Under the pieces are notes generated by a model. The model was not told the DNA's origin and did no database searches. It saw only the letters and a program-made list of their open reading frames with translations. This document shows positions 1 through 64,000 of a stretch of DNA of 64,000 bases, in pieces. A program made the position numbers and the translations under genes. Where the stretch lies: contig CALQTN020000002.1 of assembly GCA_943333505.2 (NCBI GenBank), positions 62,001 to 126,000 on the forward strand. Direction: 5' to 3'. Numbering within the stretch: position 1 is the first letter of the stretch; every line of letters starts with the position of its first letter. Source of the DNA: Asaia bogorensis (lineage in GTDB: Bacteria; Pseudomonadota; Alphaproteobacteria; Acetobacterales; Acetobacteraceae).

Positions 1-1
1 G

Positions 2-1348
2 GTGGTGCCGGATGAGGTACGGGTGTCACGCCAGATTCTTGCGGCCCCCGATGCGATGCTGGGCGCGCGCACCTGGGCGAGTCTGGCCGATGGCACGCCG
101 TTGGTGACCCAGATCGCCATGGGGGCCGGACGGGTGGTGTTGTTCCATGTCACCGCCAATGCCGATTGGTCCGACCTGCCGCTATCGGGACTGTTCGTCG
201 ACATGCTGCGCCGGCTGGTGCTGCAAGCGGTGGGTGTGGCGGGCGAGGACGCGACGGCACGGCTTGCCCCGCTCGAAACGCTAGACGGGTTCGGTCAGCT
301 TGGCCCGCCGGGTCCTGGGGCTGCCGCGCTGACGGGGGCCGAGTTAGGCGCGGCAGCGGCAAGTCCGCGCCATCCGCCAGGGTTTTACGGCCCCGAAGCC
401 GGCCGCCGGGCGCTTAATCTGGCCAATCATCTGCCCTTGCCAGCGGCGGCATCGGCGATTGCCGGTGCAAGCTACGTGCCGATCGGTATCGCTGGGCGGG
501 AGATGGCGTTGGCGCCGTGGCTGATCGCGGCGGCGCTGCTGCTGCTGGCGGTGGACTTGATCGTGGCGCTGCGTTTGCGCGGCTTGCTGGGGGCGGTCGC
601 GGGGGTGCTGCTGCTGGTCGGCGTGCCCGAGGCGCGGGCGCAGGATGGCAATCCGGCTTTGGCCACCAGGCTCGCGTATGTCGTGGCTGGTAACGCTGAA
701 CTGGATAGTGTTTCGCTCGCTGGGCTCAACGGCCTCACCGATTTCGTCAACCGGCGCACCAATGCCGATCTTGCCGATCCGGCGGGGGTGGTTCTGGGGC
801 AGACGGATTTATCACCTTTCCCGTTGCTTTATTGGCGGGTGGCGCCCGACAGCGCGACGCCAGATCCGGCGGCGATTGCGGCGTTGAACGGCTTTATGGC
901 GCATGGCGGGATTATCCTGATAGATACGGCAAGCGGGGGCAGCGGCACCGGTTTTCCCGCAGGCCCGGACCCGGTGCTGCAACGAATGGCGGCAGCTTTG
1001 GCGGTGCCAGTGCTGGCGCCGTTGACGCCCCAGCATGTTCTGGCGCGGGCGTTTTATCTGTTGCAGGATTTCCCCGGCCGTTACACCGGCGACACGGTCT
1101 GGGTGCAGCGCGACCAGGATCGCAGCAATGACAGTGTCAGCCCGGTGATCATCGGCGGCAATGACTGGGCATCTGCCTGGGCGGTCGATGGCCAGGGCCG
1201 CAATCCCTACGCGACCATCCCTGGCGGGCCGCGCCAGCGCGTGTTGGCGTATCGGTTCGGGGTTAATCTGGTGATGTATGCGCTGACCGGGAATTATAAG
1301 GGCGATCAGGTGCATGTGCCGGCCATTCTGGAGCGGTTGGGGCAATGA
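2..1348 (+). CDS. DUF4159 domain protein, C-terminal part (gene runs in from the left)
   Basis: The reading frame is open from the first bases, so the true start lies outside the window. About 448 residues are visible. Residues near 160-210 are hydrophobic (LAPWLIAAALLLLAVDLIVA and a second stretch ending VPEARAQ), consistent with one or two membrane segments. From about residue 220 a DUF4159-type domain follows, recognisable by LATRLAYVVAG, a GGIILID strand, a LARAFYLLQDFPG segment and the terminal NLVMYALTGNYKGDQVH. Such proteins usually lie beside BatA/VWA-type genes of aerotolerance-like operons, and the next gene here fits that. Biochemical function is unknown. Confidence 0.8.
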   Translation: MVPDEVRVSRQILAAPDAMLGARTWASLADGTPLVTQIAMGAGRVVLFHVTANADWSDLPLSGLFVDMLRRLVLQAVGVAGEDATARLAPLETLDGFGQLGPPGPGAAALTGAELGAAAASPRHPPGFYGPEAGRRALNLANHLPLPAAASAIAGASYVPIGIAGREMALAPWLIAAALLLLAVDLIVALRLRGLLGAVAGVLLLVGVPEARAQDGNPALATRLAYVVAGNAELDSVSLAGLNGLTDFVNRRTNADLADPAGVVLGQTDLSPFPLLYWRVAPDSATPDPAAIAALNGFMAHGGIILIDTASGGSGTGFPAGPDPVLQRMAAALAVPVLAPLTPQHVLARAFYLLQDFPGRYTGDTVWVQRDQDRSNDSVSPVIIGGNDWASAWAVDGQGRNPYATIPGGPRQRVLAYRFGVNLVMYALTGNYKGDQVHVPAILERLGQ

Positions 1349-1365
1349 GATTGGGTTTGAGACAT

Positions 1366-1415
1366 TTAGGGAAAGAAGGGTTTCTTTGTTCACTAAAAGA
1401 ACAGCTTACCTTTGG
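1366..1415. repeat. degenerate A/T hairpin (family A)
   Basis: The gap between the DUF4159 gene and the next gene holds TTTCTTTGTTCACTAAAAGAA, an imperfect version of the TTCTTTTTGTTCACAAAAAGAA hairpin found at many other gene ends in this window. It may work as a weak terminator or attenuator within the operon. Confidence 0.5.
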
Positions 1416-1427
1416 ATTTGATCTGAT

Positions 1428-3494
1428 ATGAAGCTGGAACAGGCCATCGCCGCCATTCGCTTCGATCCGGCGCTGCCGCTCTGGCTGCTGGCGGGCCTCG
1501 GCGGGCTGTGCCTGCTGGTGCTGGCGATTGCGGCATTGCGCGGGGCGCGCGGCGTTGTGTGGCGCGGGCTTGCCTACGCCGCCATGCTATTCTGGTTGTC
1601 GGGGCCCACCCTGGTGCAGCAGACCCGCACGACCCTGCCCGATATCGGCCTGCTGGTGATCGATGACAGCGCCAGCATGGCGATCGGTGATCGCGCGGCA
1701 CTCGCGCTCAGCGCGCGCAAAACCATTGAGGCCAATGCCAAAACCCTCGCCGATTTTGAATTGCGGGTTGTCACAGTTCCGGAAGCGGGTGACAGCGGCA
1801 CCAGGCTGTTTGCCGCCATCGAGCGGGCGTTGGCCGATATTCCGCGCGCGCGGCTTGCCGGGATTGTCGCGGTGACCGACGGGCAGATCCATGACATTCC
1901 CGCCCAACCCGGGTGGGAAACGCCGCTTCATGTGCTGATCCCGGCGCGCAGCGAACAAACCGACCGGCGCATTCGGGTGATTTCGGCGCCGCTCTACGGC
2001 ATTGTCGGAAAGAGTGTTGAACTCGCGGTGGCGGTTGAGGACCTCGGCACCCCGGGCAACGGCATGGGCTACGGTCGGGTCGCGCATCTGACCCTGCAGC
2101 GCGATGGCGAAAAGCCGGAGACCATCGATGTCGGGCTCGGGGTAGAAACCCGGGTTCAGGTGCCGATCACCCATGCTGGCCCGATTGTTGTGCAGTTGAC
2201 CGTCGATCCGCTGCCTGGCGAGGCAAGTTTGGTCAACAACCAGATCGTCACCACCATCAATGGCGTGCGGGACCGGCTGCGGGTGCTGCTGGTGTCTGGT
2301 GAGCCGCATAATGGCGAGCGAACCTGGCGCCGGCTGCTTAAATCCGATCCGGCGGTCGATCTGGTGCATTTTACCATTCTGCGCCCGCCCGAAAAAGACG
2401 ACATGACCCCGCTGAATGAACTGGCGCTGATCGCCTTCCCGGTGCGCGAATTGTTCCAGGTCAAGATCCGCGAATTCGACCTGATCATCCTCGATCGGTT
2501 CAGCAATCGCGGGCTGTTGCCGCCGATCTATTTGCGCAATATCGCCGAGTATGTCCGACGCGGCGGCGCGCTGCTGATGAGCGTGGGACCGGAATTCGCT
2601 GGGCGCGACGGGCTGGCGGGCACCCCGCTCAGCGCTGTCCTGCCTGGACGCCCGGTGGGCGGGGTGGTGAATGAGGCGTATCGTCCGATCACGACGGCGC
2701 TCGGCTTGCGCCATCCGGTGACCGCCGGTCTGGCCGATCCGGCGGCCCCCTGGGGGCAATGGTATCGTCGGCTGGGCGTCGGCGCGGTCAATGGCGATGT
2801 GTTGCTCACCGCTGGTGCGGCACCGCTGCTGGTGCTCGACCGGATCGATGACGGGCGGGTGGCACTGCTGTTGTCGGACCAGATCTGGCTTTGGTCGCGC
2901 GGCCATGATGGTGGCGGCCCGCAGGCGGAGTTGCTGCGTCGGGTGGCGCATTGGCTGATGAAGCAGCCGGAGCTGGAAGAAGACGCGTTGGACGCCAGCA
3001 TCACCGCAGGTGTGCTGTCGGTGGCAAGGCGCGGTATCGCCGAAACCCCGCCTGCGATGGTTGATGTCTCCGATCCCGAAGGCGGGATGGCCACGATGAA
3101 GCTCACGCCGATCGGGCCAGGACGGGCGACCGGGACGCAGGTTGCGGCAGCCCCCGGCGTATGGCGGGTGGCTGACGGAGCGTTGGTGGCGTTCGCCGCG
3201 GCCAAGCTACCCAATCCGCCCGAAATCGCCGATTTGCGGGCGACGGCCACCTTGCTGGCACCTGTGGCGCGCGCGAGCGGTGGCAGTGTGCATTGGCTCG
3301 ATCCGGATGGCGCGCCGGGGTTGCGGCGCACCGAAGCTGGGCGGGAGGCATCAGGGAGCGCCTGGATTGGATTGCAGCGCCGGCATGACTATATCGTGTC
3401 GGGGATTGCGAATTTGCCTTTGTTGCCGGCCTGGCTGGCATTGCCCTTGATCCTCGGGCTGGCGTTGCTCGCATGGCGCCAGGAAGGCCGCTAA
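1428..3494 (+). CDS. large membrane protein with VWA-like N-terminal region
   Basis: A 688-residue protein starting at ATG 1428. Two hydrophobic segments near residues 15-40 and 45-62 are followed by GLLVIDDSASM, which resembles the DxSxS metal site of von Willebrand A domains, and by IVAVTDGQIHD. The middle part (about 280-500) resembles the glutamine-amidotransferase-like fold common in these proteins (RVLLVSGEPH, DLIILDRFSN, GGALLMSVGPEFAG). A final hydrophobic segment (LLPAWLALPLILGLALLAW) ends the chain. It lies downstream of the DUF4159 gene and probably shares an operon with it. A role in envelope or stress physiology is inference from this context. Confidence 0.75.
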   Translation: MKLEQAIAAIRFDPALPLWLLAGLGGLCLLVLAIAALRGARGVVWRGLAYAAMLFWLSGPTLVQQTRTTLPDIGLLVIDDSASMAIGDRAALALSARKTIEANAKTLADFELRVVTVPEAGDSGTRLFAAIERALADIPRARLAGIVAVTDGQIHDIPAQPGWETPLHVLIPARSEQTDRRIRVISAPLYGIVGKSVELAVAVEDLGTPGNGMGYGRVAHLTLQRDGEKPETIDVGLGVETRVQVPITHAGPIVVQLTVDPLPGEASLVNNQIVTTINGVRDRLRVLLVSGEPHNGERTWRRLLKSDPAVDLVHFTILRPPEKDDMTPLNELALIAFPVRELFQVKIREFDLIILDRFSNRGLLPPIYLRNIAEYVRRGGALLMSVGPEFAGRDGLAGTPLSAVLPGRPVGGVVNEAYRPITTALGLRHPVTAGLADPAAPWGQWYRRLGVGAVNGDVLLTAGAAPLLVLDRIDDGRVALLLSDQIWLWSRGHDGGGPQAELLRRVAHWLMKQPELEEDALDASITAGVLSVARRGIAETPPAMVDVSDPEGGMATMKLTPIGPGRATGTQVAAAPGVWRVADGALVAFAAAKLPNPPEIADLRATATLLAPVARASGGSVHWLDPDGAPGLRRTEAGREASGSAWIGLQRRHDYIVSGIANLPLLPAWLALPLILGLALLAWRQEGR

Positions 3495-3495
3495 C

Positions 3496-3603
3496 CTAGC
3501 GCATGATCCGTTGAGGTTGACCCAGCAGACACGCTCTAGAGTCTTGTTTTCACGATTATCTTTATCCGTCCAATCGAAGCCGATTGAACGAATGATGATC
3601 TAG
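3496..3603. repeat. dispersed repeat, family C, copy 1
   Basis: About 108 bp running from CTAGCGCATGATCCGTTGAG to GAACGAATGATGATCTAG. Near-identical copies lie at 54164-54271 (same orientation) and 60767-60874 (inverted). Nested inverted repeats include CAATCG/CGATTG around AAGC and GATCATT-like outer arms. It follows the stop codon of the preceding gene and ends just before the AGGAGG upstream of the tspO-like gene. Confidence 0.85.
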
Positions 3604-3658
3604 GTATCAGGAGGCTGATTTCCAAACGCTCCCCCCCAATTCCCGCCGCCATGCGATT

Positions 3659-4120
3659 TTGGCGTTGATCGGTTTTATCGGCTTGCCGCTGCTGGTCGGC
3701 GCGGCCAGTGGATCGCTGACCGTGGCCGCCGTGCGTGACTGGTATCCGAGCCTGATCGCCCCGATCGGCAAGCCGCCAAACTGGGTGTTCGGCCCGGTTT
3801 GGACCACGCTTTATATTGCCATGGGACTTGCCGCCTGGCTTGTGTGGCGGCATGCGGCAGCGCTTGGCCAGCGCCATGCCCTGCAGCTTTGGGGCTGGCA
3901 GCTATTGGTCAATGCAGCCTGGACCCCGGCGTTTTTCGGGCTGCATAGTCCTGGCCTCGGGATGATTGTGATCGTGCCGATGCTGGCGCTGATCGTATTG
4001 ACGGCGCGGGCTTTCGCCCCAATTGACCGCACCGCCGCCTGGTTGCTGCTGCCGTATTTTCTGTGGACGAGCTATGCCACCTATCTTAATGCGGGGTTCT
4101 GGTGGCTCAACCGGGTTTAG
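3659..4120 (+). CDS. tspO: TspO/MBR family membrane protein
   Basis: A tryptophan-rich sensory protein of about 153 residues with five hydrophobic segments. Family landmarks are GLPLLVGAASGS at the start, PPNWVFGPVWTTLYIAMG, a WQLLVNAAWTPAFF segment and FLWTSYATYLN near the end. TspO proteins bind porphyrins and act in tetrapyrrole or stress-related regulation. The start is unsure: the TTG at 3659 is the first usual start codon after an in-frame TGA at 3596-3598, while a strong AGGAGG (3609-3614) lies some 44 bp further upstream. The in-frame residues before the TTG (PPNSRRHAI) look like a natural N-terminus. Confidence 0.85.
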   Translation: MALIGFIGLPLLVGAASGSLTVAAVRDWYPSLIAPIGKPPNWVFGPVWTTLYIAMGLAAWLVWRHAAALGQRHALQLWGWQLLVNAAWTPAFFGLHSPGLGMIVIVPMLALIVLTARAFAPIDRTAAWLLLPYFLWTSYATYLNAGFWWLNRV

Positions 4121-4134
4121 GGTAAGACCTCATC

Positions 4135-4749
4135 ATGTTCATTCGTACTGCAAGCGCGCGCGCCGTCGCCGCTCTTCTCACCTTGGTTCTGTTGGCAGCG
4201 CCGCTTGCGCCCGCGTCGGCGCAGCCGCGCGATGAGGAAGACGCTGCCAACGCAGCCGGGGCTGCGGCGACGGCGAAGAAAAAGAAGCTGGTGGCGGTGC
4301 CGAAGGCGCTGCCCGGCTCGCATGTCGAGAGCATCGATCCGGCACCATTGGAGCGGCCGCCATCCGAGATGAAGCCGAATGAGGCCCTGTTCGATGGAGT
4401 CAATCGTGGCGATATTGCCGCAGTTCGCGAGGCGCTGGCGCGTGGGGCGGAATTGGAAACGCCCAATCTCCTCGGACAGACCGCAACCGAAGTGTCGATC
4501 GATTTGGCGCGGAACGAAATCACCTTCCTGCTGCTGTCGATGCGCGGCGCGGTCAGTCGTTCGGCTGGGCGGAGCGTGGCCAATGTCGTTGCCAGCAAGC
4601 CCGCGCCGGCCGCGCCGGTTGCCCGGCCGGTTGTGGCGCCCAGGCCGGTTGCCGCACCGGTGGCGGTTCCGGCTAAACCGTTCGTCAACAATCCCGGGAC
4701 GCCGGTGCCGCAAGCTGGCTTTCTTGGGTTCGGTCGGCCAACGTCTTAG
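4135..4749 (+). CDS. secreted ankyrin-repeat protein
   Basis: A 204-residue protein beginning 12 bp after the tspO-like stop. Residues 1-30 form a Sec signal peptide with cleavage likely after APASA. Residues about 82-140 hold ankyrin-type helices (EALFDGVNRGDIAAVREAL followed by GRGAELETPNLLGQTATEVS-like turns, ending FLLLSMRGA). The rest is low-complexity alanine/proline/valine sequence (PVARPVVAPRPVAAPV), probably a linker. It is probably periplasmic and binds a protein partner that the sequence does not identify. Confidence 0.75.
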   Translation: MFIRTASARAVAALLTLVLLAAPLAPASAQPRDEEDAANAAGAAATAKKKKLVAVPKALPGSHVESIDPAPLERPPSEMKPNEALFDGVNRGDIAAVREALARGAELETPNLLGQTATEVSIDLARNEITFLLLSMRGAVSRSAGRSVANVVASKPAPAAPVARPVVAPRPVAAPVAVPAKPFVNNPGTPVPQAGFLGFGRPTS

Positions 4750-4759
4750 TTGCTGAGAT

Positions 4760-4870
4760 CAGCCGGTTTGCATCGACTGCCAGCGATCACTGGCCTGGGA
4801 AAAACCCCGCGCTGAAGCCGGTCTGCATCGCCTGCCAGCGATCATTGGCCTGGGAAAAACCCCGTGCTGA
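4760..4870. repeat. 55-bp tandem duplication at the 3' end of the thiol dioxygenase gene
   Basis: Two adjacent copies with a 55-bp period share TGCCAGCGATCA and TGGCCTGGGAAAAACCCC with few mismatches. The second copy codes for the C-terminus of the minus-strand dioxygenase; the first copy carries its stop codon and trailer. Since 55 is not a multiple of three, the duplication changed the reading frame at the end of the gene. Confidence 0.85.
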
Positions 4871-5371
4871 TTTACGCCCGTCAAACGGTTGCATGCGCAA
4901 TTGCTCAGCTTCCCATTCCTCGCGCTCGGCGGTGATCAGGTCACCGCCATAGACATGGATCGCCCCGGTCAGTTTCTGGAGCGGATTGATCACCGAATGG
5001 ATGATGTCGCGGCCGAGTAACTCGGTTTCGCCCACCCCGAGGCTGCGCGCGGCGGCGGCGGCAAGGCCAGGCTCGCCGTTGGTGATTTTCCAGTAAATAT
5101 TATCCTCGCGCCCGCCATACAGCCCGATCGCGGCCCACATATGATGATTATGCGGAGTGGTCATCTGGCCGGGACCCCAGACCAGATTGAGGATGGTGAG
5201 GGTGGGGGTGCGGTGCAGAATGGTCACGCCGGCCTGCGTTGGCTCCCCTAAAGCTGCCATCAGAGATGCCGGATCGGCGACCGCCTGGGCGACGACTTCA
5301 CGGATGGCTTTGTGGCTGGTTTCGGCTGATGCTGCAACGCAGTCGGCAATGAAACGGTCGCGGTCGAACAT
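4787..5371 (-). CDS. cysteine/3-mercaptopropionate dioxygenase-like cupin
   Basis: A 194-residue cupin. The metal-binding motif is TTPHNHHMWAAIGLYGG with a matching IHSVINP/AIHVYGGD second motif, as in the bacterial CDO-like thiol dioxygenase family. These non-haem iron enzymes oxidise cysteine or 3-mercaptopropionate to the sulfinic acid in the cytoplasm. Length fits the family. Its last residues (MQTGFSAGFFPGQ) derive from a 55-bp tandem duplication, so the C-terminus is probably not the ancestral one. It is the last gene of a minus-strand series starting near 9500. Substrate choice cannot be decided from sequence alone. Confidence 0.8.
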   Translation of the reverse strand: MFDRDRFIADCVAASAETSHKAIREVVAQAVADPASLMAALGEPTQAGVTILHRTPTLTILNLVWGPGQMTTPHNHHMWAAIGLYGGREDNIYWKITNGEPGLAAAAARSLGVGETELLGRDIIHSVINPLQKLTGAIHVYGGDLITAEREEWEAEQLRMQPFDGRKSARGFSQANDRWQAMQTGFSAGFFPGQ

Positions 5372-5391
5372 AACGATATTTCCAGGAGCAG

Positions 5392-6576
5392 TTAGCGGGT
5401 CAAGCCTAACACCATTTGTGCGGCACCGGCAGCAATCCGGGTGATCGCGCCGATGTCGACTGCGCCGGGGTAGCGGTCCTGCGGCAAATGGAACAGCGTG
5501 TTGTCGCCAACCAGGGTCACGTAGCGACCGCCTGCACGATGGACATCCCGCGACTCGCCGGCGGGCATGCGGTCAGTGGTGACCTGATCCGCAGGCCGCC
5601 CGGCGCGCGCCAATGCATTTGTCATTGCGCCGGCCATGTCGGCATGCCCCGATACCACTGACAGTTTGCCGCCAGCAGCGCCGATATTGGCGCCGAAATG
5701 CACCCATCGGGCAGATTTTTCCCAGCCCGCGCGCCGCACCATGAAGGCATCGAGGCCGATATGGCCGAGTTCATGTCCAGAATTAGCCGTAAAAATTACA
5801 TCGCAAGCCGGGGGAGCGGCGAGGATCGCACGCAGTGATTCAAGCCAGCATACCAGCCCGCCGCCCCGCTCGGCGGTCGATTGGAACCACGAACTGCGCG
5901 GCGTCATGACAACCACCGGCGGACGCGAGCGGTCACGGCCGGGGATGGTGACGACGGTGTTCTTCGCCTCCGCCGGGGTGCGTCGGCTTTGCACCACCAC
6001 CCGAAAGGCCGCGCCGCGCTGGGCTGCAGCAAACAGGGTATCGTGTGTCTCGGACGCGACCTGCACCGTGGGCGGGCCGAACGGGGTGTTGAAGGCTTCG
6101 GCATTGAGGAGCGCGAGGCCTGGCGCGTCGCCGGTGGTGATGATGATGGCCGCATGGGCAACGCTGGTGCGGCGCGCGGCAACGAAATCAGGCGCGTACA
6201 CAACCCGGGGAGAATAGGCGTGCAGCGATATCAGTCCTTCGCCGCTATTGGCGCTGGCGAGTGCTGAGACCCCTACGGGCGGCGTATCGGGTGCGTCGAA
6301 CAGCATTTCGCCGGCGAATTTTTTGCCATCGACCTCGACAAACGCCGCAATCGGATCAATCCGGCTGAGGGTGAAGCTTTCGATTTCGACCTTGGCACCG
6401 AGCGCGCGGGCTTCGGCGGCCAGCCAGTCGGCACCACGTTGATCGCCTTCGGTTGCGGTTCGGTGAATGCCCTGGCTATCCCAAGCTGCAATCCAGGCAG
6501 CGGTCGGCGGATCATTGGCGGCAATCGTCATCAAGGCAGCTCCCGACATCAGCAGATGGCGGCGCGAAATGCCCAT
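5392..6576 (-). CDS. Tat-exported M28-like peptidase/hydrolase
   Basis: A 394-residue protein with an N-terminal twin-arginine signal (GISRRHLLMSGAALMTIAA). The rest resembles the M28 zinc aminopeptidase fold with a PA-like insert: an upstream strand VVVMTPRSSWF, a central TANSGHELGHIGLDAF, and a C-terminal DRYPGAVD. The usual first HxD zinc pair of M28 enzymes is not evident in the VVVMTPRSS strand, so metal binding may be altered. Its start overlaps the HNH gene stop in a TGATG, so the two are translationally coupled. It acts in the periplasm if the Tat signal is used. The substrate is unknown. Confidence 0.65.
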   Translation of the reverse strand: MGISRRHLLMSGAALMTIAANDPPTAAWIAAWDSQGIHRTATEGDQRGADWLAAEARALGAKVEIESFTLSRIDPIAAFVEVDGKKFAGEMLFDAPDTPPVGVSALASANSGEGLISLHAYSPRVVYAPDFVAARRTSVAHAAIIITTGDAPGLALLNAEAFNTPFGPPTVQVASETHDTLFAAAQRGAAFRVVVQSRRTPAEAKNTVVTIPGRDRSRPPVVVMTPRSSWFQSTAERGGGLVCWLESLRAILAAPPACDVIFTANSGHELGHIGLDAFMVRRAGWEKSARWVHFGANIGAAGGKLSVVSGHADMAGAMTNALARAGRPADQVTTDRMPAGESRDVHRAGGRYVTLVGDNTLFHLPQDRYPGAVDIGAITRIAAGAAQMVLGLTR

Positions 6577-7232
6577 CAGCTTTCCAGTTCGCTATCCCAA
6601 TAGAGATAATCGCGCCAGCTTTCATGGAGATAATTCGGTGGGAATGCGCGGCCATTATCCTGCAATTCCCAGGTCGTCGGCTGCTTGGGGGTGGTGCGCG
6701 GAAACATCCGGCATTCGCGTGGCAGGCGGCTGCCCTTCAGCAGATTGCAGGTGCCGCAGGCGGTCACGACGTTTTCCCAGGTCGTCCGCCCACCCCGGCA
6801 GCGCGGGATCACGTGATCGAAGGTCAGTTCCGGGGCGGGATGGCGTTCATGGCAATATTGGCAGGCAAACCCATCGCGCAGGAACACATTGAAGCGGGTG
6901 AAGGCGGGCTTGCGGGCGGTGGGGATGTAGTCCTTGAGCGCGATCACACTCGGCAGCCGCATGGTCATGCTGGGGGAATGCACCATCTGGTCGTATTCAT
7001 TCAGCACACTGACCCGATCGAGGAACACTGCCTTTACCGTGTCCTGCCACGACCAGATCGACAGAGGAAAATAAGAGAGCGGCCGAAAATCGGCGTTCAA
7101 AACCAAAGCGGGGAAATTACGACCCGCTGACGCAAAGCTTCCTGTTAGTTGACCACCGTCCGGCAATGCTCGCCCTCCGCTAATCGGCGGCGCATAGCCT
7201 GGGGGACGACTGCGAAGCGACCGCCAGATCAT
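6576..7232 (-). CDS. HNH endonuclease
   Basis: A 218-residue protein. Similarity to alphaproteobacterial HNH proteins begins near residue 40 (FPALVLNADFRPLSYFPLS). The HNH core lies around residues 120-170: FLRDGFACQYCHER, LTFDHVIPRCRGG, WENVVTACGTCNLLKG, with two CxxC zinc pairs and the D-H pair. A conserved tail WRDYLYWD follows. Such stand-alone HNH proteins are common housekeeping-like genes in alphaproteobacteria with no proven role. The first 35-40 residues are poorly supported and no clear ribosome binding site is seen before ATG 7232, so the true start may be internal. Confidence 0.8.
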   Translation of the reverse strand: MIWRSLRSRPPGYAPPISGGRALPDGGQLTGSFASAGRNFPALVLNADFRPLSYFPLSIWSWQDTVKAVFLDRVSVLNEYDQMVHSPSMTMRLPSVIALKDYIPTARKPAFTRFNVFLRDGFACQYCHERHPAPELTFDHVIPRCRGGRTTWENVVTACGTCNLLKGSRLPRECRMFPRTTPKQPTTWELQDNGRAFPPNYLHESWRDYLYWDSELES

Positions 7233-7332
7233 GTGCGACGTCGAAGATCGGGAGGATCATTGCACCAGGCCGGGCGCGTCGCAAGCGGGCGAAGGCGGGT
7301 TTTACCGGTGTGAGGCTGGTTTCATACGACTG

Positions 7333-8403
7333 TCATTCCATCGCCCGTTTGATCCGCGCCCAATCCTCGATGGCCGCTTCCTGGCCAGGCACGATCTGGA
7401 TTGCGAATTCGGTGTAGCCGGCGGCGCTCAACGCCTCGAGCCGGGTTTTCAACTCCGACTCGGTGCCGGTGAAACTCGCGTGGCGGATCAGGTCGGCAGT
7501 GATGAACTTGCGTTCTTCTGGCTTCACGAACATCAGATGCCCGCGGTGATTTTCCAGATACGGCGCGTCCTTTGGCTCGAAGCTGCGGGCCAGTTCGACA
7601 TAGCCGGCGATCGCACCGGCGAGCGCGGATGATGGCGGGGTGGAATTCGGCAGGCCCATCAGCGCTTCGTCGGCCAGACGGTGAAGCATTACCGCCGCCC
7701 GCGGCCCGGCCTGGGCAATGGCGCGGTCGCTGTCATAGGCCTCGCCATCCTGCAGGACGCAACCGAGTGCGAAGGCCACCGCGGATAGGTCCGACGCCGC
7801 CCGTCCGGCTTTTTCCCAGCGTGCCCGCATATCGGCCAACCAATGCGCGCCGCCGGTTGGGTCTGTGACAAACGCCATCCAACCGGCGCCGAGCTTGGCG
7901 GTGAGGTCCATGCCGCGTGGGCCATAGGCGGAAATGAACAGCGGAACTTCGTCCTGGGTGTTGATCAGCCCGAGTTCAGGATTGAGGAAGCGGATTTTGC
8001 GCTTCTTGCCCTCGATTGTGGTTTCCACTGTCTCGTTATGCAGCAAGCCCTGCACGACGCGGATATATTCCTCCATCTCGGACATCTTGATGGCCCCGAG
8101 GCCCATTGCGCGGCGCCCGGTGAAGCCGGTTCCGACGCCGAAATCGATCCGGCCGGGGGCGAGCTTGTTCAGCGATGCAAACGCGTTGGCGGTGACGGCG
8201 GCAATCCGGTTCGACGGGATCAGCACTCCGGTGCCGAGCCGGATGCGGCTGGTTTTCATCGCCGCCGCACCCATCGCGACAAAACAATCGGCGCTCAACA
8301 TCTGGGTGTCGTAGAACCAGGCGCTCGCGAAGCCGAGTTCCTCGGCGCGGGCGACGATTTTCCAGGAGTCCGCGTCGGTCGGAACCGCTATTCCCCACTG
8401 CAT
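7333..8403 (-). CDS. LLM class flavin-dependent oxidoreductase
   Basis: A 356-residue luciferase-like monooxygenase fold protein: N-terminal strand MQWGIAVPTD, ELGFASAWFYDTQ, RIRLGTGVLIPSNR, and PGRIDFGVGTGFTGRRAMG typical of this superfamily. Enzymes of this type use FMN or F420 to oxidise small organic substrates. Its ATG overlaps the stop of the Ldh-type gene in a TGATG, showing an operon. The substrate cannot be named; the neighbour suggests a hydroxy- or keto-acid-linked catabolic step. Confidence 0.85.
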   Translation of the reverse strand: MQWGIAVPTDADSWKIVARAEELGFASAWFYDTQMLSADCFVAMGAAAMKTSRIRLGTGVLIPSNRIAAVTANAFASLNKLAPGRIDFGVGTGFTGRRAMGLGAIKMSEMEEYIRVVQGLLHNETVETTIEGKKRKIRFLNPELGLINTQDEVPLFISAYGPRGMDLTAKLGAGWMAFVTDPTGGAHWLADMRARWEKAGRAASDLSAVAFALGCVLQDGEAYDSDRAIAQAGPRAAVMLHRLADEALMGLPNSTPPSSALAGAIAGYVELARSFEPKDAPYLENHRGHLMFVKPEERKFITADLIRHASFTGTESELKTRLEALSAAGYTEFAIQIVPGQEAAIEDWARIKRAME

Positions 8404-9500
8404 CAGTTTGGCTCCGACAAGCCCAGGCTCCGGGCGGTGGCGACAATGCTGCGCCAGGTATCGAGTTGCAGCGGAACCCCGTTTTTCATCCGGTCGGCGC
8501 GGGTGCGGGCTTCGGGTTCGCCAGGGACCAGCACTTCAACGACGCCTTCGGCTATGCGAGACGCCTTGACGTAATCGGCATAGGCGCGCGCCTCGGCGAC
8601 AAAGTTCTGGCTGCCGAAATGATCCGGGTCGAGATAAATCGACAGCATGCCGTTGGTGACCTTGCGGCGCCCCTCGGTTGGGACTGGGCCGGACGTCGCC
8701 CCACCGGTCAGCACGCCGGCGAGGATTTCGCACATGAAGGCCAGACCCGATCCCTTGTGGTCGCCAAAGGCGCGGATTGCCCCTGGTCCGTTGCCGGCGG
8801 CGCGCGGGCCGCCGGGGGTGAGCGGGCCATATAAGGTGGCCGGATCGGTCGAAAGTTTGCCATCAGGCGAAATCAGTGCGCCTTCGGGCAGCGGCTTGCC
8901 ACCATTGGATGCCACCAGCACCTTGCCCTCAGCCACCACCGAGGTCGCAAAATCCAGCAGCAGCGGCGGCTTGCCCGGTTCCATCGGAATGCAAATACAG
9001 ATCGGATTGGTTGAAAACCGCCGATCCACTCCGCCGAATGGCGCCACCAGTTCGCCACCTGCCACATTGACGAAATGGAGCGAAATCAGGCCCGACTTTG
9101 CCGCCCGTTCACCCCAGTCGCCAATCCGCCCGATATGGCCGGCATTGCGCAACGCAATCACCGCCATGCCTTCGGACCGTGCCTTGGCAACCCCGAAATC
9201 GACGGCGAGCGGACCGATGGTCTGGCCAAACCCGAGATTGCCGTCGAGCACGGCGTGGGTCGGGCCTTCACTGATCACCGAAATCACCTGCCCAGCCAGC
9301 ACGTCGCCATCGGCGAGGTTCTGGGCGTAGCGCGGCACCCGGATCACCCCGTGGCTGTCATGCCCGGTGAGGTTGGCCGAGACCAGATGATGGGAGATGC
9401 GTTCGCCTTCATCGCGGCTGGTGCCGGCCTTGGTAAAAATGTCGCCGACGAAGCGGCGTAGGGTTTCGACCGGGATGATGTGGGTGGGGAGGTCGGCCAT
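8403..9500 (-). CDS. Ldh family (malate/lactate/ureidoglycolate-type) oxidoreductase
   Basis: A 365-residue NAD(P)-dependent dehydrogenase of the type-2 malate/L-lactate dehydrogenase family. Recognisable segments are LTGHDSHGVIRVPRYAQN near residue 50, ALRNAGHIGRIGDWGERAA around 120, FSTNPICICIPM, and GDHKGSGLAFMCEILAG near 250. These enzymes oxidise 2-hydroxyacids such as malate, lactate, sulfolactate or ureidoglycolate. The substrate is not decided here. It is the first gene of the minus-strand series that runs down to the thiol dioxygenase. Confidence 0.88.
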   Translation of the reverse strand: MADLPTHIIPVETLRRFVGDIFTKAGTSRDEGERISHHLVSANLTGHDSHGVIRVPRYAQNLADGDVLAGQVISVISEGPTHAVLDGNLGFGQTIGPLAVDFGVAKARSEGMAVIALRNAGHIGRIGDWGERAAKSGLISLHFVNVAGGELVAPFGGVDRRFSTNPICICIPMEPGKPPLLLDFATSVVAEGKVLVASNGGKPLPEGALISPDGKLSTDPATLYGPLTPGGPRAAGNGPGAIRAFGDHKGSGLAFMCEILAGVLTGGATSGPVPTEGRRKVTNGMLSIYLDPDHFGSQNFVAEARAYADYVKASRIAEGVVEVLVPGEPEARTRADRMKNGVPLQLDTWRSIVATARSLGLSEPN

Positions 9501-9519
9501 GGGGCACCGTAGGGTTTGA

Positions 9520-9580
9520 AGTTAGAGCGTGATGACCGTAGGTGAGATCACAGTAAAGTCTGGATCACGCGACCAAACAA
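9520..9580. repeat. dispersed repeat, family B, single unit
   Basis: A unit beginning TTAGAGCGTGATGACCGTAG and ending in GGATCACGCGACCAAACAAAG. It matches the 62-bp units at 45661-45782 and those at 54271 and 59500. It runs without a gap into the family A element that follows. Confidence 0.8.
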
Positions 9581-9716
9581 AGAAGCAAAAAAACTTCAAC
9601 ACTCTGGTGCCTTTGGCTTGGGACCCCGGAGGGACCCGAGCCAAAGGCACCAGAGTCATCAAAAAGTTTTTTTGTTTTTTTTGTTCGCAGAAAGAACTGC
9701 TTCCTTAGACAACCTT
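9581..9716. repeat. composite palindromic element, family A (probable bidirectional terminator)
   Basis: A central perfect 18-bp stem (9601-9618 with 9639-9656, core CTGGTGCCTTTGGCT) is flanked by AAAAAAACTTC on the left and GAAAGAACTGC preceded by long T runs on the right. The same layout recurs at 20286, 38556 and 58018. It lies between two minus-strand genes and overlaps the end of the ABC ATPase gene. Confidence 0.8.
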
Positions 9717-10802
9717 CCCGCTAGCATCTTCAATAAGATGCATATTATTCATGTCAGCCGCCAGGCCCAAAGTCTGCCGCGGTGCTGCGGTCGTATTGGG
9801 ATCGACGCGGGCAATCACCGCCGCGCCATCGATGAAGAAATGCACCAGGGTTTCCATGCCCATCGGCTCCACGACATCAACCAGCGCGTCCATCCGGATC
9901 ACCCCAGGTTTTTCGACGTCGTGCACTTCCGTCAGGTGTTCCGGTCGGAGCCCGAGGGTCATCGCCTTGCCAGTGAACGGGGCATAGCGATCAACCCGCG
10001 CCGGCGGCACCGCGAGGCGGGTGCCATTGGCAAGGATCACTGCAAGTCCGCCGTCATTGACCACCCGCACCGGCAGGAAGTTCATTGCCGGGGAGCCGAT
10101 GAAGCCGGCAACGAAGCGGGTTGCCGGATGATGATACAATTCCTGCGGCGGTCCGACCTGTTCGATAATGCCGTGGTTCATCACGACCACTCGATCGGCG
10201 AGCGTCATGGCCTCGATCTGGTCATGGGTCACGTAGACTGTGGTGGTCGGGACGAGCTGGTGGACCTTCTTGATCTCGGTGCGCATCTGCACGCGCAGTT
10301 TCGCGTCGAGGTTCGAGAGCGGTTCGTCGAACAGGAACACTTTCGGGTTGCGCACGATGGCGCGGCCCATGGCGACGCGCTGGCGCTGGCCGCCGGACAG
10401 GGCTTTGGGCTTGCGTTCGAGCAGCATGGCGATGTCGAGCATCTTCGCGGCCTCATCCACCCGGCGCTTGATCTCGTCCTTGGGGAATTTGCGCAGCTTG
10501 AGGCCAAACGCCATGTTGTCGAACACCGACATGTGCGGATAGAGCGCATAGTTCTGGAACACCATCGCGATGTCACGGTCGCGCGGGGGGACGTCGTTCA
10601 CGACGTTGCCGCCAATCCAGACTTCGCCGCTGCTGATTTCTTCGAGCCCTGCGATCATGCGCAACGTGGTGGACTTGCCACAGCCGGACGGGCCAACCAG
10701 CACGACGAATTCATTATCCGCTATTTCGAGGTCGATCCCCTTTACCGCCTGCACGCCGCCTTCGTACTCTTTCACAACTTTGCGGATCGAAACCTGCGAC
10801 AT
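9705..10802 (-). CDS. ugpC: ABC transporter ATP-binding protein, UgpC/MsmK type
   Basis: A 365-residue ATPase energising the sugar-type importer encoded just upstream. Visible parts are Walker [10 protein letters not shown] near residue 40, signature [17 protein letters not shown], Walker [13 protein letters not shown], switch histidine in VYVTHDQ, and a C-terminal TOBE-like region ([10 protein letters not shown]). The start was set at ATG 10802 ([16 protein letters not shown]); the longer frame adds 33 unlikely residues. The two permease genes and solute-binding protein lie upstream with overlaps or 5-bp gaps, forming one operon. Substrate is not determined; CUT1 systems usually carry oligosaccharides or polyols. 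Confidence 0.92.
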
Positions 10803-10807
10803 GCCGT

Positions 10808-11704
10808 CTATCCCTTTGTTGAGCCGGCTGTTAGCCCGGCCACGTAGTAGTCCATGAGGAACGTATAGATGATGATTGGCGGAGCGGCGGCCATGACGCA
10901 AGCGGCCATGATCATGCCCCAGGCAAAAACGTCGCCGCGAATAAGCTCGCGCACGATGCCCACCGTCAATGTTGCCTGATCAGCACTGTAGAGATAGGCG
11001 AGTGGATACAAAAACGCCCCCCAGGCGACGGTGAAGGCGAAGATGGTGGCAGCGATGATGCCTGGCAGCGCCACCGGGATGAAGATCAGCAACAGGATCT
11101 GCGGATAGCTGGCGCCATCGATCAGGGCTGCTTCGTCGAGTTCCCGAGGGATCGAACTGAAATAGCCGATCATGATCCAGGTGCAGAATGGCACCGCGAG
11201 CGTCGGGAAGAGCAGCACCAGCACCCAGGTATTGTTGATCAGCCCAAGGCTGCCGACAATCTGGAACAGCGGAATGAACAGCAGCGATGGTGGTACCAGA
11301 TAGGTCAGGAACACCCCGGTCGAGATCACATTGCTGCCCTTGAAGCCCATGCGCGACAGGCTGAAGGCGGCCAGGATGGAGATGAACATGCTGATCAGCA
11401 CCACCATCGCGGTCACCCAGATCGAATTCCAGAAGTAGCGCTGAAACTGCTCATTGGTGGCGAGCGTGATGAAATTTTCCATCGTCGGATTTTGGACAAT
11501 CCACGGATTGCCCTGCTGGGCGGAAATTTCCACTGACGACTTCAGGCTGGTCATGATCATGTAGAAAGGCGGCGTCAGGAAGATCACCACGAAGATGCTC
11601 AACGCAGTGTAGCTGGCGCGCATCGACCAGCGATGCTGGTTGGCCAGACTGCCAACCTTTGGCTTAGGTGCCGACGCGCCGACGGTGGCGGTGGTGCTGC
11701 TCAT
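10808..11704 (-). CDS. CUT1-type ABC transporter permease (MalG-like)
   Basis: A 298-residue inner-membrane permease with six hydrophobic segments. The first is [20 protein letters not shown]. The cytoplasmic coupling loop EAA motif is [20 protein letters not shown] near residue 200. It pairs with the permease encoded immediately upstream (4-bp overlap) to form the translocation pore of the importer. The final residues overlap nothing, and 5 bp separate it from the ATPase gene. Confidence 0.9.
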
Positions 11705-12633
11705 GCCGCGACTTCCTTGTTACGCTTCAGCACATCGCGCAGCACGAAGAAGGCCAGCGTTGCCAGGATTGGGAACATGAACAGGCTGACTGCTGCGCCG
11801 CGTGGAATGTTGCCGGACTGGATGCCGACAGTGAAGGCGTAGGTTGCAAACAAATGGGTGCTGTCCTGAGGGCCGCCATTGGTCAGAATGCGCACGATGT
11901 CGAAGTCGGCAAAAGTGACAATCAGACTGTAGAGCACGGTGATCAGGATGATGTTGCGCATCATCGGCAGCGTAATGAAGATCAAACGCTGCCAGGCGCC
12001 GGCGCCATCGATGGCGGCTGCCTCGTAGAGCTGCTCCGGCACCGATTTCAGCGCCGCCAGATACATGATCATGAAGAACGGCGCACCGAACCATGTATTG
12101 ACCGCGATGACCGAAAGCCGCGCGTTCCAGGTGGTGCCGAGGAAGGGAATGGGGTCGAAGCCCATCCATTCCAGGGTCCAGTTGAAGGCGGAATACGAGG
12201 GATCGAACAGCCACCACCAGGTTAGTGTGGAAAGCGATAGCGGGATGACCCAGGGCACCAGCAGAAGGCCGCGCCAGATGCGCTGGTTCTTGCCGCGGAT
12301 GTTGTGCATCAGATGGGCGAGGATGAAGCCAAGCGTTGCCTTGGCGATCACCGCAGTGACGGCGAACAGGCAGGACTGGAACACCACCAAATGAAATGAT
12401 TGCTGGCCGAGGAGGAAGGTAAAATTGTTCAGACCGACAAAATTATTCATTTTGCGATCGAGCATGCTGAGGAAGACCGCATAGAGCGTCGGGTAGATCT
12501 TCAGGCAGACGATCAACGCGATCAACGGCAGGCACAGCATGAGGGCTGCTGTCGAACGACGCCGTGCGAGCATTTTCAGGCTGCCGGTGTTGCGCGGCGC
12601 AGGCGAAATGGACGGCTGTGCGCCGTCCACCAT
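11701..12633 (-). CDS. CUT1-type ABC transporter permease (MalF/UgpA-like)
   Basis: About 310 residues. Six hydrophobic segments begin at LMLCLPLIALIVCLKIYPTL. The EAA coupling loop is QLYEAAAIDGAGAWQRLIFI. Start taken as ATG 12633 (MVDGAQPSISPAP); the open frame extends upstream to 12741 but would read through the hairpin at 12726-12758. It forms the pore with the neighbouring permease. The gap to the upstream solute-binding gene holds a strong hairpin that would lower expression relative to the binding protein. Confidence 0.88.
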   Translation of the reverse strand: MVDGAQPSISPAPRNTGSLKMLARRRSTAALMLCLPLIALIVCLKIYPTLYAVFLSMLDRKMNNFVGLNNFTFLLGQQSFHLVVFQSCLFAVTAVIAKATLGFILAHLMHNIRGKNQRIWRGLLLVPWVIPLSLSTLTWWWLFDPSYSAFNWTLEWMGFDPIPFLGTTWNARLSVIAVNTWFGAPFFMIMYLAALKSVPEQLYEAAAIDGAGAWQRLIFITLPMMRNIILITVLYSLIVTFADFDIVRILTNGGPQDSTHLFATYAFTVGIQSGNIPRGAAVSLFMFPILATLAFFVLRDVLKRNKEVAA

Positions 12634-12725
12634 GATACTGCCATCTGCCAATTGACGTCTCCTGCACGGCAAGGGGGGGGATAACCGACCCGCATGGCCG
12701 GTCAGTCTTGATGCAATCAGCAAAC

Positions 12726-12758
12726 TTCTTTGGCGCGGCAAGATGCCGCGCCAAAGAA
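12726..12758 (-). terminator. 14-bp perfect hairpin between solute-binding and permease genes
   Basis: Arms 12726-12739 (TTCTTTGGCGCGGC) and 12745-12758 are perfect inverted repeats around a 5-base loop. It sits 15 bases past the stop of the solute-binding protein gene and about 90 bases before the permease start. It lacks a U tract, so partial termination or 3' protection of the binding-protein mRNA is likelier than full termination. Confidence 0.75.
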
Positions 12759-12773
12759 TCTATTCGCTAAAGG

Positions 12774-14111
12774 TCAGAGAAAGCCTTCGAGTTCGCGCTG
12801 GCCCCAGGTCAACACCTGTTCGACGGTTTCACCGGCTTTCAGCTTCGCCATCATCGTCGGCGTGGTGCCACGGTTATAAATCTGCACCGCAATTTCCGCC
12901 GGCGCCGGCATGTGGGCAAGATGGCTGACCCCATTATGCTGCTTGCGCACCGGGTAGTGGAAGACCGAGCCTTCCGGCGGGCCGATTTTGTCCCACACAT
13001 TCGATTCGGACATTTTCTCGTACGGCGGCAGATCATAGCCAAGTACGGCGGCGCTGCGGGCATCGACATTGTCGGCCTGCATCAGGAACTCGGCCAGTTC
13101 CTTGGCGGCAGTCTTGTTTTTGGCGAATTTCCAGACCGCCCAGAAATTCATGCTGTGCGGCATGAAGCGCCCCTTCGGGCCAGCCGGCGCCGGGAAATGC
13201 CAGGTATCGGCGGCAACGGCAGGGGCGTCACGCAAGGCCACCGCCCAGGCCGATGGCGGGTTCCAGATGAAGCCCGCCTTGCCGGAGATCAGCGCGCGGT
13301 TATTGGACGAGTCGTCCCAGCTCTGCGCGTCTGCCGGCAGGAATTTCACCAGCTTCTGACAATATTCCATTGCCTCACGCATCGCCGCCGACCTGATCTG
13401 GATCTTGCCGTTCACATCAACCATCTCGGCGCCGAACGCGGCGAGGATGGAACCGGCGGTGTCAACGTTGTCGGCGCTGGTGCCAAGGCCGATGCCGAAC
13501 GGGGTGGCAGTCTTGCTCATCGCTTCGGCCATCTTCAGCATCGCGTCCATCGTCCAGGCCTTGCCTTCGGGCGTTTCAGTGGTGCTGCCGGGCGGATACA
13601 TTTTCAGCGGATCGAAGCCAGCGGCGCGCATCGCCGAAATCCGGCCGACCGGGCCCTTGTTCTGGGTGCCCCAGCTTGAGGGGATGGCAACCCATTTGCC
13701 CTTCTTTTTGCCGAGGTAGTTCGACACTGCGTTGGCTGCGCCATATTTGGCGACCAGACGGCCAACGACATCATCGACTTCTTCGAGCTTGTCGGCGTGG
13801 TCGGGCACGCTCCAGTTCGCGATGGTGATCATGTCGTGGCCACTGCGGGCCTGGGCTTCGGCGTTGATCGTCAGCAGGGTCTGATTGCCCTGCGAGGTAA
13901 TGAAATCGGCCTTGACCTCGACCTTATTCTTATCAGCGAAAACCGCGATCTGCTTTTTCAGTTCGGCGTTGCCGGCCGGGACCCAGTGATCCCAGAAAAA
14001 CGCTGACACCACCCCGGCAGCGCCGGCGGTTCGGATATGTACCCAGGGCAACACCGAGGCAGCGGCACCAAATTTGAGGATTTTACGACGGGTCGCGGCG
14101 GACTTGGTCAT
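12774..14111 (-). CDS. extracellular solute-binding protein of the CUT1 importer
   Basis: A 445-residue family 1 type binding protein. The start ATG 14111 (MTKSAATRRKILKFGAAAS) is preceded by AAGGAG, and its N-terminus is a twin-arginine signal (TRRKILKFG) ending near TAGAAG. The mature part has family features such as VVSAFFWDHWVPAGN, HDMITIANWSVPDHAD, and GKAGFIWNPPSAWAVAL. It works in the periplasm, handing a substrate to the permeases encoded downstream. The 120-bp gap before it may hold the operon promoter. pcaB lies immediately upstream on the same strand, so the ligand could be an aromatic-acid precursor, but this is only inference. Confidence 0.88.
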   Translation of the reverse strand: MTKSAATRRKILKFGAAASVLPWVHIRTAGAAGVVSAFFWDHWVPAGNAELKKQIAVFADKNKVEVKADFITSQGNQTLLTINAEAQARSGHDMITIANWSVPDHADKLEEVDDVVGRLVAKYGAANAVSNYLGKKKGKWVAIPSSWGTQNKGPVGRISAMRAAGFDPLKMYPPGSTTETPEGKAWTMDAMLKMAEAMSKTATPFGIGLGTSADNVDTAGSILAAFGAEMVDVNGKIQIRSAAMREAMEYCQKLVKFLPADAQSWDDSSNNRALISGKAGFIWNPPSAWAVALRDAPAVAADTWHFPAPAGPKGRFMPHSMNFWAVWKFAKNKTAAKELAEFLMQADNVDARSAAVLGYDLPPYEKMSESNVWDKIGPPEGSVFHYPVRKQHNGVSHLAHMPAPAEIAVQIYNRGTTPTMMAKLKAGETVEQVLTWGQRELEGFL

Positions 14112-14232
14112 AAGCGAAAACTCCTTGGCGCGGTGGGTTGGGCCCCAACGCATTGATAACTTGGACGCAGCGGCCTTTGCGGCCTTATTGCCTGGAGACA
14201 TTAAACGGATCGCACCGGAAAACGCAATGCAG

Positions 14233-15582
14233 TCATGAACGATTTATAGCCGCCAGCACCTGGTTAATGAATGTTTCCGCACTGCCGAGATAGGCCGCCG
14301 GATCGGTCAGGCGCGCAATGGCATCGGCATCGAGACGCGTGGCGACCTCGGGTTCCAGCGCGAGTGCGGCCGCGAGGGTGATACGTTCGGCAAGCGCGCG
14401 GTCGCAGGCATGCTTGACCACGTGATGGGCGTCTTCCCGGCCCAGCACCGGGGCGAGACCCATCATTACCGCTTCGGCGACAATCAATCCACCGGTGACA
14501 TCCAGGTTCTGTCGCATCCGCGCGGTGTCGACCACCATGCCTTCCGCGATTGCGCGCGCATGCAGGATCGCGCCATGGGTCAGCACGAAGGCTTGCGGCA
14601 GAGCCAGCATTTCCGCCTGCCACGGCCCGGTGGCGCGTTCATGATCTTGCACCATGGCGCCTTGCATCACCGGCACCAGCGCCTGGACCTGGCGGGCGGC
14701 GGCGAGGATGTATTCCGAGGCGATCGGGTTACGCTTTTGCGGCATCGTCGAAGACTGGCCGCGCCCGGCAACATAGGGTTCCGACATCTCGGCGATTTCT
14801 GTTTGCGCCAGCAGGATCACGTCGGTGGCGATCTTGGCGAGGCTGCCGCAGATCAGGCCCAACACGCCCACCGCTTCGGCCATGCCATCGCGTGAGACGT
14901 GCCAGGGCGCGAGCGGCACAGCGAGGTTGAGTTCATTGGCAAGACCCGCGATCACCGCCGGACCTTCGGCGCCGAGGGATGCCAGGGTGCCGGCAGCGCC
15001 GCCGAACTGCAGGCGTTCGATGCGTGGTCGCAATTGTTCGATACGTTGCAGGTGATCCAGCAATGGCATTAGCCAGATCGCGCATTTCAAGCCGAACGTC
15101 ACCGGCAGGGCGTGCTGCAAATGGGTGCGCCCGGCCATCACGGTGGCGCGATGGGTGTCGGCCTGGACCGCCAGGGCCGTAATGATTGCGCGCAGATCTG
15201 CCGAGATCAGATCGTAGCCGGTGCGAATTTGCAGCACCGTGGCGCTGTCCATGATGTCCTGGGTGGTGGCCCCCCAATGGGTCCAGGCACCGGCATCGCC
15301 GGCCGCGCGTGACAGGCCCCTGACCACACCAACCACCGGGTAGCCGACATTGCGCACGCTCGCGGCAAGTTCGGCGGCATCGAGGTTTTCCACCCGCGCG
15401 GCCGCGGTGATCGCGGCGCCGGCCTCGGCCGGGATCATCCCCATGCGGGACTGCACCCGGGCGAGGGCTGCTTCGACATCCAGCATCGCCTGGAACCAGG
15501 CACTGTCATCGAAGACCGCGCGCATGGCGTCCGAGCCGTAAAGCGTGCCCATCGCAAAACTATCGCCAACGAATACTGCCAT
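14233..15582 (-). CDS. pcaB: 3-carboxy-cis,cis-muconate cycloisomerase
   Basis: A 449-residue member of the fumarase/aspartase superfamily with the signature GQSSTMPQKRNPIASE near residue 280 and TTQDIMDSATVLQ near 105. Placement directly after pcaH and pcaG supports the protocatechuate-branch enzyme that lactonises carboxymuconate, rather than adenylosuccinate or argininosuccinate lyase. It acts in the cytoplasm. pcaC, pcaD and the regulators of the pathway are not in this window. The start ATG 15582 lacks a strong ribosome binding site; an internal ATG 30 bases later is possible. Confidence 0.88.
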   Translation of the reverse strand: MAVFVGDSFAMGTLYGSDAMRAVFDDSAWFQAMLDVEAALARVQSRMGMIPAEAGAAITAAARVENLDAAELAASVRNVGYPVVGVVRGLSRAAGDAGAWTHWGATTQDIMDSATVLQIRTGYDLISADLRAIITALAVQADTHRATVMAGRTHLQHALPVTFGLKCAIWLMPLLDHLQRIEQLRPRIERLQFGGAAGTLASLGAEGPAVIAGLANELNLAVPLAPWHVSRDGMAEAVGVLGLICGSLAKIATDVILLAQTEIAEMSEPYVAGRGQSSTMPQKRNPIASEYILAAARQVQALVPVMQGAMVQDHERATGPWQAEMLALPQAFVLTHGAILHARAIAEGMVVDTARMRQNLDVTGGLIVAEAVMMGLAPVLGREDAHHVVKHACDRALAERITLAAALALEPEVATRLDADAIARLTDPAAYLGSAETFINQVLAAINRS

Positions 15583-15603
15583 TTTGGGGGTCTGCTCTCT
15601 TGT

Positions 15604-16125
15604 TTAGATGTCGATAAACACGGTTTCGCCTGCGCCTTGCAAAACCATGTCGAAACGCCATTCCTTGCCGTCCGCAGCTGTCGCGATCAACGTCGCGCGC
15701 CGGGCCGGATCATCGACCAAATTCAGGAGCGGATCGGCATCGTTGCGCGGATCGCCGGCGAAATAGGCGCGTGTGCAGAGCCGGGTCAGGATGCCGCGCG
15801 CGAAAATTGTGATGGCGAAATGCGGCGCCTGCTGGGTGTTGCCGCGCCCCGGCAGCGGGCCGGGCCGGATGGTGGTGAAGCGATACACGCCTTGCGCATC
15901 GGTGCGGGCGCGGCCCCAGCCGGGGAAGGTGTTATCGGCTTGGGGGCTTGCCTGCCACAATTCGATCGCGGCATCGGCGACCGGGTCGCCATTGCCGTCA
16001 CGAAGCGAGCCGGTCAACATCACCTGTTCGCCCTGGGCACCGAAGCGGGTGAGGTCGGCCTGTTCGGCATGTTCCAGCAGATGCCAGTAGGGGCCGATGG
16101 TCTGAAAGGCGGTGGCGGCGGTCAT
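15604..16125 (-). CDS. pcaG: protocatechuate 3,4-dioxygenase, alpha subunit
   Basis: A 173-residue intradiol dioxygenase alpha chain. Typical parts are FQTIGPYWHLL at the N-terminus, a DGNGDPVADAAIELWQA strand, and RFTTIRPGPLPGRG followed by APHFAITIFARGILTRL. As usual for alpha subunits, the full set of iron ligands is missing; the active site is contributed mainly by the beta chain. The gene starts 3 bp after pcaH and is followed by pcaB. Together these convert protocatechuate to carboxymuconolactone. Confidence 0.92.
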   Translation of the reverse strand: MTAATAFQTIGPYWHLLEHAEQADLTRFGAQGEQVMLTGSLRDGNGDPVADAAIELWQASPQADNTFPGWGRARTDAQGVYRFTTIRPGPLPGRGNTQQAPHFAITIFARGILTRLCTRAYFAGDPRNDADPLLNLVDDPARRATLIATAADGKEWRFDMVLQGAGETVFIDI

Positions 16126-16128
16126 CGT

Positions 16129-16821
16129 TCAGCCCTCCATCGGCGTGGCAAGCCGGCCACGCAGCACCACGTCGAACCGGTAGCCGAGCGCGTAATCCTG
16201 ACGGGTGACGTCGAGGTCGAAGGTCGAGACCAGCCGGTCACGTGCGGCAGGATCGGGCACGGTGTGGAAGATCGGGTCGAGCGCCAGCAGCGGGTCGCCG
16301 GGGAAATACATCTGGGTGATCAGCCGCGTCGCAAAGCCAGCGCCGAACAGCGAATAGTGAATATGGTTGGGCCGCCAGGCATTGGCGTGGTTGCCCCAGG
16401 GATAGGCGCCGGGTTTGATGGTGAGGTATTGATACCAGCCATCCGAATCGGTGAAAACGCGGCCTTCGCCGGAGAAGTTGGGATCGAGCGGGGCATCATG
16501 GCTGTCGCCGGGGTGGTTGTAGCGCCCGGCGGCGTTGGCTTGCCACACCTCAATCATCGTGTTGGGCACTGCGCGGCCGTCTTCGTCGGTGACCTGTCCG
16601 CGCACGATGATGCGTTCGCCCATCACGCCCGATGCGGTCAGGTCAGCGATTGGCGGGAAATGTTTGGGGTGGAATTGCGGGCCTGTAGTTTCGGTAACGG
16701 TATGGGCCCAGTCGAGCAATGGCTGCTTCGGATGGCGGGCGCCGGTCGACCGATATTGCGGTGAATTATTATCCGGCTGGCTGCCGGGGGCGGCTGGCCG
16801 GAAGGGGATCGGATCGTTCAT
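16129..16821 (-). CDS. pcaH: protocatechuate 3,4-dioxygenase, beta subunit
   Basis: About 230 residues from ATG 16821 (MNDPIPFRPAAPG), which is preceded by GAGGAG; the longer frame adds unlikely residues that overlap dgoK. The beta-chain iron ligands are visible: Tyr in NAAGRYNHPGDSHD, Tyr in IKPGAYPWGNH, and the two His in WRPNHIHYSLFG. It opens the ring of protocatechuate between the hydroxyls using Fe(III). It forms a complex with PcaG, encoded 3 bp downstream. Confidence 0.95.
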   Translation of the reverse strand: MNDPIPFRPAAPGSQPDNNSPQYRSTGARHPKQPLLDWAHTVTETTGPQFHPKHFPPIADLTASGVMGERIIVRGQVTDEDGRAVPNTMIEVWQANAAGRYNHPGDSHDAPLDPNFSGEGRVFTDSDGWYQYLTIKPGAYPWGNHANAWRPNHIHYSLFGAGFATRLITQMYFPGDPLLALDPIFHTVPDPAARDRLVSTFDLDVTRQDYALGYRFDVVLRGRLATPMEG

Positions 16822-16831
16822 GCGTCGCTCC

Positions 16832-17713
16832 TCAGGCTGTCCAGTGTGCAGCGTGGCCGATCCGCGCCAGGCCGTGGGCTGCCGCATCTTCGTCAAGCAC
16901 GCGTGCACGCGCACCACATGCGGCAATTGTCGCGGCGTAAAGGGCGCAAAGCGGTGCGGCGCCGATCAAATGAACGTTCATGCCGGGCAGCAAGGCCGCG
17001 CGCACTTCATGGCCGATCAGCAGGCCGGATAAATAGGATGCGGTCTGGTTTGAGCCGAGCTCGCCGAACAAAGCGAGGCTGCGCACCCCGAATAATTGAT
17101 GCAGCAAATGCCCGCCATCGGCCGATCTTGCGACGCCGCGCGCGAAGGCGGCGGCATCATGCGGGGCGTCATCCATCATCCGGCCCAGTATGGTGCCGCC
17201 GCGCAAAGCTGCGAAGGCTTCGCCGCTGAAATAGGTGCGGAACGATACGATCCGGCCGCCCTCGGTCTGTGCCCATTTGGAGTGGCTGCCGGGCAGGCAG
17301 ATCAATCCGCTGCTGCCGATTTGGTCGATTGCCCCAATGATCTGGGTTTCCTCGCCGCGCATCACCTCGGGCGTGCCCGCCTCGTCACGATCAGACAGGC
17401 CGGGGACCAGCAAAATTTCGGCGCCAGCGAAGGGAATTTTGGTCAATGCCGCGCCGATTGCGGCGGCGTTGGTGGGGCAGGGCAGATAGGGCGCTTCGAG
17501 CCAGCCCTGGCGGCTGCCGACCATGCCGGACAGTAGGACCCGGGTTTCGCCATCGGCCAGCCAGTCGCCGATGATTGTTCGCAACACATTGGGAAAATCG
17601 CCAGGGGCGACCTGCAATACGCCGGATGGCGCCGAGGCGCGGGCGATAATCTGCCCGGCCTCGGTCATCCGATAGGCGCGTAGGGACGTGGTGCCCCAAT
17701 CGACGCCAATCAT
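16832..17713 (-). CDS. dgoK: 2-dehydro-3-deoxygalactonokinase-like protein
   Basis: A 293-residue protein of the DgoK family: N-terminal phosphate loop MIGVDWGTTSLRAYR, an LLSGMVGSRQGWLEAPY segment, and CLPGSHSKWAQ. DgoK phosphorylates 2-keto-3-deoxy-galactonate in galactonate breakdown. No dgoA aldolase or dgoD dehydratase is adjacent; instead it sits between a DUF35 protein and pcaH with gaps of 5 and 10 bp, so it is co-transcribed with the aromatic genes. Whether the substrate is still a sugar acid is open. Confidence 0.88.
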   Translation of the reverse strand: MIGVDWGTTSLRAYRMTEAGQIIARASAPSGVLQVAPGDFPNVLRTIIGDWLADGETRVLLSGMVGSRQGWLEAPYLPCPTNAAAIGAALTKIPFAGAEILLVPGLSDRDEAGTPEVMRGEETQIIGAIDQIGSSGLICLPGSHSKWAQTEGGRIVSFRTYFSGEAFAALRGGTILGRMMDDAPHDAAAFARGVARSADGGHLLHQLFGVRSLALFGELGSNQTASYLSGLLIGHEVRAALLPGMNVHLIGAAPLCALYAATIAACGARARVLDEDAAAHGLARIGHAAHWTA

Positions 17714-17718
17714 AAAAG

Positions 17719-18102
17719 CTACGCCGGGGTATACACCCAGACCTGCGGCCCGCCTTCAACCTTCTGCCAGGCGAGCTTCACAGCCTGCCCACAGGAAAGC
17801 TTGGTCGGATCGCAATCGACGATGTTGGTCAGCACCGTCACGCCTTCGGCCAGCGTTACGTAAGCGATGGTAAACGGTTCTGGCGCGCGCGGCATGTGGC
17901 TCCAGCTATAGATCGTGCCGGTGCCCTTGCTCGGGACCAGTTCGATCTCATCGCTGAAGCAATGCGGGCACAGCGACCGCGGATACCAGTGCGACTTCCC
18001 GCAGGATTTGCACTTGGGAACCATCAGGGTGCCGGCTTCGGCGGCGGCCCAGAAGGCCGCGTTTTCCGCGCTGGGGACGGATGGGAACATTTTGCGTGCC
18101 AT
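17719..18102 (-). CDS. DUF35-type zinc ribbon/OB-fold protein
   Basis: A 127-residue protein. The N-terminal rubredoxin-like zinc ribbon has two CxxC pairs (PKCKSCGK and SLCPHCFSD), followed by an OB-fold that starts GTGTIYSWSHMPR. DUF35 proteins nearly always pair with a thiolase-fold protein and form a complex with it, as in Ltp2-ChsH2 of steroid side-chain breakdown and related acyl-CoA enzymes. The thiolase-fold partner lies 5 bp upstream here. Confidence 0.88.
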   Translation of the reverse strand: MARKMFPSVPSAENAAFWAAAEAGTLMVPKCKSCGKSHWYPRSLCPHCFSDEIELVPSKGTGTIYSWSHMPRAPEPFTIAYVTLAEGVTVLTNIVDCDPTKLSCGQAVKLAWQKVEGGPQVWVYTPA

Positions 18103-18107
18103 GGTGA

Positions 18108-19280
18108 TTACTCGCGCTCCATGATGAGTGTGGCTGAGCCGTGGCGGGTGCCGAGCATGCCGCCTGTGCCGTGGGCAAGGGCGATGTCGCAGTTCGGAAC
18201 CTGGACTTTCGGATGGGCTTCGCCGCGCAGCTGGCGCACCGCTTCGATCACCTTGGTGATGCCGCCGCGATTGGCCGGATGGTTGTTGCAGAGGCCGCCG
18301 CCATCGGTGTTGAACGGCAGCTTGCCGACGCCCGAAATCAGATTGCCGTCGGAGACGAACTTGCCGCCCTGACCGCGGGCGCAGAACCCGAGATCTTCCA
18401 ACTGCATCAGCACGGTGATCGTGAAGCTGTCATAGATCGAGGCGTATTTGATGTCGGTCGGTTTGACGCCCGATTCGGCCCATGCCGCTGCGCCCGAGCG
18501 CACCGCGCCGGAATAGGTCAGATCGACCATGCCGCCGAGCTGGCCTTTGGGCGACTCGCCCGCGCCGATCAACTTCACCAGCGGCCGTTTCAGGCTTTTG
18601 GCGATTTCTGGCGAGGTCACGATCAACGCGCCGCCGCCATCGGAAATCACGCAGCAATCGAGGCGATGCAGCGGGGTTGCCACCATCGGCGAGTTCACCA
18701 CGTCTTCGACCGTCACCACGTCACGCAGCATGGCGTGTTCGTTGTGCTGGGCGTGATGCGATGCGGCGACCTTGATCCAGGCGAGTTGTTCGCTGGTGGT
18801 GCCGTATTCGTACATGTGGCGGGCGGCGACCATGGCGTAGCCGTTGCCGGTCACGGCCGCGTATTGCTGCTCGAACTGGGTGTCGGGGACCAGCGGGTTG
18901 CCGGCGCGCGGCGCGGTGCCGGTGGCCTGGCCTTCGCTGCGCGGACGACCGGCGAGGGTGATGAGCACAACGCTGGCGCGGCCCAGTGCGATCGCCTGGG
19001 CGGCATGGGCGACATGCAGGAGGTAGGACGACCCACCGACATCGGTCGAGTCCATGAAGCGGATCTTGGTCAGGTTCATGTAGTCGATCATGTTGATCGG
19101 ACCCATGCCTGGCGCGTCGCCGGCGCAGATGTAGCCGTCGATGTCGTCCTTGGTCAGACCGGCATCGAGCAGCGCGCCTTTGGCGCATTCGGCGTGCAAT
19201 TGCGCGACGGATTTATCCGGCGCCTTGCGCGTCGGGTGCTCGTAGGCCCCGACAATATAGGCTTTCCCTTTGATGCTCAT
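18108..19280 (-). CDS. thiolase-fold (SCP-x/Ltp2-like) protein
   Basis: A 390-residue thiolase superfamily protein. N-terminus KGKAYIVGAYEHPTR, central DSTDVGGSSYLLHVAHAAQA at the place where true thiolases carry the nucleophilic cysteine, NHPANRGGITKVIEA near residue 320, and ALAHGTGGMLGTRH at the end. Both catalytic cysteines of acetyl-CoA acetyltransferases appear to be missing. Together with the DUF35 partner this points to the Ltp2-like retro-aldolase/lipid-transfer group rather than a classical thiolase. It is the first gene of the minus-strand run and its promoter should lie in 19281-19415, shared with the divergent deacetylase. Confidence 0.85.
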   Translation of the reverse strand: MSIKGKAYIVGAYEHPTRKAPDKSVAQLHAECAKGALLDAGLTKDDIDGYICAGDAPGMGPINMIDYMNLTKIRFMDSTDVGGSSYLLHVAHAAQAIALGRASVVLITLAGRPRSEGQATGTAPRAGNPLVPDTQFEQQYAAVTGNGYAMVAARHMYEYGTTSEQLAWIKVAASHHAQHNEHAMLRDVVTVEDVVNSPMVATPLHRLDCCVISDGGGALIVTSPEIAKSLKRPLVKLIGAGESPKGQLGGMVDLTYSGAVRSGAAAWAESGVKPTDIKYASIYDSFTITVLMQLEDLGFCARGQGGKFVSDGNLISGVGKLPFNTDGGGLCNNHPANRGGITKVIEAVRQLRGEAHPKVQVPNCDIALAHGTGGMLGTRHGSATLIMERE

Positions 19281-19415
19281 GGCGTTTCCCTCTCCTCGGC
19301 CGTGACGACCGGAATTTGACTGGTAAAGTTTCTGTCACAAGCGCCGGCTTGGCAAGCGCCCCACAACCTTGGATGCTGCATGCCAGTTGCGACATGCATT
19401 ACCAAGGAGTCCCGC

Positions 19416-20270
19416 ATGGCTGATTTATTTGTCTGCCTCACTTTTGACCACGACAATGTGTCGGGGCAGATCTCGCGCGGCAACACCACGCCCACCGCTA
19501 TCAGCCGGGGCGATTTCGGCATCCCGGCCACCCAGCGCATCCTGCGGCTGCTGAATGCCGAGCGCATTCCGGCGACATTCTTCATCCCCGGCCACACCAT
19601 CGAAAGCTATCCGTCCTGCGTTGCGGCCGTCCACGCCGCCGGCCACGAGATCGGTCACCATGGCTGGACCCATCGCGTGCCCTCGACCCTGGGCGCCGAG
19701 GGCGAGGAACAGGAATTGCTGCGCGGCATCGAAAGCATCGTCAAACTGACCGGACGAGCGCCGCGCGGCTATCGGTCGCCGTCATGGGACCTCAGCCCGC
19801 ACAGCATCGATCTGCTGATCAAGCACGGGTTTGTGTACGACAGCTCGATGATGGGGCATGACTACATCCCCTATCAGGCGCGCCAGGGCGATGAGATCAG
19901 CCTGTTGGAGCCGATGAAGTTCGGGCCCGATTCGCCCTTGATCGAAATGCCGATTTCCTGGGCGTTGGATGATTTCCCGCATTTCGAATACACACGGTCG
20001 GATGCCGGCATCCTGCCTGGTGGGTCCAATGCGCGGTTGGTGATCGAGAACTTCATCAACGAATTCAAGTATATGAAGAAATACTACGACTGGGGTGTGC
20101 TGACCTACACCTTCCACCCGCATGTTATCGGACGGGGCCATCGGATGTTCATGTTCGAGCATATGATTGAGGTGCTGCGCGCCGAAGGGGCACAGTTCGT
20201 GACCATGGAAACCGCGGTGGACGCTTATCGTGCGAAGTTCCCCAATGGGGTTTCGTTGCGCGGAGGCTAG
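19416..20270 (+). CDS. polysaccharide deacetylase (NodB/PuuE-like)
   Basis: About 284 residues. Start ATG 19416 (MADLFVCLTFDHDN) follows AAGGAG by a proper spacing. NodB-fold motifs are LTFDHD (metal site), HEIGHHGWTHR near residue 80 with the HxxxH pair, and GYRSPSWDLSPH. The family includes peptidoglycan/chitin deacetylases and PuuE-type allantoinases. No signal peptide is seen, which leans towards a cytoplasmic PuuE-like amidohydrolase. It is divergent from the thiolase-fold gene and followed by a family A element. Confidence 0.82.
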   Translation: MADLFVCLTFDHDNVSGQISRGNTTPTAISRGDFGIPATQRILRLLNAERIPATFFIPGHTIESYPSCVAAVHAAGHEIGHHGWTHRVPSTLGAEGEEQELLRGIESIVKLTGRAPRGYRSPSWDLSPHSIDLLIKHGFVYDSSMMGHDYIPYQARQGDEISLLEPMKFGPDSPLIEMPISWALDDFPHFEYTRSDAGILPGGSNARLVIENFINEFKYMKKYYDWGVLTYTFHPHVIGRGHRMFMFEHMIEVLRAEGAQFVTMETAVDAYRAKFPNGVSLRGG

Positions 20271-20285
20271 GGGACGAAAGGTCTT

Positions 20286-20432
20286 CTGCGTTTGAAAACA
20301 AAGAAGAAAAAACCCTCACTATTTTGTTGCCGTTGGCGTGGGACCACGGTCCGTGGGTTCGCCAACGGCAACACATCATCAAAAAGTTTTTTTGGTTCTT
20401 TTTGTTCACAAAAAGAACTGCTTAACTTCCCT
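20286..20432. repeat. composite palindromic element, family A
   Basis: A central 13-bp perfect stem (20326-20338 GTTGCCGTTGGCG with 20360-20372) lies between AACAAAGAAGAAAAAACC on the left and a right-hand hairpin GTTCTTTTTGTTCACAAAAAGAAC. It fills most of the space between the deacetylase and the next solute-binding protein and probably stops transcription from the former. Confidence 0.8.
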
Positions 20433-20480
20433 TGCGATTTTGCCCTATCCTGTTGGCAATACATAAAAGGGAGCCAAGCC

Positions 20481-21800
20481 ATGATCCGTCGCCGCCACCT
20501 TCTGGCCGCCAGTGCCGGTCTGCTCGCCGCGCCTGCCATCGTTGAACGCGCCAATGCGCAGAGCAAGTTCGACTGGAAGCAGGCCAAGGGCACCAAGCTC
20601 GAAATCAATTTCGGCAAGCACCCATCCGCCGACGTCATGCAGGGGCGGCAAAAGGAATTCGAGGAACTGACCGGCATCAAGGTCGGGTCGGAGCAGATCC
20701 CCGAACAGCAGCAGCGTCCGAAAGTAGCGATGGAGCTGAGCACCGGGCGGCCGAGCTTCGATGCGGTGACGATTTCGCTGCACGTGCAGAAGAAGCTGGT
20801 CGAGAAGGGCAAGTGGATGGTCGATCTGCGGCCGTTCATCAAGGACCCGAGCAAAACCAACCCGGATTTCGACTTCGCTGATTTTTCGCCGGCGGCGTTG
20901 GCCTATGGCACGGCGGCCGACGGCACCTTGCATACGCTGACCCATCTGCCCGATTTCTGGATGGTTTATTACAACAAGGCGCTTTTCGCGCAGAAGGGAC
21001 TGACTTTCCCGAAAACCATGGACGAAATGCTGGTGACCGCGCGGGCGCTGACCGACAAGTCCAAAGGCACCTACGGGTTCGTCGCGCGCGGGCAGAAGAA
21101 TGCCAATCTGCCGGTGTTCACCCAGATTTTGCTTGGGATGGGCAAGGAAACCTTGTCGGCGGATGGCAAGACTTTGCTGATGGACACGCCGGAAGCGATC
21201 TGGGCGGCGGAGCTTTATGCCAAGCTGATGCGCGAAACCGCACCGCCCGGCAGCATCGGGTTTAATTGGAATGAGTGCCAGACCAGCTTCAGCCAGGGCA
21301 ATATCGGCATGTGGCTCGACGGGATCGGGTTCTCGGCGCCGCTGGTCGATCCGACCAAATCCAAAGTCAGCAAGGATGTCGGCTTCGCGCCGATGCCGGC
21401 CGGGCCGAAGGCGCAGCATTCAGCGATGTTCTGTTCGGGGTTCAGCATTCCTGCCGCCAGCAAGAACCAGTTGGGCGCCTGGCTTTATCTGCAATGGGCA
21501 ACCAACAAGTCGCTGTCGGGGGAAATCCTCAGCAAGGGCGCCGGCATGCCGGGGCGGTCGAGCCCGTTCAGCGACGACGCGATCCGCAAGGCCAGTGCGT
21601 TCCCCGGTGAGTGGTTCGATTGCGCGCTGGCCTGCCAAAAGATCGTGCGGGCGGGGCTGCCAGAGATTATCGCGGTGACCGAATTCCGCGATGTGTTCGG
21701 GGTGGCGCTGACCAATATGATCTCGGGCGCGGATGCGTCGGCGGAGCTGAAGAAGGCGATGGCCGCGTTCAAGCCGGTGTTGGACAAGGAAAACGCGTAG
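20481..21800 (+). CDS. extracellular solute-binding protein
   Basis: A 439-residue family 1 type binding protein. ATG 20481 follows AAAGGGAG. The N-terminus is a twin-arginine signal (MIRRRHLLAASAGLLAAPA) with cleavage near RANAQ. Mature features include DFWMVYYNKALFAQKGL and FSQGNIGMWLDGIGFSAP. No permease or ATPase gene follows, so it is an orphan binding protein or works with an importer encoded elsewhere, perhaps the one at 9.7-14.1 kb. The frame upstream of 20481 is part of the repeat and was left out. Confidence 0.85.
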   Translation: MIRRRHLLAASAGLLAAPAIVERANAQSKFDWKQAKGTKLEINFGKHPSADVMQGRQKEFEELTGIKVGSEQIPEQQQRPKVAMELSTGRPSFDAVTISLHVQKKLVEKGKWMVDLRPFIKDPSKTNPDFDFADFSPAALAYGTAADGTLHTLTHLPDFWMVYYNKALFAQKGLTFPKTMDEMLVTARALTDKSKGTYGFVARGQKNANLPVFTQILLGMGKETLSADGKTLLMDTPEAIWAAELYAKLMRETAPPGSIGFNWNECQTSFSQGNIGMWLDGIGFSAPLVDPTKSKVSKDVGFAPMPAGPKAQHSAMFCSGFSIPAASKNQLGAWLYLQWATNKSLSGEILSKGAGMPGRSSPFSDDAIRKASAFPGEWFDCALACQKIVRAGLPEIIAVTEFRDVFGVALTNMISGADASAELKKAMAAFKPVLDKENA

Positions 21801-21884
21801 TTTGCGGGCGGGGTGGGGGGCGCGCGGCGCCCTCCACCCGGTTGGTTGAGGGGAGGGGTTTTGCTTGGGTGATGCGGGCGTGGG

Positions 21885-22262
21885 TTAGGCTAGAAGCCGG
21901 GAAATTTCGGTGACGAAGCTGGTGGCTTCTTTGATCGCCCATTGCGCTTTCTCGCTGGGCACTGGTGCCGCCAGGTAGTCTGCGGTCAGCCGCAATTCAT
22001 GAACACGGTTGAATGAACGGCCGAACTCGGCAGGGAGGTGCCCGGCTTTGACCAGATGTTGGCCAAAGCTGCCGATCAGGCCGGTGTGGGTTTTGGAGTG
22101 GCTTTGGTCTGTTCCTACGCCGGCCCATGATAGGGCAGCGATAGCGGCATCGAACATCGCGTAGTAGGCGCGGTTGGTGGCGCCGTCGGTGTCTTCGGCC
22201 TGCAACAGGATTTTGGCCGAGACGAGGGCTTAATGGGCCTTTTCTATGCCAATCGGTGTCAT
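21885..22262 (-). pseudogene. HEPN-domain gene interrupted by a nonsense codon
   Basis: The minus strand reads MTPIGIEKAH, then TAA (22232-22230), then in the same frame ALVSAKILLQAEDTDGATNR and a typical HEPN body (RAYYAMFDAAIAAL, RTADYLAA-like end). One base change from CAA or GAA would explain the stop. A short product might still start at the TTG at 22205. HEPN proteins of this type usually pair with an MNT nucleotidyltransferase as a toxin-antitoxin unit, but no MNT gene is seen next to it. The HEPN active RxxxxH motif is not clear in what remains. Confidence 0.75.
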
Positions 22263-22379
22263 CCAAACCTGATCAAGTCGCGGGCGATGCTTTTGATGAG
22301 GCTCGGCTTCCTTTCATATTTTCAGGTCCTCTATCTTCGGTGCGGTGATTGAGGACGGCGATATGTCAGAAGGGGGATT

Positions 22380-22514
22380 GTGGCGAAAATTCAAAGCCTG
22401 GGGCGTTTGATCAGCGAAATGCAGGCGGTGGCGCGGAGGGAGGTGGCGGACCTTGCTGATGCGGCGGCGGTGCGTGCATCCTCGGCCGAGGCAGTGTTTC
22501 GGCTTCGACTTTGA
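22380..22514 (+). CDS. possible 44-residue open frame, or gene remnant
   Basis: The 360 bases between the HEPN remnant and the orphan cassette hold one short frame starting at GTG 22380 after GAAGGGGG. It reads VAKIQSLGRLISEMQAV onward and ends RLRL. It is charged and probably helical, and matches no family I recognise. It could equally be debris left by the same events that broke the HEPN gene. Confidence 0.3.
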   Translation: MAKIQSLGRLISEMQAVARREVADLADAAAVRASSAEAVFRLRL

Positions 22515-22622
22515 GGGGCGACGAGATGGTGCGTGCGGCCCTGGACTGCGACGGCTTCGCTTCGAAGCGACAAAAAGTTAGTTTAACTTGACATTTCTGA
22601 TCGAGTTAGTTAATTTCACGAC

Positions 22623-23129
22623 ATGAAGCAATTTTCCCTCGTCCTCATTGATCTGCGCGCCGCGATTGCGGTTGTGGCGGCGCGTGAGCGGGGGCTTTCG
22701 GCGTTGTTGTTGATTGTCTGGGGGCGGGTTTCCCGGGTGGCGGCGCGGATTGAGCGGTTGATGGCGCTGTGGCGGGCTGGGATTTTGCCGGTGGCGCGGG
22801 CGCCTCGGGTTGGGCGGATTGCGGTGGTCAGGGTGCGGGTTCGGACCCGGATTCCGTCTGGGCGCGGGTGGTTGGCAATTCGGGCTTGGGAGGTTCGGGC
22901 GTTCGGGTCTCAGCTTGCGCATTTGATGGCGACTGATGCGGAGTTTGCGCGGTTTCTGGCCGAGGTTCCTGCTGCGGCGCGGATGCTGCGGCCGATTTGC
23001 CGGATGGTGGCGGTGGATGCGTTGCCGGCGGTGTTGCGTAAGGTTCGGGCGCCGGTGGTTGCTGGCGGCGTGGTGGTGAGTCCGGTGGGGGTGGTGCCGG
23101 AGGTGGTTTCGCAATTTTTGGGTGGTTAG
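22623..23129 (+). CDS. orphan conserved protein, cassette copy 1
   Basis: A 168-residue protein I cannot assign to a known family. It is clearly related to the protein at 34426-34929: both share a start of the form M-x-x-F-x-L-x-L-x-DLRAA, then WGR and R-ER/FERL-ALWRAG, then a central W-L-x-x segment, VxxFGSQLAH, and RFLAEVP-A--L-RP--RM. The N-terminal third (residues 5-50) is helical and partly hydrophobic (LSALLLIVWGRVSRVAARI), so it may associate with membranes. Basic residues are rich. The upstream leader is A/T-rich (AGTTAATTTC just before the ATG) unlike its surroundings, and the 3' flank is shared with copy 2. Confidence 0.6.
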   Translation: MKQFSLVLIDLRAAIAVVAARERGLSALLLIVWGRVSRVAARIERLMALWRAGILPVARAPRVGRIAVVRVRVRTRIPSGRGWLAIRAWEVRAFGSQLAHLMATDAEFARFLAEVPAAARMLRPICRMVAVDALPAVLRKVRAPVVAGGVVVSPVGVVPEVVSQFLGG

Positions 23130-23153
23130 GCGGTGGGGTGTTTCTGCGGATTA

Positions 23154-23345
23154 ATTGTTGCTATATCGTAATTAAAATGAATAGTTTTGTGTCGTGGTGG
23201 AGATGGATTGCTTGGCAAGGGCTCGCAACGACGAGGTGGGCGGCAGCGGGCGGGGCGGGGGCGGGGGTACGGTGCCTGCCACCCCGCCAAGTCGGGACGT
23301 TTTTTTGCTTCTTTTTGTTTACAAAAAGAAGACGCTTGCCTTCCT
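23154..23345. repeat. 3' flank of the orphan cassette plus family A hairpin
   Basis: After the orphan gene come TATCGTAATT (23164-23173), the tag AGATGGATTGCTTGGCAAGG ending CGACGAGGTG (23201-23238), and a hairpin CTTCTTTTTGTTTACAAAAAGAAG with a preceding T run. The first two blocks recur in the same order behind copy 2 on the minus strand (34391-34308). The tag resembles the TTGCGAAGCAATCC type repeats widespread in bacterial genomes. Confidence 0.7.
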
Positions 23346-23348
23346 TAT

Positions 23349-24638
<1,290 letters not shown>

Positions 24639-24644
24639 GGTGTT

Positions 24645-25769
24645 CTACTCCGAAAGGGGCGCGGCGTGGCCGTCGCTTGAGAGGATGTGGGTGCAGCCGC
24701 GCGGGGAGGCGGATGCGTCGAGGGCGGCGATGGTGATGAAGCCTTGGGCACGGAGCGCGGCGGCCTGGGCGGGATCGGCACCGAAGGGCACGAAGACACG
24801 GTCGGGGGCGGAAACCGCAGGCACTGCTTGCAGGATGGCGTCGGGGTAAAGCGTGAGGCCGGTGGCGGGTTCGGTATCGCCACAGATATAGCGTCCGCCG
24901 CGGCCGAGTTCGGCCTGGCGGTCTGGGGTGTAGACCGTCATGCAGACGCCGGTGTGGTATTTGAGGCCGCGAAACTCGACCGGATCGACGGTGATGGTGA
25001 CGCCTGCCATGGATCGGGCGCGGATGGCGGCAACGGTTGCAGCGATGCGATCGGCGAGCAGTCGGGTGGCAGGTGGCAGGTCGGCGGCGGCGAGTGCCGC
25101 GAGCGCCCCGTCGGCCGGACCGGCGGCGAGCAGCAGGTCGGACAAGGTTGCAGCGAGGGGGCCGGCGCGATCGCGGACGGCGGCGATGTCCTTGCGGTCA
25201 AGTGCGCGCGTTAAAGCCGCACGACGATCGGCGGGGAAATCGGTTTCGTCGAGCAGGCTGGGCACCAAAGTCGGCATGGTGAGGTCGATCGACAGGCGGG
25301 CGATGCCGAGGGAGCGCAAGGCTTCGGCACCGACCAGAACGATTTCGGCGTCGGCCTCGGGGCTGTCATGGCCGATCAGCTCGATGCCGGCTTGCGGGAT
25401 CTGCCGGTCGGGGGCGATCTGCGACGCTTGCACGCGCAGGACCTGGCCGGCGTAGGACAGGCGCAGCGGGCGGGCGGCGACGGCGAGGCGGGTAGTGGCG
25501 ATGCGGGCGATTTGCGGGGTCATGTCCGCGCGCAGCCCCATCATCCGGCGTGTGTCGGGGTCCATCAGGCGGAAGGTCTGGTCGCCCATCGCGGCACCCG
25601 AGCCAGACAGCAGGCTGTCCTCGAATTCGATCAAAGGCGGCTTGACCCGCTGGTAGCCGTGGGAGGCGAAGCTTGCCATGAGGCGCTCGACGGCGGCGGC
25701 CTCGGTGTCGGCTTCGGGGGGGAGCAGGTCGCGGAGGCCGGAGGGGAGCAGGGCGCGGTGATCGCTCAT
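24645..25769 (-). CDS. hisZ: ATP phosphoribosyltransferase regulatory subunit
   Basis: A 374-residue class II aminoacyl-tRNA synthetase-like protein lacking tRNA charging function. Features are GLRDLLPPEAD at the start, FRLMDPDTRRMMGLRADMTPQIARIA near residue 90, and FRGLKYHTGVCMTVYTPDR near residue 270. HisZ is required by the short form HisG in histidine synthesis and senses histidine. Its start overlaps the trpE stop by 4 bp, and purA follows 6 bp later, so trpE, hisZ and purA can be one transcript. Confidence 0.93.
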   Translation of the reverse strand: MSDHRALLPSGLRDLLPPEADTEAAAVERLMASFASHGYQRVKPPLIEFEDSLLSGSGAAMGDQTFRLMDPDTRRMMGLRADMTPQIARIATTRLAVAARPLRLSYAGQVLRVQASQIAPDRQIPQAGIELIGHDSPEADAEIVLVGAEALRSLGIARLSIDLTMPTLVPSLLDETDFPADRRAALTRALDRKDIAAVRDRAGPLAATLSDLLLAAGPADGALAALAAADLPPATRLLADRIAATVAAIRARSMAGVTITVDPVEFRGLKYHTGVCMTVYTPDRQAELGRGGRYICGDTEPATGLTLYPDAILQAVPAVSAPDRVFVPFGADPAQAAALRAQGFITIAALDASASPRGCTHILSSDGHAAPLSE

Positions 25770-27301
25770 GACCGGTTAGCCCCCCGCTGATTACCACCGG
25801 GCCCGGCGGCAAAGCGCACGGCTTCCTCGGCGGCGCGCATCAGGGCGCGGGCCTTTTGGCGGGTTTCCTCGAATTCCGATGCCGGGTTGCTGTCAGCGAC
25901 GATTCCGGCACCAGCCTGGACATGCATGACACCGTCTTTGACCACCGCAGTGCGCAGACCGATGCAGGTATCCATGCTGCCATTGGCGGCGAAATAGCCG
26001 ATGCAACCGCCATAAACGCCGCGCCGATCAGGTTCGAGTTCCTCGATGATTTCCATCGCGCGCACTTTGGGGGCGCCGGACAAGGTGCCGGCGGGGAAGC
26101 CGGCGACTAGGGCGTCGAGCGCATCACGCCCTTCGTTCAACTGGCCCTGGACGTCGGACATGATGTGCATGACATGGCTGAAGCGCTCGATACCGAAGCT
26201 TTCGGTGACTTTTACAGTGCCGAGTGCCGAGACCCGACCGACATCGTTGCGTCCGAGATCGAGAAGCATGAGGTGCTCGGCGCGCTCCTTGGGATCCGCG
26301 AGGAGTTCGCGTTCAAGGGCCTGATCTTCCTCGTGGGTTTCGCCGCGGCGACGGGTGCCGGCGAGCGGGCGGATGGTGACGATGTTGTCGCGCAGGCGAA
26401 CCAGGATTTCGGGCGAACTGCACACGACAGAGAAGCCGCCCATGTCGAGAAACACCAGGAATGGCGCGGGGTTGACCCGACGCAGCGCGCGGTAGAGTGA
26501 AAACGGGGGCAGAGCGAAGGGGATTGAAAAACGCTGGCTCAACACCACTTGGAAGACATCACCGCTAGCTACGTATTCCTTCGCGGTATCGATCGCGGCA
26601 AGGAAGCCGGCCTCGGTGAAGTTTGACGCCGGCTCGGCAACCGGCGGCAAGGCCACAGGCGGTAAGGCGCGGGGAACTGGGCGGGCGAGGGCAGCCTCGG
26701 CATTGGCCAACCGGTCATGGGCCGCTTCCCATGCCTGGGTTGCGGTTACCCCTTGGCGTGGATAGACCGGAGCTGCAAGCGTCAGCAAATCGTTCACGTT
26801 GTCGAAGACAGCAAAAAGGCTGGGGCGGCCCATAACCGCCTCGGGAATGCCCATCTTGTCGATGTTCTTCGCGGGTAGTCGCTCCATCTGCCGCACCATG
26901 TCGTAGCCGAGATAGCCCATCAATCCGCCGCACATTGGGGGCAGGCCATCGGGTAATTCCATCCGGCATTCGGCGATCAGCGCGCGCAGGCTTTCGAGTG
27001 GTGGGCGGGTATCGGGGACATAGGCAAAGGGTGCGGCACGAGCGTCGCGGTTCAGTTCAGCGATGCCGTCGCGGCAGCGCCAGATCAAATCGGGGTCTAG
27101 TCCGATGATCGAATAGCGGCCACGGGCAGCACCGCCTTCGACCGATTCGAGGAGAAAAGAATTGGGCTTGCCGTCGCCTAGCTTGAGGAAGGCGGCAACT
27201 GGGGTTTCGAGGTCGGCGACGGTCCGCGACCACAGCATGCGCCCATGACCTGCGTCGTAGGCGCTACGAAAGGCGGCGAAATTCGGGTTGGAACTGTCCA
27301 T
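25766..27301 (-). CDS. trpE: anthranilate synthase component I
   Basis: About 511 residues from ATG 27301 (MDSSNPNFAAFRSAYDAG); the frame continues 72 codons further but that part lies inside the preceding gene. Chorismate-binding motifs are visible: IRPLAGTRRRGETHEED near residue 320, LLDLGRNDVGRVS, and FPAGTLSGAPKVRAMEIIEELE, plus GCIGYFAANGSMDTCI. It makes anthranilate for tryptophan synthesis together with TrpG, not present here. It starts 7 bp after the peptidyl-prolyl isomerase gene. Confidence 0.96.
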   Translation of the reverse strand: MDSSNPNFAAFRSAYDAGHGRMLWSRTVADLETPVAAFLKLGDGKPNSFLLESVEGGAARGRYSIIGLDPDLIWRCRDGIAELNRDARAAPFAYVPDTRPPLESLRALIAECRMELPDGLPPMCGGLMGYLGYDMVRQMERLPAKNIDKMGIPEAVMGRPSLFAVFDNVNDLLTLAAPVYPRQGVTATQAWEAAHDRLANAEAALARPVPRALPPVALPPVAEPASNFTEAGFLAAIDTAKEYVASGDVFQVVLSQRFSIPFALPPFSLYRALRRVNPAPFLVFLDMGGFSVVCSSPEILVRLRDNIVTIRPLAGTRRRGETHEEDQALERELLADPKERAEHLMLLDLGRNDVGRVSALGTVKVTESFGIERFSHVMHIMSDVQGQLNEGRDALDALVAGFPAGTLSGAPKVRAMEIIEELEPDRRGVYGGCIGYFAANGSMDTCIGLRTAVVKDGVMHVQAGAGIVADSNPASEFEETRQKARALMRAAEEAVRFAAGPGGNQRGANRS

Positions 27302-27308
27302 GTCCGGC

Positions 27309-29225
27309 TCAATTATCCGGCTGCACAAGGCGGTCGGCGATGGCGCGGTTGATACGCGGCTGGCCACGTTCGCGCACCCCGGCGATGAACTGGGACTGCA
27401 AATCATCCGCCATGCCGGATGCCAGCGTGTCGCGCATTTTGCCGTAGCCGACCGGATCGGTGTCGGGATCGGAGGCGATGATGTCGGACAATACCGCGAC
27501 GACGAAGCCCGCCTCAACCTCGACCATCGTTGGTTCGCCGGGTTTGAGGCCGAAGAGCGGCGCGATCAACTGGGGAGGCACACCATCAGCCGGGCTTGCG
27601 CGGCCCACGGGAGGTAAGGTGGTGGAGGTGAGATTGGCCAGCACTGCGGCATCACGCAACAGCTTGCCGGCCTTGACTTCGGCGAGCAGGGCGGCAGCTG
27701 CGGTTTCCTGGGTGTGGCGAATGGTTTCCTCGATGAAATCGGCGACGATCCGGTCCGCGACCTCGGCCTGCGGTCGTGGGGTAGGTGCGGTGATTTCCTC
27801 GATGCTGAGCGCGTAAAAGGTCTGTGCGGTATCGGCCGAGCGCGGTGCCTCAATCAGATGCGGTGCCTCGCTGAGTTTGGCGGCGAAGGCTGCAGTCATC
27901 AGGATCTGGCGCAAGGTCGTGCTGCCGGGTAAGGGTGCCGGTTTGCCGTCGAGGGTCATGCCCTGGGCATCGAGTGTGCCAGTGGCAGCCGCCAACCCGA
28001 GATCGGTCGGTAGTTCATCGAGCTTGGTGCCGCCGGCGAGCATGTCGTCAAGTTTGTTGGCGCGATCATAGATTAGATCGGCTGCTTTGTCGGAGACCAA
28101 TTGGGCGCGCATCAAGTCGTGCATTTCCGCGAAACTCTTGCTCGTGCCGGGGACGATCGTGGTGACCTTGATGATATACCAGCCAAGCGTCGATTTGACC
28201 GGGGGGGGCACGATGTTGACCTGGGCGGCAAAGGCAGCCTTGGCGAGTTCATCCACCGGGAACTGGGTAATCGGCGCATCGGTCAGCTCGATCGCTGAGG
28301 CGCCAAGCTTGCTTGCCTCCTCCTGCATGGTCGCCCAATCCGCGCCTGCTTGGAATTTGGCAGCCAGGGTGCCGGCCTTCACGTCGTCATCTGCCAGAAT
28401 GACTTGTACGCTGCGGCGTTCTGCGGTCGTGAAGCTCGCCTTACGTGCCTCGTAGGCGGCTTTGATGTCGTCTTCGCTGATGGTGATTTCACCGCTGACA
28501 CTGTCCGGGGACAAAACGACCAGCTTGATCCGGCGATATTCCGGTGTCGAATAGATGTTCTTGTGGTTCTCATACCAGCGGGCGGCCTGGGCCTCGGTTG
28601 GTGCGGCCGGAGTGGCAACGGCGGAGAATGGAAGGTTCACAAGTTCGGCAACGCGCTTTTCGTTTTGGAAGGCGTAGACGAAGCGCACCATCACATCGGG
28701 CGCATGGGTTCCAGCCCGCACGGCGCCGAACAATTGGCGCTGGCCGAGATCGGCTTTCACCATGGCAAGGAAGCGAGGCTCGTTCAGCCCGTTGGCGTTC
28801 AGCACGGCGGCGAACTGGTTGCGGTCGAACTTGCCGTCGCGGCCCTGGAAGGTCGGGATTTCGAACACCGCCTGGCGCACAGCGTCATCCGTTGCGATCA
28901 GGCCCAGATTGGTCACTGCTGCGGCCAGGGCGGTCTGGGTGATAACGGTTTCCAGTGCCTGGTCGGCAATCCCCTTCTTCATCGGCAAGGTCGGCGTGAT
29001 GTCGGTGCCGAGCGCGCGGCTGAGCTGGGACAGCTGCTTGCGATAGGCATCGGCGACCTCGGCGCTATCGACGGATCGACCCGATACCGTGGCGATGGCA
29101 GTGTCGGAATTGAAGCCGGATTTGAAAACGTCGCCGATCCCCCAGATCACGAACACCACCACAAGCAGGCCGAAAAACAGCCGTGCAGGCCAGGTGGTCA
29201 AGGCGTGGCGCATAAGTCCGATCAT
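27309..29225 (-). CDS. ppiD: membrane-anchored peptidyl-prolyl isomerase (PpiD/SurA-like)
   Basis: About 638 residues from ATG 29225 (MIGLMRHALTTWPARL). One N-terminal membrane anchor (LFFGLLVVVFVIWGIGDVF) is followed by the SurA_N_3-like region (YRKQLSQLSRALG, residues 60-200) and a parvulin-like domain around residues 250-370. This chaperone helps outer membrane and periplasmic protein folding. Location ahead of trpE and divergent from tpiA is the usual alphaproteobacterial arrangement, here with a P450 gene intruding. The 123-bp gap upstream should hold divergent promoters. Confidence 0.9.
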   Translation of the reverse strand: MIGLMRHALTTWPARLFFGLLVVVFVIWGIGDVFKSGFNSDTAIATVSGRSVDSAEVADAYRKQLSQLSRALGTDITPTLPMKKGIADQALETVITQTALAAAVTNLGLIATDDAVRQAVFEIPTFQGRDGKFDRNQFAAVLNANGLNEPRFLAMVKADLGQRQLFGAVRAGTHAPDVMVRFVYAFQNEKRVAELVNLPFSAVATPAAPTEAQAARWYENHKNIYSTPEYRRIKLVVLSPDSVSGEITISEDDIKAAYEARKASFTTAERRSVQVILADDDVKAGTLAAKFQAGADWATMQEEASKLGASAIELTDAPITQFPVDELAKAAFAAQVNIVPPPVKSTLGWYIIKVTTIVPGTSKSFAEMHDLMRAQLVSDKAADLIYDRANKLDDMLAGGTKLDELPTDLGLAAATGTLDAQGMTLDGKPAPLPGSTTLRQILMTAAFAAKLSEAPHLIEAPRSADTAQTFYALSIEEITAPTPRPQAEVADRIVADFIEETIRHTQETAAAALLAEVKAGKLLRDAAVLANLTSTTLPPVGRASPADGVPPQLIAPLFGLKPGEPTMVEVEAGFVVAVLSDIIASDPDTDPVGYGKMRDTLASGMADDLQSQFIAGVRERGQPRINRAIADRLVQPDN

Positions 29226-29348
29226 GATGGGTTCCGGATAGGGGGAAGGCGAAAAGCGGCGCACCATAGGGTCCGCGGGTTGGAAAGGCCAGATCGACTG
29301 TCGTTCGCGGTCATGGCAGGATTGCGCAATCGCCTGGGAGAGAAACCA

Positions 29349-30539
29349 ATGTCCGCAACCCTTCCCGCCCCGACCTCCGATGTCGATCCGTTTTCGGCGG
29401 AGTTTTTCGAGGACCCGCATCGTATCCACACCGCCTTGCGCGATGCCGGGCCGGCGGTGCGGTTGTCGAAATACGGTGTGTGGGCGGTGGCAGGCTACGC
29501 CGATGTCCATGCCATGCTGCATGACTGGCAGACATTCTCATCCGCGCGGGGCGTCGGTATTCAGGATTTCGCCAAGGTAAAGCCGTTCCGCCTGAAAAGC
29601 CTGGTGCTGGAAACCGACCCGCCCAAGCATGACCGTGCGCGCAATGTGCTGAATAAGGTATTGTCGCCGGGCAACATGCGTGGCCTTAAAGCCGGTTTCG
29701 CCGCTGAGGCCGATGCCTTGGTGGCGCGCCTGCTGGCGCGCGGCGAAATCGACGCTGTCACCGACATCGCCGAGGAATATCCGCTGACGGTGTTCCCCGA
29801 TGCGGTCGGCATGCCCAAGGAAAACCGCCGCTTCCTGCTGCCCTATGGCAGCATGGTGTTCAATAGCTTTGGCCCGCAGAATATTTTTTTTGACGAATCC
29901 GTTCGCGATGCTGGTGTTGTCTTCGAATGGGTGCAGCGCCAGTCGCAGCGCGATGCCCTCGGCCCGGTCGGCTTCGGTGCGGATATTCATGCGGCGGCCG
30001 ATCGTGGCGAAATCACTCATGATGAAGCACCGATGGTGGTGCGCGCGATTCTCACCGCTGGGGTTGATACGACGGTCTCGGGCTTGGGCGCAGCGGTCTA
30101 TTGCCTCGCTCGCTACGCCGACCAATTCGCCAAACTGCGTGCCGATCCCACCTTGGCGCGCGCTGCCTTCGAGGAAGCGGTACGCTATGAAACCCCGGTG
30201 CAGACCTTCTTTCGAACCACCACCCGGGCAACCGAAATCGGCGGCGTCGCGATCGGGGAAGGCGCAAAGGTGCTGATGTTCCTCGGCGCCGCCAACCGCG
30301 ATCCGCGCCGCTTCGAGAACCCCGACGCCTATGACATCACCCGCAAGAATGCCGGACATGTTGGGTTCGGCAGCGGCGTGCATGAATGCGTCGGTCAGGT
30401 GTTTGCCCGGATGGAGGGCGAGGCCATGCTGACGGCGTTGGCTAAGGGCGTAACCTCCATGGAGATTTGCGGTCCGGTGAAGCGGCGTTACAACAACACC
30501 TTGCGCGGTCTGGCGTCTTTGCCGATCCGCCTGCACTAA
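29349..30539 (+). CDS. cytochrome P450, CYP199-like
   Basis: A 396-residue P450 starting at ATG 29349 (MSATLPAPTSDVDPFSAEFF). The I-helix AGVDTTVSGLGAAVYCLARY, the ExxR in FEEAVRYETPVQTFFRTTTR, and the haem-cysteine loop GFGSGVHECVGQ are clear. The pattern closely resembles CYP199A enzymes, which oxidise para-substituted benzoates such as 4-methoxybenzoate. Such a reaction would yield 4-hydroxybenzoate and, further on, protocatechuate, the substrate of the pca genes at 14-17 kb; that link is inference. No ferredoxin or reductase is adjacent. It ends 11 bp before the tpiA start, so tpiA may be read from the P450 promoter. Confidence 0.93.
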   Translation: MSATLPAPTSDVDPFSAEFFEDPHRIHTALRDAGPAVRLSKYGVWAVAGYADVHAMLHDWQTFSSARGVGIQDFAKVKPFRLKSLVLETDPPKHDRARNVLNKVLSPGNMRGLKAGFAAEADALVARLLARGEIDAVTDIAEEYPLTVFPDAVGMPKENRRFLLPYGSMVFNSFGPQNIFFDESVRDAGVVFEWVQRQSQRDALGPVGFGADIHAAADRGEITHDEAPMVVRAILTAGVDTTVSGLGAAVYCLARYADQFAKLRADPTLARAAFEEAVRYETPVQTFFRTTTRATEIGGVAIGEGAKVLMFLGAANRDPRRFENPDAYDITRKNAGHVGFGSGVHECVGQVFARMEGEAMLTALAKGVTSMEICGPVKRRYNNTLRGLASLPIRLH

Positions 30540-30550
30540 GGATGAAATCC

Positions 30551-31267
30551 ATGCGTCAACTGATCGCCGGCAACTGGAAGATGAACGGACTGCTCGAGGC
30601 TGGTGCGGCCATCGCTAGCGCATTGCGGCGTGCTGCTGATGAATTGGCCTGCGACATGGTCGTGTGCCCGCCAACGACCATGATAATGACAATCGCTCAT
30701 GCCCTTGTCGGATCGGCGGTTGAAGTCGGTGGTCAGGATTGCCACGCCAAAATCAGTGGCGCCCATACTGGCGACGTCTCCGCCGCCATGCTGCGCGATG
30801 CCGGCGCCCGTTGGGTGATCCTCGGCCATTCCGAACGCCGCGCCGATCACGGTGAAACCAGCGCCCAGGTGCGCGCCAAAACCATCGCGGCGATCGCTGC
30901 CGGCCTCACCCCGATTGTCTGTGTCGGTGAAACCGAAGCGCAACGCATGGCTGGGGAGGCGCTCGCAGTGGTCGGCACCCAGCTCGCCGAAAGCCTACCC
31001 GAAGGCTTTGCCGGCGTCGTCGCCTACGAGCCTGTTTGGGCCATCGGCACCGGCAAGACCGCCACCGAAGACGATGTCCGCGAAATGCATGCCCATATCC
31101 GCACCTGCATCGGGGCTGGTCCGCGCATCCTGTATGGCGGGTCGGTCAAGCCGTCCAACGCCGCATCCCTGCTGGCATTACCCGAGGTCGGCGGTGCCCT
31201 GGTTGGCGGCGCGAGCCTGGTGGCCGAGGATTTTCTCGCCATCGCCCGGGCGGCAAAAGCCGCTTGA
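30551..31267 (+). CDS. tpiA: triose-phosphate isomerase
   Basis: About 238 residues. ATG 30551 (MRQLIAGNWKMNG) is preceded by AAGGA at good spacing; an ATG at 30542 is also in frame. Signatures are GNWKMN with the active Lys, ILGHSERR with the catalytic His, and VVAYEPVWAIGTGK with the catalytic Glu, then LYGGSVKP. It interconverts dihydroxyacetone phosphate and glyceraldehyde 3-phosphate. It is the first of the tpiA-secG-pyrG-kdsA series. Confidence 0.97.
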   Translation: MRQLIAGNWKMNGLLEAGAAIASALRRAADELACDMVVCPPTTMIMTIAHALVGSAVEVGGQDCHAKISGAHTGDVSAAMLRDAGARWVILGHSERRADHGETSAQVRAKTIAAIAAGLTPIVCVGETEAQRMAGEALAVVGTQLAESLPEGFAGVVAYEPVWAIGTGKTATEDDVREMHAHIRTCIGAGPRILYGGSVKPSNAASLLALPEVGGALVGGASLVAEDFLAIARAAKAA

Positions 31268-31332
31268 AGCCTCACCGCTTTGCAATTCGGCGACGGGGGG
31301 CCTAAAAGCCGCCCGACCGTGCGAGGACCACA

Positions 31333-31653
31333 ATGACGCTTGTTCTGCTGATTATCCATTTGTTCGTGACCTTGGCCCTGATCGGCGTGGTGCTGATCCA
31401 GCGCAGCGAAGGCGGCGGCTTGGGGATCGGTAGTTCGCAGGGCATGGGTGGCCTGATGTCCGGCCGCGGCACCGCCAATCTGCTGACCCGCACCACGGCT
31501 GTTCTGGGCGCAGTATTCTTCGTCATGTCGCTGTCGCTCGCGCTGCTGAACCGTGGCTCGAGCCAAGGCGGAAAGTCGCTGCTCGATGCCCCGGCAACGT
31601 CCGCGCCAGCACCTGTCACGCCGGCGGCACCGACCAAGGTGCCGACCAACTAA
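31333..31653 (+). CDS. secG: preprotein translocase subunit SecG
   Basis: A 106-residue two-span membrane protein: LVLLIIHLFVTLALIGVVLIQ, the conserved cytoplasmic loop with RSEGGGLGIG and MSGRGTANLLTRTTA, and a second span FFVMSLSLALLN. The C-terminus is an alanine/proline rich tail. SecG helps SecYEG export proteins. Position between tpiA and pyrG matches alphaproteobacterial order. Confidence 0.95.
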   Translation: MTLVLLIIHLFVTLALIGVVLIQRSEGGGLGIGSSQGMGGLMSGRGTANLLTRTTAVLGAVFFVMSLSLALLNRGSSQGGKSLLDAPATSAPAPVTPAAPTKVPTN

Positions 31654-31704
31654 TTTCCGCGTGTCGTTTCGTCCGACTCGGGTTTGCCGCTATAGGGGGC
31701 GTCC

Positions 31705-33348
31705 ATGACGCGGTTTGTCTTCATCACCGGCGGCGTGGTTTCCTCGCTTGGCAAAGGTATCGCTTCAGCGGCATTAGGCGCGCTATTGCTGGCGCGCGGC
31801 TATACGGTTCGTATGCGCAAGCTCGATCCCTATCTTAACGTCGATCCCGGAACCATGTCGCCGCTCCAGCATGGCGAGGTCTTCGTCACCGATGATGGTG
31901 CCGAAACCGATCTCGATCTCGGCCACTATGAACGCTTCACCGGCGTGCATGCCACCCAGGCCGACAACGCCACCACCGGGCGGATTTATTCCGACGTGAT
32001 CGCCGCCGAACGCGCCGGCAAATATCTCGGCTCGACCGTTCAGGTCATCCCCCACATCACCGATGCGATCAAGCAAGCCATCACCGGCCGCCTCGCCGAC
32101 GCACACGGCGCCGTGCCCGACTTCGCCCTGATCGAAATCGGCGGCACCGTCGGCGACATCGAAAGCCTTCCCTTCCTCGAAGCGATCCGCCAGCTCAGCA
32201 ACGAACTCGGCAGCGAACAGGTGATGTTTGTCCACCTCACTTTGCTGCCCTACATCCCGTCCGCCGGCGAACTGAAAACCAAACCCACCCAGCATTCGGT
32301 CAAAGAACTGCTGTCGGTCGGCATCCAGCCCAACATGTTGCTGTGCCGCGCCGACCGCCCGATCCCGGAGAACGAACGCCGCAAGATCGCGCTGTTCTGC
32401 AACGTTCGTCCCGACGCCGTGGTCGCAGCCCTCGATGTCGATACGATCTACGCAGTGCCGATCAGCTACCACGCCGAAGGCATGGATCGCGGCGTGCTGC
32501 GCCATTTCGGCCTGCCCGACGCACCGCAACCCGATCTGACCCGCTGGCAGAAAATCGTCGATACCGTCCGCGCCCCGGAAGGTGAGGTCCGCATCGCCGT
32601 CGTCGGCAAATACACCGATCTGCTCGACAGCTATAAAAGCCTGGCCGAAGCGCTCACCCATGGCGGCATCGCGAACCGGGTCAAAGTGGTGCTCGATTGG
32701 GTCGATAGCGAAGCATTCGAAGAACCTGGCGCGGTCCAGCGCCTCGAAGACGTCCATGGCATTCTGGTGCCAGGTGGCTTTGGCGAGCGTGGCACTGGCG
32801 GCAAGATCGAAGCCGTGCGCTTTGCCCGTGAACGCCGGGTGCCGTTTTTCGGCATTTGTTTCGGTATGCAAATGGCGGTGATTGAAGCCGCGCGTAATTT
32901 GGCGAACATGCCAGAAGCCTCCTCCAGCGAATTCGGCCCCTGCGACATCGCCGTCGTCGGCCTGATGACCGAATGGACCAAAGGCAACACCGTCGAACGC
33001 CGCAATGCCGAGGGCGACCTCGGCGGCACCATGCGCCTCGGCGCCTATCCGGCAGTCCTGGCCGAAGGCTCCCTGGTGCGCGAAATCTACGGCACCGCCA
33101 TCGCCACCGATCGCCATCGCCATCGTTACGAGGTCAACGTCAACTACCGTGACAAACTCGAAGCCGCCGGCCTGCGCTTTTCCGGCATGTCGCCCGACGG
33201 CCTGTTGCCAGAAAATATCGAACTCCCCGGCCACCCCTGGTTCATCGGCGTCCAGGCCCATCCCGAACTGACCAGCAAACCCTTCGCGCCGCACCCCCTG
33301 TTCAAAAGTTTCATCGCGGCCGCCCTCAAGCAGTCCCGCCTTGTCTGA
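31705..33348 (+). CDS. pyrG: CTP synthase
   Basis: A 547-residue enzyme converting UTP to CTP. The synthetase half begins [20 protein letters not shown] with the ATP loop; the C-terminal glutaminase half (from about residue 290) has the nucleophile Cys in [14 protein letters not shown] and the HPE pair in [10 protein letters not shown]. Length and motifs are full. It ends in CTTGTCTGA, which is the first unit of a three-fold repeat leading to kdsA. Confidence 0.97.
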
Positions 33349-33389
33349 GGTCCGCTCCATTGTCTGAAGTTCCCCCCCTTGTCTGAGGT
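33341..33389. repeat. three 19-bp repeat units joining pyrG and kdsA
   Basis: TTGTCTGAGGT occurs at 33341, TTGTCTGAAGT at 33360 and TTGTCTGAGGT at 33379. The first holds the pyrG stop and the third the kdsA start, so the junction itself has been tandemly copied. Confidence 0.85.
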
Positions 33390-34197
33390 TATCGTCGGCG
33401 ACGTACGCTTCGGCAACGATCTGCCGTTCGTACTGATTTCTGGCCCCTGCCAGATCGAAAGCCGCGCCCACGCGCTGGAAACCGCCCACGCCTTGGATGA
33501 AATCTGCCGCGCCGCCGGCGTACCCCTGATCTACAAATCGAGCTACGACAAAGCCAACCGTACCAGTGCGACCGCCGCCCGCGGCATCGGCATGGCCGCC
33601 GGCCTCGATATCCTCGCCGAAATCCGCGCCGTTACCGGCCGACCAGTGCTCACCGATGTCCACCTGCCCGATCATTGCGCCCCGGCCGCCGAAGCCGTCG
33701 ATATTCTGCAAATCCCCGCCTTCCTCTGTCGCCAGACCGATCTGCTGATTGCCGCCGGTGAAACCGGCCGCGCCATCAACGTAAAAAAAGGCCAGTTCCT
33801 CGCCCCCTGGGACATGGTCAACGTCGCTGCCAAAATCGCCGCCACCGGCAACCAACGCATCCTGCTCTGCGATCGCGGCACCAGCTTCGGCTACAACACC
33901 CTGGTCTCCGACCTGCGCGGCCTGCCAATCATGGCCCGCACCGGCTACCCGGTGGTCTTCGATGCCACCCACTCCGTCCAGCAACCCGGCGGCCTTGGCA
34001 CCACCTCCGGCGGCCAACGCGAATTCGCCCCGGTTCTGGCCCGCGCCGCCATCGCCGTCGGCGTCGCCGCGGTCTTCATCGAAGCCCACCAAGACCCCGA
34101 CGCCGCGCCGTCCGATGGGCCGAATATGATCGCGCTCCGCGATATGCCGGCGCTGATTGCGCGCTTGAAGGCATTCGACAATCTAGCCAAGTCATAA
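33379..34197 (+). CDS. kdsA: 3-deoxy-8-phosphooctulonate synthase (Kdo-8-phosphate synthase)
   Basis: A 272-residue enzyme that condenses phosphoenolpyruvate with arabinose 5-phosphate for lipopolysaccharide core synthesis. Features are LISGPCQIESRAHALETA at residues 15-35, YKSSYDKANRTS, TDVHLPDHCAPAAEAVDILQIPAFLCRQTDLL, and RGTSFGYNTLVSDLRGL. The start is set at TTG 33379 because nothing better is in frame; the upstream DNA is a 19-bp tandem repeat derived from the pyrG end. Confidence 0.95.
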   Translation: MSEVIVGDVRFGNDLPFVLISGPCQIESRAHALETAHALDEICRAAGVPLIYKSSYDKANRTSATAARGIGMAAGLDILAEIRAVTGRPVLTDVHLPDHCAPAAEAVDILQIPAFLCRQTDLLIAAGETGRAINVKKGQFLAPWDMVNVAAKIAATGNQRILLCDRGTSFGYNTLVSDLRGLPIMARTGYPVVFDATHSVQQPGGLGTTSGGQREFAPVLARAAIAVGVAAVFIEAHQDPDAAPSDGPNMIALRDMPALIARLKAFDNLAKS

Positions 34198-34282
34198 GGC
34201 AAGCGCGTTCTTTTTGTGAACAAAAAGAACCAAAAAAACTTTCTATCCATTCCTTGCCTTTGGCGTGCCCACTCAGAAAGCC
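34198..34282. repeat. family A hairpin after kdsA
   Basis: GTTCTTTTTGTGAACAAAAAGAAC is followed by CAAAAAAACTTTC and then CCTTTGGCGTGCCC, the left half of the composite element seen in full elsewhere. It can terminate both kdsA and, from the other side, the orphan cassette copy 2. Confidence 0.75.
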
Positions 34283-34307
34283 TGGGACCGGACGTACCAT
34301 CGGAAAA

Positions 34308-34391
34308 CACCTCATTGCGAACCCTTGCGAAGCAATCCATCTTGGCCCAACACATTGAAATGCCATCTGAATTAAATAATAAATTACGATA
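34308..34391. repeat. 3' flank of orphan cassette copy 2
   Basis: Read on the minus strand this contains TATCGTAATT (34391-34382) and AGATGGATTGCTTCGCAAGG followed by GTTCGCAATGAGGTG (34342-34308), the same blocks in the same order as behind copy 1 (23164-23238). Confidence 0.75.
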
Positions 34392-34425
34392 ACGTAACAA
34401 ATAGATCGCAAATCGACCGCTACCC

Positions 34426-34929
34426 CTAAACCCACCTCAGCCGACCATCCCACCCCATCACCAACGCAGCCGGCGCAATCGTCGCCCCTGACACAGGCGC
34501 CCCCCACACCGGTCTCACCTTGCGCGGCTTCGTCGCATCGATCCCAACCCCAAGCATCCGCAACAACGGTCGCACCAGCCGCCCAGCCTGCGGCACCTCA
34601 GCGAGAAACCGCTGACACTCCTCGCCCGACAGAAAATGCGCCAACTGCGAGCCAAACACCGCCACCTCCGGCACATAATCAACCAACCACGCCGGCCCCT
34701 GTGGCAATTTCGGCTGGTCGCTTTTCGTGTCGTCCCGCCCAGCCCGCGATACCCGCGCCTTTGGCAATTTCCCCGCCCGCCACAGCGCCACCAACCGCTC
34801 AAACCGCTGCGCCATCCGTGCCAAACGCCCCCACACCACCAGCACAAGTGCCGCCAGCGCCCGGTCACGCCCAGCCCGCGCCGCTAGGGCGGCCCGCAGG
34901 TCAGTGAGGATGAGAGCGAATGTTTGCAT
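34426..34929 (-). CDS. orphan conserved protein, cassette copy 2
   Basis: A 167-residue protein of the same unrecognised family as 22623-23129. ATG 34929 (MQTFALILTDLRAALAARAG) was chosen over the frame's first ATG because it lines up with the other copy. Shared features: LAALVLVVWGRLARMAQRF, FERLVALWRAGKLP, the VAVFGSQLAHFLSGEE segment and CQRFLAEVPQAGRLVRPLLR. The C-terminal 35 residues differ between copies. The upstream leader is very A/T-rich and holds a perfect 12-bp inverted repeat (34967-34993). It is flanked by a DUF2971-like gene and HigBA, typical accessory genes. Confidence 0.6.
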   Translation of the reverse strand: MQTFALILTDLRAALAARAGRDRALAALVLVVWGRLARMAQRFERLVALWRAGKLPKARVSRAGRDDTKSDQPKLPQGPAWLVDYVPEVAVFGSQLAHFLSGEECQRFLAEVPQAGRLVRPLLRMLGVGIDATKPRKVRPVWGAPVSGATIAPAALVMGWDGRLRWV

Positions 34930-34966
34930 GAAAGATAATATAATTAACTTTACGCGCAAATCAAGG

Positions 34967-34993
34967 ATAATTTTCAGGATGCCTGAAAATTAT
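34967..34993. promoter_or_regulatory. 12-bp perfect inverted repeat upstream of orphan copy 2
   Basis: ATAATTTTCAGG (34967-34978) and CCTGAAAATTAT (34982-34993) are perfect arms around three bases. It lies about 40 bases upstream of the gene start and could be an operator or an RNA hairpin in the leader. No equivalent was found at copy 1. Confidence 0.5.
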
Positions 34994-35128
34994 ACCGAGA
35001 GCCCTAATCATCTGTACTTTGGTGTCTCATCGAGGTAATCCGCCCGCTGCGTGATCGCGATGCAAGCTACGGTGAAGCGGTGGTAAATTGGACTTAACGG
35101 TTGCATCAGCGCCTTGCCTATGGCCGAG

Positions 35129-35947
35129 TTAGAGCGTCACGGGCGTGATACGGAGGTTTCCCATCTCACGTTGTATCGTAGCGAGATGACTGGCGTCGAC
35201 GAACTCTGGCGGACAACATAGTTCCGTAATGGTCCCGGTGGAGAATGCCTCCCGGAAATCAAAGGCCATTTTCAGCGCGGGTGGAAAACCCATCGCCGCG
35301 CCATTTTCGAGCACGAATTGACCGATGCCGAGCGCCGATAATGCAACCCGCAACTCTCGCTCGTTCTCGAAGCGCGCCTTATCCTTTAAGAAAGTGAATT
35401 GTATTGGGTTTGCCATATGAAGCGCGTGCGTCTGCCTGTCCACATACTGAACGATGCCATAGTTAATCGAGAATATCTGCCGAAAGGTGTTGGCCCCCTG
35501 GACAAGTAGTCCGGGATTTTCGAGCGTCGCTTGTAGCGTCGCATTTAAGCGCGCCCGCAGCTTGTCGAAGTCGAACACAAGGCACACGGCGTCTCGGTCG
35601 GGGGCGTAGTTCTCCCAAAGGTAGGAGTTGTGCTCCTGTGAAAAGCAGCAGGCATAGGTGCGGGCCCGCGCGGTGTCGTAGTATCGCTCCAACGTGAACT
35701 GTGGGTCTTTTTCGAGCGACATAGCTGCCCCCGTAACCCTGTCTAAAGGCAACTGCTCTCCGTCAGTTTTGTCGTCGCCATAGGCATCCACTCGCTGAAA
35801 ATGCAGATAGTTCCGTTGCAGCATGTCGATGAGGTGGCGCACCCGCACGATTTTGAACAAAAGCGCACCGGTCGCCGGCTGCTGCAACAAGAACTTGTGA
35901 GGCTCAACAAACGCTAGTGGCAACGCCGTCGTTTCCGTTCTATCCAC
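35129..35947 (-). CDS. DUF2971-like protein
   Basis: A 272-residue protein with the layout of DUF2971: an N-terminal LLFKIVRVRHLIDML, a YACCFSQEHNSYLWENYAPDRDAVCLVFDF-like centre (CFS followed by W--Y and VCLVFD), and FLKDKARFENERELRV near residue 210. Function is unknown; such genes are scattered among accessory and defence regions. Base composition looks lower in GC than neighbours, which supports transfer. It lies 51 bp downstream of higA in the same orientation, so it may be co-transcribed with the toxin-antitoxin pair. Confidence 0.65.
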   Translation of the reverse strand: MDRTETTALPLAFVEPHKFLLQQPATGALLFKIVRVRHLIDMLQRNYLHFQRVDAYGDDKTDGEQLPLDRVTGAAMSLEKDPQFTLERYYDTARARTYACCFSQEHNSYLWENYAPDRDAVCLVFDFDKLRARLNATLQATLENPGLLVQGANTFRQIFSINYGIVQYVDRQTHALHMANPIQFTFLKDKARFENERELRVALSALGIGQFVLENGAAMGFPPALKMAFDFREAFSTGTITELCCPPEFVDASHLATIQREMGNLRITPVTL

Positions 35948-35998
35948 TTCCTATACCTCGCTCATGGCCTCCCTCTGCCATCGTCGGCCGGGTATCGA

Positions 35999-36316
35999 TC
36001 AAGCCGCCTGCAAAGTCGGAATCGCCGCAATCGTCTCCGCCAATCCCTGCTCGGCGCCCCACAAATCATACGCCTGCTGCATCGCTAGCCAAAACCCCGG
36101 CCCGTTGCCGCACAGCTTCCCCAGCCGCAACGCCATATCCGGTGTCACCCCCGCGTCTTCAGCCAGAATCCGATGCAAAGTCTGCCGCGAAATCTGCAAA
36201 TGGCGCGCGGCGGCGCTGACGCTGAGCCGCAACGCCGGCAGCACATCTTCGCGCAGGATCGCGCCAGGATGGGTCGGTGCGCGCGCAGCAAAGCGCTGGG
36301 GGATTTCTTGGGTCAA
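35999..36316 (-). CDS. higA: HigA family antitoxin
   Basis: A 105-residue XRE-type regulator: PTHPGAILREDVLPALRLS, the helix-turn-helix VSAAARHLQISRQTLHRILAE, and MALRLGKLCGNGPGFWLAMQQAYDLW, all typical of HigA. It overlaps the toxin gene by 4 bp on the same strand. The usual role is to neutralise HigB and repress the shared promoter. Confidence 0.92.
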   Translation of the reverse strand: MTQEIPQRFAARAPTHPGAILREDVLPALRLSVSAAARHLQISRQTLHRILAEDAGVTPDMALRLGKLCGNGPGFWLAMQQAYDLWGAEQGLAETIAAIPTLQAA

Positions 36317-36588
36317 TGGTAGTTCTCCAAATCAACCTCAATGGCAGTCTGGTCGAGCCAGCCGAAGGTCAAGCACCACGGGCCATTGACATGCACGCTA
36401 TAGCGCTGGGGCTTCCCGCGCAGGGCGTGATAGTCAAACCCTGGCAGCAACATCTGTTCTGGCATTGCCGCCATGTTCAGCGCATCAAGCCGCCGCAACA
36501 GCCGGGCAACCAGTCGTTGATCCAGCCGCGACGCGTCGTCCCGCGTCCACAGCCGTTCCAGCGCCTTGCTTCGAAAAGATGCGATCAC
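36313..36588 (-). CDS. higB: HigB family mRNA-interferase toxin
   Basis: A 91-residue RelE/HigB fold protein. Features: MIASFRSKALERLW at the start, RLDALNMAAMPEQMLLPGFDYHALRGK, and YSVHVNGPWCLTFGWLD near the end. The toxin-first order with overlapping antitoxin gene is the standard higBA arrangement. HigB toxins cut mRNA on the ribosome when HigA is degraded. The A/T-richer stretch to its right is the likely promoter. Confidence 0.92.
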   Translation of the reverse strand: MIASFRSKALERLWTRDDASRLDQRLVARLLRRLDALNMAAMPEQMLLPGFDYHALRGKPQRYSVHVNGPWCLTFGWLDQTAIEVDLENYH

Positions 36589-36723
36589 AGGAAATTTGTA
36601 GCGTTAGGCAGGACATGTGTCAAGAATTACTTTACATATACGCACCCCATTGCTCCCCCTCGGCATCCCCGCCTATTCTCCGCCCAAGGCCGATGACCTG
36701 GCCAACCACTTGAGGACGACCCC

Positions 36724-38553
36724 ATGAACATCTACCCCGCCGTCGCCAGCATCCTGGGCGAGCTTGGCTTTGACCCCGACGCGCTGCACGCGAAATACCT
36801 GTCCGAGCGCGACCGCCGCATCCGCCCCGACGGCGCCGCGCAGTATCAGGAGGTCGTCGGCGAATTCACCCGCTACGTCGAAGACCCCTATGTCGAGCCA
36901 GGCTTTACCCGCCCGGCAGTCTTCGACGAAGTCGAATTTGCCGTCATCGGCGGCGGTTTCGGCGGCCTGCTGATGGGCGCGCGCCTGCGCGAAGCCGGCT
37001 ACGAAAGCATCCGTGTTGTCGAAAGCGCCGGGGATTTTGGCGGCACCTGGTACTGGAACCGCTACCCGGGCGCGATGTGCGACGTCGAATCCTATTGCTA
37101 TCTGCCGCTGCTCGAAGAACTCGGCTATTTCCCCAAGCATAAATATTCGTTTGCGCCGGAAATCCTCGAACATAGCCGCGCAATCGCCCGGCATTTCCGG
37201 CTTTACGATAACGCGCTGCTGCAAACTACCATCACCGACATGCGCTGGGATGAAGGCGTCCAGCGTTGGATCATCAGCACCAATCGCGGCGACAAGTTCC
37301 GCGCCCAGTATGTGATGATGGCCAACGGCCCGCTGAGCCGGCCGAAACTTCCCGGTATTCCGGGCATCAACAGCTATAAGGGCCATACGTTCCACACCAG
37401 CCGCTGGGATTATCGCTACACTGGCGGTGACAGCTTCGGCAATCTGGATGGCCTGAAAAACAAGCGCGTCGGCATCATCGGCACCGGGGCGACCGCGGTG
37501 CAGTGCATTCCCCATCTCGGCGCGTCCGCCAAGGAACTCTATGTGTTCCAGCGCACCCCGTCCTCGGTTGATATTCGCAACAACCGCGAAACCGACATGG
37601 AATGGGCTGCAAGCCTCGAACCCGGCTGGCAGAAGCGCCGGATGGAGAATTTCAACATCCTGGTCAGCGGCGGCGATCAGGATGAAGATCTGGTGCATGA
37701 CGGCTGGACCGACATTTTCCGCAACCTCACCGGCAAGGCCGCCGCTGACGCCGCCCGCAAGATTGGCCGCCGCCTGACCGGCGATGAAGCCGCCCAGCTT
37801 CTAACCCTCGCTGACTACATCAAGATGAACCAGGTCCGCGCCCGGGTGGACGAAATCGTTACCGACAAGGCGACCGCAGCAGCGCTCAAGCCGTGGTATC
37901 GCCAGTTCTGCAAACGTCCGTGTTTCCACGACGAATATCTGCCGACCTATAACCGCCCCAATGTCCATTTGATTGACACTGGCGGCAGCGGCGTCGATCG
38001 GGTGACCGAACGCGGCGTGGTGGTGAACGGCCAGGAAATCGAGCTCGACTGCCTGATTTTCGCCACCGGCTTTGAAGTCGGCACTTCCTACACCAGGCGT
38101 GCGGGCTACGAAATAATCGGCCGCGACGGTGTCGCTTTGTCGGATTACTGGAAAGATGGCATCCGGACCTTGCATGGCCTGACCACGGACGGCTTCCCCA
38201 ACTGCTTCTTCGTCGGCCGCACCCAGGCGGCCGTCACGGTCAACCTGCCATTATCGCTGGAAAACCAGACCCGTCATGTGATGCATATGGTCGAGCAGGC
38301 CCGTGCCCAGGGCGCGAAAACCCTGGAGCCATCGCCCGAAGCCGTGGCCGATTATGTCAGCGAAATCCGCCGGCTCAACGTCAACGGCTCGGAATTCTAT
38401 GTCGAGTGCACGCCCGGTTATTACAATAGCGAGGGCGCGGTCGGCAACAAGAACGGGTTTTTCTCGGAAACCTATGGCGCCGGGTCGTTGAAGTTCTTTG
38501 AAATACTTGGGAAGTGGCGGGCTGAGGGCCTGCCAGGCATAGCGTTAAGGTAA
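36724..38553 (+). CDS. flavin-containing (Baeyer-Villiger-type) monooxygenase
   Basis: A 609-residue FAD/NADPH enzyme. The FAD loop is VIGGGFGGLLMGARLREAG near residue 78; FGGTWYWNRYPGAMCDVES is typical of Baeyer-Villiger monooxygenases; the fingerprint-like KGHTFHTSRWDY and the NADPH loop RVGIIGTGATAVQ follow near residues 220-250; FATGFEVGTSY is near 440. The fingerprint starts with Tyr in place of Phe. It would insert oxygen next to a ketone, making an ester or lactone. The first 70 residues are an N-terminal extension. It stands alone, between higBA and a family A element. Confidence 0.88.
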   Translation: MNIYPAVASILGELGFDPDALHAKYLSERDRRIRPDGAAQYQEVVGEFTRYVEDPYVEPGFTRPAVFDEVEFAVIGGGFGGLLMGARLREAGYESIRVVESAGDFGGTWYWNRYPGAMCDVESYCYLPLLEELGYFPKHKYSFAPEILEHSRAIARHFRLYDNALLQTTITDMRWDEGVQRWIISTNRGDKFRAQYVMMANGPLSRPKLPGIPGINSYKGHTFHTSRWDYRYTGGDSFGNLDGLKNKRVGIIGTGATAVQCIPHLGASAKELYVFQRTPSSVDIRNNRETDMEWAASLEPGWQKRRMENFNILVSGGDQDEDLVHDGWTDIFRNLTGKAAADAARKIGRRLTGDEAAQLLTLADYIKMNQVRARVDEIVTDKATAAALKPWYRQFCKRPCFHDEYLPTYNRPNVHLIDTGGSGVDRVTERGVVVNGQEIELDCLIFATGFEVGTSYTRRAGYEIIGRDGVALSDYWKDGIRTLHGLTTDGFPNCFFVGRTQAAVTVNLPLSLENQTRHVMHMVEQARAQGAKTLEPSPEAVADYVSEIRRLNVNGSEFYVECTPGYYNSEGAVGNKNGFFSETYGAGSLKFFEILGKWRAEGLPGIALR

Positions 38554-38555
38554 GC

Positions 38556-38662
38556 AAAGCATCGTGCCGTTGGCTTGGAACCCTCCTTGTACCCAAGCCA
38601 ACGGCAACCAGTCGTAAAGTTTTTTTGCGTCTTTGTTTTCAAACAAAGAAGCCGCTTTTCTT
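38556..38662. repeat. composite palindromic element, family A
   Basis: A 14-bp perfect stem (38565-38578 TGCCGTTGGCTTGG with 38593-38606) is followed by AAAGTTTTTTTGCG and the hairpin CTTTGTTTTCAAACAAAG. It lies between convergent genes and can terminate both. Confidence 0.8.
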
Positions 38663-40787
<2,125 letters not shown>

Positions 40788-40876
40788 AGTCGCCCCGGGT
40801 CGCCATTGGGGCGACACTCTCAACGCCGATCTTTAACCTCTTGTTCCGACGCGATTCATGCACTACGAGTCGCATC

Positions 40877-41206
40877 ATGCAGATCGGTGTCTGGATCAAG
40901 CGCAAGACGCTCGCAGTGCTGCCCCCTTTGGTGCTGCTCGGCGTCGGTGCGTTCTTCGGCTGGAGCGCGACGCAAGGCGATCGCGGGTCGAGCGGCTTTG
41001 TCGCGCGGCAGGAGGAATTGCGCGCGGCGTTGATCCAGCAGCAACGCGCCGCTGTCGAGCTTGCGGCGTGGGAACGGCGGGTGGCCTCGCTGCGCGATCG
41101 GGGGCTCGATAGGGATGTGCTGGACGAACGGGTGCGCTCGATGCTGAACCTTTCGGAGGCCAATGACATTGTTGTGATGTACCCGCCCGGGCAGAAGCTG
41201 TTCTGA
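40877..41206 (+). CDS. ftsB: FtsB/DivIC-type septum formation protein
   Basis: A 109-residue protein starting at ATG 40877 (MQIGVWIKRKT). It has one membrane span (LAVLPPLVLLGVGAFFGW) and then a coiled-coil rich in Gln/Glu/Arg (RQEELRAALIQQQRAAVELAAW), ending in MLNLSEANDIVVMYPP. This is the typical single-span division protein found between eno and pdhA in alphaproteobacteria. Confidence 0.85.
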   Translation: MQIGVWIKRKTLAVLPPLVLLGVGAFFGWSATQGDRGSSGFVARQEELRAALIQQQRAAVELAAWERRVASLRDRGLDRDVLDERVRSMLNLSEANDIVVMYPPGQKLF

Positions 41207-41330
41207 ATCGGGTTCGTGCAATCGGCAATGACGCTGCCTTTTTCTCCCAATTGACGAAATAATATTGCGCAAAATCTCGTCCCGGCGCAATCGCCCTGAT
41301 TGACCGGTGACCATCCATCTCGGTATTTCA

Positions 41331-41359
41331 GATGATTAACCATCATTTGGTTAATCATC
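41331..41359. promoter_or_regulatory. 12-bp perfect palindrome upstream of pdhA
   Basis: GATGATTAACCA (41331-41342) and TGGTTAATCATC (41348-41359) are perfect arms with a 5-base spacer in the 256-bp A/T-richer gap before pdhA. It looks like an operator for a dimeric regulator of the pyruvate dehydrogenase operon. A second imperfect palindrome (TATTGCATTGCACAATA) follows 4 bases later. Confidence 0.6.
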
Positions 41360-41462
41360 TCTATTGCATTGCACAATAAGCATTTTTTAGGCGTTGCGCT
41401 TGCCCGCATCTGGCCTTGTCGCTAGGTGTCTGGAATGATCGCGGCAGTTCGGGGGTATCTTC

Positions 41463-42494
41463 ATGGCGCAGGCGGCAGAGCTTAAGAAGCGCGGCAAGAC
41501 CAAAACCACGCCACGCGGCAGCAATCAGATCGGATTGACCCGTGACGAATTGCTCCACGGCTACCGCGACATGCTGCTGATCAGGCGTTTCGAAGAAAAG
41601 GCCGGCCAGCTTTACGGCATGGGGCTGATCGGCGGCTTCTGCCATCTCTATATCGGTCAGGAAGCCGTTGTCGTCGGCATCCAGATGGCGCTGTCCGAAG
41701 GTGATCAGGTCATCACCTCCTATCGCGATCACGGTCATATGCTCGCCTGTGGCATGCAAGCGCGTGGCGTGATGGCCGAGCTTACCGGCCGCGCCGGCGG
41801 TTATTCGCGCGGCAAAGGTGGCTCCATGCACATGTTCAGCAAAGAACGTAATTTCTTTGGCGGCCATGGCATTGTCGGCGCGCAGGTCAGTCTTGGCACC
41901 GGCTTGGCGTTCTCCAACCATTACCGGGGCAGCGACCGGGTGGCGGTGACCTATTTCGGAGACGGCGCGGCCAATCAGGGCCAGGTGTTCGAAAGCTTCA
42001 ACCTCGCCGCCTTGATGAAACTGCCCTGTATCTACGTCATCGAAAACAACAAATACGGCATGGGCACCTCCGTCGATCGCGCCAGCGCATCGCGCGACCT
42101 GTCGCATAACGCACTGCCCTGGGGCATGCCGGGCGTTCAGGTCGATGGCATGGATGTGGAGGCCATGAAGGCCGCCGCAGAAATAGCGGTCGCCCATTGC
42201 CGCGCCGGTCTCGGGCCGTATCTGATGGAGGTCCAGACCTATCGCTATCGCGGCCATTCAATGTCCGACCCCGGCCGTTACCGGTCCCGCGAAGAAGTGC
42301 AGAACATGCGCGCGACCCGCGACTGCATCGAACACGCCCGCCATAAGCTCGAAACCCTTGGGGTGGAAGAAGCCCAATTCCGCGAGATTGATGACGGGGT
42401 GAAAAAGATCGTCCAGGAAGCCGCCGATTTTGCCCAGGCCTCGCCGGAACCCGAATTGTCCGAGCTGTGGACCGACATTCTGAAGGACGCCTGA
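41463..42494 (+). CDS. pdhA: pyruvate dehydrogenase E1, alpha subunit
   Basis: A 343-residue thiamine diphosphate enzyme. The TPP motif is GDGAANQGQVFESFNLA through IENNKYGMGT around residues 165-200; RGKGGSMHMFS and the phosphorylation-loop-like YRYRGHSMSDPG follow the usual order. It decarboxylates pyruvate with the beta subunit encoded 3 bp downstream. It is the first gene of pdhA-pdhB-pdhC. Confidence 0.96.
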   Translation: MAQAAELKKRGKTKTTPRGSNQIGLTRDELLHGYRDMLLIRRFEEKAGQLYGMGLIGGFCHLYIGQEAVVVGIQMALSEGDQVITSYRDHGHMLACGMQARGVMAELTGRAGGYSRGKGGSMHMFSKERNFFGGHGIVGAQVSLGTGLAFSNHYRGSDRVAVTYFGDGAANQGQVFESFNLAALMKLPCIYVIENNKYGMGTSVDRASASRDLSHNALPWGMPGVQVDGMDVEAMKAAAEIAVAHCRAGLGPYLMEVQTYRYRGHSMSDPGRYRSREEVQNMRATRDCIEHARHKLETLGVEEAQFREIDDGVKKIVQEAADFAQASPEPELSELWTDILKDA

Positions 42495-42497
42495 ACG

Positions 42498-43814
42498 ATG
42501 GGCACGCAAATCCTGATGCCGGCACTGTCGCCAACCATGACCGAAGGCAAGCTGACCCGCTGGCTCAAGGCGGTGGGTGATCAGGTTCGCGCCGGCGACG
42601 TGATCGCCGAAATCGAGACCGACAAGGCGACGATGGAGGTCGAGGCGGTGGACGAAGGCACACTGACCAGCTTGTTGGTGCCGGAAGGCACTGAAGGCGT
42701 GCTGGTCAACACCCCGATCGCCGAAATCGACGGCGGTGGCGCGAAGGCCCCGGCGCCGGTGGCGGCGCCTATCGCCGCACCCGCCGTAACGGCCGCCCCG
42801 ATCGCCTTGGCGGTCGCCGAAGATCGCGATTGGGGCCCGACCACGCCCACCACCGTGCGCGAAGCCTTACGCGATGCAATGGCGCTGGAAATGCGTGCCG
42901 ACGGCGATGTATTTCTGATGGGCGAGGAAGTCGCGCAGTATCAGGGCGCCTACAAGATCAGCCAGGGCCTGCTCGACGAATTTGGCCCACGTCGGGTGAT
43001 CGACACCCCGATCACCGAACACGGCTTCACCGGCATGGCGGTCGGTGCCGCGATGAACGGATTGCGCCCGATCGTTGAGTTCATGACCTTCAACTTCGCC
43101 ATGCAGGCGATGGACCAGATCATCAACTCGGCGGCCAAGACGCTCTATATGTCCGGCGGCCAGATGGGCTGCCCGATCGTGTTCCGTGGCCCCAACGGCG
43201 CGGCAAGCCGGGTCGGCGCCCAGCACAGCCAGTGCTATGCCAGCTGGTATGCCCATTGCCCCGGTCTGAAAGTCGTGGCGCCATGGTCGGCGGCCGATGC
43301 GAAAGGGCTGCTGCGCGCTGCCATTCGCGACCCTAACCCGGTGGTCTTCCTCGAAAACGAGATCATGTACGGCCAGACCTTCGATTGCCCGACCGATCCG
43401 GATTTCGTCCTGCCAATCGGCAAGGCCAAAGTTGAGCGGGTCGGCAAGCACGTCACCATCGTCGCCTTCTCGATCATGGTGGGCGTGGCGATGCGGGCCG
43501 CCGAAACCCTGGCCGCCGAGGGCATCGAGGCCGAGGTCATCAATCTGCGCACCCTGCGCCCGCTCGATACGGCAACCATCGTCGCCTCGGTGAAAAAGAC
43601 CAACCGGGTCGTGTGCGTCGAGGAAGGCTGGCCGTTCGCCGGTATCGGCGCTGAAGTCGCGATGCAGATCATTGAGCACTGCTTCGACTGGCTCGATGCA
43701 CCGCCGATCCGGGTGCATGGCATGGATGTGCCGTTGCCCTACGCCGCCAATCTGGAAAAACTCGCCTTGCCGCAGCCCGAATGGGTTGTTGACGCAGTGC
43801 GCAAAATAATCTGA
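42498..43814 (+). CDS. pdhB: pyruvate dehydrogenase E1, beta subunit with lipoyl domain
   Basis: A 438-residue protein. The N-terminal 75 residues are a lipoyl domain with the modified lysine in [16 protein letters not shown]; an Ala/Pro linker (about 80-110) leads to the transketolase-like beta domain ([40 protein letters not shown]). Lipoylated E1-beta is typical of alphaproteobacteria. The lipoyl-coding DNA is very similar to that at the start of pdhC. Confidence 0.96.
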
Positions 43815-43828
43815 GGGAGGGGTCCAAC

Positions 43829-45127
43829 ATGGCCATCAATATCCTGATGCCGGCACTTTCGCCGACGATGACCGAGGGCACCCTGGCCCGCTGGCTCAAA
43901 AAAGAAGGCGATCAAATCCGTGCCGGCGACGTGATCGCCGAAATCGAAACCGACAAGGCGACGATGGAAGTTGAGGCGGTCGACGAAGGCGTGCTCGGCC
44001 GTATCCTGGTGCCGGATGGCACCGAGGGTGTGCTGGTCAATGCGCCTATCGCGATCCTGGTCGAAAAGGGTGAGGCAGTGCCAGCCGGTCCGGCGGCCGC
44101 CGCGCCGGTGGCCGTGCCTCTCGCTGCGACCCCAGTTGCTGTTGCCCCCGCTGCTGCGGCCCCAATTACCCTCGCGACGATCGCCGCGCCGGTTGCCGCC
44201 GCGGGTGATCGGGTGGTTGCCTCGCCACTCGCCAAACGCATGGCCCAGCAATCCGGATTGTCGCTCGCCGGCGTTGCGGGCAGCGGTCCCGGCGGACGCA
44301 TCGTCAAATCCGATGTCGAAGCCGCCCTGTCGCGCCCGTCGCCGGTCGCAATTGCCGCCCCCGCGCCGGTCGCGGCCGCAGCGCCGAAGCCGGTCATGGC
44401 GTCGTCGATTTCCGCCCCGCATCGGCTGGTGCCGCATTCCAGCATGCGCAAAACCATCGCCCGGCGCCTTAGCGAAGCGAAGTCCACCATCCCGCATATT
44501 TATGTCAGCATGGATATCGAGATCGACGCGCTGCTTAAACTTGCTGCCGACCTCACCGCGCGGTCGCCCAAGAACCGCGACGGCACCGATGCGCCGGGGG
44601 CCTTCTTCATCTCGGTCAACGACATGGTCATCAAGTCAACTGCCCGCGCGTTGCGCCTGGTGCCGGGGGTGAACGCAAGCTGGACCGATGACGGGCTGGT
44701 TTTGTACGACAACGTTGATATCAGCGTCGCCGTCTCGATCCCGGACGGGCTGATCACGCCGATCATCCGCAACGCCGATCGCAAGGGCCTGTCGGAAATC
44801 AGCCTGGAAATGCGCGAACTCGCCGGGCGGGCCCGCGCTGGCAAGCTCAAGCTCGACGAATTCCAGGGCGGCGGTTTCTCGATTTCCAACATGGGCATGT
44901 ATGGCGTGTCGTCGTTCTCGGCGATCATCAACCCGCCACAGGCCGCCATCCTCGCGGTTGGCGCCGGCGCCGCACGCCCGGTGGTCAAGGATGGCGTGCT
45001 GGCGATTGCCACCGTGATGACCTGCACGCTGAGCGCCGATCATCGCGCCATCGACGGCGCGATGGCGGCACAGTTCATGTCCACGCTTAAAAAGGTGATC
45101 GAAGATCCGATCAGCGTGATGCTGTGA
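43829..45127 (+). CDS. pdhC: dihydrolipoamide acetyltransferase (PDH E2)
   Basis: A 432-residue protein with one lipoyl domain ([16 protein letters not shown]), an Ala/Pro linker, a peripheral subunit-binding domain ([34 protein letters not shown]), and a catalytic domain ending in [19 protein letters not shown] with the catalytic His and Asp. It moves acetyl groups to CoA and forms the core of the complex. The stop overlaps the next gene in GTGA. Confidence 0.96.
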
Positions 45128-45612
45128 CGCTCCCCAGCGACATCGTCCTGCGCCCGGCCGTGCCGGGTGACGAGGCCTTGGTCGCGCATTACGTGCGCGA
45201 GCTTGCCGACTACGAAAAACTGCTCGACCACGCCGTAGCGACAGACGAGCATTTCCGTCGCGCGCTGTTCGATACCCCGATGCGGCTATCGGCGCTGATC
45301 GTCGAACGCGCTGGCACACCGATCGGGTTTGCCGTCTGGTACTTTAATTTCTCGACCTTTTCGGGACTCCCGGGGCTGTATCTCGAGGACATCTTCGTCG
45401 AACCGGCCGCCCGCAATCTTGGTATCGGGCGGGAGATTTTTCGCTATCTGGCGCGGGTGGCGGTTGCTGAAGGTTGCACCAAAATGAACTGGGCGGTGCT
45501 GAACTGGAATGCGCCGTCGATTGCGTTCTATCGCGGGCTAGGGGCGGTGGGGATGGATGACTGGACGACGCAGCATTTGGATGGTGCAGCGTTGGAGAAG
45601 TTGGCGAGGTGA
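45124..45612 (+). CDS. GNAT family N-acetyltransferase
   Basis: A 162-residue acetyltransferase starting with GTG overlapping the pdhC stop by 4 bp. Features: [24 protein letters not shown], the [26 protein letters not shown] core with the acetyl-CoA loop, and [21 protein letters not shown]. It resembles diamine acetyltransferases. Translational coupling to pdhC places it in the PDH operon; its substrate is unknown. Confidence 0.88.
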
Positions 45613-45650
45613 AGGCAAGCAGTTCTTTTTGTTCACAAAAAGAAGACCTG
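45613..45650. repeat. family A hairpin after the GNAT gene
   Basis: AGCAGTTCTTTTTGTTCACA and AAAAGAAGACC form an A/T hairpin like those at the other gene ends, and probably terminate the pdh transcript before the B-type array. Confidence 0.7.
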
Positions 45651-45660
45651 CCTGCGCCTT

Positions 45661-45824
45661 AAAGCGTGATGACCGTAGGTGGAATCACCGAAGGTCTGAA
45701 TCACGCGACCAAACAAAGGGTTAAAGCGTGATGACCGTAGGTGGAATCACCGAATGTCTGAATCACGCGAGAAAACAAAGGGTTAGAGCGTGATGACCGC
45801 GCCTATCAGCGGTCATCACGCTCT
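45661..45824. repeat. 62-bp tandem array, family B, ending in a 16-bp palindrome
   Basis: Units begin at 45663 and 45725 and a third at 45787, an exact 62-bp period (AGCGTGATGACCGTAGGTGG in units one and two). The third unit instead forms a perfect inverted repeat: arms 45785-45800 (AGAGCGTGATGACCGC) and 45809-45824 around GCCTATCA. The lpdA ribosome binding site GAAGGAG starts directly after. Confidence 0.9.
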
Positions 45825-45839
45825 GAAGGAGTTACCGAA

Positions 45840-47240
45840 ATGGCTGATCAGGCTTTCGATGTCGTTATTCTCGGCGGCGGCCCCGGCGGCTATGTCGCGG
45901 CCATCCGCGCCGCCCAGCTCGGCCTGAAAACTGCCATCGTCGAACGCGAGCATCTCGGCGGCATCTGCCTCAATTGGGGCTGCATTCCCACCAAGGCGTT
46001 GCTGCGCAGTTCGGAGATCAACCATCTGCTGCACAACATGGCTGAGTTCGGCTTCAGCGCGGACAATATCAGGTTCGATCTTAATAAGGTGGTGAAGCGC
46101 TCGCGGGGCGTCGCCAAGCAGCTATCGACGGGCGTCGGGTTCTTGATGAAGAAACACAAAATCACCGTGTTCGATGGTGCAGGCGCGCTTGCCGGCGCGG
46201 GCAAGCTCGCGGTCAGCAAGGACGGCAAGCCAGTCGCCACCCTCGCCGCCAAGCACATCATCCTGGCGACCGGGGCGCGGGCGCGAAACCTGCCGGGGAT
46301 CGAGGCCGACGGCAAGCTGATCTGGTCCTACAAGGAAGCGATGGTGCCCGACGCGATGCCAAAATCACTGCTGGTCATCGGCTCGGGGGCCATCGGCATT
46401 GAGTTCGCCAGCTTCTACCGCAACATGGGCGCTGAGGTGACCGTGGTTGAGGTGATGGACCGGGTGTTGCCGGTTGAGGACGCCGAGATTTCCGCGCTCG
46501 CCCGCAAGGCGTTCGAAAAGCAGGGGATGAAGATCCTCACCTCGGCGACGGTCAAGGCGGTGAAGAAAGCCGCCAACAGCGTGACGGTGACGGTTGAGGC
46601 CGCGGGCAAATCGCAGGACATCACTGTCGATCGGGTGATTTCGGCGGTTGGCATTGTCGGCAACATTGAAGGCATCGGCCTCGAAGGCACCAAGGTTAAG
46701 GTCGATCGCTCCCATGTGGTGATCGACGAATGGTGCCGCACCGGGGAGGCTGGAGTGTACGCGATTGGCGACCTCGCTGGCCCGCCCTGGCTCGCCCACA
46801 AGGCGATGCATGAAGGGGTGATGTGCGTCGAGAAAATCGCAGGGGTGCCGGGCGTGCATCCGATGAATTTCGCCAATATCCCTGGCTGCACCTATTGTCG
46901 GCCACAGGTTGCCTCAGTCGGGATGACCGAAGCAAAGGCCAAGGAAAGTGGCCGCGCAGTGAAAATCGGCAAATTCCCCTTCATCGGCAACGGCAAGGCG
47001 ATTGCGCTGGGCGAGCCGGAAGGGCTGATCAAGACCGTGTTCGATGCCCAAACCGGGGAATTGCTGGGCGCCCACATGATCGGCGCCGAGGTCACCGAGT
47101 TGATCCAGGGCTATGTGATTGCCCGCACCTTGGAGACAACCGAAGTTGATTTGATGGCAACCGTTTTCGCCCATCCGACGATCAGTGAAGCAATGCATGA
47201 AAGCGTGCTTGACGCGTATGGCCGGGCACTCCACTTCTAG
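45840..47240 (+). CDS. lpdA: dihydrolipoamide dehydrogenase (E3)
   Basis: A 466-residue FAD disulfide reductase. The FAD loop VVILGGGPGGYVAAIRAAQ is followed by the redox pair in GGICLNWGCIPTKALL (Cys-x4-Cys), NAD loop LLVIGSGAIGIEFASF near 180, and the C-terminal catalytic HPTISEAMHE. It re-oxidises lipoyl groups of the pyruvate and other 2-oxoacid complexes. Start ATG 45840 follows GAAGGAG, which sits at the foot of a strong hairpin made by the B-type repeat. Confidence 0.97.
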   Translation: MADQAFDVVILGGGPGGYVAAIRAAQLGLKTAIVEREHLGGICLNWGCIPTKALLRSSEINHLLHNMAEFGFSADNIRFDLNKVVKRSRGVAKQLSTGVGFLMKKHKITVFDGAGALAGAGKLAVSKDGKPVATLAAKHIILATGARARNLPGIEADGKLIWSYKEAMVPDAMPKSLLVIGSGAIGIEFASFYRNMGAEVTVVEVMDRVLPVEDAEISALARKAFEKQGMKILTSATVKAVKKAANSVTVTVEAAGKSQDITVDRVISAVGIVGNIEGIGLEGTKVKVDRSHVVIDEWCRTGEAGVYAIGDLAGPPWLAHKAMHEGVMCVEKIAGVPGVHPMNFANIPGCTYCRPQVASVGMTEAKAKESGRAVKIGKFPFIGNGKAIALGEPEGLIKTVFDAQTGELLGAHMIGAEVTELIQGYVIARTLETTEVDLMATVFAHPTISEAMHESVLDAYGRALHF

Positions 47241-47243
47241 ACC

Positions 47244-48194
47244 ATGAGTGGCACCCGCATCACCATCGACCATCGGCTGCGCCATCCGGAAAAGGCGCAT
47301 CGCCCGGATAATCCGATCCAGCGCAAGCCGGCCTGGATCCGGGTGAAGGCGCCCAACCACCCAATTTATCACGAGACCCGCAAGCTGATGCGCGATAACG
47401 GTCTGACAACCGTGTGCGAGGAAGCCGCCTGCCCGAATATTGGCGAATGCTGGTCGCAGCGCCATGCGACGATGATGATCATGGGCGAGATCTGCACAAG
47501 GGCATGCAGCTTCTGCAACGTCCGCACCGGCCAACCCGATGCACTCGACGCCACCGAACCCCAGCGGGTTGCCGATGCGGTCGCAAAGCTCGGGTTGAAG
47601 CACGTGGTGATCACCTCGGTTGATCGCGATGATCTTGCCGATGGTGGTGCCGAGCATTTCGCCGCGGTGATCCGGGCAATCCGGGCGGCAGCGCCTGACA
47701 CCAGCATTGAGGTTCTGACCCCAGATTTCCTTCGCAAGCCGATGGGCATGGGCATTGTCGCCGACGCGCGGCCGGATGTGTTCAACCACAACCTCGAAAC
47801 CGTGCCACGGCTTTACCCAACCATCCGGCCCGGCGCGCGCTTCTATCAGTCGCTGCGCCTGCTCGATCAGGTCAAGCGCCGCGCCCCAGGCATTTTTACC
47901 AAATCCGGGCTGATGGTGGGCTTGGGCGAAACCCGGGCTGAAATCGGCCAGGTGATGGATGATCTGCGGGTCGCCGATGTCGATTTCCTCACCATTGGGC
48001 AGTATTTGCAGCCGACGGTGAAGCACGCGGCGGTGGCGGCGTTCATCACCCCGGATGAGTTCGCCGACTACGCCGCGATGGCGCGGGCAAAGGGCTTTCT
48101 GCTGGTCTCGGCGACACCGTTGACCCGCAGTTCGTATCACGCAGACGCCGATTTCGCGGCATTGGTCGCCGCGCGCGCCAAATCCCTCGTCTGA
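47244..48194 (+). CDS. lipA: lipoyl synthase
   Basis: A 316-residue radical SAM enzyme. The auxiliary cluster cysteines lie in [13 protein letters not shown] and the radical SAM motif in [10 protein letters not shown]. The C-terminal serine of the auxiliary cluster ligand is in TRSSYHAD. It inserts sulfur into octanoyl groups, providing cofactor for the PDH proteins encoded just upstream. It begins 3 bp after lpdA. Confidence 0.97.
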
Positions 48195-48197
48195 ACC

Positions 48198-48665
48198 GTG
48201 CCGCGCCACGCCGAAACCCGTATCGTGCCCTACACACCGGCCCAGATGTTCGATCTGGTCGCCGATGTGGCCCGTTACCCGCAATTTCTGCCCTGGTGCG
48301 TCGGCGCCCGGGTCACGGATCGCACCGAGACCGGTCTTATCGGACATATGACCATCGGATTTGGACCGTTCAGGGAGGGTTTTACCAGTCGGGTCAGTTT
48401 GGAGCGGCCCGGTCGGATCGCGGTGAAATACGAGCGTGGCCCGTTCAAATACCTCAATAATATTTGGGAGTTTGCCCCTGATCCGGCGGGCTGCCGGATC
48501 GGCTTTTCGGTGGATTTCGAGTTTCGCAATGCGCTGCTCAGGGCAGCGATCGGGGTGGTGTTCCACGAAGCAACCCGCCGCATGGTCAACGCGTTTCTGA
48601 CCCGCGCCCGCGCGGTTTACGGGAGCGAAACCGCAATAGCCGCCCCACGCGTCTGTTCGGTATAG
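48198..48665 (+). CDS. RatA/Coq10-like START-domain protein
   Basis: A 155-residue protein starting at GTG 48198. Features: HAETRIVPYTPAQMFDLVADVARYPQFLPWC-type start and IDFEFRNALLRAAIGVVF-type end, as in the ubiquinone-binding Coq10/RatA family. It probably assists ubiquinone delivery. The 3-bp spacing after lipA places it in the same transcript, a common arrangement. Confidence 0.88.
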   Translation: MPRHAETRIVPYTPAQMFDLVADVARYPQFLPWCVGARVTDRTETGLIGHMTIGFGPFREGFTSRVSLERPGRIAVKYERGPFKYLNNIWEFAPDPAGCRIGFSVDFEFRNALLRAAIGVVFHEATRRMVNAFLTRARAVYGSETAIAAPRVCSV

Positions 48666-48804
48666 CCAAGGCAATCCTCCGCGTCCGCTCAGCAGCGGCC
48701 GATGCCATTCACGACAGATTTGTTACAGTCAGGCATCGCACTGCCCAGTTCGAGCCGTGGCGAGGCCGCTGCCCGCCCACCTGCCAAACCTACTCGCGCA
48801 TGCA

Positions 48805-48833
48805 CTGTCATCATTTTGTCATAAAACTGTCAT
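48805..48833 (+). promoter_or_regulatory. three-unit Pho box upstream of pstS
   Basis: CTGTCAT (48805), TTGTCAT (48816) and CTGTCAT (48827) are direct repeats with an 11-bp period, the pattern bound by phosphorylated PhoB. They lie 73-101 bases before the pstS start within a 240-bp gap with no gene, so phosphate starvation control of the pst operon is well supported. Confidence 0.88.
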
Positions 48834-48905
48834 CTTGCTGAAGCCCTCCGGGCCTAGGAACATCCCCAGGAGGCGGCCAATCGGCTGCCCAGCCCCGGAG
48901 GTCCT

Positions 48906-49922
48906 ATGCGAGCCCTATCCATTTTCACCATTTCGGCATTGGCGCTTGCGCTGGCCGCCACACCTGTCGTTGCCCAGCAGATCACCGGCGCTGGCGCAAC
49001 CTTCCCCGCGCCCGTCTACGCCAAATGGGGCGAAGCAGCCAAGGCCGCGATTGGCCTCGAGCTGAACTACCAGGCGATCGGCTCAGGCGGCGGGCAGAAC
49101 CAGATTCTCAACCGCACCGTCGATTTCGGCGCCTCGGATGCGCCGATGGATGCGGCCAAACTCGCGTCGGGCAATCTGCTGCAATTTCCCGCCGTGATGG
49201 GCGCGGTCGTGCCGATTGTGAACCTGCCGGGCGTTGAAGCCGACCAGTTGAAGCTGACCGGCGAACTGATTGCTGAGATTTATCTCGGCAAGGTCACCAA
49301 ATGGAACGATCCTAAGCTGGTCGAGATGAACAAAGGGATCGCGCTGCCGAACCTTGCCATCGCGCCGATCTACCGCGCCGATGGCTCGGGCACGACCTAC
49401 GTGTTCACCTCGTATCTGGCAGCGGTCAGCGCTGATTGGAAAACCGGCGTCGGTGCCAGCGCCAGCGTCAAATGGGCGGCCGGCAATGGCGCCAAGGGCA
49501 ATGATGGCGTCGCGGCGACGGTTCGCCAAGTTAAAGGCTCCATCGGCTATGTCGAGAATGCCTATGCGACCCAGAACAAGTTGACCACCACCCAACTGCG
49601 CAACAAGGCGGGTGCGTTCGTGAAGCCGACGCTCGCCACCTTTTCCGCCGCCGCCGAGAACGGCGACTGGAAAGCCGCGCCGAACTATGCGGTGAGCCTG
49701 ATTGACATGCCGGGCGCGACCAGTTGGCCGATCGTGTCGGCGACCTTCATCCTGCTGCCGAAAGATCCCAAGGACGCTGCCCGCAGTGCCAACGTGATGA
49801 AGTTCTTCGACTGGGCCTACAAGAACGGCGCCGATATCGCCAAGGGACTTGACTACAATGCCCTGCCGACCTCGGTTCAGGATGCGGTTCGCGCCAGTTG
49901 GAAAGCCGAAATCAAAGGCTGA
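48906..49922 (+). CDS. pstS: phosphate-binding protein PstS
   Basis: A 338-residue periplasmic protein: signal peptide (MRALSIFTISALALALAATP, cut near VVAQQ), then ITGAGATFPAPVYAKWGE, the phosphate site SGGGQNQILNRTVDFGASDAPM and RADGSGTTYVFTSYLAAVS. It captures phosphate for PstCA. It is the first gene behind the Pho box. A hairpin between it and pstC can protect the pstS message. Confidence 0.97.
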   Translation: MRALSIFTISALALALAATPVVAQQITGAGATFPAPVYAKWGEAAKAAIGLELNYQAIGSGGGQNQILNRTVDFGASDAPMDAAKLASGNLLQFPAVMGAVVPIVNLPGVEADQLKLTGELIAEIYLGKVTKWNDPKLVEMNKGIALPNLAIAPIYRADGSGTTYVFTSYLAAVSADWKTGVGASASVKWAAGNGAKGNDGVAATVRQVKGSIGYVENAYATQNKLTTTQLRNKAGAFVKPTLATFSAAAENGDWKAAPNYAVSLIDMPGATSWPIVSATFILLPKDPKDAARSANVMKFFDWAYKNGADIAKGLDYNALPTSVQDAVRASWKAEIKG

Positions 49923-49935
49923 TCCGTCAAAGCCC

Positions 49936-49958
49936 GCCGGCAGGTTTTTCCTGCCGGC
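49936..49958 (+). terminator. hairpin between pstS and pstC
   Basis: GCCGGCAGG (49936-49944) and CCTGCCGGC (49950-49958) form a perfect 9-bp stem with a TTTTT loop, 14 bases after the pstS stop. No U tract follows, so it probably limits read-through and shields pstS mRNA, fitting the need for more binding protein than permease. Confidence 0.75.
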
Positions 49959-50006
49959 TGGTTGTGCGCATTTTTCGAGCGTCAAATTTGAAGCGGAACT
50001 GATCCA

Positions 50007-50954
50007 GTGTCCCAAACAGTTGCAGCGTCGACCCGCCGTGGCTCCGTCGGCGATAAGATTTTCGAAGGCATTGCCACCGGCGCCGGCGTTTTCGTGCTGG
50101 TACTGCTGGGGGCAATTATCCTATCGCTGTTCCTCGGTGGGCTTCCCGCGTTTCAGGCTTTCGGGGTCGGATTTCTGACAAGTGCGGACTGGGACCCGGT
50201 TAAGGAAGTTTTCGGGTCGGTGGCGCCGGTTTATGGCACCATCATGACGTCGATCCTCGCCTTGGTCATGGCGGTGCCAATCGCCTTCGGGATTGCGTTC
50301 TGGCTAACCGAGCTCGCGCCGACCTGGCTGCGTCGTCCGGTTGGGACCGCGGTTGAATTACTTGCTGCCGTGCCGTCGATCATTTACGGCATGTGGGGCT
50401 TTTTTGTCATCGTGCCGTTCATGGGCAACTATGTACAGCCTTTCGTGATCGATCTGCTGGGCGATATGCCGGTCATCGGCTTCCTGTTTCAGGGCCCGCC
50501 CTTCGGCACCGGACTTTTCACCGCAGCCCTGATTCTCGGGGTGATGATCATCCCGTTCATCGCGGCAACAATGCGCGATGTGTTCCAGACCGTGCCGCCG
50601 GTCTTCAAGGAAAGCGCTTACGGGCTCGGCTGCACCACCTGGGAAGTCATGCGCGCCATTGTCATTCCCTATACGCGGGTGTCAGTGATGGGCGGCATCA
50701 TGCTGGGCCTTGGCCGCGCGCTGGGGGAGACCATGGCGGTCACCTTCGTGATCGGCAACACCAACCGCATCGCAACCTCGATCTTCGGGCCGGGCAACAC
50801 CATCGCGTCCCTCGTGGCATTGGAATTTCCCGAAAGCCCTGCTGGCAGCTTGAAACTGGCATCGCTGCTGGCGCTTGGTTTTCTGCTGTTCGTGATCTCA
50901 TTCATCGTGCTGGCGATATCGCGCATGCTGCTGCGCACGGGAGCAAAGACATGA
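50007..50954 (+). CDS. pstC: phosphate ABC transporter permease PstC
   Basis: A 315-residue inner-membrane protein with six spans; [20 protein letters not shown] is the first. The conserved [19 protein letters not shown] and the EAA-like loop [21 protein letters not shown] are visible. It overlaps pstA by 4 bp. Confidence 0.95.
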
Positions 50955-51844
50955 GCGGCGCCGCCCCTACGCTGGCCTCCAGCGGTCCCTCACGCGACGC
51001 GGGCGTCGCAGACAAATTGGCAGGCCGCCGGCGTAACCAGGATCGCTTTGTCCAGGCGCTGTGCCTGCTGGCAACCGCGATCGGCATGGCCATCCTGATG
51101 CTGATCCTGGCGACTCTGCTTTACCTTGGGGCCAAGGGGATTTCGACCAATGTGTTCACCACCGTTACCAAGCCACCCGGATCGCATGGCGGATTGCTCA
51201 ACGCGATTATTGGCAGCCTGATCCAGACTGGGCTCGGAACTGCCATCGGTGCGCCGATCGGGTTGATGGTCGGAACCTACCTCGCGGAATATTCGGCGGG
51301 CAGCAAACTCGGCGATGCGGTGCGGTTTGTCTCGGACGTGCTGCTATCGGCGCCCTCAATCCTGATCGGGCTGTTCGTCTACACGGTTCTGGTCAACCCG
51401 TTCAACGGGTTCTCGGGCTGGGCGGGCGCGGTGGCGCTTGCGGTGATCGTGATCCCGATTGTTGTCCGCACCACTGAGGACATGCTGCGGCTAATTCCGG
51501 TGGCCATGCGCGAGGCAGCCGTGGCGCTCGGTGCGCCAAAATGGAAGTCGATCGTGTTCATCTGCTATCGCGCGGCGCGTGACGGCATCGCCACCGGCAT
51601 TTTGCTGGCAATCGCCCGCATTGCCGGGGAAACCGCGCCGCTATTGTTCACCTCGCTGGGGAATTTGAACTGGTCGTTGAGCCTTTCGGAGCCAATGTCG
51701 AGCCTGCCGGTGACGATCTATCAATACGCTGGATCGCCTTTCGATGACTGGGTGGAGTTGGCCTGGGTGGCAGCCTTGCTGATCACGTTTGGTGTGTTGG
51801 CCTTGAATATTCTTGCCCGTGTTGTCCTGCGTCCGCGCAGCTGA
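50951..51844 (+). CDS. pstA: phosphate ABC transporter permease PstA
   Basis: A 297-residue permease from ATG 50951 ([14 protein letters not shown]). Features are [35 protein letters not shown], and the EAA loop [19 protein letters not shown]. The frame continues upstream within pstC but those codons belong to the wrong frame of that gene. It pairs with PstC. Confidence 0.95.
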
Positions 51845-51863
51845 AAATAATTTGGAGCAACCG

Positions 51864-52694
51864 ATGAGCACCACCTCTAACGCGACCGATACAAAGCCAA
51901 AAATTGGTGCAATGACGGCGCGTGCGTCTGCGCCGCTGCACGATGCGCGAATTTCCATCCGGGGCCTGGATTTTTACTACGGCAGCAACAAGGCGCTGAA
52001 GGGCATCAACCTTGATTTCCCCGCCAGCCAGGTAACCGGGATGATCGGCCCGTCAGGCTGCGGCAAATCGACGCTGCTGCGTGTCCTGAACCGGATGTAC
52101 GACCTCTATCCCGGTCAGCGCGCCACCGGTGAAGTGATGATGGACGGACAGAACATCATCGCCCCCGGTACGGACCTCAATCAGCTGCGCAGCCGGATTG
52201 GCATGGTGTTCCAGAAGCCGACCCCGTTCCCGATGTCGATCTATGACAACATCGCCTTCGGGGTGAAGCTCCACGAAAGCCTCAGCCGCGCGCAAATGGA
52301 TGAACGGGTGGAATGGTCGCTGAGCCGGGCGGCGTTGTGGGGCGAAGTTAAAGACCGCCTGACCACCTCGGCGATGGGCCTGTCCGGTGGCCAGCAGCAG
52401 CGCCTGTGCATCGCCCGCACCATTGCGGTGCGGCCGGAAGTGATCCTGTTTGACGAGCCAACCTCTGCCCTCGATCCGATCAGTACCTTGAAGATCGAGG
52501 AGCTGATCGACGAATTGAAGCACGATTTCACCATCGCGATCGTGACCCACAACATGCAGCAGGCCGCGCGCTGCGCCGACCAGGTGGCGTTTTTCTACCT
52601 CGGCGAAATGGTCGAAGTGGCACCGGCCGCACAAATGTTTACCGCGCCGAAGGAAACGCGCACCCAGGAATACATTACCGGCCGCTTCGGCTGA
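51864..52694 (+). CDS. pstB: phosphate ABC transporter ATPase PstB
   Basis: A 276-residue ATPase from ATG 51864. Walker [14 protein letters not shown], the phosphate-family [16 protein letters not shown], signature [16 protein letters not shown] and Walker [16 protein letters not shown] are clear. It powers PstCA. The N-terminal 35 residues are a variable extension. Confidence 0.97.
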
Positions 52695-52704
52695 GGGGAT
52701 ATCG

Positions 52705-53418
52705 ATGACCGATCATATCGTTAAGAGCTATGAAAATGAACTGAACCGCCTCCGCGCCCTGATGACCGAAATGGGCGGGATGGTGGAAAACCAGGTTAAG
52801 CTGGCGATCCAGGGTGTTGTCCAGCGTGATACGGCTGCGGCGACCAAGGCGATCGATAGCGACACAGCCGTGGACGCGATGGAGCGTGAAGCGGAACAAT
52901 TCGTCATCCGTATGCTGGCGCTGCGTCAGCCGATGGCGCAGGATCTGCGGCAAATCGTTTCCTCACTCAAAATGACCACCGATCTTGAACGCATTGGCGA
53001 CTATGCCGCCAACGTTGCCAAGCGCAGCATCGTGCTCAGCCAGTTCAGCCTTAGCTTTCCGCTCAGTGGGCTCGCGCAGATGGCGCGCCTGGTGCAGGAA
53101 AACCTAAAAATGGTGGTTGATGCGATCGGCGATGGTGATACCGACAAGGCGTTGCATGTCTGGCGCAGTGATGCCCCGATCGACGATCTCTACAACACCA
53201 TCTTTCGCGAACTCATCACTTATATGATGGAAGATCCGCGCAATATCACGCCGTGCACCCATCTGTTGTTCATCGCGAAAAACCTTGAACGCATCGGCGA
53301 TCATGCCACCAACATCGCTGAGACCATCTACTACGCCGTCGCCGGTGAACCGCTGACCGGCACCCGACCGAAAGCCGATAGTTCGTCCTTCACGGTCGTG
53401 CGACCGGCAGGCGTTTAG
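52705..53418 (+). CDS. phoU: phosphate signalling protein PhoU
   Basis: A 237-residue all-helical protein with two repeated three-helix units; each carries a metal-binding-like TTDLERIGDYAANVAK or AKNLERIGDHATNIAE. PhoU couples the Pst importer to the PhoR/PhoB pair and prevents phosphate overload. It lies between pstB and phoB. Confidence 0.95.
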   Translation: MTDHIVKSYENELNRLRALMTEMGGMVENQVKLAIQGVVQRDTAAATKAIDSDTAVDAMEREAEQFVIRMLALRQPMAQDLRQIVSSLKMTTDLERIGDYAANVAKRSIVLSQFSLSFPLSGLAQMARLVQENLKMVVDAIGDGDTDKALHVWRSDAPIDDLYNTIFRELITYMMEDPRNITPCTHLLFIAKNLERIGDHATNIAETIYYAVAGEPLTGTRPKADSSSFTVVRPAGV

Positions 53419-53423
53419 AAGGA

Positions 53424-54149
53424 ATGGACCGAATGCAGGATAATTTCGTAAACCAGACCAAACCGTTGGTGATGGTGGTTGAAGATGATGCCGCGATCGC
53501 CACCATGCTGCGTTATAATCTCGAAAAGCATGGCTACCGGGTTGAAGAAGCCGTCGATGGCCAGGAAGCCATCATCCGCATCGCCGAAACCAAGCCTGAT
53601 CTCGTGCTGCTCGACTGGATGCTGCCGATGATGTCCGGCATTGAGGTCTGCCGCCAGATCCGCCGGCGCCCGGAAACCCGCGATCTGCCGGTGATCATGG
53701 TGACCGCGCGCGCCGAGGACCAGGACTCCGTGCGCGGCCTCAATACCGGCGCCGATGATTACATCACCAAACCATTCAGCATCGAGGCACTGCTTGCCAG
53801 GGTGCGCGCGCTATTGCGCCGGTCCAGCACCGTGCAGACCAAAGGTCAGCTTGTGTTCCATGATGTGACCATGGATTTAACCTCGCATCGGGTCAGCCGC
53901 AACGCGCGCGCGCTGCATCTGGGGCCGACTGAATACCGGCTGCTGGAGTTCTTCCTGAACCATCCGCGTCGGGTGTTCGCCCGGGAAGAATTGCTCGATG
54001 CGGTGTGGGGCAAGGACATTCATGTTGAGCCGCGCACGGTGGATGTGCATATCCGCCGGCTGCGCAAGGCGATCAATGGCGAGGGCGAACTCGATCTGGT
54101 GCGCACCGTGCGGGCGGCGGGGTATGCTTTGGACACGGAAATCGTCTGA
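53424..54149 (+). CDS. phoB: phosphate regulon response regulator PhoB
   Basis: A 241-residue OmpR/PhoB-type regulator. The receiver domain has VVEDDAA and the phospho-acceptor Asp in LVLLDWMLPMMSG, plus the Lys in ADDYITKPF. The C-terminal winged helix ends VHIRRLRKAI and RTVRAAGYALD. It binds the Pho box before pstS. The partner histidine kinase phoR is not in this window. The start is 53424 or 53433. Confidence 0.95.
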   Translation: MDRMQDNFVNQTKPLVMVVEDDAAIATMLRYNLEKHGYRVEEAVDGQEAIIRIAETKPDLVLLDWMLPMMSGIEVCRQIRRRPETRDLPVIMVTARAEDQDSVRGLNTGADDYITKPFSIEALLARVRALLRRSSTVQTKGQLVFHDVTMDLTSHRVSRNARALHLGPTEYRLLEFFLNHPRRVFAREELLDAVWGKDIHVEPRTVDVHIRRLRKAINGEGELDLVRTVRAAGYALDTEIV

Positions 54150-54163
54150 CCGGACAGTTTTTC

Positions 54164-54271
54164 TTAGAGCGTGATCCGTTGAAGTTGAATCAGCAGACAC
54201 GCTCTAGATTCTTGTTTTCACGATCATTTTTATCCGTCCAATCGAAGCCGATTGAACGAATAATGATCTAG
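54164..54271. repeat. dispersed repeat, family C, copy 2
   Basis: Same orientation and almost the same sequence as 3496-3603, starting TTAGAGCGTGATCCGTTGAA and ending GAACGAATAATGATCTAG. It begins 15 bases after the phoB stop and is directly joined to a family B element. Confidence 0.85.
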
Positions 54272-54371
54272 ATCGTGATGACCGTAGGTGGAAGCACACG
54301 AAGGCTTGGCCACGCGACCAAAAAAAATTAGAGCATGGTGGCCGCGCCTATCAGCGGCCATCGCACTCTAA
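54271..54371. repeat. dispersed repeat, family B, diverged copy
   Basis: GATCGTGATGACCGTAGGTG then CCACGCGACC, followed by a palindromic unit GGTGGCCGCGCCTATCAGCG with GCCATCGCACTCTAA. It corresponds to the last unit of the 45.7 kb array but is more diverged. Its right edge meets the broken end of the DUF1800 fragment. Confidence 0.75.
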
Positions 54372-54669
54372 GCTGGCCGCCGCGCAGGCTGACGGTAAAG
54401 TGGTTGGCCCAGAACCACACCAGCCGGTCACGGAACGGGGCATAGGCGGTGATGATCGGGCGGACATATGCCTGCTTGCCGTCCTTGTCCTGCTGGTCGA
54501 GCCTTATCGCGCGCAGCCCTTCGGCGGCGCTGTGCCAGGGCCGAGCCATCGCCGCATCCGGCCCGTCCAATTGTCCGGCGAGCCAGTTGCGCGGGTCACG
54601 GTGCAGTGCCGCAGTACCACGACACCCCCAACCAAACCGGATTTCGGCATGCAACGGGCGGTTAACCAT
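54328..54669 (-). pseudogene. truncated DUF1800 gene (5' fragment)
   Basis: From ATG 54669 (preceded by GTAGGA) the minus strand reads MVNRPLHAEIRFGWGCRG, RDPRNWLAGQLDGPDAAMAR and FRDRLVWFWANHFTVSLRGG, the recognisable beginning of DUF1800 proteins, which normally have 450 or more residues. After about 99 residues the frame enters the B-type repeat and stops at 54328. The rest of the gene, and the DUF1501 partner usually found downstream, are missing. It is probably non-functional. The large open frame continuing upstream through fusA on this strand is spurious. Confidence 0.78.
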
Positions 54670-54864
54670 ACGATATCCTACCAGCTTCGCCGCCCAGTCG
54701 TCATTCCCGCCGCTGCAACCGCACCCATGATACGCTGCCATGCACACCAAATGCGCCAGCAAGCTTGCAAAACCGCCCGGAGATAGGCATGGAGGCGCCT
54801 TCTCGTACTCCCTGTTTTTGCTCGATCGCTCCCGCCGTCCCTCGGCGGGCCTATGGAGGCTACC

Positions 54865-56952
54865 GTGTCCGACAATCCGCTCGCCAAAATTCGCAATATC
54901 GGCATCACCGCGCATATCGATGCCGGCAAGACCACCACCACTGAGCGTATCTTGTACTACACGGGTATGTCGCACCGTATCGGCGAAGTGCATGACGGCA
55001 ACACCACCACCGATTACATGGACCAGGAACGCGAGCGCGGGATTACCATCACCTCGGCGGCGGTGACGTGTGAGTGGAAAGACTACCGCATCAACATCAT
55101 CGACACCCCCGGCCATATCGACTTCAACATCGAAGTGAACCGCTCGCTGCGCGTGCTCGACGGCGCGGTGTTCATCATCGAAGGGGTTGCCGGCGTCCAG
55201 CCGCAATCCGAAACCAACTGGCGCCTGGCCGATCGCTACAACGTGCCGCGCATCATTTTCATCAACAAGCTCGATCGCACGGGCGCTGATTTTTACCGTG
55301 CCTTCGACACGTTGAAGGAAAAGCTCGACATCATCGCGCTGCCCTTGCAACTCCCGATCGGCGAAGAAGACAAATTCATCGGCGTGATCGACCTGGTCGA
55401 AATGAAGGCGATCATCTGGGAAGGCGGCGAGCTTGGCGCCAAGTTCCATGATGAGGAAATTCCCGAGGAACTCGCCGACAAGGCCGCCGAATACCGTCAG
55501 TTGCTGCTCGATACCGCGCTGAGCGTCGATGACGCCGGCATGGAAGAATATTTCGACAAGGGCGATGTCTCTGTCGAAACCCTCAAGCGCGCCATCAAGA
55601 CCGGCACGATTTCCGGCGCCTTCCGTCCGGTGCTGTGTGGCACTGCCTTCAAGAACAAGGGCGTGCAGCCTTTGCTTGACGGCGTGCTCGACTACCTGCC
55701 CAGCCCGATTGACGTTGCCGGCATCGCGGTTGCCGCCGAAGACGGCCAGGAAGAAACCGACCTGACCGGCCGTCGCCGGATCAAGGCCGATCCGAAGGCA
55801 CCGTTCGCGGGCCTCGCCTTCAAGATCATCAACGACAAATACGGCGCACTCACCTTCGTCCGCGTCTATGCCGGCACCCTGCGCAGCGGCGATACGGTGA
55901 TGAACACCACCAAAGACAACCGGGAACGCGTCGGCCGGATGTTCCAGATGCATGCCGATAAGCGGCAGGAAATCAAGGAAGTCTCCGCCGGCGACATCGC
56001 CGCCTTCGTTGGACTGAAAGACACCGTCACCGGTGACACCCTGGCGAGCGCTGATGATCCGGTTGTTCTGGAACGCATGGCCTTCCCGGTGCCGGTCATC
56101 GACATTAGTGTTGAGCCGAAAACCAAAGACGGCGTCGAAAAGATGACCCTCGGCCTGCAGAAGCTCGCCTCGGAAGACCCGAGCCTGCGGCTCAAGACCG
56201 ATCAGGAATCGGGCCAGACCATTCTGTCGGGCATGGGCGAACTGCATCTCGAAATCATCATCGACCGTCTGCGTCGCGAATACGGCGTCGATGCCAATAT
56301 CGGTGCCCCGCAGGTTGCCTATCGGGAAACCATTGCCGCCACCCATACCGAAACCTACACCCACAAGAAGCAGTCCGGCGGTTCGGGCCAGTACGCGGAA
56401 GTGAAAATCATCTTCTCGCCGATGGAACGTAACGGCGGCGTGGTGTTCGAAAACAAGGTCGTCGGCGGCTCGATCCCCAAGGAATACATCCCTGCGGTCG
56501 AAAAAGGCATTCGCGTCCAGGCCGAAACCGGCGTGCTCGCCGGCTTCCCGACCGTCGATTTCAAATACACCCTGGTTGACGGCAAATACCATGACGTCGA
56601 CTCGAGCGCTCTGGCCTTCGAAATCGCCGGCAAAGCCTGCTTCCGCGACGGCATGAAGAAAGCCAAGCCGATCATCCTTGAGCCGATCATGGACGTCGAA
56701 GTGACCACCCCGAACGATCACATCGGCGACGTGGTGGGCGATCTCAACCGCCGCCGTGGCCAGATCCAGAGCCAGGAAAGCGCCGGTTCCACCGTCATGG
56801 TGCGCGGGCATGTGCCGTTGAAGGAAATGTTTGGCTATATTTCGGATCTGCGGTCGATGACCAAGGGCCGTGCGAGCTTCACCATGCAGTTCCATCACTA
56901 CGATCCGGTGCCGCGTAATATTGCGGACGAGATCATGGCGAAGAGCGCTTAA
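54865..56952 (+). CDS. fusA: elongation factor G-type GTPase (stand-alone)
   Basis: About 695 residues. GTG 54865 is favoured over ATG 54853 because GGAGG lies just before it. G-domain motifs are [31 protein letters not shown] and FINKLDRTG; domains II to V follow with [12 protein letters not shown] and [13 protein letters not shown]. It catalyses ribosomal translocation or recycling. It is not next to rpsL/rpsG/tuf, and residues after the DTPGH motif ([20 protein letters not shown]) differ from the common [15 protein letters not shown] form, so it may be a second EF-G. Whether another fusA exists is not visible here. Confidence 0.9.
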
Positions 56953-56954
56953 GG

Positions 56955-56992
56955 GAAAGCAGCGCTTCTTTTTGAAAAAAGAAGCAAAAATT
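56955..56992 (+). repeat. family A hairpin after fusA
   Basis: GCTTCTTTTTGAAAAAAGAAGC is a short form of the A/T hairpin that marks many gene ends here, followed by AAAAATTTTC. It precedes a classical terminator. Confidence 0.7.
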
Positions 56993-57003
56993 TTCTGATG
57001 ATA

Positions 57004-57037
57004 AAAAGGGCCGGAACGCATGTTCCGGCCCTTTTTT
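57004..57037 (+). terminator. rho-independent terminator of fusA
   Basis: AAAAGGGCCGGAAC (57004-57017) and GTTCCGGCCC plus TTTTTT (57022-57037) form a strong stem with GCAT loop followed by the T run. Confidence 0.92.
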
Positions 57038-57176
57038 GTTGCGCCGCTCACAGCTGACGCACTCGCGGTAAAATTTGCGCCAGAAACCTAAGAAATCGAT
57101 GTCCTGCAGGACTGCATCTTCCCTGGTGACCAATCGGTTATCATGCGTCATGATCCCCCAAAACCAGGAGGAACCC

Positions 57177-58013
57177 ATGCGCCCAATCCTACGCGACCTC
57201 AGCTTCACCGAAGCCCCCCGCTGGCACGACGGCCGGCTGTGGTTCTCGGATTTCTACACCCATCGCGTCATTGCCGTGGACCCGGCCGGCAAGTCGGAAA
57301 CCATCGTCACCGTCCCCCAGCAGCCCTCTGGCCTTGGCTGGCGCCCGGATGGCAGCCTGCTGATCGTCTCGATGCTCGACCGCAAGCTGATGCAGTTCAG
57401 CGGCGGCAAACTCGCCCCCTTCGCAGATATTTCCGGCCTCGCCGGTGGGCCATGCAATGACATGGTGGTCGATGCCAAGGGCCGCGCCTATGTCGGCAAT
57501 TTCGGCTTCGATCGCTATGCCGGTGAAACCGAACGCGCCGCCACACTCGCGTTCGTTGATCTCGATGGCACCGTCAGCGCTGCCGCCGACGGGCTGCAAT
57601 TCCCCAACGGCACCGTCATCACCCCAGATGGTCGCGGCATGGTCATCGGTGAAACCGTCGGTCAGCGCCTGACCTGGTTTGACATCGCGCCCGATGGCAG
57701 CCTGTCGGGCCGCCGCGTCTTCGCCGACATGAAGGGGCATTTCCCCGACGGCATTTGCCTTGATGCCGAGGGCGCGATCTGGGTCGCCGATGCGCGCGGT
57801 TCGGAACTGCTGCGGGTAACCGATGGCGGCACCATCACCGACCGTGTCGCCCTGCCGGCCGGCCGCCATGCCTTTGCCTGCATGCTGGGTGGTGCGGATC
57901 GGCGCGATTTGTATGTCTGCACGGCGGAGGGCAGTGGGCCTGCCAATGCGACGAAGATGACTGCGGGGATTGATGTTGTGCGGGTGGCGGTACCGGGCGC
58001 GGGGCTGCCTTAA
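57177..58013 (+). CDS. SMP-30/gluconolactonase-like protein
   Basis: A 278-residue six-bladed propeller protein; ATG 57177 follows AGGAGG. Repeated blade motifs and the metal-site residues are visible: FTEAPRWHDGRLWFSDF with the Glu ligand, GLAGGPCNDMVVDAKGRAYVG with the Asn/Asp, LQFPNGTVITPDGR, and HFPDGICLDAEGAIWVAD with the Asp. Family members hydrolyse sugar lactones or other esters and lactones. The LLM gene that follows may act in the same pathway, though a family A element separates them. Confidence 0.88.
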   Translation: MRPILRDLSFTEAPRWHDGRLWFSDFYTHRVIAVDPAGKSETIVTVPQQPSGLGWRPDGSLLIVSMLDRKLMQFSGGKLAPFADISGLAGGPCNDMVVDAKGRAYVGNFGFDRYAGETERAATLAFVDLDGTVSAAADGLQFPNGTVITPDGRGMVIGETVGQRLTWFDIAPDGSLSGRRVFADMKGHFPDGICLDAEGAIWVADARGSELLRVTDGGTITDRVALPAGRHAFACMLGGADRRDLYVCTAEGSGPANATKMTAGIDVVRVAVPGAGLP

Positions 58014-58017
58014 GGCA

Positions 58018-58172
58018 GGTCAAGGCAAGCAGTTCTTTTTGTGAACAAAAAGAACCAAAAAAACTTTTTCTCACTGGTTGCCGTGCCCGCTCTCCGCGCT
58101 CCCACGCCAACGGTAACAATGGACGAAGTTTTTTTGCTTCTTTGTTTTCAAACAAAGAAGACCTTCCTTTCC
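58018..58172. repeat. full composite palindromic element, family A
   Basis: The most complete copy: left hairpin GTTCTTTTTGTGAACAAAAAGAAC, CAAAAAAACTTTTT, central arms GGTTGCCGT and ACGCCAACGGTAAC, GAAGTTTTTTTGCTTC and right hairpin CTTTGTTTTCAAACAAAG. It fills nearly the whole gap between two plus-strand genes. Confidence 0.85.
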
Positions 58173-58223
58173 GCTTTCCCCTGATCTAGCCTCCCCATCA
58201 ACACAATCCCCGGAGAACTCCCC

Positions 58224-59459
58224 ATGTCCCGCCTAGGTTTCGGCGCCTTCCTTGCGCCCCATCATCCGCTCGGCGAACACCCGATGCTGCAATATCGCCG
58301 CGACCTCGACTTCACCGCCCATCTCGACAAGCTCGGCTTCGATGAATTCTGGTGTGGCGAGCATCATTCCAGTGGCTGGGAAATGATCGCCTCGCCCGAG
58401 ATGTTCCTCGCCGCCGCTGGCGAACGCACCAGCCGCATCAAGCTCGGCACCGGGGTGATCTCGCTGCCCTATCATCACCCGTTCAACGTCGCCCAGCGCA
58501 TGGTGCAGTTGGACCACATGACCGGCGGCCGGGCGATTTTCGGCTCCGGCCCCGGTGCGTTGTCGTCGGACGCGCATGCCATCGGCCTCGACCCGATGAC
58601 CCTGCGTGACCGCCAGGACGAAGCCATCGGGGTGATCCGCCGCCTGATGAAGGGTGAGCGCGTTACCGCGAAAACCGAATGGTTCACCATGCAGGACGCG
58701 GCCTTGCACATGCTGCCGCTCCAGGAAGACATGCCCTTCGCGGTCGCCTCCCAGATCAGCCCGTCGGGCATGACCTTGGCCGGAAAATACGGCATCGGCA
58801 TCATCTCGATCGGATCTTTGTCGAGCGAAGGTCTGCAATCGCTCCCCACCCAATGGGGCTTCGCCGAGGCCGCAGCCAAGAAGCACGGCACCGTCGTGGA
58901 CCGCAAAAACTGGCGGGTGCTACTGAGCTGGCATATCGCCGAAACCCGCGAGAAAGCCCGCGCCGAAGCCGGCGTTGGCCTGATGCGTCACCACAACGAA
59001 TACATCCATGGCACCTTGCAGCGCCCTGGCTCGAAGCCGTTTACCTCGCCCGACCAGGCGGTTGACCTCACCGCATTCGGCGCTGGCGCCTCGGCGGTGA
59101 TCGGCACCCCGGACGATCTGATCGCGCGGATCAAATCCGTCATCGACATCAGTGGCGGTTTCGGCACCGTGATCGGCTTTGCGCATGACTGGGCGAACCC
59201 GGAAAATACCTTCCGCAGCTGGGACATGGTGGCGCGCTACGTGATGCCGGAAATCAACGGTTATCTGCGCGAAATGCGCAAGTCGCAGCAATACGTCATC
59301 CATAATCGCGCCGCGTTCGATCGCGGCAAGGATGCGGTGATGGCCAAGATCATGGAAAACGACGCCGCCGCCGCGGCTTTGGCGGTGACCAAATCGGCGA
59401 TGATCAGCGCATCAGCCAGCAACGTGCCGGAAATGGGCAAGGCCGCCGCCGAGGATTGA
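58224..59459 (+). CDS. LLM class flavin-dependent monooxygenase, limonene-monooxygenase-like
   Basis: A 411-residue luciferase-like protein: FGAFLAPHHPLGEHP at the start, FDEFWCGEHHSSGWEMIASPE, RIKLGTGVISLPYHHPFNVA, and GRAIFGSGPGALSSDAHAIG. The sequence resembles limonene 1,2-monooxygenase-type members, which use FMNH2 to oxidise terpenes. The substrate here is not proven. It is followed by a 12-bp hairpin and a B-type repeat. Confidence 0.85.
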   Translation: MSRLGFGAFLAPHHPLGEHPMLQYRRDLDFTAHLDKLGFDEFWCGEHHSSGWEMIASPEMFLAAAGERTSRIKLGTGVISLPYHHPFNVAQRMVQLDHMTGGRAIFGSGPGALSSDAHAIGLDPMTLRDRQDEAIGVIRRLMKGERVTAKTEWFTMQDAALHMLPLQEDMPFAVASQISPSGMTLAGKYGIGIISIGSLSSEGLQSLPTQWGFAEAAAKKHGTVVDRKNWRVLLSWHIAETREKARAEAGVGLMRHHNEYIHGTLQRPGSKPFTSPDQAVDLTAFGAGASAVIGTPDDLIARIKSVIDISGGFGTVIGFAHDWANPENTFRSWDMVARYVMPEINGYLREMRKSQQYVIHNRAAFDRGKDAVMAKIMENDAAAAALAVTKSAMISASASNVPEMGKAAAED

Positions 59460-59468
59460 TCGGCCGCA

Positions 59469-59498
59469 CCCGGCTGCAAGCAGCCCCTTGCAGCCGGG
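59469..59498. terminator. 12-bp hairpin after the LLM gene
   Basis: CCCGGCTGCAAG (59469-59480) and CTTGCAGCCGGG (59487-59498) are perfect arms with a six-base loop, 10 bases past the stop codon. No U tract follows. Confidence 0.7.
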
Positions 59499-59499
59499 C

Positions 59500-59674
59500 T
59501 CTAGAGCGTGATGACCGTAGGTGGAATCACCGAAGGTCCGAATCACGCGACCAAACAAAGAGTTAGAGCGTGATGACCGCGCCTATCAGCGGTAATCACG
59601 CTCTAACTTTTTATTTTTACGATCATCTCTATCCGATCGAACAGGCAACTCGGTCGGATGATGATCTGTCCCGC
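59500..59674. repeat. dispersed repeat, family B units plus C-like tail
   Basis: One 62-bp B unit and one palindromic unit (AGAGCGTGATGACCGCGCCT with GGTAATCACGCTCT), followed by ACGATCATCTCTATCCGATC and GATGATGATCTG, a tail with the same layout as the right half of family C. This copy links the two families. Confidence 0.8.
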
Positions 59675-59696
59675 GTCATCGCCGCCCGCACCTCGC

Positions 59697-59933
59697 TCAT
59701 GGCGCTGCCTTTCTTGCTGCGGCTAACCGGGCGCTGATCGCGGCTTCAGTCTCCGGCGCCACCGGCAAATGGCGTTGCCTGAGCAGGGCCTTGGTCTGCC
59801 GCATCTGGCTGACGAAAGCGTGGCAGTTGCGACAGATAGTCAGATGCCACTGCATCGCCAGCCAACGCACCGGTGGCAAGGCGCCTTCCATGAAGTCGGT
59901 GGACAGTTCCGTGACATCTCGGCATTTCAGCAC
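59697..59933 (-). CDS. zinc-finger anti-sigma factor
   Basis: A 78-residue protein with the zf-HC2 motif MQWHLTICRNCHAF (His-x3-Cys-x2-Cys) in the first half and no membrane segment, so it is a soluble, probably redox- or metal-responsive, anti-sigma factor. The divergent gene encodes an ECF sigma factor, its likely partner. A perfect palindrome lies between them. Confidence 0.8.
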   Translation of the reverse strand: MLKCRDVTELSTDFMEGALPPVRWLAMQWHLTICRNCHAFVSQMRQTKALLRQRHLPVAPETEAAISARLAAARKAAP

Positions 59934-59983
59934 TCAGGCCTCCTGTGCGGTCGGCATTTTTGCATCCATGCCAGGATGACCAA

Positions 59984-60003
59984 TGTAACGTCCAGGCGTT
60001 ACA
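59984..60003. promoter_or_regulatory. perfect palindrome between anti-sigma and sigma genes
   Basis: TGTAACG (59984-59990) and CGTTACA (59997-60003) are perfect arms six bases apart, in the 106-bp divergent gap. TGTAAC-like sequences are common in ECF -35 elements, so the two arms may be -35 sites of opposed autoregulated promoters, or an operator. Confidence 0.65.
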
Positions 60004-60039
60004 CATCCACTGAATTTAGCACCCGGAGGCTGATCGCAC

Positions 60040-60759
60040 ATGACGGACGCTGAGTTCGATTCCCCCGACTTTATCGCCCGCTTGCGGCTCGGCGAAGATC
60101 GCGCCTTTCGCCAGTTGATCCGTCGTTTCCACGGCGCGCTGGTCGGTACCGCATCCGGCATCATCGGCAGCCGCGCCCAGGCCGAGGAAGTGGTGCAGGA
60201 TGCCTGGCTCGCGGTGTTCAACAGCATTGCCAGGTTCGAGGGGCGTGCCAGCCTCGCCAGTTGGATTTTCACCATCGTCGTCAACCGCGCCCGCACCCGA
60301 ATCGGTCAGGAAGGTCGCCTGACCGCGCTGCCGGTCGAGGAAGGCCCCGAGCGCGCCGCCGATCTCCGCCAGTTCAAGGATGATGGCCACTGGCAGGACG
60401 CCCCCCGCCTATGGGACGAACTCGACCCGGAACGGGTCTATGGCGGCCGCCAACTTTGGGACCATGTCCAGATCGCCATTGCCGCCATGCCGGCAAGCCA
60501 GCGCGCGGTGCTGGTGCTGCGTGACATGGAAGGTCAGGACGCGGCAACGGCGTGCGAGATGCTGGGGCTCAGCCCGGAAAATCAGCGTGTGTTGCTGCAT
60601 CGCGCGCGCGGACGGGTGCGTGCCGCGATCGATCAGGTGACCACGCCGACGGTGAAGGTTCGTGTCGGCGCGCCGATGCTGCGCCGGCTGATCGGGCGCG
60701 GGCGGGCGCTGCTGCGGGCGCTGCATGAAGCCGTCGTCCCAAAATGGAACGTCGCGTAA
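60040..60759 (+). CDS. ECF-family RNA polymerase sigma factor
   Basis: A 239-residue sigma factor starting at ATG 60040. Region 2 is FRQLIRRFHGALVGTASGII and AEEVVQDAWLAVFNSIARFEG; region 4 is MPASQRAVLVLRDMEGQDAA followed by EMLGLSPENQRVLLHRARGRVR. A longer linker (about 40 residues between regions) and a basic C-terminal tail (RRLIGRGRALLRALHEA) are notable. It is divergent from the small zinc anti-sigma gene. The signal it answers is not visible. Confidence 0.9.
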   Translation: MTDAEFDSPDFIARLRLGEDRAFRQLIRRFHGALVGTASGIIGSRAQAEEVVQDAWLAVFNSIARFEGRASLASWIFTIVVNRARTRIGQEGRLTALPVEEGPERAADLRQFKDDGHWQDAPRLWDELDPERVYGGRQLWDHVQIAIAAMPASQRAVLVLRDMEGQDAATACEMLGLSPENQRVLLHRARGRVRAAIDQVTTPTVKVRVGAPMLRRLIGRGRALLRALHEAVVPKWNVA

Positions 60760-60766
60760 ATCCGCG

Positions 60767-60874
60767 CTAGATCATCATTCGTTCAATCGGCTTCGATTGG
60801 ACGGATAAAGATGATCGCGAAAACAAAACTCTAGAGCGTGTCTGCTGATTCCACTTCAACGGATCACGCTCTAG
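60767..60874. repeat. dispersed repeat, family C, copy 3 (inverted)
   Basis: CTAGATCATCATTCGTTCAA to ACGGATCACGCTCTAG is the reverse complement of the copies at 3496 and 54164. It lies between the convergent sigma-factor and DUF3126 genes. Confidence 0.85.
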
Positions 60875-60881
60875 TCGCGCA

Positions 60882-61115
60882 TCACTTCTTCGGGGCGAGC
60901 GCCACTTTCGGCAGGTCTTCCTCGAGGATGGTCATGATCATATTGAAGCTCACTTCGCCATCCTCGTCGTCGCGGTGGAGGGTGGCGATGAACTCGGTGC
61001 CGATCCGCACTTCGACCGATGCACCCTTGCGGGCGGGCGGATCGATATGGATGCGGTCATTGCCCAGGGTGGCGCGGAGATAGGCTTGCACGCGCGCGAT
61101 ATCGGTCGGAGTCAA
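60882..61115 (-). CDS. DUF3126 family protein
   Basis: About 77 residues if it starts at TTG 61115 (LTPTDIARVQAYLRATLG), which matches the beginning of this alphaproteobacterial family. The rest (RIHIDPPARKGASVEVRIGTE-like core, then EVSFNMIMTILEEDLP) fits. Function is unknown. The frame goes on upstream to 61220, but that part overlaps the neighbouring gene and lacks support. Confidence 0.8.
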   Translation of the reverse strand: MTPTDIARVQAYLRATLGNDRIHIDPPARKGASVEVRIGTEFIATLHRDDEDGEVSFNMIMTILEEDLPKVALAPKK

Positions 61116-61179
61116 GTTGGAAACCTTTGCGTCAGTAGCGCCGGGGTAGCGCGATAGGGGAGTCTTAGACGAAGTGCTG

Positions 61180-61899
61180 TCACGGCGCCACTGACAGGCC
61201 AACAACCTTGTGGCGCGCAATCAACGCGGCGATCACGCCCGCAGCCTTTGCCTCGGCAACGAAGTCGATCAGGAACGCGGCGCCAGGATTGCCCTTGGCA
61301 ACGCCGACCGCTTGCTGCACGGCGGCGAACTGGCCCGCCAGGATGCGCGCACCGGGCAGGCGGGTGACATCGGTCAACAGGCGCGGCTTAAGGCCGGCCA
61401 GGGCGTCGAGCTTGTCGTTCACGAACAAATCGAATGCCCCGTCGAGGCCGACCGCGCGATGCAGCGTGGCGTGCTTGATGTTGGCTTCAAGCCACAAATC
61501 ATAGGCCGCGCGGGCGGTGGACGCGATGCGGATGCCGGGTTGATCGACATCGGCGATGGTTTGCAGCGTCGATCCGGCGGGCACCAGATAGGTCGATTCA
61601 ATTTCGACATAGGCCGGGGTGAAATCGATGGTCTGCGCGCGGGCCGGCTCTGCGCCGATATTGGCGATATCCCAGATATTCTTGCCGGCATCATCGGCCA
61701 GCGCGCCAGGGGAGGCAAATGGCAGCAACAGCAACGGCACCCCAAGCCGTTCCGCGATCATGCCGGCGAGATCAGGCGATACCCCCACCGGAACCCCGTC
61801 GACGACGCCGCCGCTGACCAGCAGGAAATTGCCGATATTGATGCCGGCGCGCAGCACTCCGGTGGGCGCGAGGGCAGCGCGAGCGAGGTCAATATTCAT
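61180..61899 (-). CDS. periplasmic-binding-like protein without visible signal peptide
   Basis: A 239-residue protein of the SBP_bac_3-like (amino acid binding) fold: GVLRAGINIGNFLLVSGG, VDGVPVGVSPDLAGMIAERLGVPLLLLPF, and ARAQTIDFTPAYVEIESTYLVP. The N-terminus MNIDLARAALAPTGVLRAG carries no signal peptide or anchor, so it is cytoplasmic unless an upstream start was lost. The 150 bases upstream, shared with the divergent RND gene, show no better start. No permease lies beside it. Confidence 0.75.
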   Translation of the reverse strand: MNIDLARAALAPTGVLRAGINIGNFLLVSGGVVDGVPVGVSPDLAGMIAERLGVPLLLLPFASPGALADDAGKNIWDIANIGAEPARAQTIDFTPAYVEIESTYLVPAGSTLQTIADVDQPGIRIASTARAAYDLWLEANIKHATLHRAVGLDGAFDLFVNDKLDALAGLKPRLLTDVTRLPGARILAGQFAAVQQAVGVAKGNPGAAFLIDFVAEAKAAGVIAALIARHKVVGLSVAP

Positions 61900-62049
61900 G
61901 GCGCGGTTCTCCGATGCAATGTTGTTCCAGTCCTACGCCGCTGCCTCAGCTTGTTCAATCCGTCTCAATTTGCGGTGATGTGTTGCGCGTCCGCGATCCA
62001 GCGGTCACTATACAGTCCGAAATAGCGGCGGCGTTGGGGACGAATTATC

Positions 62050-64000
62050 ATGATGGGTTTGGTGAGGACCGCCTTGCGGCGCCCTTACACCTCGGCGATC
62101 GCGGCGTTCATCATTGTCCTGGCGGGCGCGATGTCGCTCTCCCGGATGATCGTGGATATTTTCCCCGTCATCGATATCCCTGTGGTGCTGGTGGCATGGA
62201 ACTATGGTGGGCTGCCGGCCGAGGAAATGGAACGCCGCGTGGTGCTGGTGGCGGAGCGTTCCTACACCCAGAATGTCGACGGCATCGACCGCCTCGAGAG
62301 CCAGTCCCTCGCCGGCACTGGCATCATCAAGATCTACTTCAAACCGGGTGCCTCGATCGGCGCGGCCCTGGCCCAGATCAATGCGGTCAACAATCAGGCG
62401 TTGCGGGTCATGCCGCCGGGCATCACCCCGCCGATCCTACTGCCATTCAACGCGTCCTCGGTCGGTGTCATGCAGATGACATCGTCAAGCAAGACGATGT
62501 CCGAGCAGAATGTGGTGGACTACACGAATAATTTCGTCCGCCTCAAGCTCTACACGGTTCCCGGTATCGCGCTCTCCGCGCCCTATGGCGGCAAGGCCCG
62601 CCAGATTATTGTCGACCTCGACCCCAGCCGGATGGCAGCCAAAGGCGTGTCGCCCAACGATGTGGTGCAGGCGTTGCAGGCATCGAACGTGATCGTGCCG
62701 GCCGGCGTCGCCCGCATTGGCGACCGCGAATATAACGTCGCGATCAATTCCAGCCCAGGCGCAGTATCCCAGTTCGCCGATCTGCCGCTCTCGGTCCGCA
62801 ACGGAATCACTGTCACGCTGGGCGACGTCGCCAAAGTCGGCGACAGTTTCGCCAACCAGACCAACCAGGTGCATGTGAACGGCGAGCGCGCGACCTACGT
62901 CACGATTTTGCGCCATGCCGACAGTTCCACCCTCGCCGTGGTCGATGCGGTGCGCGCGGTGATGCCGCAGATCAGGGCGGCAGCGCCTGACGGGTTGGAG
63001 ATCGGGCTCGATTTCGACCAGTCGGTCTTCGTGCGCTCCGCGATCGAGAACGTGGTGCATGAGGCGATCATCTCGTCGATCCTGGTGTCGCTGATGATCC
63101 TGATTTTCCTCGGGTCGTGGCGCAACATGGTGATCGTGTCGGCGTCCATCCCGCTGTCGATCCTGGCCGGCATCGCCGGGCTTGCCGCGATGGATCAGTC
63201 GATCAACCTGATGACGCTGGGCGGACTTGCGCTCGCCATCGGCTTGCTGGTCGATAACGCGACGGTGACGATCGAGAACATCCATCGCAACCAGGCTTTG
63301 GGCAAGTCGCTGACCGTTGCCATCCTCGATGGCTGTGCCGAAGTGGTGACGCCGCTGACAGTGGCAACCCTGGCGATCTGCATTGTGTTCCTGCCGGTTT
63401 TCCTGCTCACCGGACCGGCACGCTTCCTGTTCATCCCGCTCGGGTTGACCGTGGTGCTGGCAATGTTGGCCTCCTACGTGCTGTCCTTCACCATCGTCCC
63501 AACCATGACACGGCTGCTGCTGACCGAGCACGGCCATGCCCCCCCGCCCAAGCTGGCGCAGTGGTTCGAACGCGGGTTCGAACGGATGCGCGACGCTTAT
63601 ACCCGTGCCCTGACCGTCTGCCTGGCCCGGCGCGGCTTTGTCCTCACCTGTTTTTTTGGCCTACTGGGCAGCAGCCTCATGCTCGCAACGGTTGCTGGCA
63701 CCGACTTCTTCCCGACCGCAGATGTCGGCATCATCAAACTGCATTATCGCGGCCCGACCGGCACCAGGCTCGAAGTCACCGAACAGCGCGTGCTTGAGGT
63801 CGAGGCCAAGATCCGCACGCTGATCGGCGCGAGCGAAATCCAGACCATCAACGATACTGTCGGCGTGCCATTCGCAACCAACCTTGCGATCCTGCCATCC
63901 GACAATATTTCGAGTGCCGATGCTGAGATCCTGATCCAGTTGCGCCCCGGCCATAAGCCCAGCGTTCAGCATGTCCGTGCCTTGCGGGCGGCGCTACCCG
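62050..64000 (+). CDS. RND family efflux transporter permease, 5' part (continues past the window)
   Basis: The frame is open from ATG 62050 to the right edge (650 codons shown). Features of AcrB/HAE-type pumps: first span YTSAIAAFIIVLAGAMSLS, MIVDIFPVIDIPVVLVAWNY, VARIGDREYNVAINSSPG porter region, and six-span block from about residue 335. The fourth-span motif reads IGLLVDNATVTIENIHRN, with Asp-Asn where AcrB has Asp-Asp. It would export drugs or metabolites using proton influx. The membrane fusion protein and outer membrane channel are not seen upstream, so they may lie to the right. Confidence 0.9.
   Translation, partial: MMGLVRTALRRPYTSAIAAFIIVLAGAMSLSRMIVDIFPVIDIPVVLVAWNYGGLPAEEMERRVVLVAERSYTQNVDGIDRLESQSLAGTGIIKIYFKPGASIGAALAQINAVNNQALRVMPPGITPPILLPFNASSVGVMQMTSSSKTMSEQNVVDYTNNFVRLKLYTVPGIALSAPYGGKARQIIVDLDPSRMAAKGVSPNDVVQALQASNVIVPAGVARIGDREYNVAINSSPGAVSQFADLPLSVRNGITVTLGDVAKVGDSFANQTNQVHVNGERATYVTILRHADSSTLAVVDAVRAVMPQIRAAAPDGLEIGLDFDQSVFVRSAIENVVHEAIISSILVSLMILIFLGSWRNMVIVSASIPLSILAGIAGLAAMDQSINLMTLGGLALAIGLLVDNATVTIENIHRNQALGKSLTVAILDGCAEVVTPLTVATLAICIVFLPVFLLTGPARFLFIPLGLTVVLAMLASYVLSFTIVPTMTRLLLTEHGHAPPPKLAQWFERGFERMRDAYTRALTVCLARRGFVLTCFFGLLGSSLMLATVAGTDFFPTADVGIIKLHYRGPTGTRLEVTEQRVLEVEAKIRTLIGASEIQTINDTVGVPFATNLAILPSDNISSADAEILIQLRPGHKPSVQHVRALRAALP

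Follow-up and report, generated by a model that had tools for sequence, protein, structure and literature searches.

Short palindromes dispersed over a chromosome are familiar from several bacterial systems. REP/RAYT systems and IS200/IS605-type elements carry them near gene 3' ends, and the parS, Noc, and SlmA sites are short palindromes scattered by the tens around the chromosome. Small SOS-regulated proteins are likewise familiar; in Caulobacter, SidA and DidA are encoded by single-copy genes under a GTTCN7GTTC LexA box. The Caulobacter LexA box consensus is given as GTTCN7GTTC in one report (PMC12700426), and another places the integron integrase gene intI under LexA (SOS) control (PMC3108266). 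The gene family described here raises the question of whether we are looking at an unrecognized SOS-linked mobile unit or at an unrecognized family of DNA-damage proteins.

Two of its members lie in the window, by which we mean the whole stretch of 64,000 nucleotides analyzed (Asaia bogorensis assembly GCA_943333505.2, contig CALQTN020000002.1, positions 62,001 to 126,000). A preliminary description of this DNA had reported two look-alike proteins of no recognized function, and it placed them correctly: copy 1 (P0001) is a basic protein of 168 aa encoded on the plus strand at 22623-23129, and copy 2 (P0002) is a protein of 167 aa encoded on the minus strand at 34426-34929. The likeness is real (78 of 162 residues identical, 48%, in BLASTP; E = 2e-32 for the pair), and the blocks that had been picked out, DLRAA, WGR, ERL..ALWRAG, FGSQLAH, and RFLAEVP, are all present in the alignment of the pair, as is the divergence of the C termini. 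A family of two copies was nevertheless an understatement, because the source genome holds 47 loci and two remnants; it also did not anticipate that the family has two subfamilies and that the DNA flanking the ORF is conserved on either side.

Searches of this genome (G000; 4.52 Mb in 151 contigs) by tblastn returned 48 matches with P0001 and 48 with P0002, corresponding to 47 loci, one of which was matched in two pieces; of the remnants, contig C127 carries a fragment and contig C31 a 3' end. Subfamily A comprises 29 loci, including both window copies and four that are truncated or frame-broken, and subfamily B comprises 18, of which the 15 members in a joint alignment are 28 to 36% identical to P0002. 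It is unusual for a bacterial chromosome of 4.5 Mb to hold some 50 copies of an unnamed gene that are divergent and under selection. A C-terminal tail, WPxxGLPxxxKGxWF, is common to L008, L011, and L025 of subfamily A and to L041 and L042 of subfamily B, a hint that A and B units have swapped 3' ends.

A B query detected the family in each of the five genomes searched from the genus (47, 46, 26, 61, and 42 matches). A profile of 40 members from the source genome found matches in 33 of 150 Acetobacteraceae genomes, the source genome included, and nine of these carriers score at least 22 family members each. A second profile, run on 385 genomes from the class with at most 8 candidates scored per genome, so that distant members might escape, found no carrier except the window's own genome. 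A contig-scale profile search confirmed 197 stretches; the 80 of these that were retained all come under the titles Acetobacteraceae, Asaia, Rhodospirillales, or Proteobacteria MAGs. As far as searched, the family appears to be confined to Acetobacteraceae. Six pattern matches on viral contigs were not confirmed, and a phage or plasmid origin was set aside on finding no phage match for P0002 and no plasmid match for P0002 or the L175 protein. The papers listed in literature searches, mostly from outside the subscription journals, hold no apparent description of the family. In a tree of 138 proteins, which takes in copies of 130 to 300 aa only, the sampled copies of G018 (10), G091 (10), G076 (3), and G092 (3) each form a single group, as do the A and the B members from the window's genus; judged by these groupings, the family has expanded separately in each genus. 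Sampling outside the source genome covered 3 to 10 copies per genome and, in G152, 36 of the 61 matches.

What recurs is a single-gene unit specific to this family, with defined ends, a presence that varies among related species, expansion within genera, LexA boxes in several lineages, and a protein under selection; this conclusion we regard as firm. The unit, of about 0.6 kb, consists of a promoter ending just ahead of the start codon, a single ORF, and a 3' dyad, GTTACGATATCGTAAT, about 25 nt past the stop. Conservation across copies begins about 45 nt upstream of the ATG with an A/T-rich run, followed by TTGACA in A or a TTGCAA-like box in B; it extends some 23 nt into the 3' motif and is close to zero beyond. 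No partner gene for a toxin-antitoxin module was found, as conservation halts at the unit ends and the ORF is not accompanied by a second gene.

Copy 1, of subfamily A, occupies 22578-23177 on the plus strand by cross-copy conservation. Its -35 box, TTGACA (22588-22593), is followed after 17 nt by the -10 box, TAATTT (22611-22616), which lies 6 nt ahead of the ATG, and its 3' site, CGGATTAATTGTTGCTATATCGTAATTAAAA, is at 23147-23177 with the dyad core at 23158-23171. Copy 2, also of subfamily A, occupies 34378-34974 on the minus strand, as delimited by cross-copy conservation and by the same-site orthologue in G152. It has a -35-like box, TTGATT (34959-34964), and, 16 nt further and 7 nt ahead of the ATG, a -10-like box, TATATT (34937-34942); its 3' site, CGATCTATTTGTTACGTTATCGTAATTTATT, is at 34378-34408 with the dyad core at 34384-34397. 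In the window copies the promoter is thus sigma70-type promoter-like, with the -10 box 6 to 7 nt ahead of the start codon, and by this geometry the copy 1 transcript would be leaderless.

Two further repeats occur around the units. A 24-bp inverted repeat, (C/G)TTCTTTTTGTKMACAAAAAGAA(C/G), is found at window positions 20395, 23308, 34207, 45622, and 58032, both with and without an adjoining family unit, and is possibly a terminator-like intergenic repeat. Repeats of the form GATGGATTGCTT(C/G)GCAA lie at 23202 (plus) and 34325 (minus), both immediately past the 3' boundary of a unit, and a similar sequence trails various further copies.

The 3' site is tied closely to the gene. A 20-nt motif, TTGTTACGATATCGTAATTA, scores at least 13 of 20 at 45 of the 47 loci of the source genome, and it starts 17 to 29 nt past the stop in 44 of these 45 and exactly 25 nt past it in 23; the two loci that fail the scoring are L034 and L028, the latter a frame-broken locus with an exact motif farther downstream. 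All nine exact occurrences of TTACGATATCGTAA in the source genome, and all 16 with one mismatch, lie at family copies or remnants (that on C31 being the 3' remnant); at two mismatches some sites are there by chance, the reversed-pattern control giving 4. The arms of the motif pair no more than shuffled ones in sets of 45, 89 (the 45 included), and 30 sequences, which indicates that the feature being kept is a DNA sequence and not a fold. An RNA hairpin or Rfam element was considered and rejected, there being no covariation and no Rfam match in window positions 19000 to 40000. Related 3' motifs recur in the sampled copies of G152 (34 of 36), G089 (10 of 10), G018 (9 of 10), G103 (7 of 7), and G119 (6 of 7). 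The motif is weaker outside the genus, in G020 (5 of 10), G091 (3 of 10), G092 (0 of 3), and G076 (0 of 3), a count in which one G020 and one G092 copy end at a contig boundary. In G091 the motif takes GTTTCGTAGTCGAAAC-like forms (e.g., at L115), which we take to recall the parS half-sites of ParB with a different spacing.

Codon evidence argues that the ORF is a true gene. Among the 25 closest pairs in the source genome, dN/dS is 0.26 to 0.59 in 23 and 0.70 and 0.91 in the other two; pS exceeds pN in 671 of all 903 pairs, a weak signal that reflects saturation; and in subfamilies A and B alike the third codon position shows the lowest conservation. Of twelve pairs between G000 and G152, eleven have matching flanks and the other (L018/L242) matches over a short stretch of flank; their dN/dS values are 0.22 to 0.48 (pooled, 0.35) at a dS of 0.54, and one neighboring host gene gives a dS of 0.57 and a dN/dS of 0.05. 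Orthologous copies are under purifying selection, and the pooled value indicates that copies still evolve as proteins after insertion, with a constraint weaker than that on a metabolic enzyme. The preliminary description had proposed that many copies per genome and a dN/dS well below 1 would support a real multicopy family, and both were found. Of course, a conserved DNA or RNA repeat in GC-rich sequence could carry an open frame as a mere by-product, and a long reverse-strand open frame over copy 1 is what such a repeat might show. Against this stand the dN/dS values below 1 with position 3 least conserved, the good to fair confidence of the fold models in A and B, and the lack of any RNA family match in window positions 19000 to 40000. 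The codon evidence practically refutes a spurious ORF or DNA-only repeat, and we give that reading next to no credence.

The family proteins are strongly basic (pI 10.6 to 12 in 43 members), and the profile libraries searched give them no clear name. The window proteins find nothing in NCBIfam or PHROGs, and their single Pfam match (GNA1162-like, E = 0.09) is under its cutoff. Among 40 members, matches were weak and scattered: Pfam gave DUF6182 in two (best E = 2.4e-4) and AcnX in one (E = 0.03), and PADLOC gave GajB in one (E = 0.028); a sequence search of the PDB returned one chance-level match (E = 0.58). The AlphaFold2 model of P0002 (pLDDT 86.9, pTM 0.69) has helices at residues 2-21, 23-51, 81-85, 87-100, 103-111, and 113-126 and a C-terminal hairpin, and that of a B member (pLDDT 78.1, pTM 0.67) repeats the order of the helices and lacks the hairpin. 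The family is predicted to fold as a small helical bundle with a very basic character. Foldseek gave the P0002 model 33 matches in the PDB, none with an E value of 0.001 or lower, and none among viral models reaching 0.001; VIA returned assorted helical bundles, the best with a Z score of 7.9, under the informative level of the tool. None of these fold matches (Foldseek against the PDB and viral models, VIA) lends support to DNA binding. In alignment A4, built from the 68 full-length relatives less L169 and L171, the invariant columns are R42, W81, R117, R120, P121, and M125, and the columns conserved at 90% or more contain no D, E, H, Y, or S, which would speak against a classical recombinase or nuclease.

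Its charge, its type of fold, and the strict association between gene and site lead us to propose that the protein binds DNA, and its own dyad first. Two other readings compete with this one. The very basic protein and the dispersed palindromic sites would also suit a host DNA-damage checkpoint, division inhibitor, or nucleoid-binding family that expanded because variants were useful, with the dyads as its chromosomal binding sites. Such a host-serving family is a serious rival, even if we think it rather less than probable. The conserved columns of A4, free of D, E, H, Y, and S, and the discrete ends would fit a selfish unit moved in trans by a transposase, the protein being toxin, immunity, or regulatory cargo and the dyad a recombination end or terminator untouched by it. 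The near-exact dyad accompanies this ORF only and no other cargo, however, and the dN/dS of 0.35 persists at fixed sites; we hold this selfish unit to be unlikely.

The genes next to the window copies are those named in the preliminary description, a HEPN remnant, DUF2971, and HigBA-type genes: HEPN (PF05168, E = 2.5e-5) on a 5'-broken frame beside a window copy, DUF2971 beside copy 2 (35129-35947; E = 5.5e-4, slightly short of the profile cutoff), and an HTH protein with a HigB toxin (PF05015, E = 3.7e-11). These accessory genes look incidental, since no match is listed for the DUF2971 gene at the corresponding site in G152 and other copies adjoin other genes, the neighbors of those copies being codon-usage calls and not gene identities.

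Whether a given gap holds a unit differs between genomes. The one clean empty site is that of L046, filled in G000 and G152 and empty in G151, where convergent stop codons lie 12 nt apart; the stretch missing there is about 1 kb and includes the intergenic repeats adjoining the unit, for which reason a target duplication is unreadable at this site. Neither a target-site duplication nor a recombinase was identified for the family unit. The copy 1 site, behind purA, holds no copy in G151 or G152 and a 5'-cut copy in G089, and two G103 genes with a copy behind them have none in G004; the far flank is unconserved in these comparisons, and the purA and G004 sites were therefore rejected as clean empty sites. 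The copy 2 site, behind kdsA, is taken up by an A orthologue in G152 (77% DNA identity) and by a B copy in G089; in G151 a remnant lies there. In G103, five near-identical copies have the unit in common and right flanks that by eye are all different, and upstream of it L129, one of the five, has nothing clear in common, again by eye, with the other four. Movement is not fast, and about ten copies of the source genome align with G152 through gene and flank, the G152 stretches having been chosen because they bear a copy.

Some gaps alternate between subfamilies. At the gap represented by L009 and L260, compared over the left flank only, one species has an A unit where the other has a B unit, and the gap of copy 2 (34378-34974) and L228 likewise holds an A or a B unit by species; this alternation suggests preferred sites. 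Elsewhere, the genes bordering two copies on separate contigs of the source genome are direct neighbors in G152 (L024, L033, L317), and the G152 gene pair matching the L024 and L033 borders has no copy between its genes; the difference would be a rearrangement near two units.

The downstream gene is convergent at 33 of 47 loci (p = 0.008), and upstream genes show no orientation bias (20 versus 22); both counts rest on genes called by a crude codon model, which calls only 5 of the 47 family copies and also penalizes short ORFs. The position of the unit next to gene 3' ends, with 33 of 47 downstream genes convergent, speaks for the selfish reading, and the transposase it might call for is where it meets difficulty, as no IS200/IS605-type Y1 transposase (PF01797) was found in G000, G103, G018, G020, or G092. 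One each is present in G089, G152, and G091. Mobilization by IS200/605 was rejected on its absence from five of the eight carrier genomes.

The same comparisons bear on the host family. In that reading, copies would have been relocated by ordinary recombination between intergenic repeats, and the purifying selection at fixed sites and the many sites common to congeners are as expected. It accounts less readily for the sharp unit ends combined with presence and absence between congeners, for expansion genus by genus with a patchy presence (33 of 150 genomes), and for a codon usage unlike that of host genes (5 of 47 copies called by the crude model, with short ORFs penalized). The preliminary description had suggested a selfish or mobile-linked small gene of this bacterial group. 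The link to mobility and to the group is borne out by presence and absence at related sites, expansion per genus, and restriction to Acetobacteraceae as searched; the word selfish is not borne out, since fixed copies stay under purifying selection.

A LexA box (GTTC-N7-GTTC or GAAC-N7-GAAC, between -110 and +25 of the start) was found at 29 of 124 copies and in 2 of 745 flank control windows, tallies in which related copies are non-independent counts. The scan skipped 10 loci (L049-L058) that duplicate other sampled regions, and L005 and L027, which have no start, were excluded from promoter and box counts. Boxes are frequent in G091 (9 of 10) and G092 (3 of 3), occur in G018 (4 of 10), G119 (4 of 7), B copies of G000 (5 of 18), and among loci sampled singly from other genomes (4 of 19), and are missing from the 27 scanned A copies of G000, both window copies among these, and from the 30 scanned copies of G020, G076, G089, and G103 together. 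In G152, 6 of 36 copies have a box, all of them B. SOS control is not a family-wide trait: by its boxes, only part of the family would belong to a LexA regulon, and for the two window copies, which have no box, such control is unsupported.

In several lineages, part of the copies have a canonical box lying over the start site. The boxes stand mainly in two registers, at -15 in G091, G092, and G018 and at -9 in G119 and the B copies of G000, which suggests independent acquisition. The lexA promoter of the source genome carries GAACTTAAGTAGAAC. Among B copies of G000 and G152 with Asn as the second codon, GAAC at -9 pairs with AAC in 11 of 11 copies, and AAC is used in 2 of 17 copies without an upstream GAAC (p = 4e-6). 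L043 and L256 keep the half-sites around an altered spacer (AAATCAT versus AAAACAT), a retention that also counts in favor of a host DNA-damage family. In place of a LexA box, the promoters of L127 to L131 in G103 have a dyad, AACTAAC-N5/6-GTTAGTT, over the -10 region that is perhaps another operator.

The reading we prefer, at slightly less than an even chance, is a mobile gene unit without a recognizable recombinase, with a DNA-binding product, that is damage-inducible in several lineages. In such a unit, transcripts would be leaderless, and the protein would be non-catalytic and DNA-binding, with a dimer recognizing the unit's own 3' dyad. Copies with a LexA box would produce the protein following DNA damage, and recombination supplied by the host or otherwise in trans, and not an enzyme of the unit's own, would copy it to new sites. 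The protein may still be useful to the cell, given that fixed copies stay under selection. A bolder version, in which an autonomous mobile gene relies on one 3' dyad and on a DNA-binding protein induced by damage to have host repair or replication copy it to gene ends, seems to us improbable; if true, an autonomous one-ORF mobile gene without known recombinase chemistry would be a new class. The discrete ends, the near-leaderless geometry, the LexA boxes in two registers, and the family-exclusive DNA site make the question of mobile unit or DNA-damage family testable at the bench.

Measured against the described systems, the family resembles each in part. With SidA and DidA it shares a small protein under a GTTCN7GTTC box, and it differs in being multicopy; no profile or fold match ties either protein to the family. 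The dispersed short palindromes, with the dimer binding proposed for the dyad, recall parS, Noc, and SlmA sites, yet every near-exact family site comes with a gene copy or remnant of its own, spacing and sequence differ, and no protein relationship was found. Dispersed palindromes near gene 3' ends are shared with REP/RAYT systems and IS200/IS605-type elements. Unlike with these, searches for a Y1 transposase found none in the source genome and none in four of seven further genomes, alignment A4 has no conserved His and hence no HUH motif, and the conserved dyad stands at one end only, in contrast to palindrome-ended elements.

Integron gene cassettes, finally, are like the family unit in combining one gene with a short recombination-like site, in having many copies per genome, and in their connection to LexA control. 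Cassettes are arrayed and promoterless, whereas the family units are single, spread as 47 loci over many contigs, each with promoter-like sequence. The attC site has a conserved secondary structure, and the family 3' site, which shows no covariation, does not qualify as one. It also accompanies one gene family only, unlike the sites of integron cassettes. The LexA boxes of the integron system are on intI; those of the family are on the unit's own gene.
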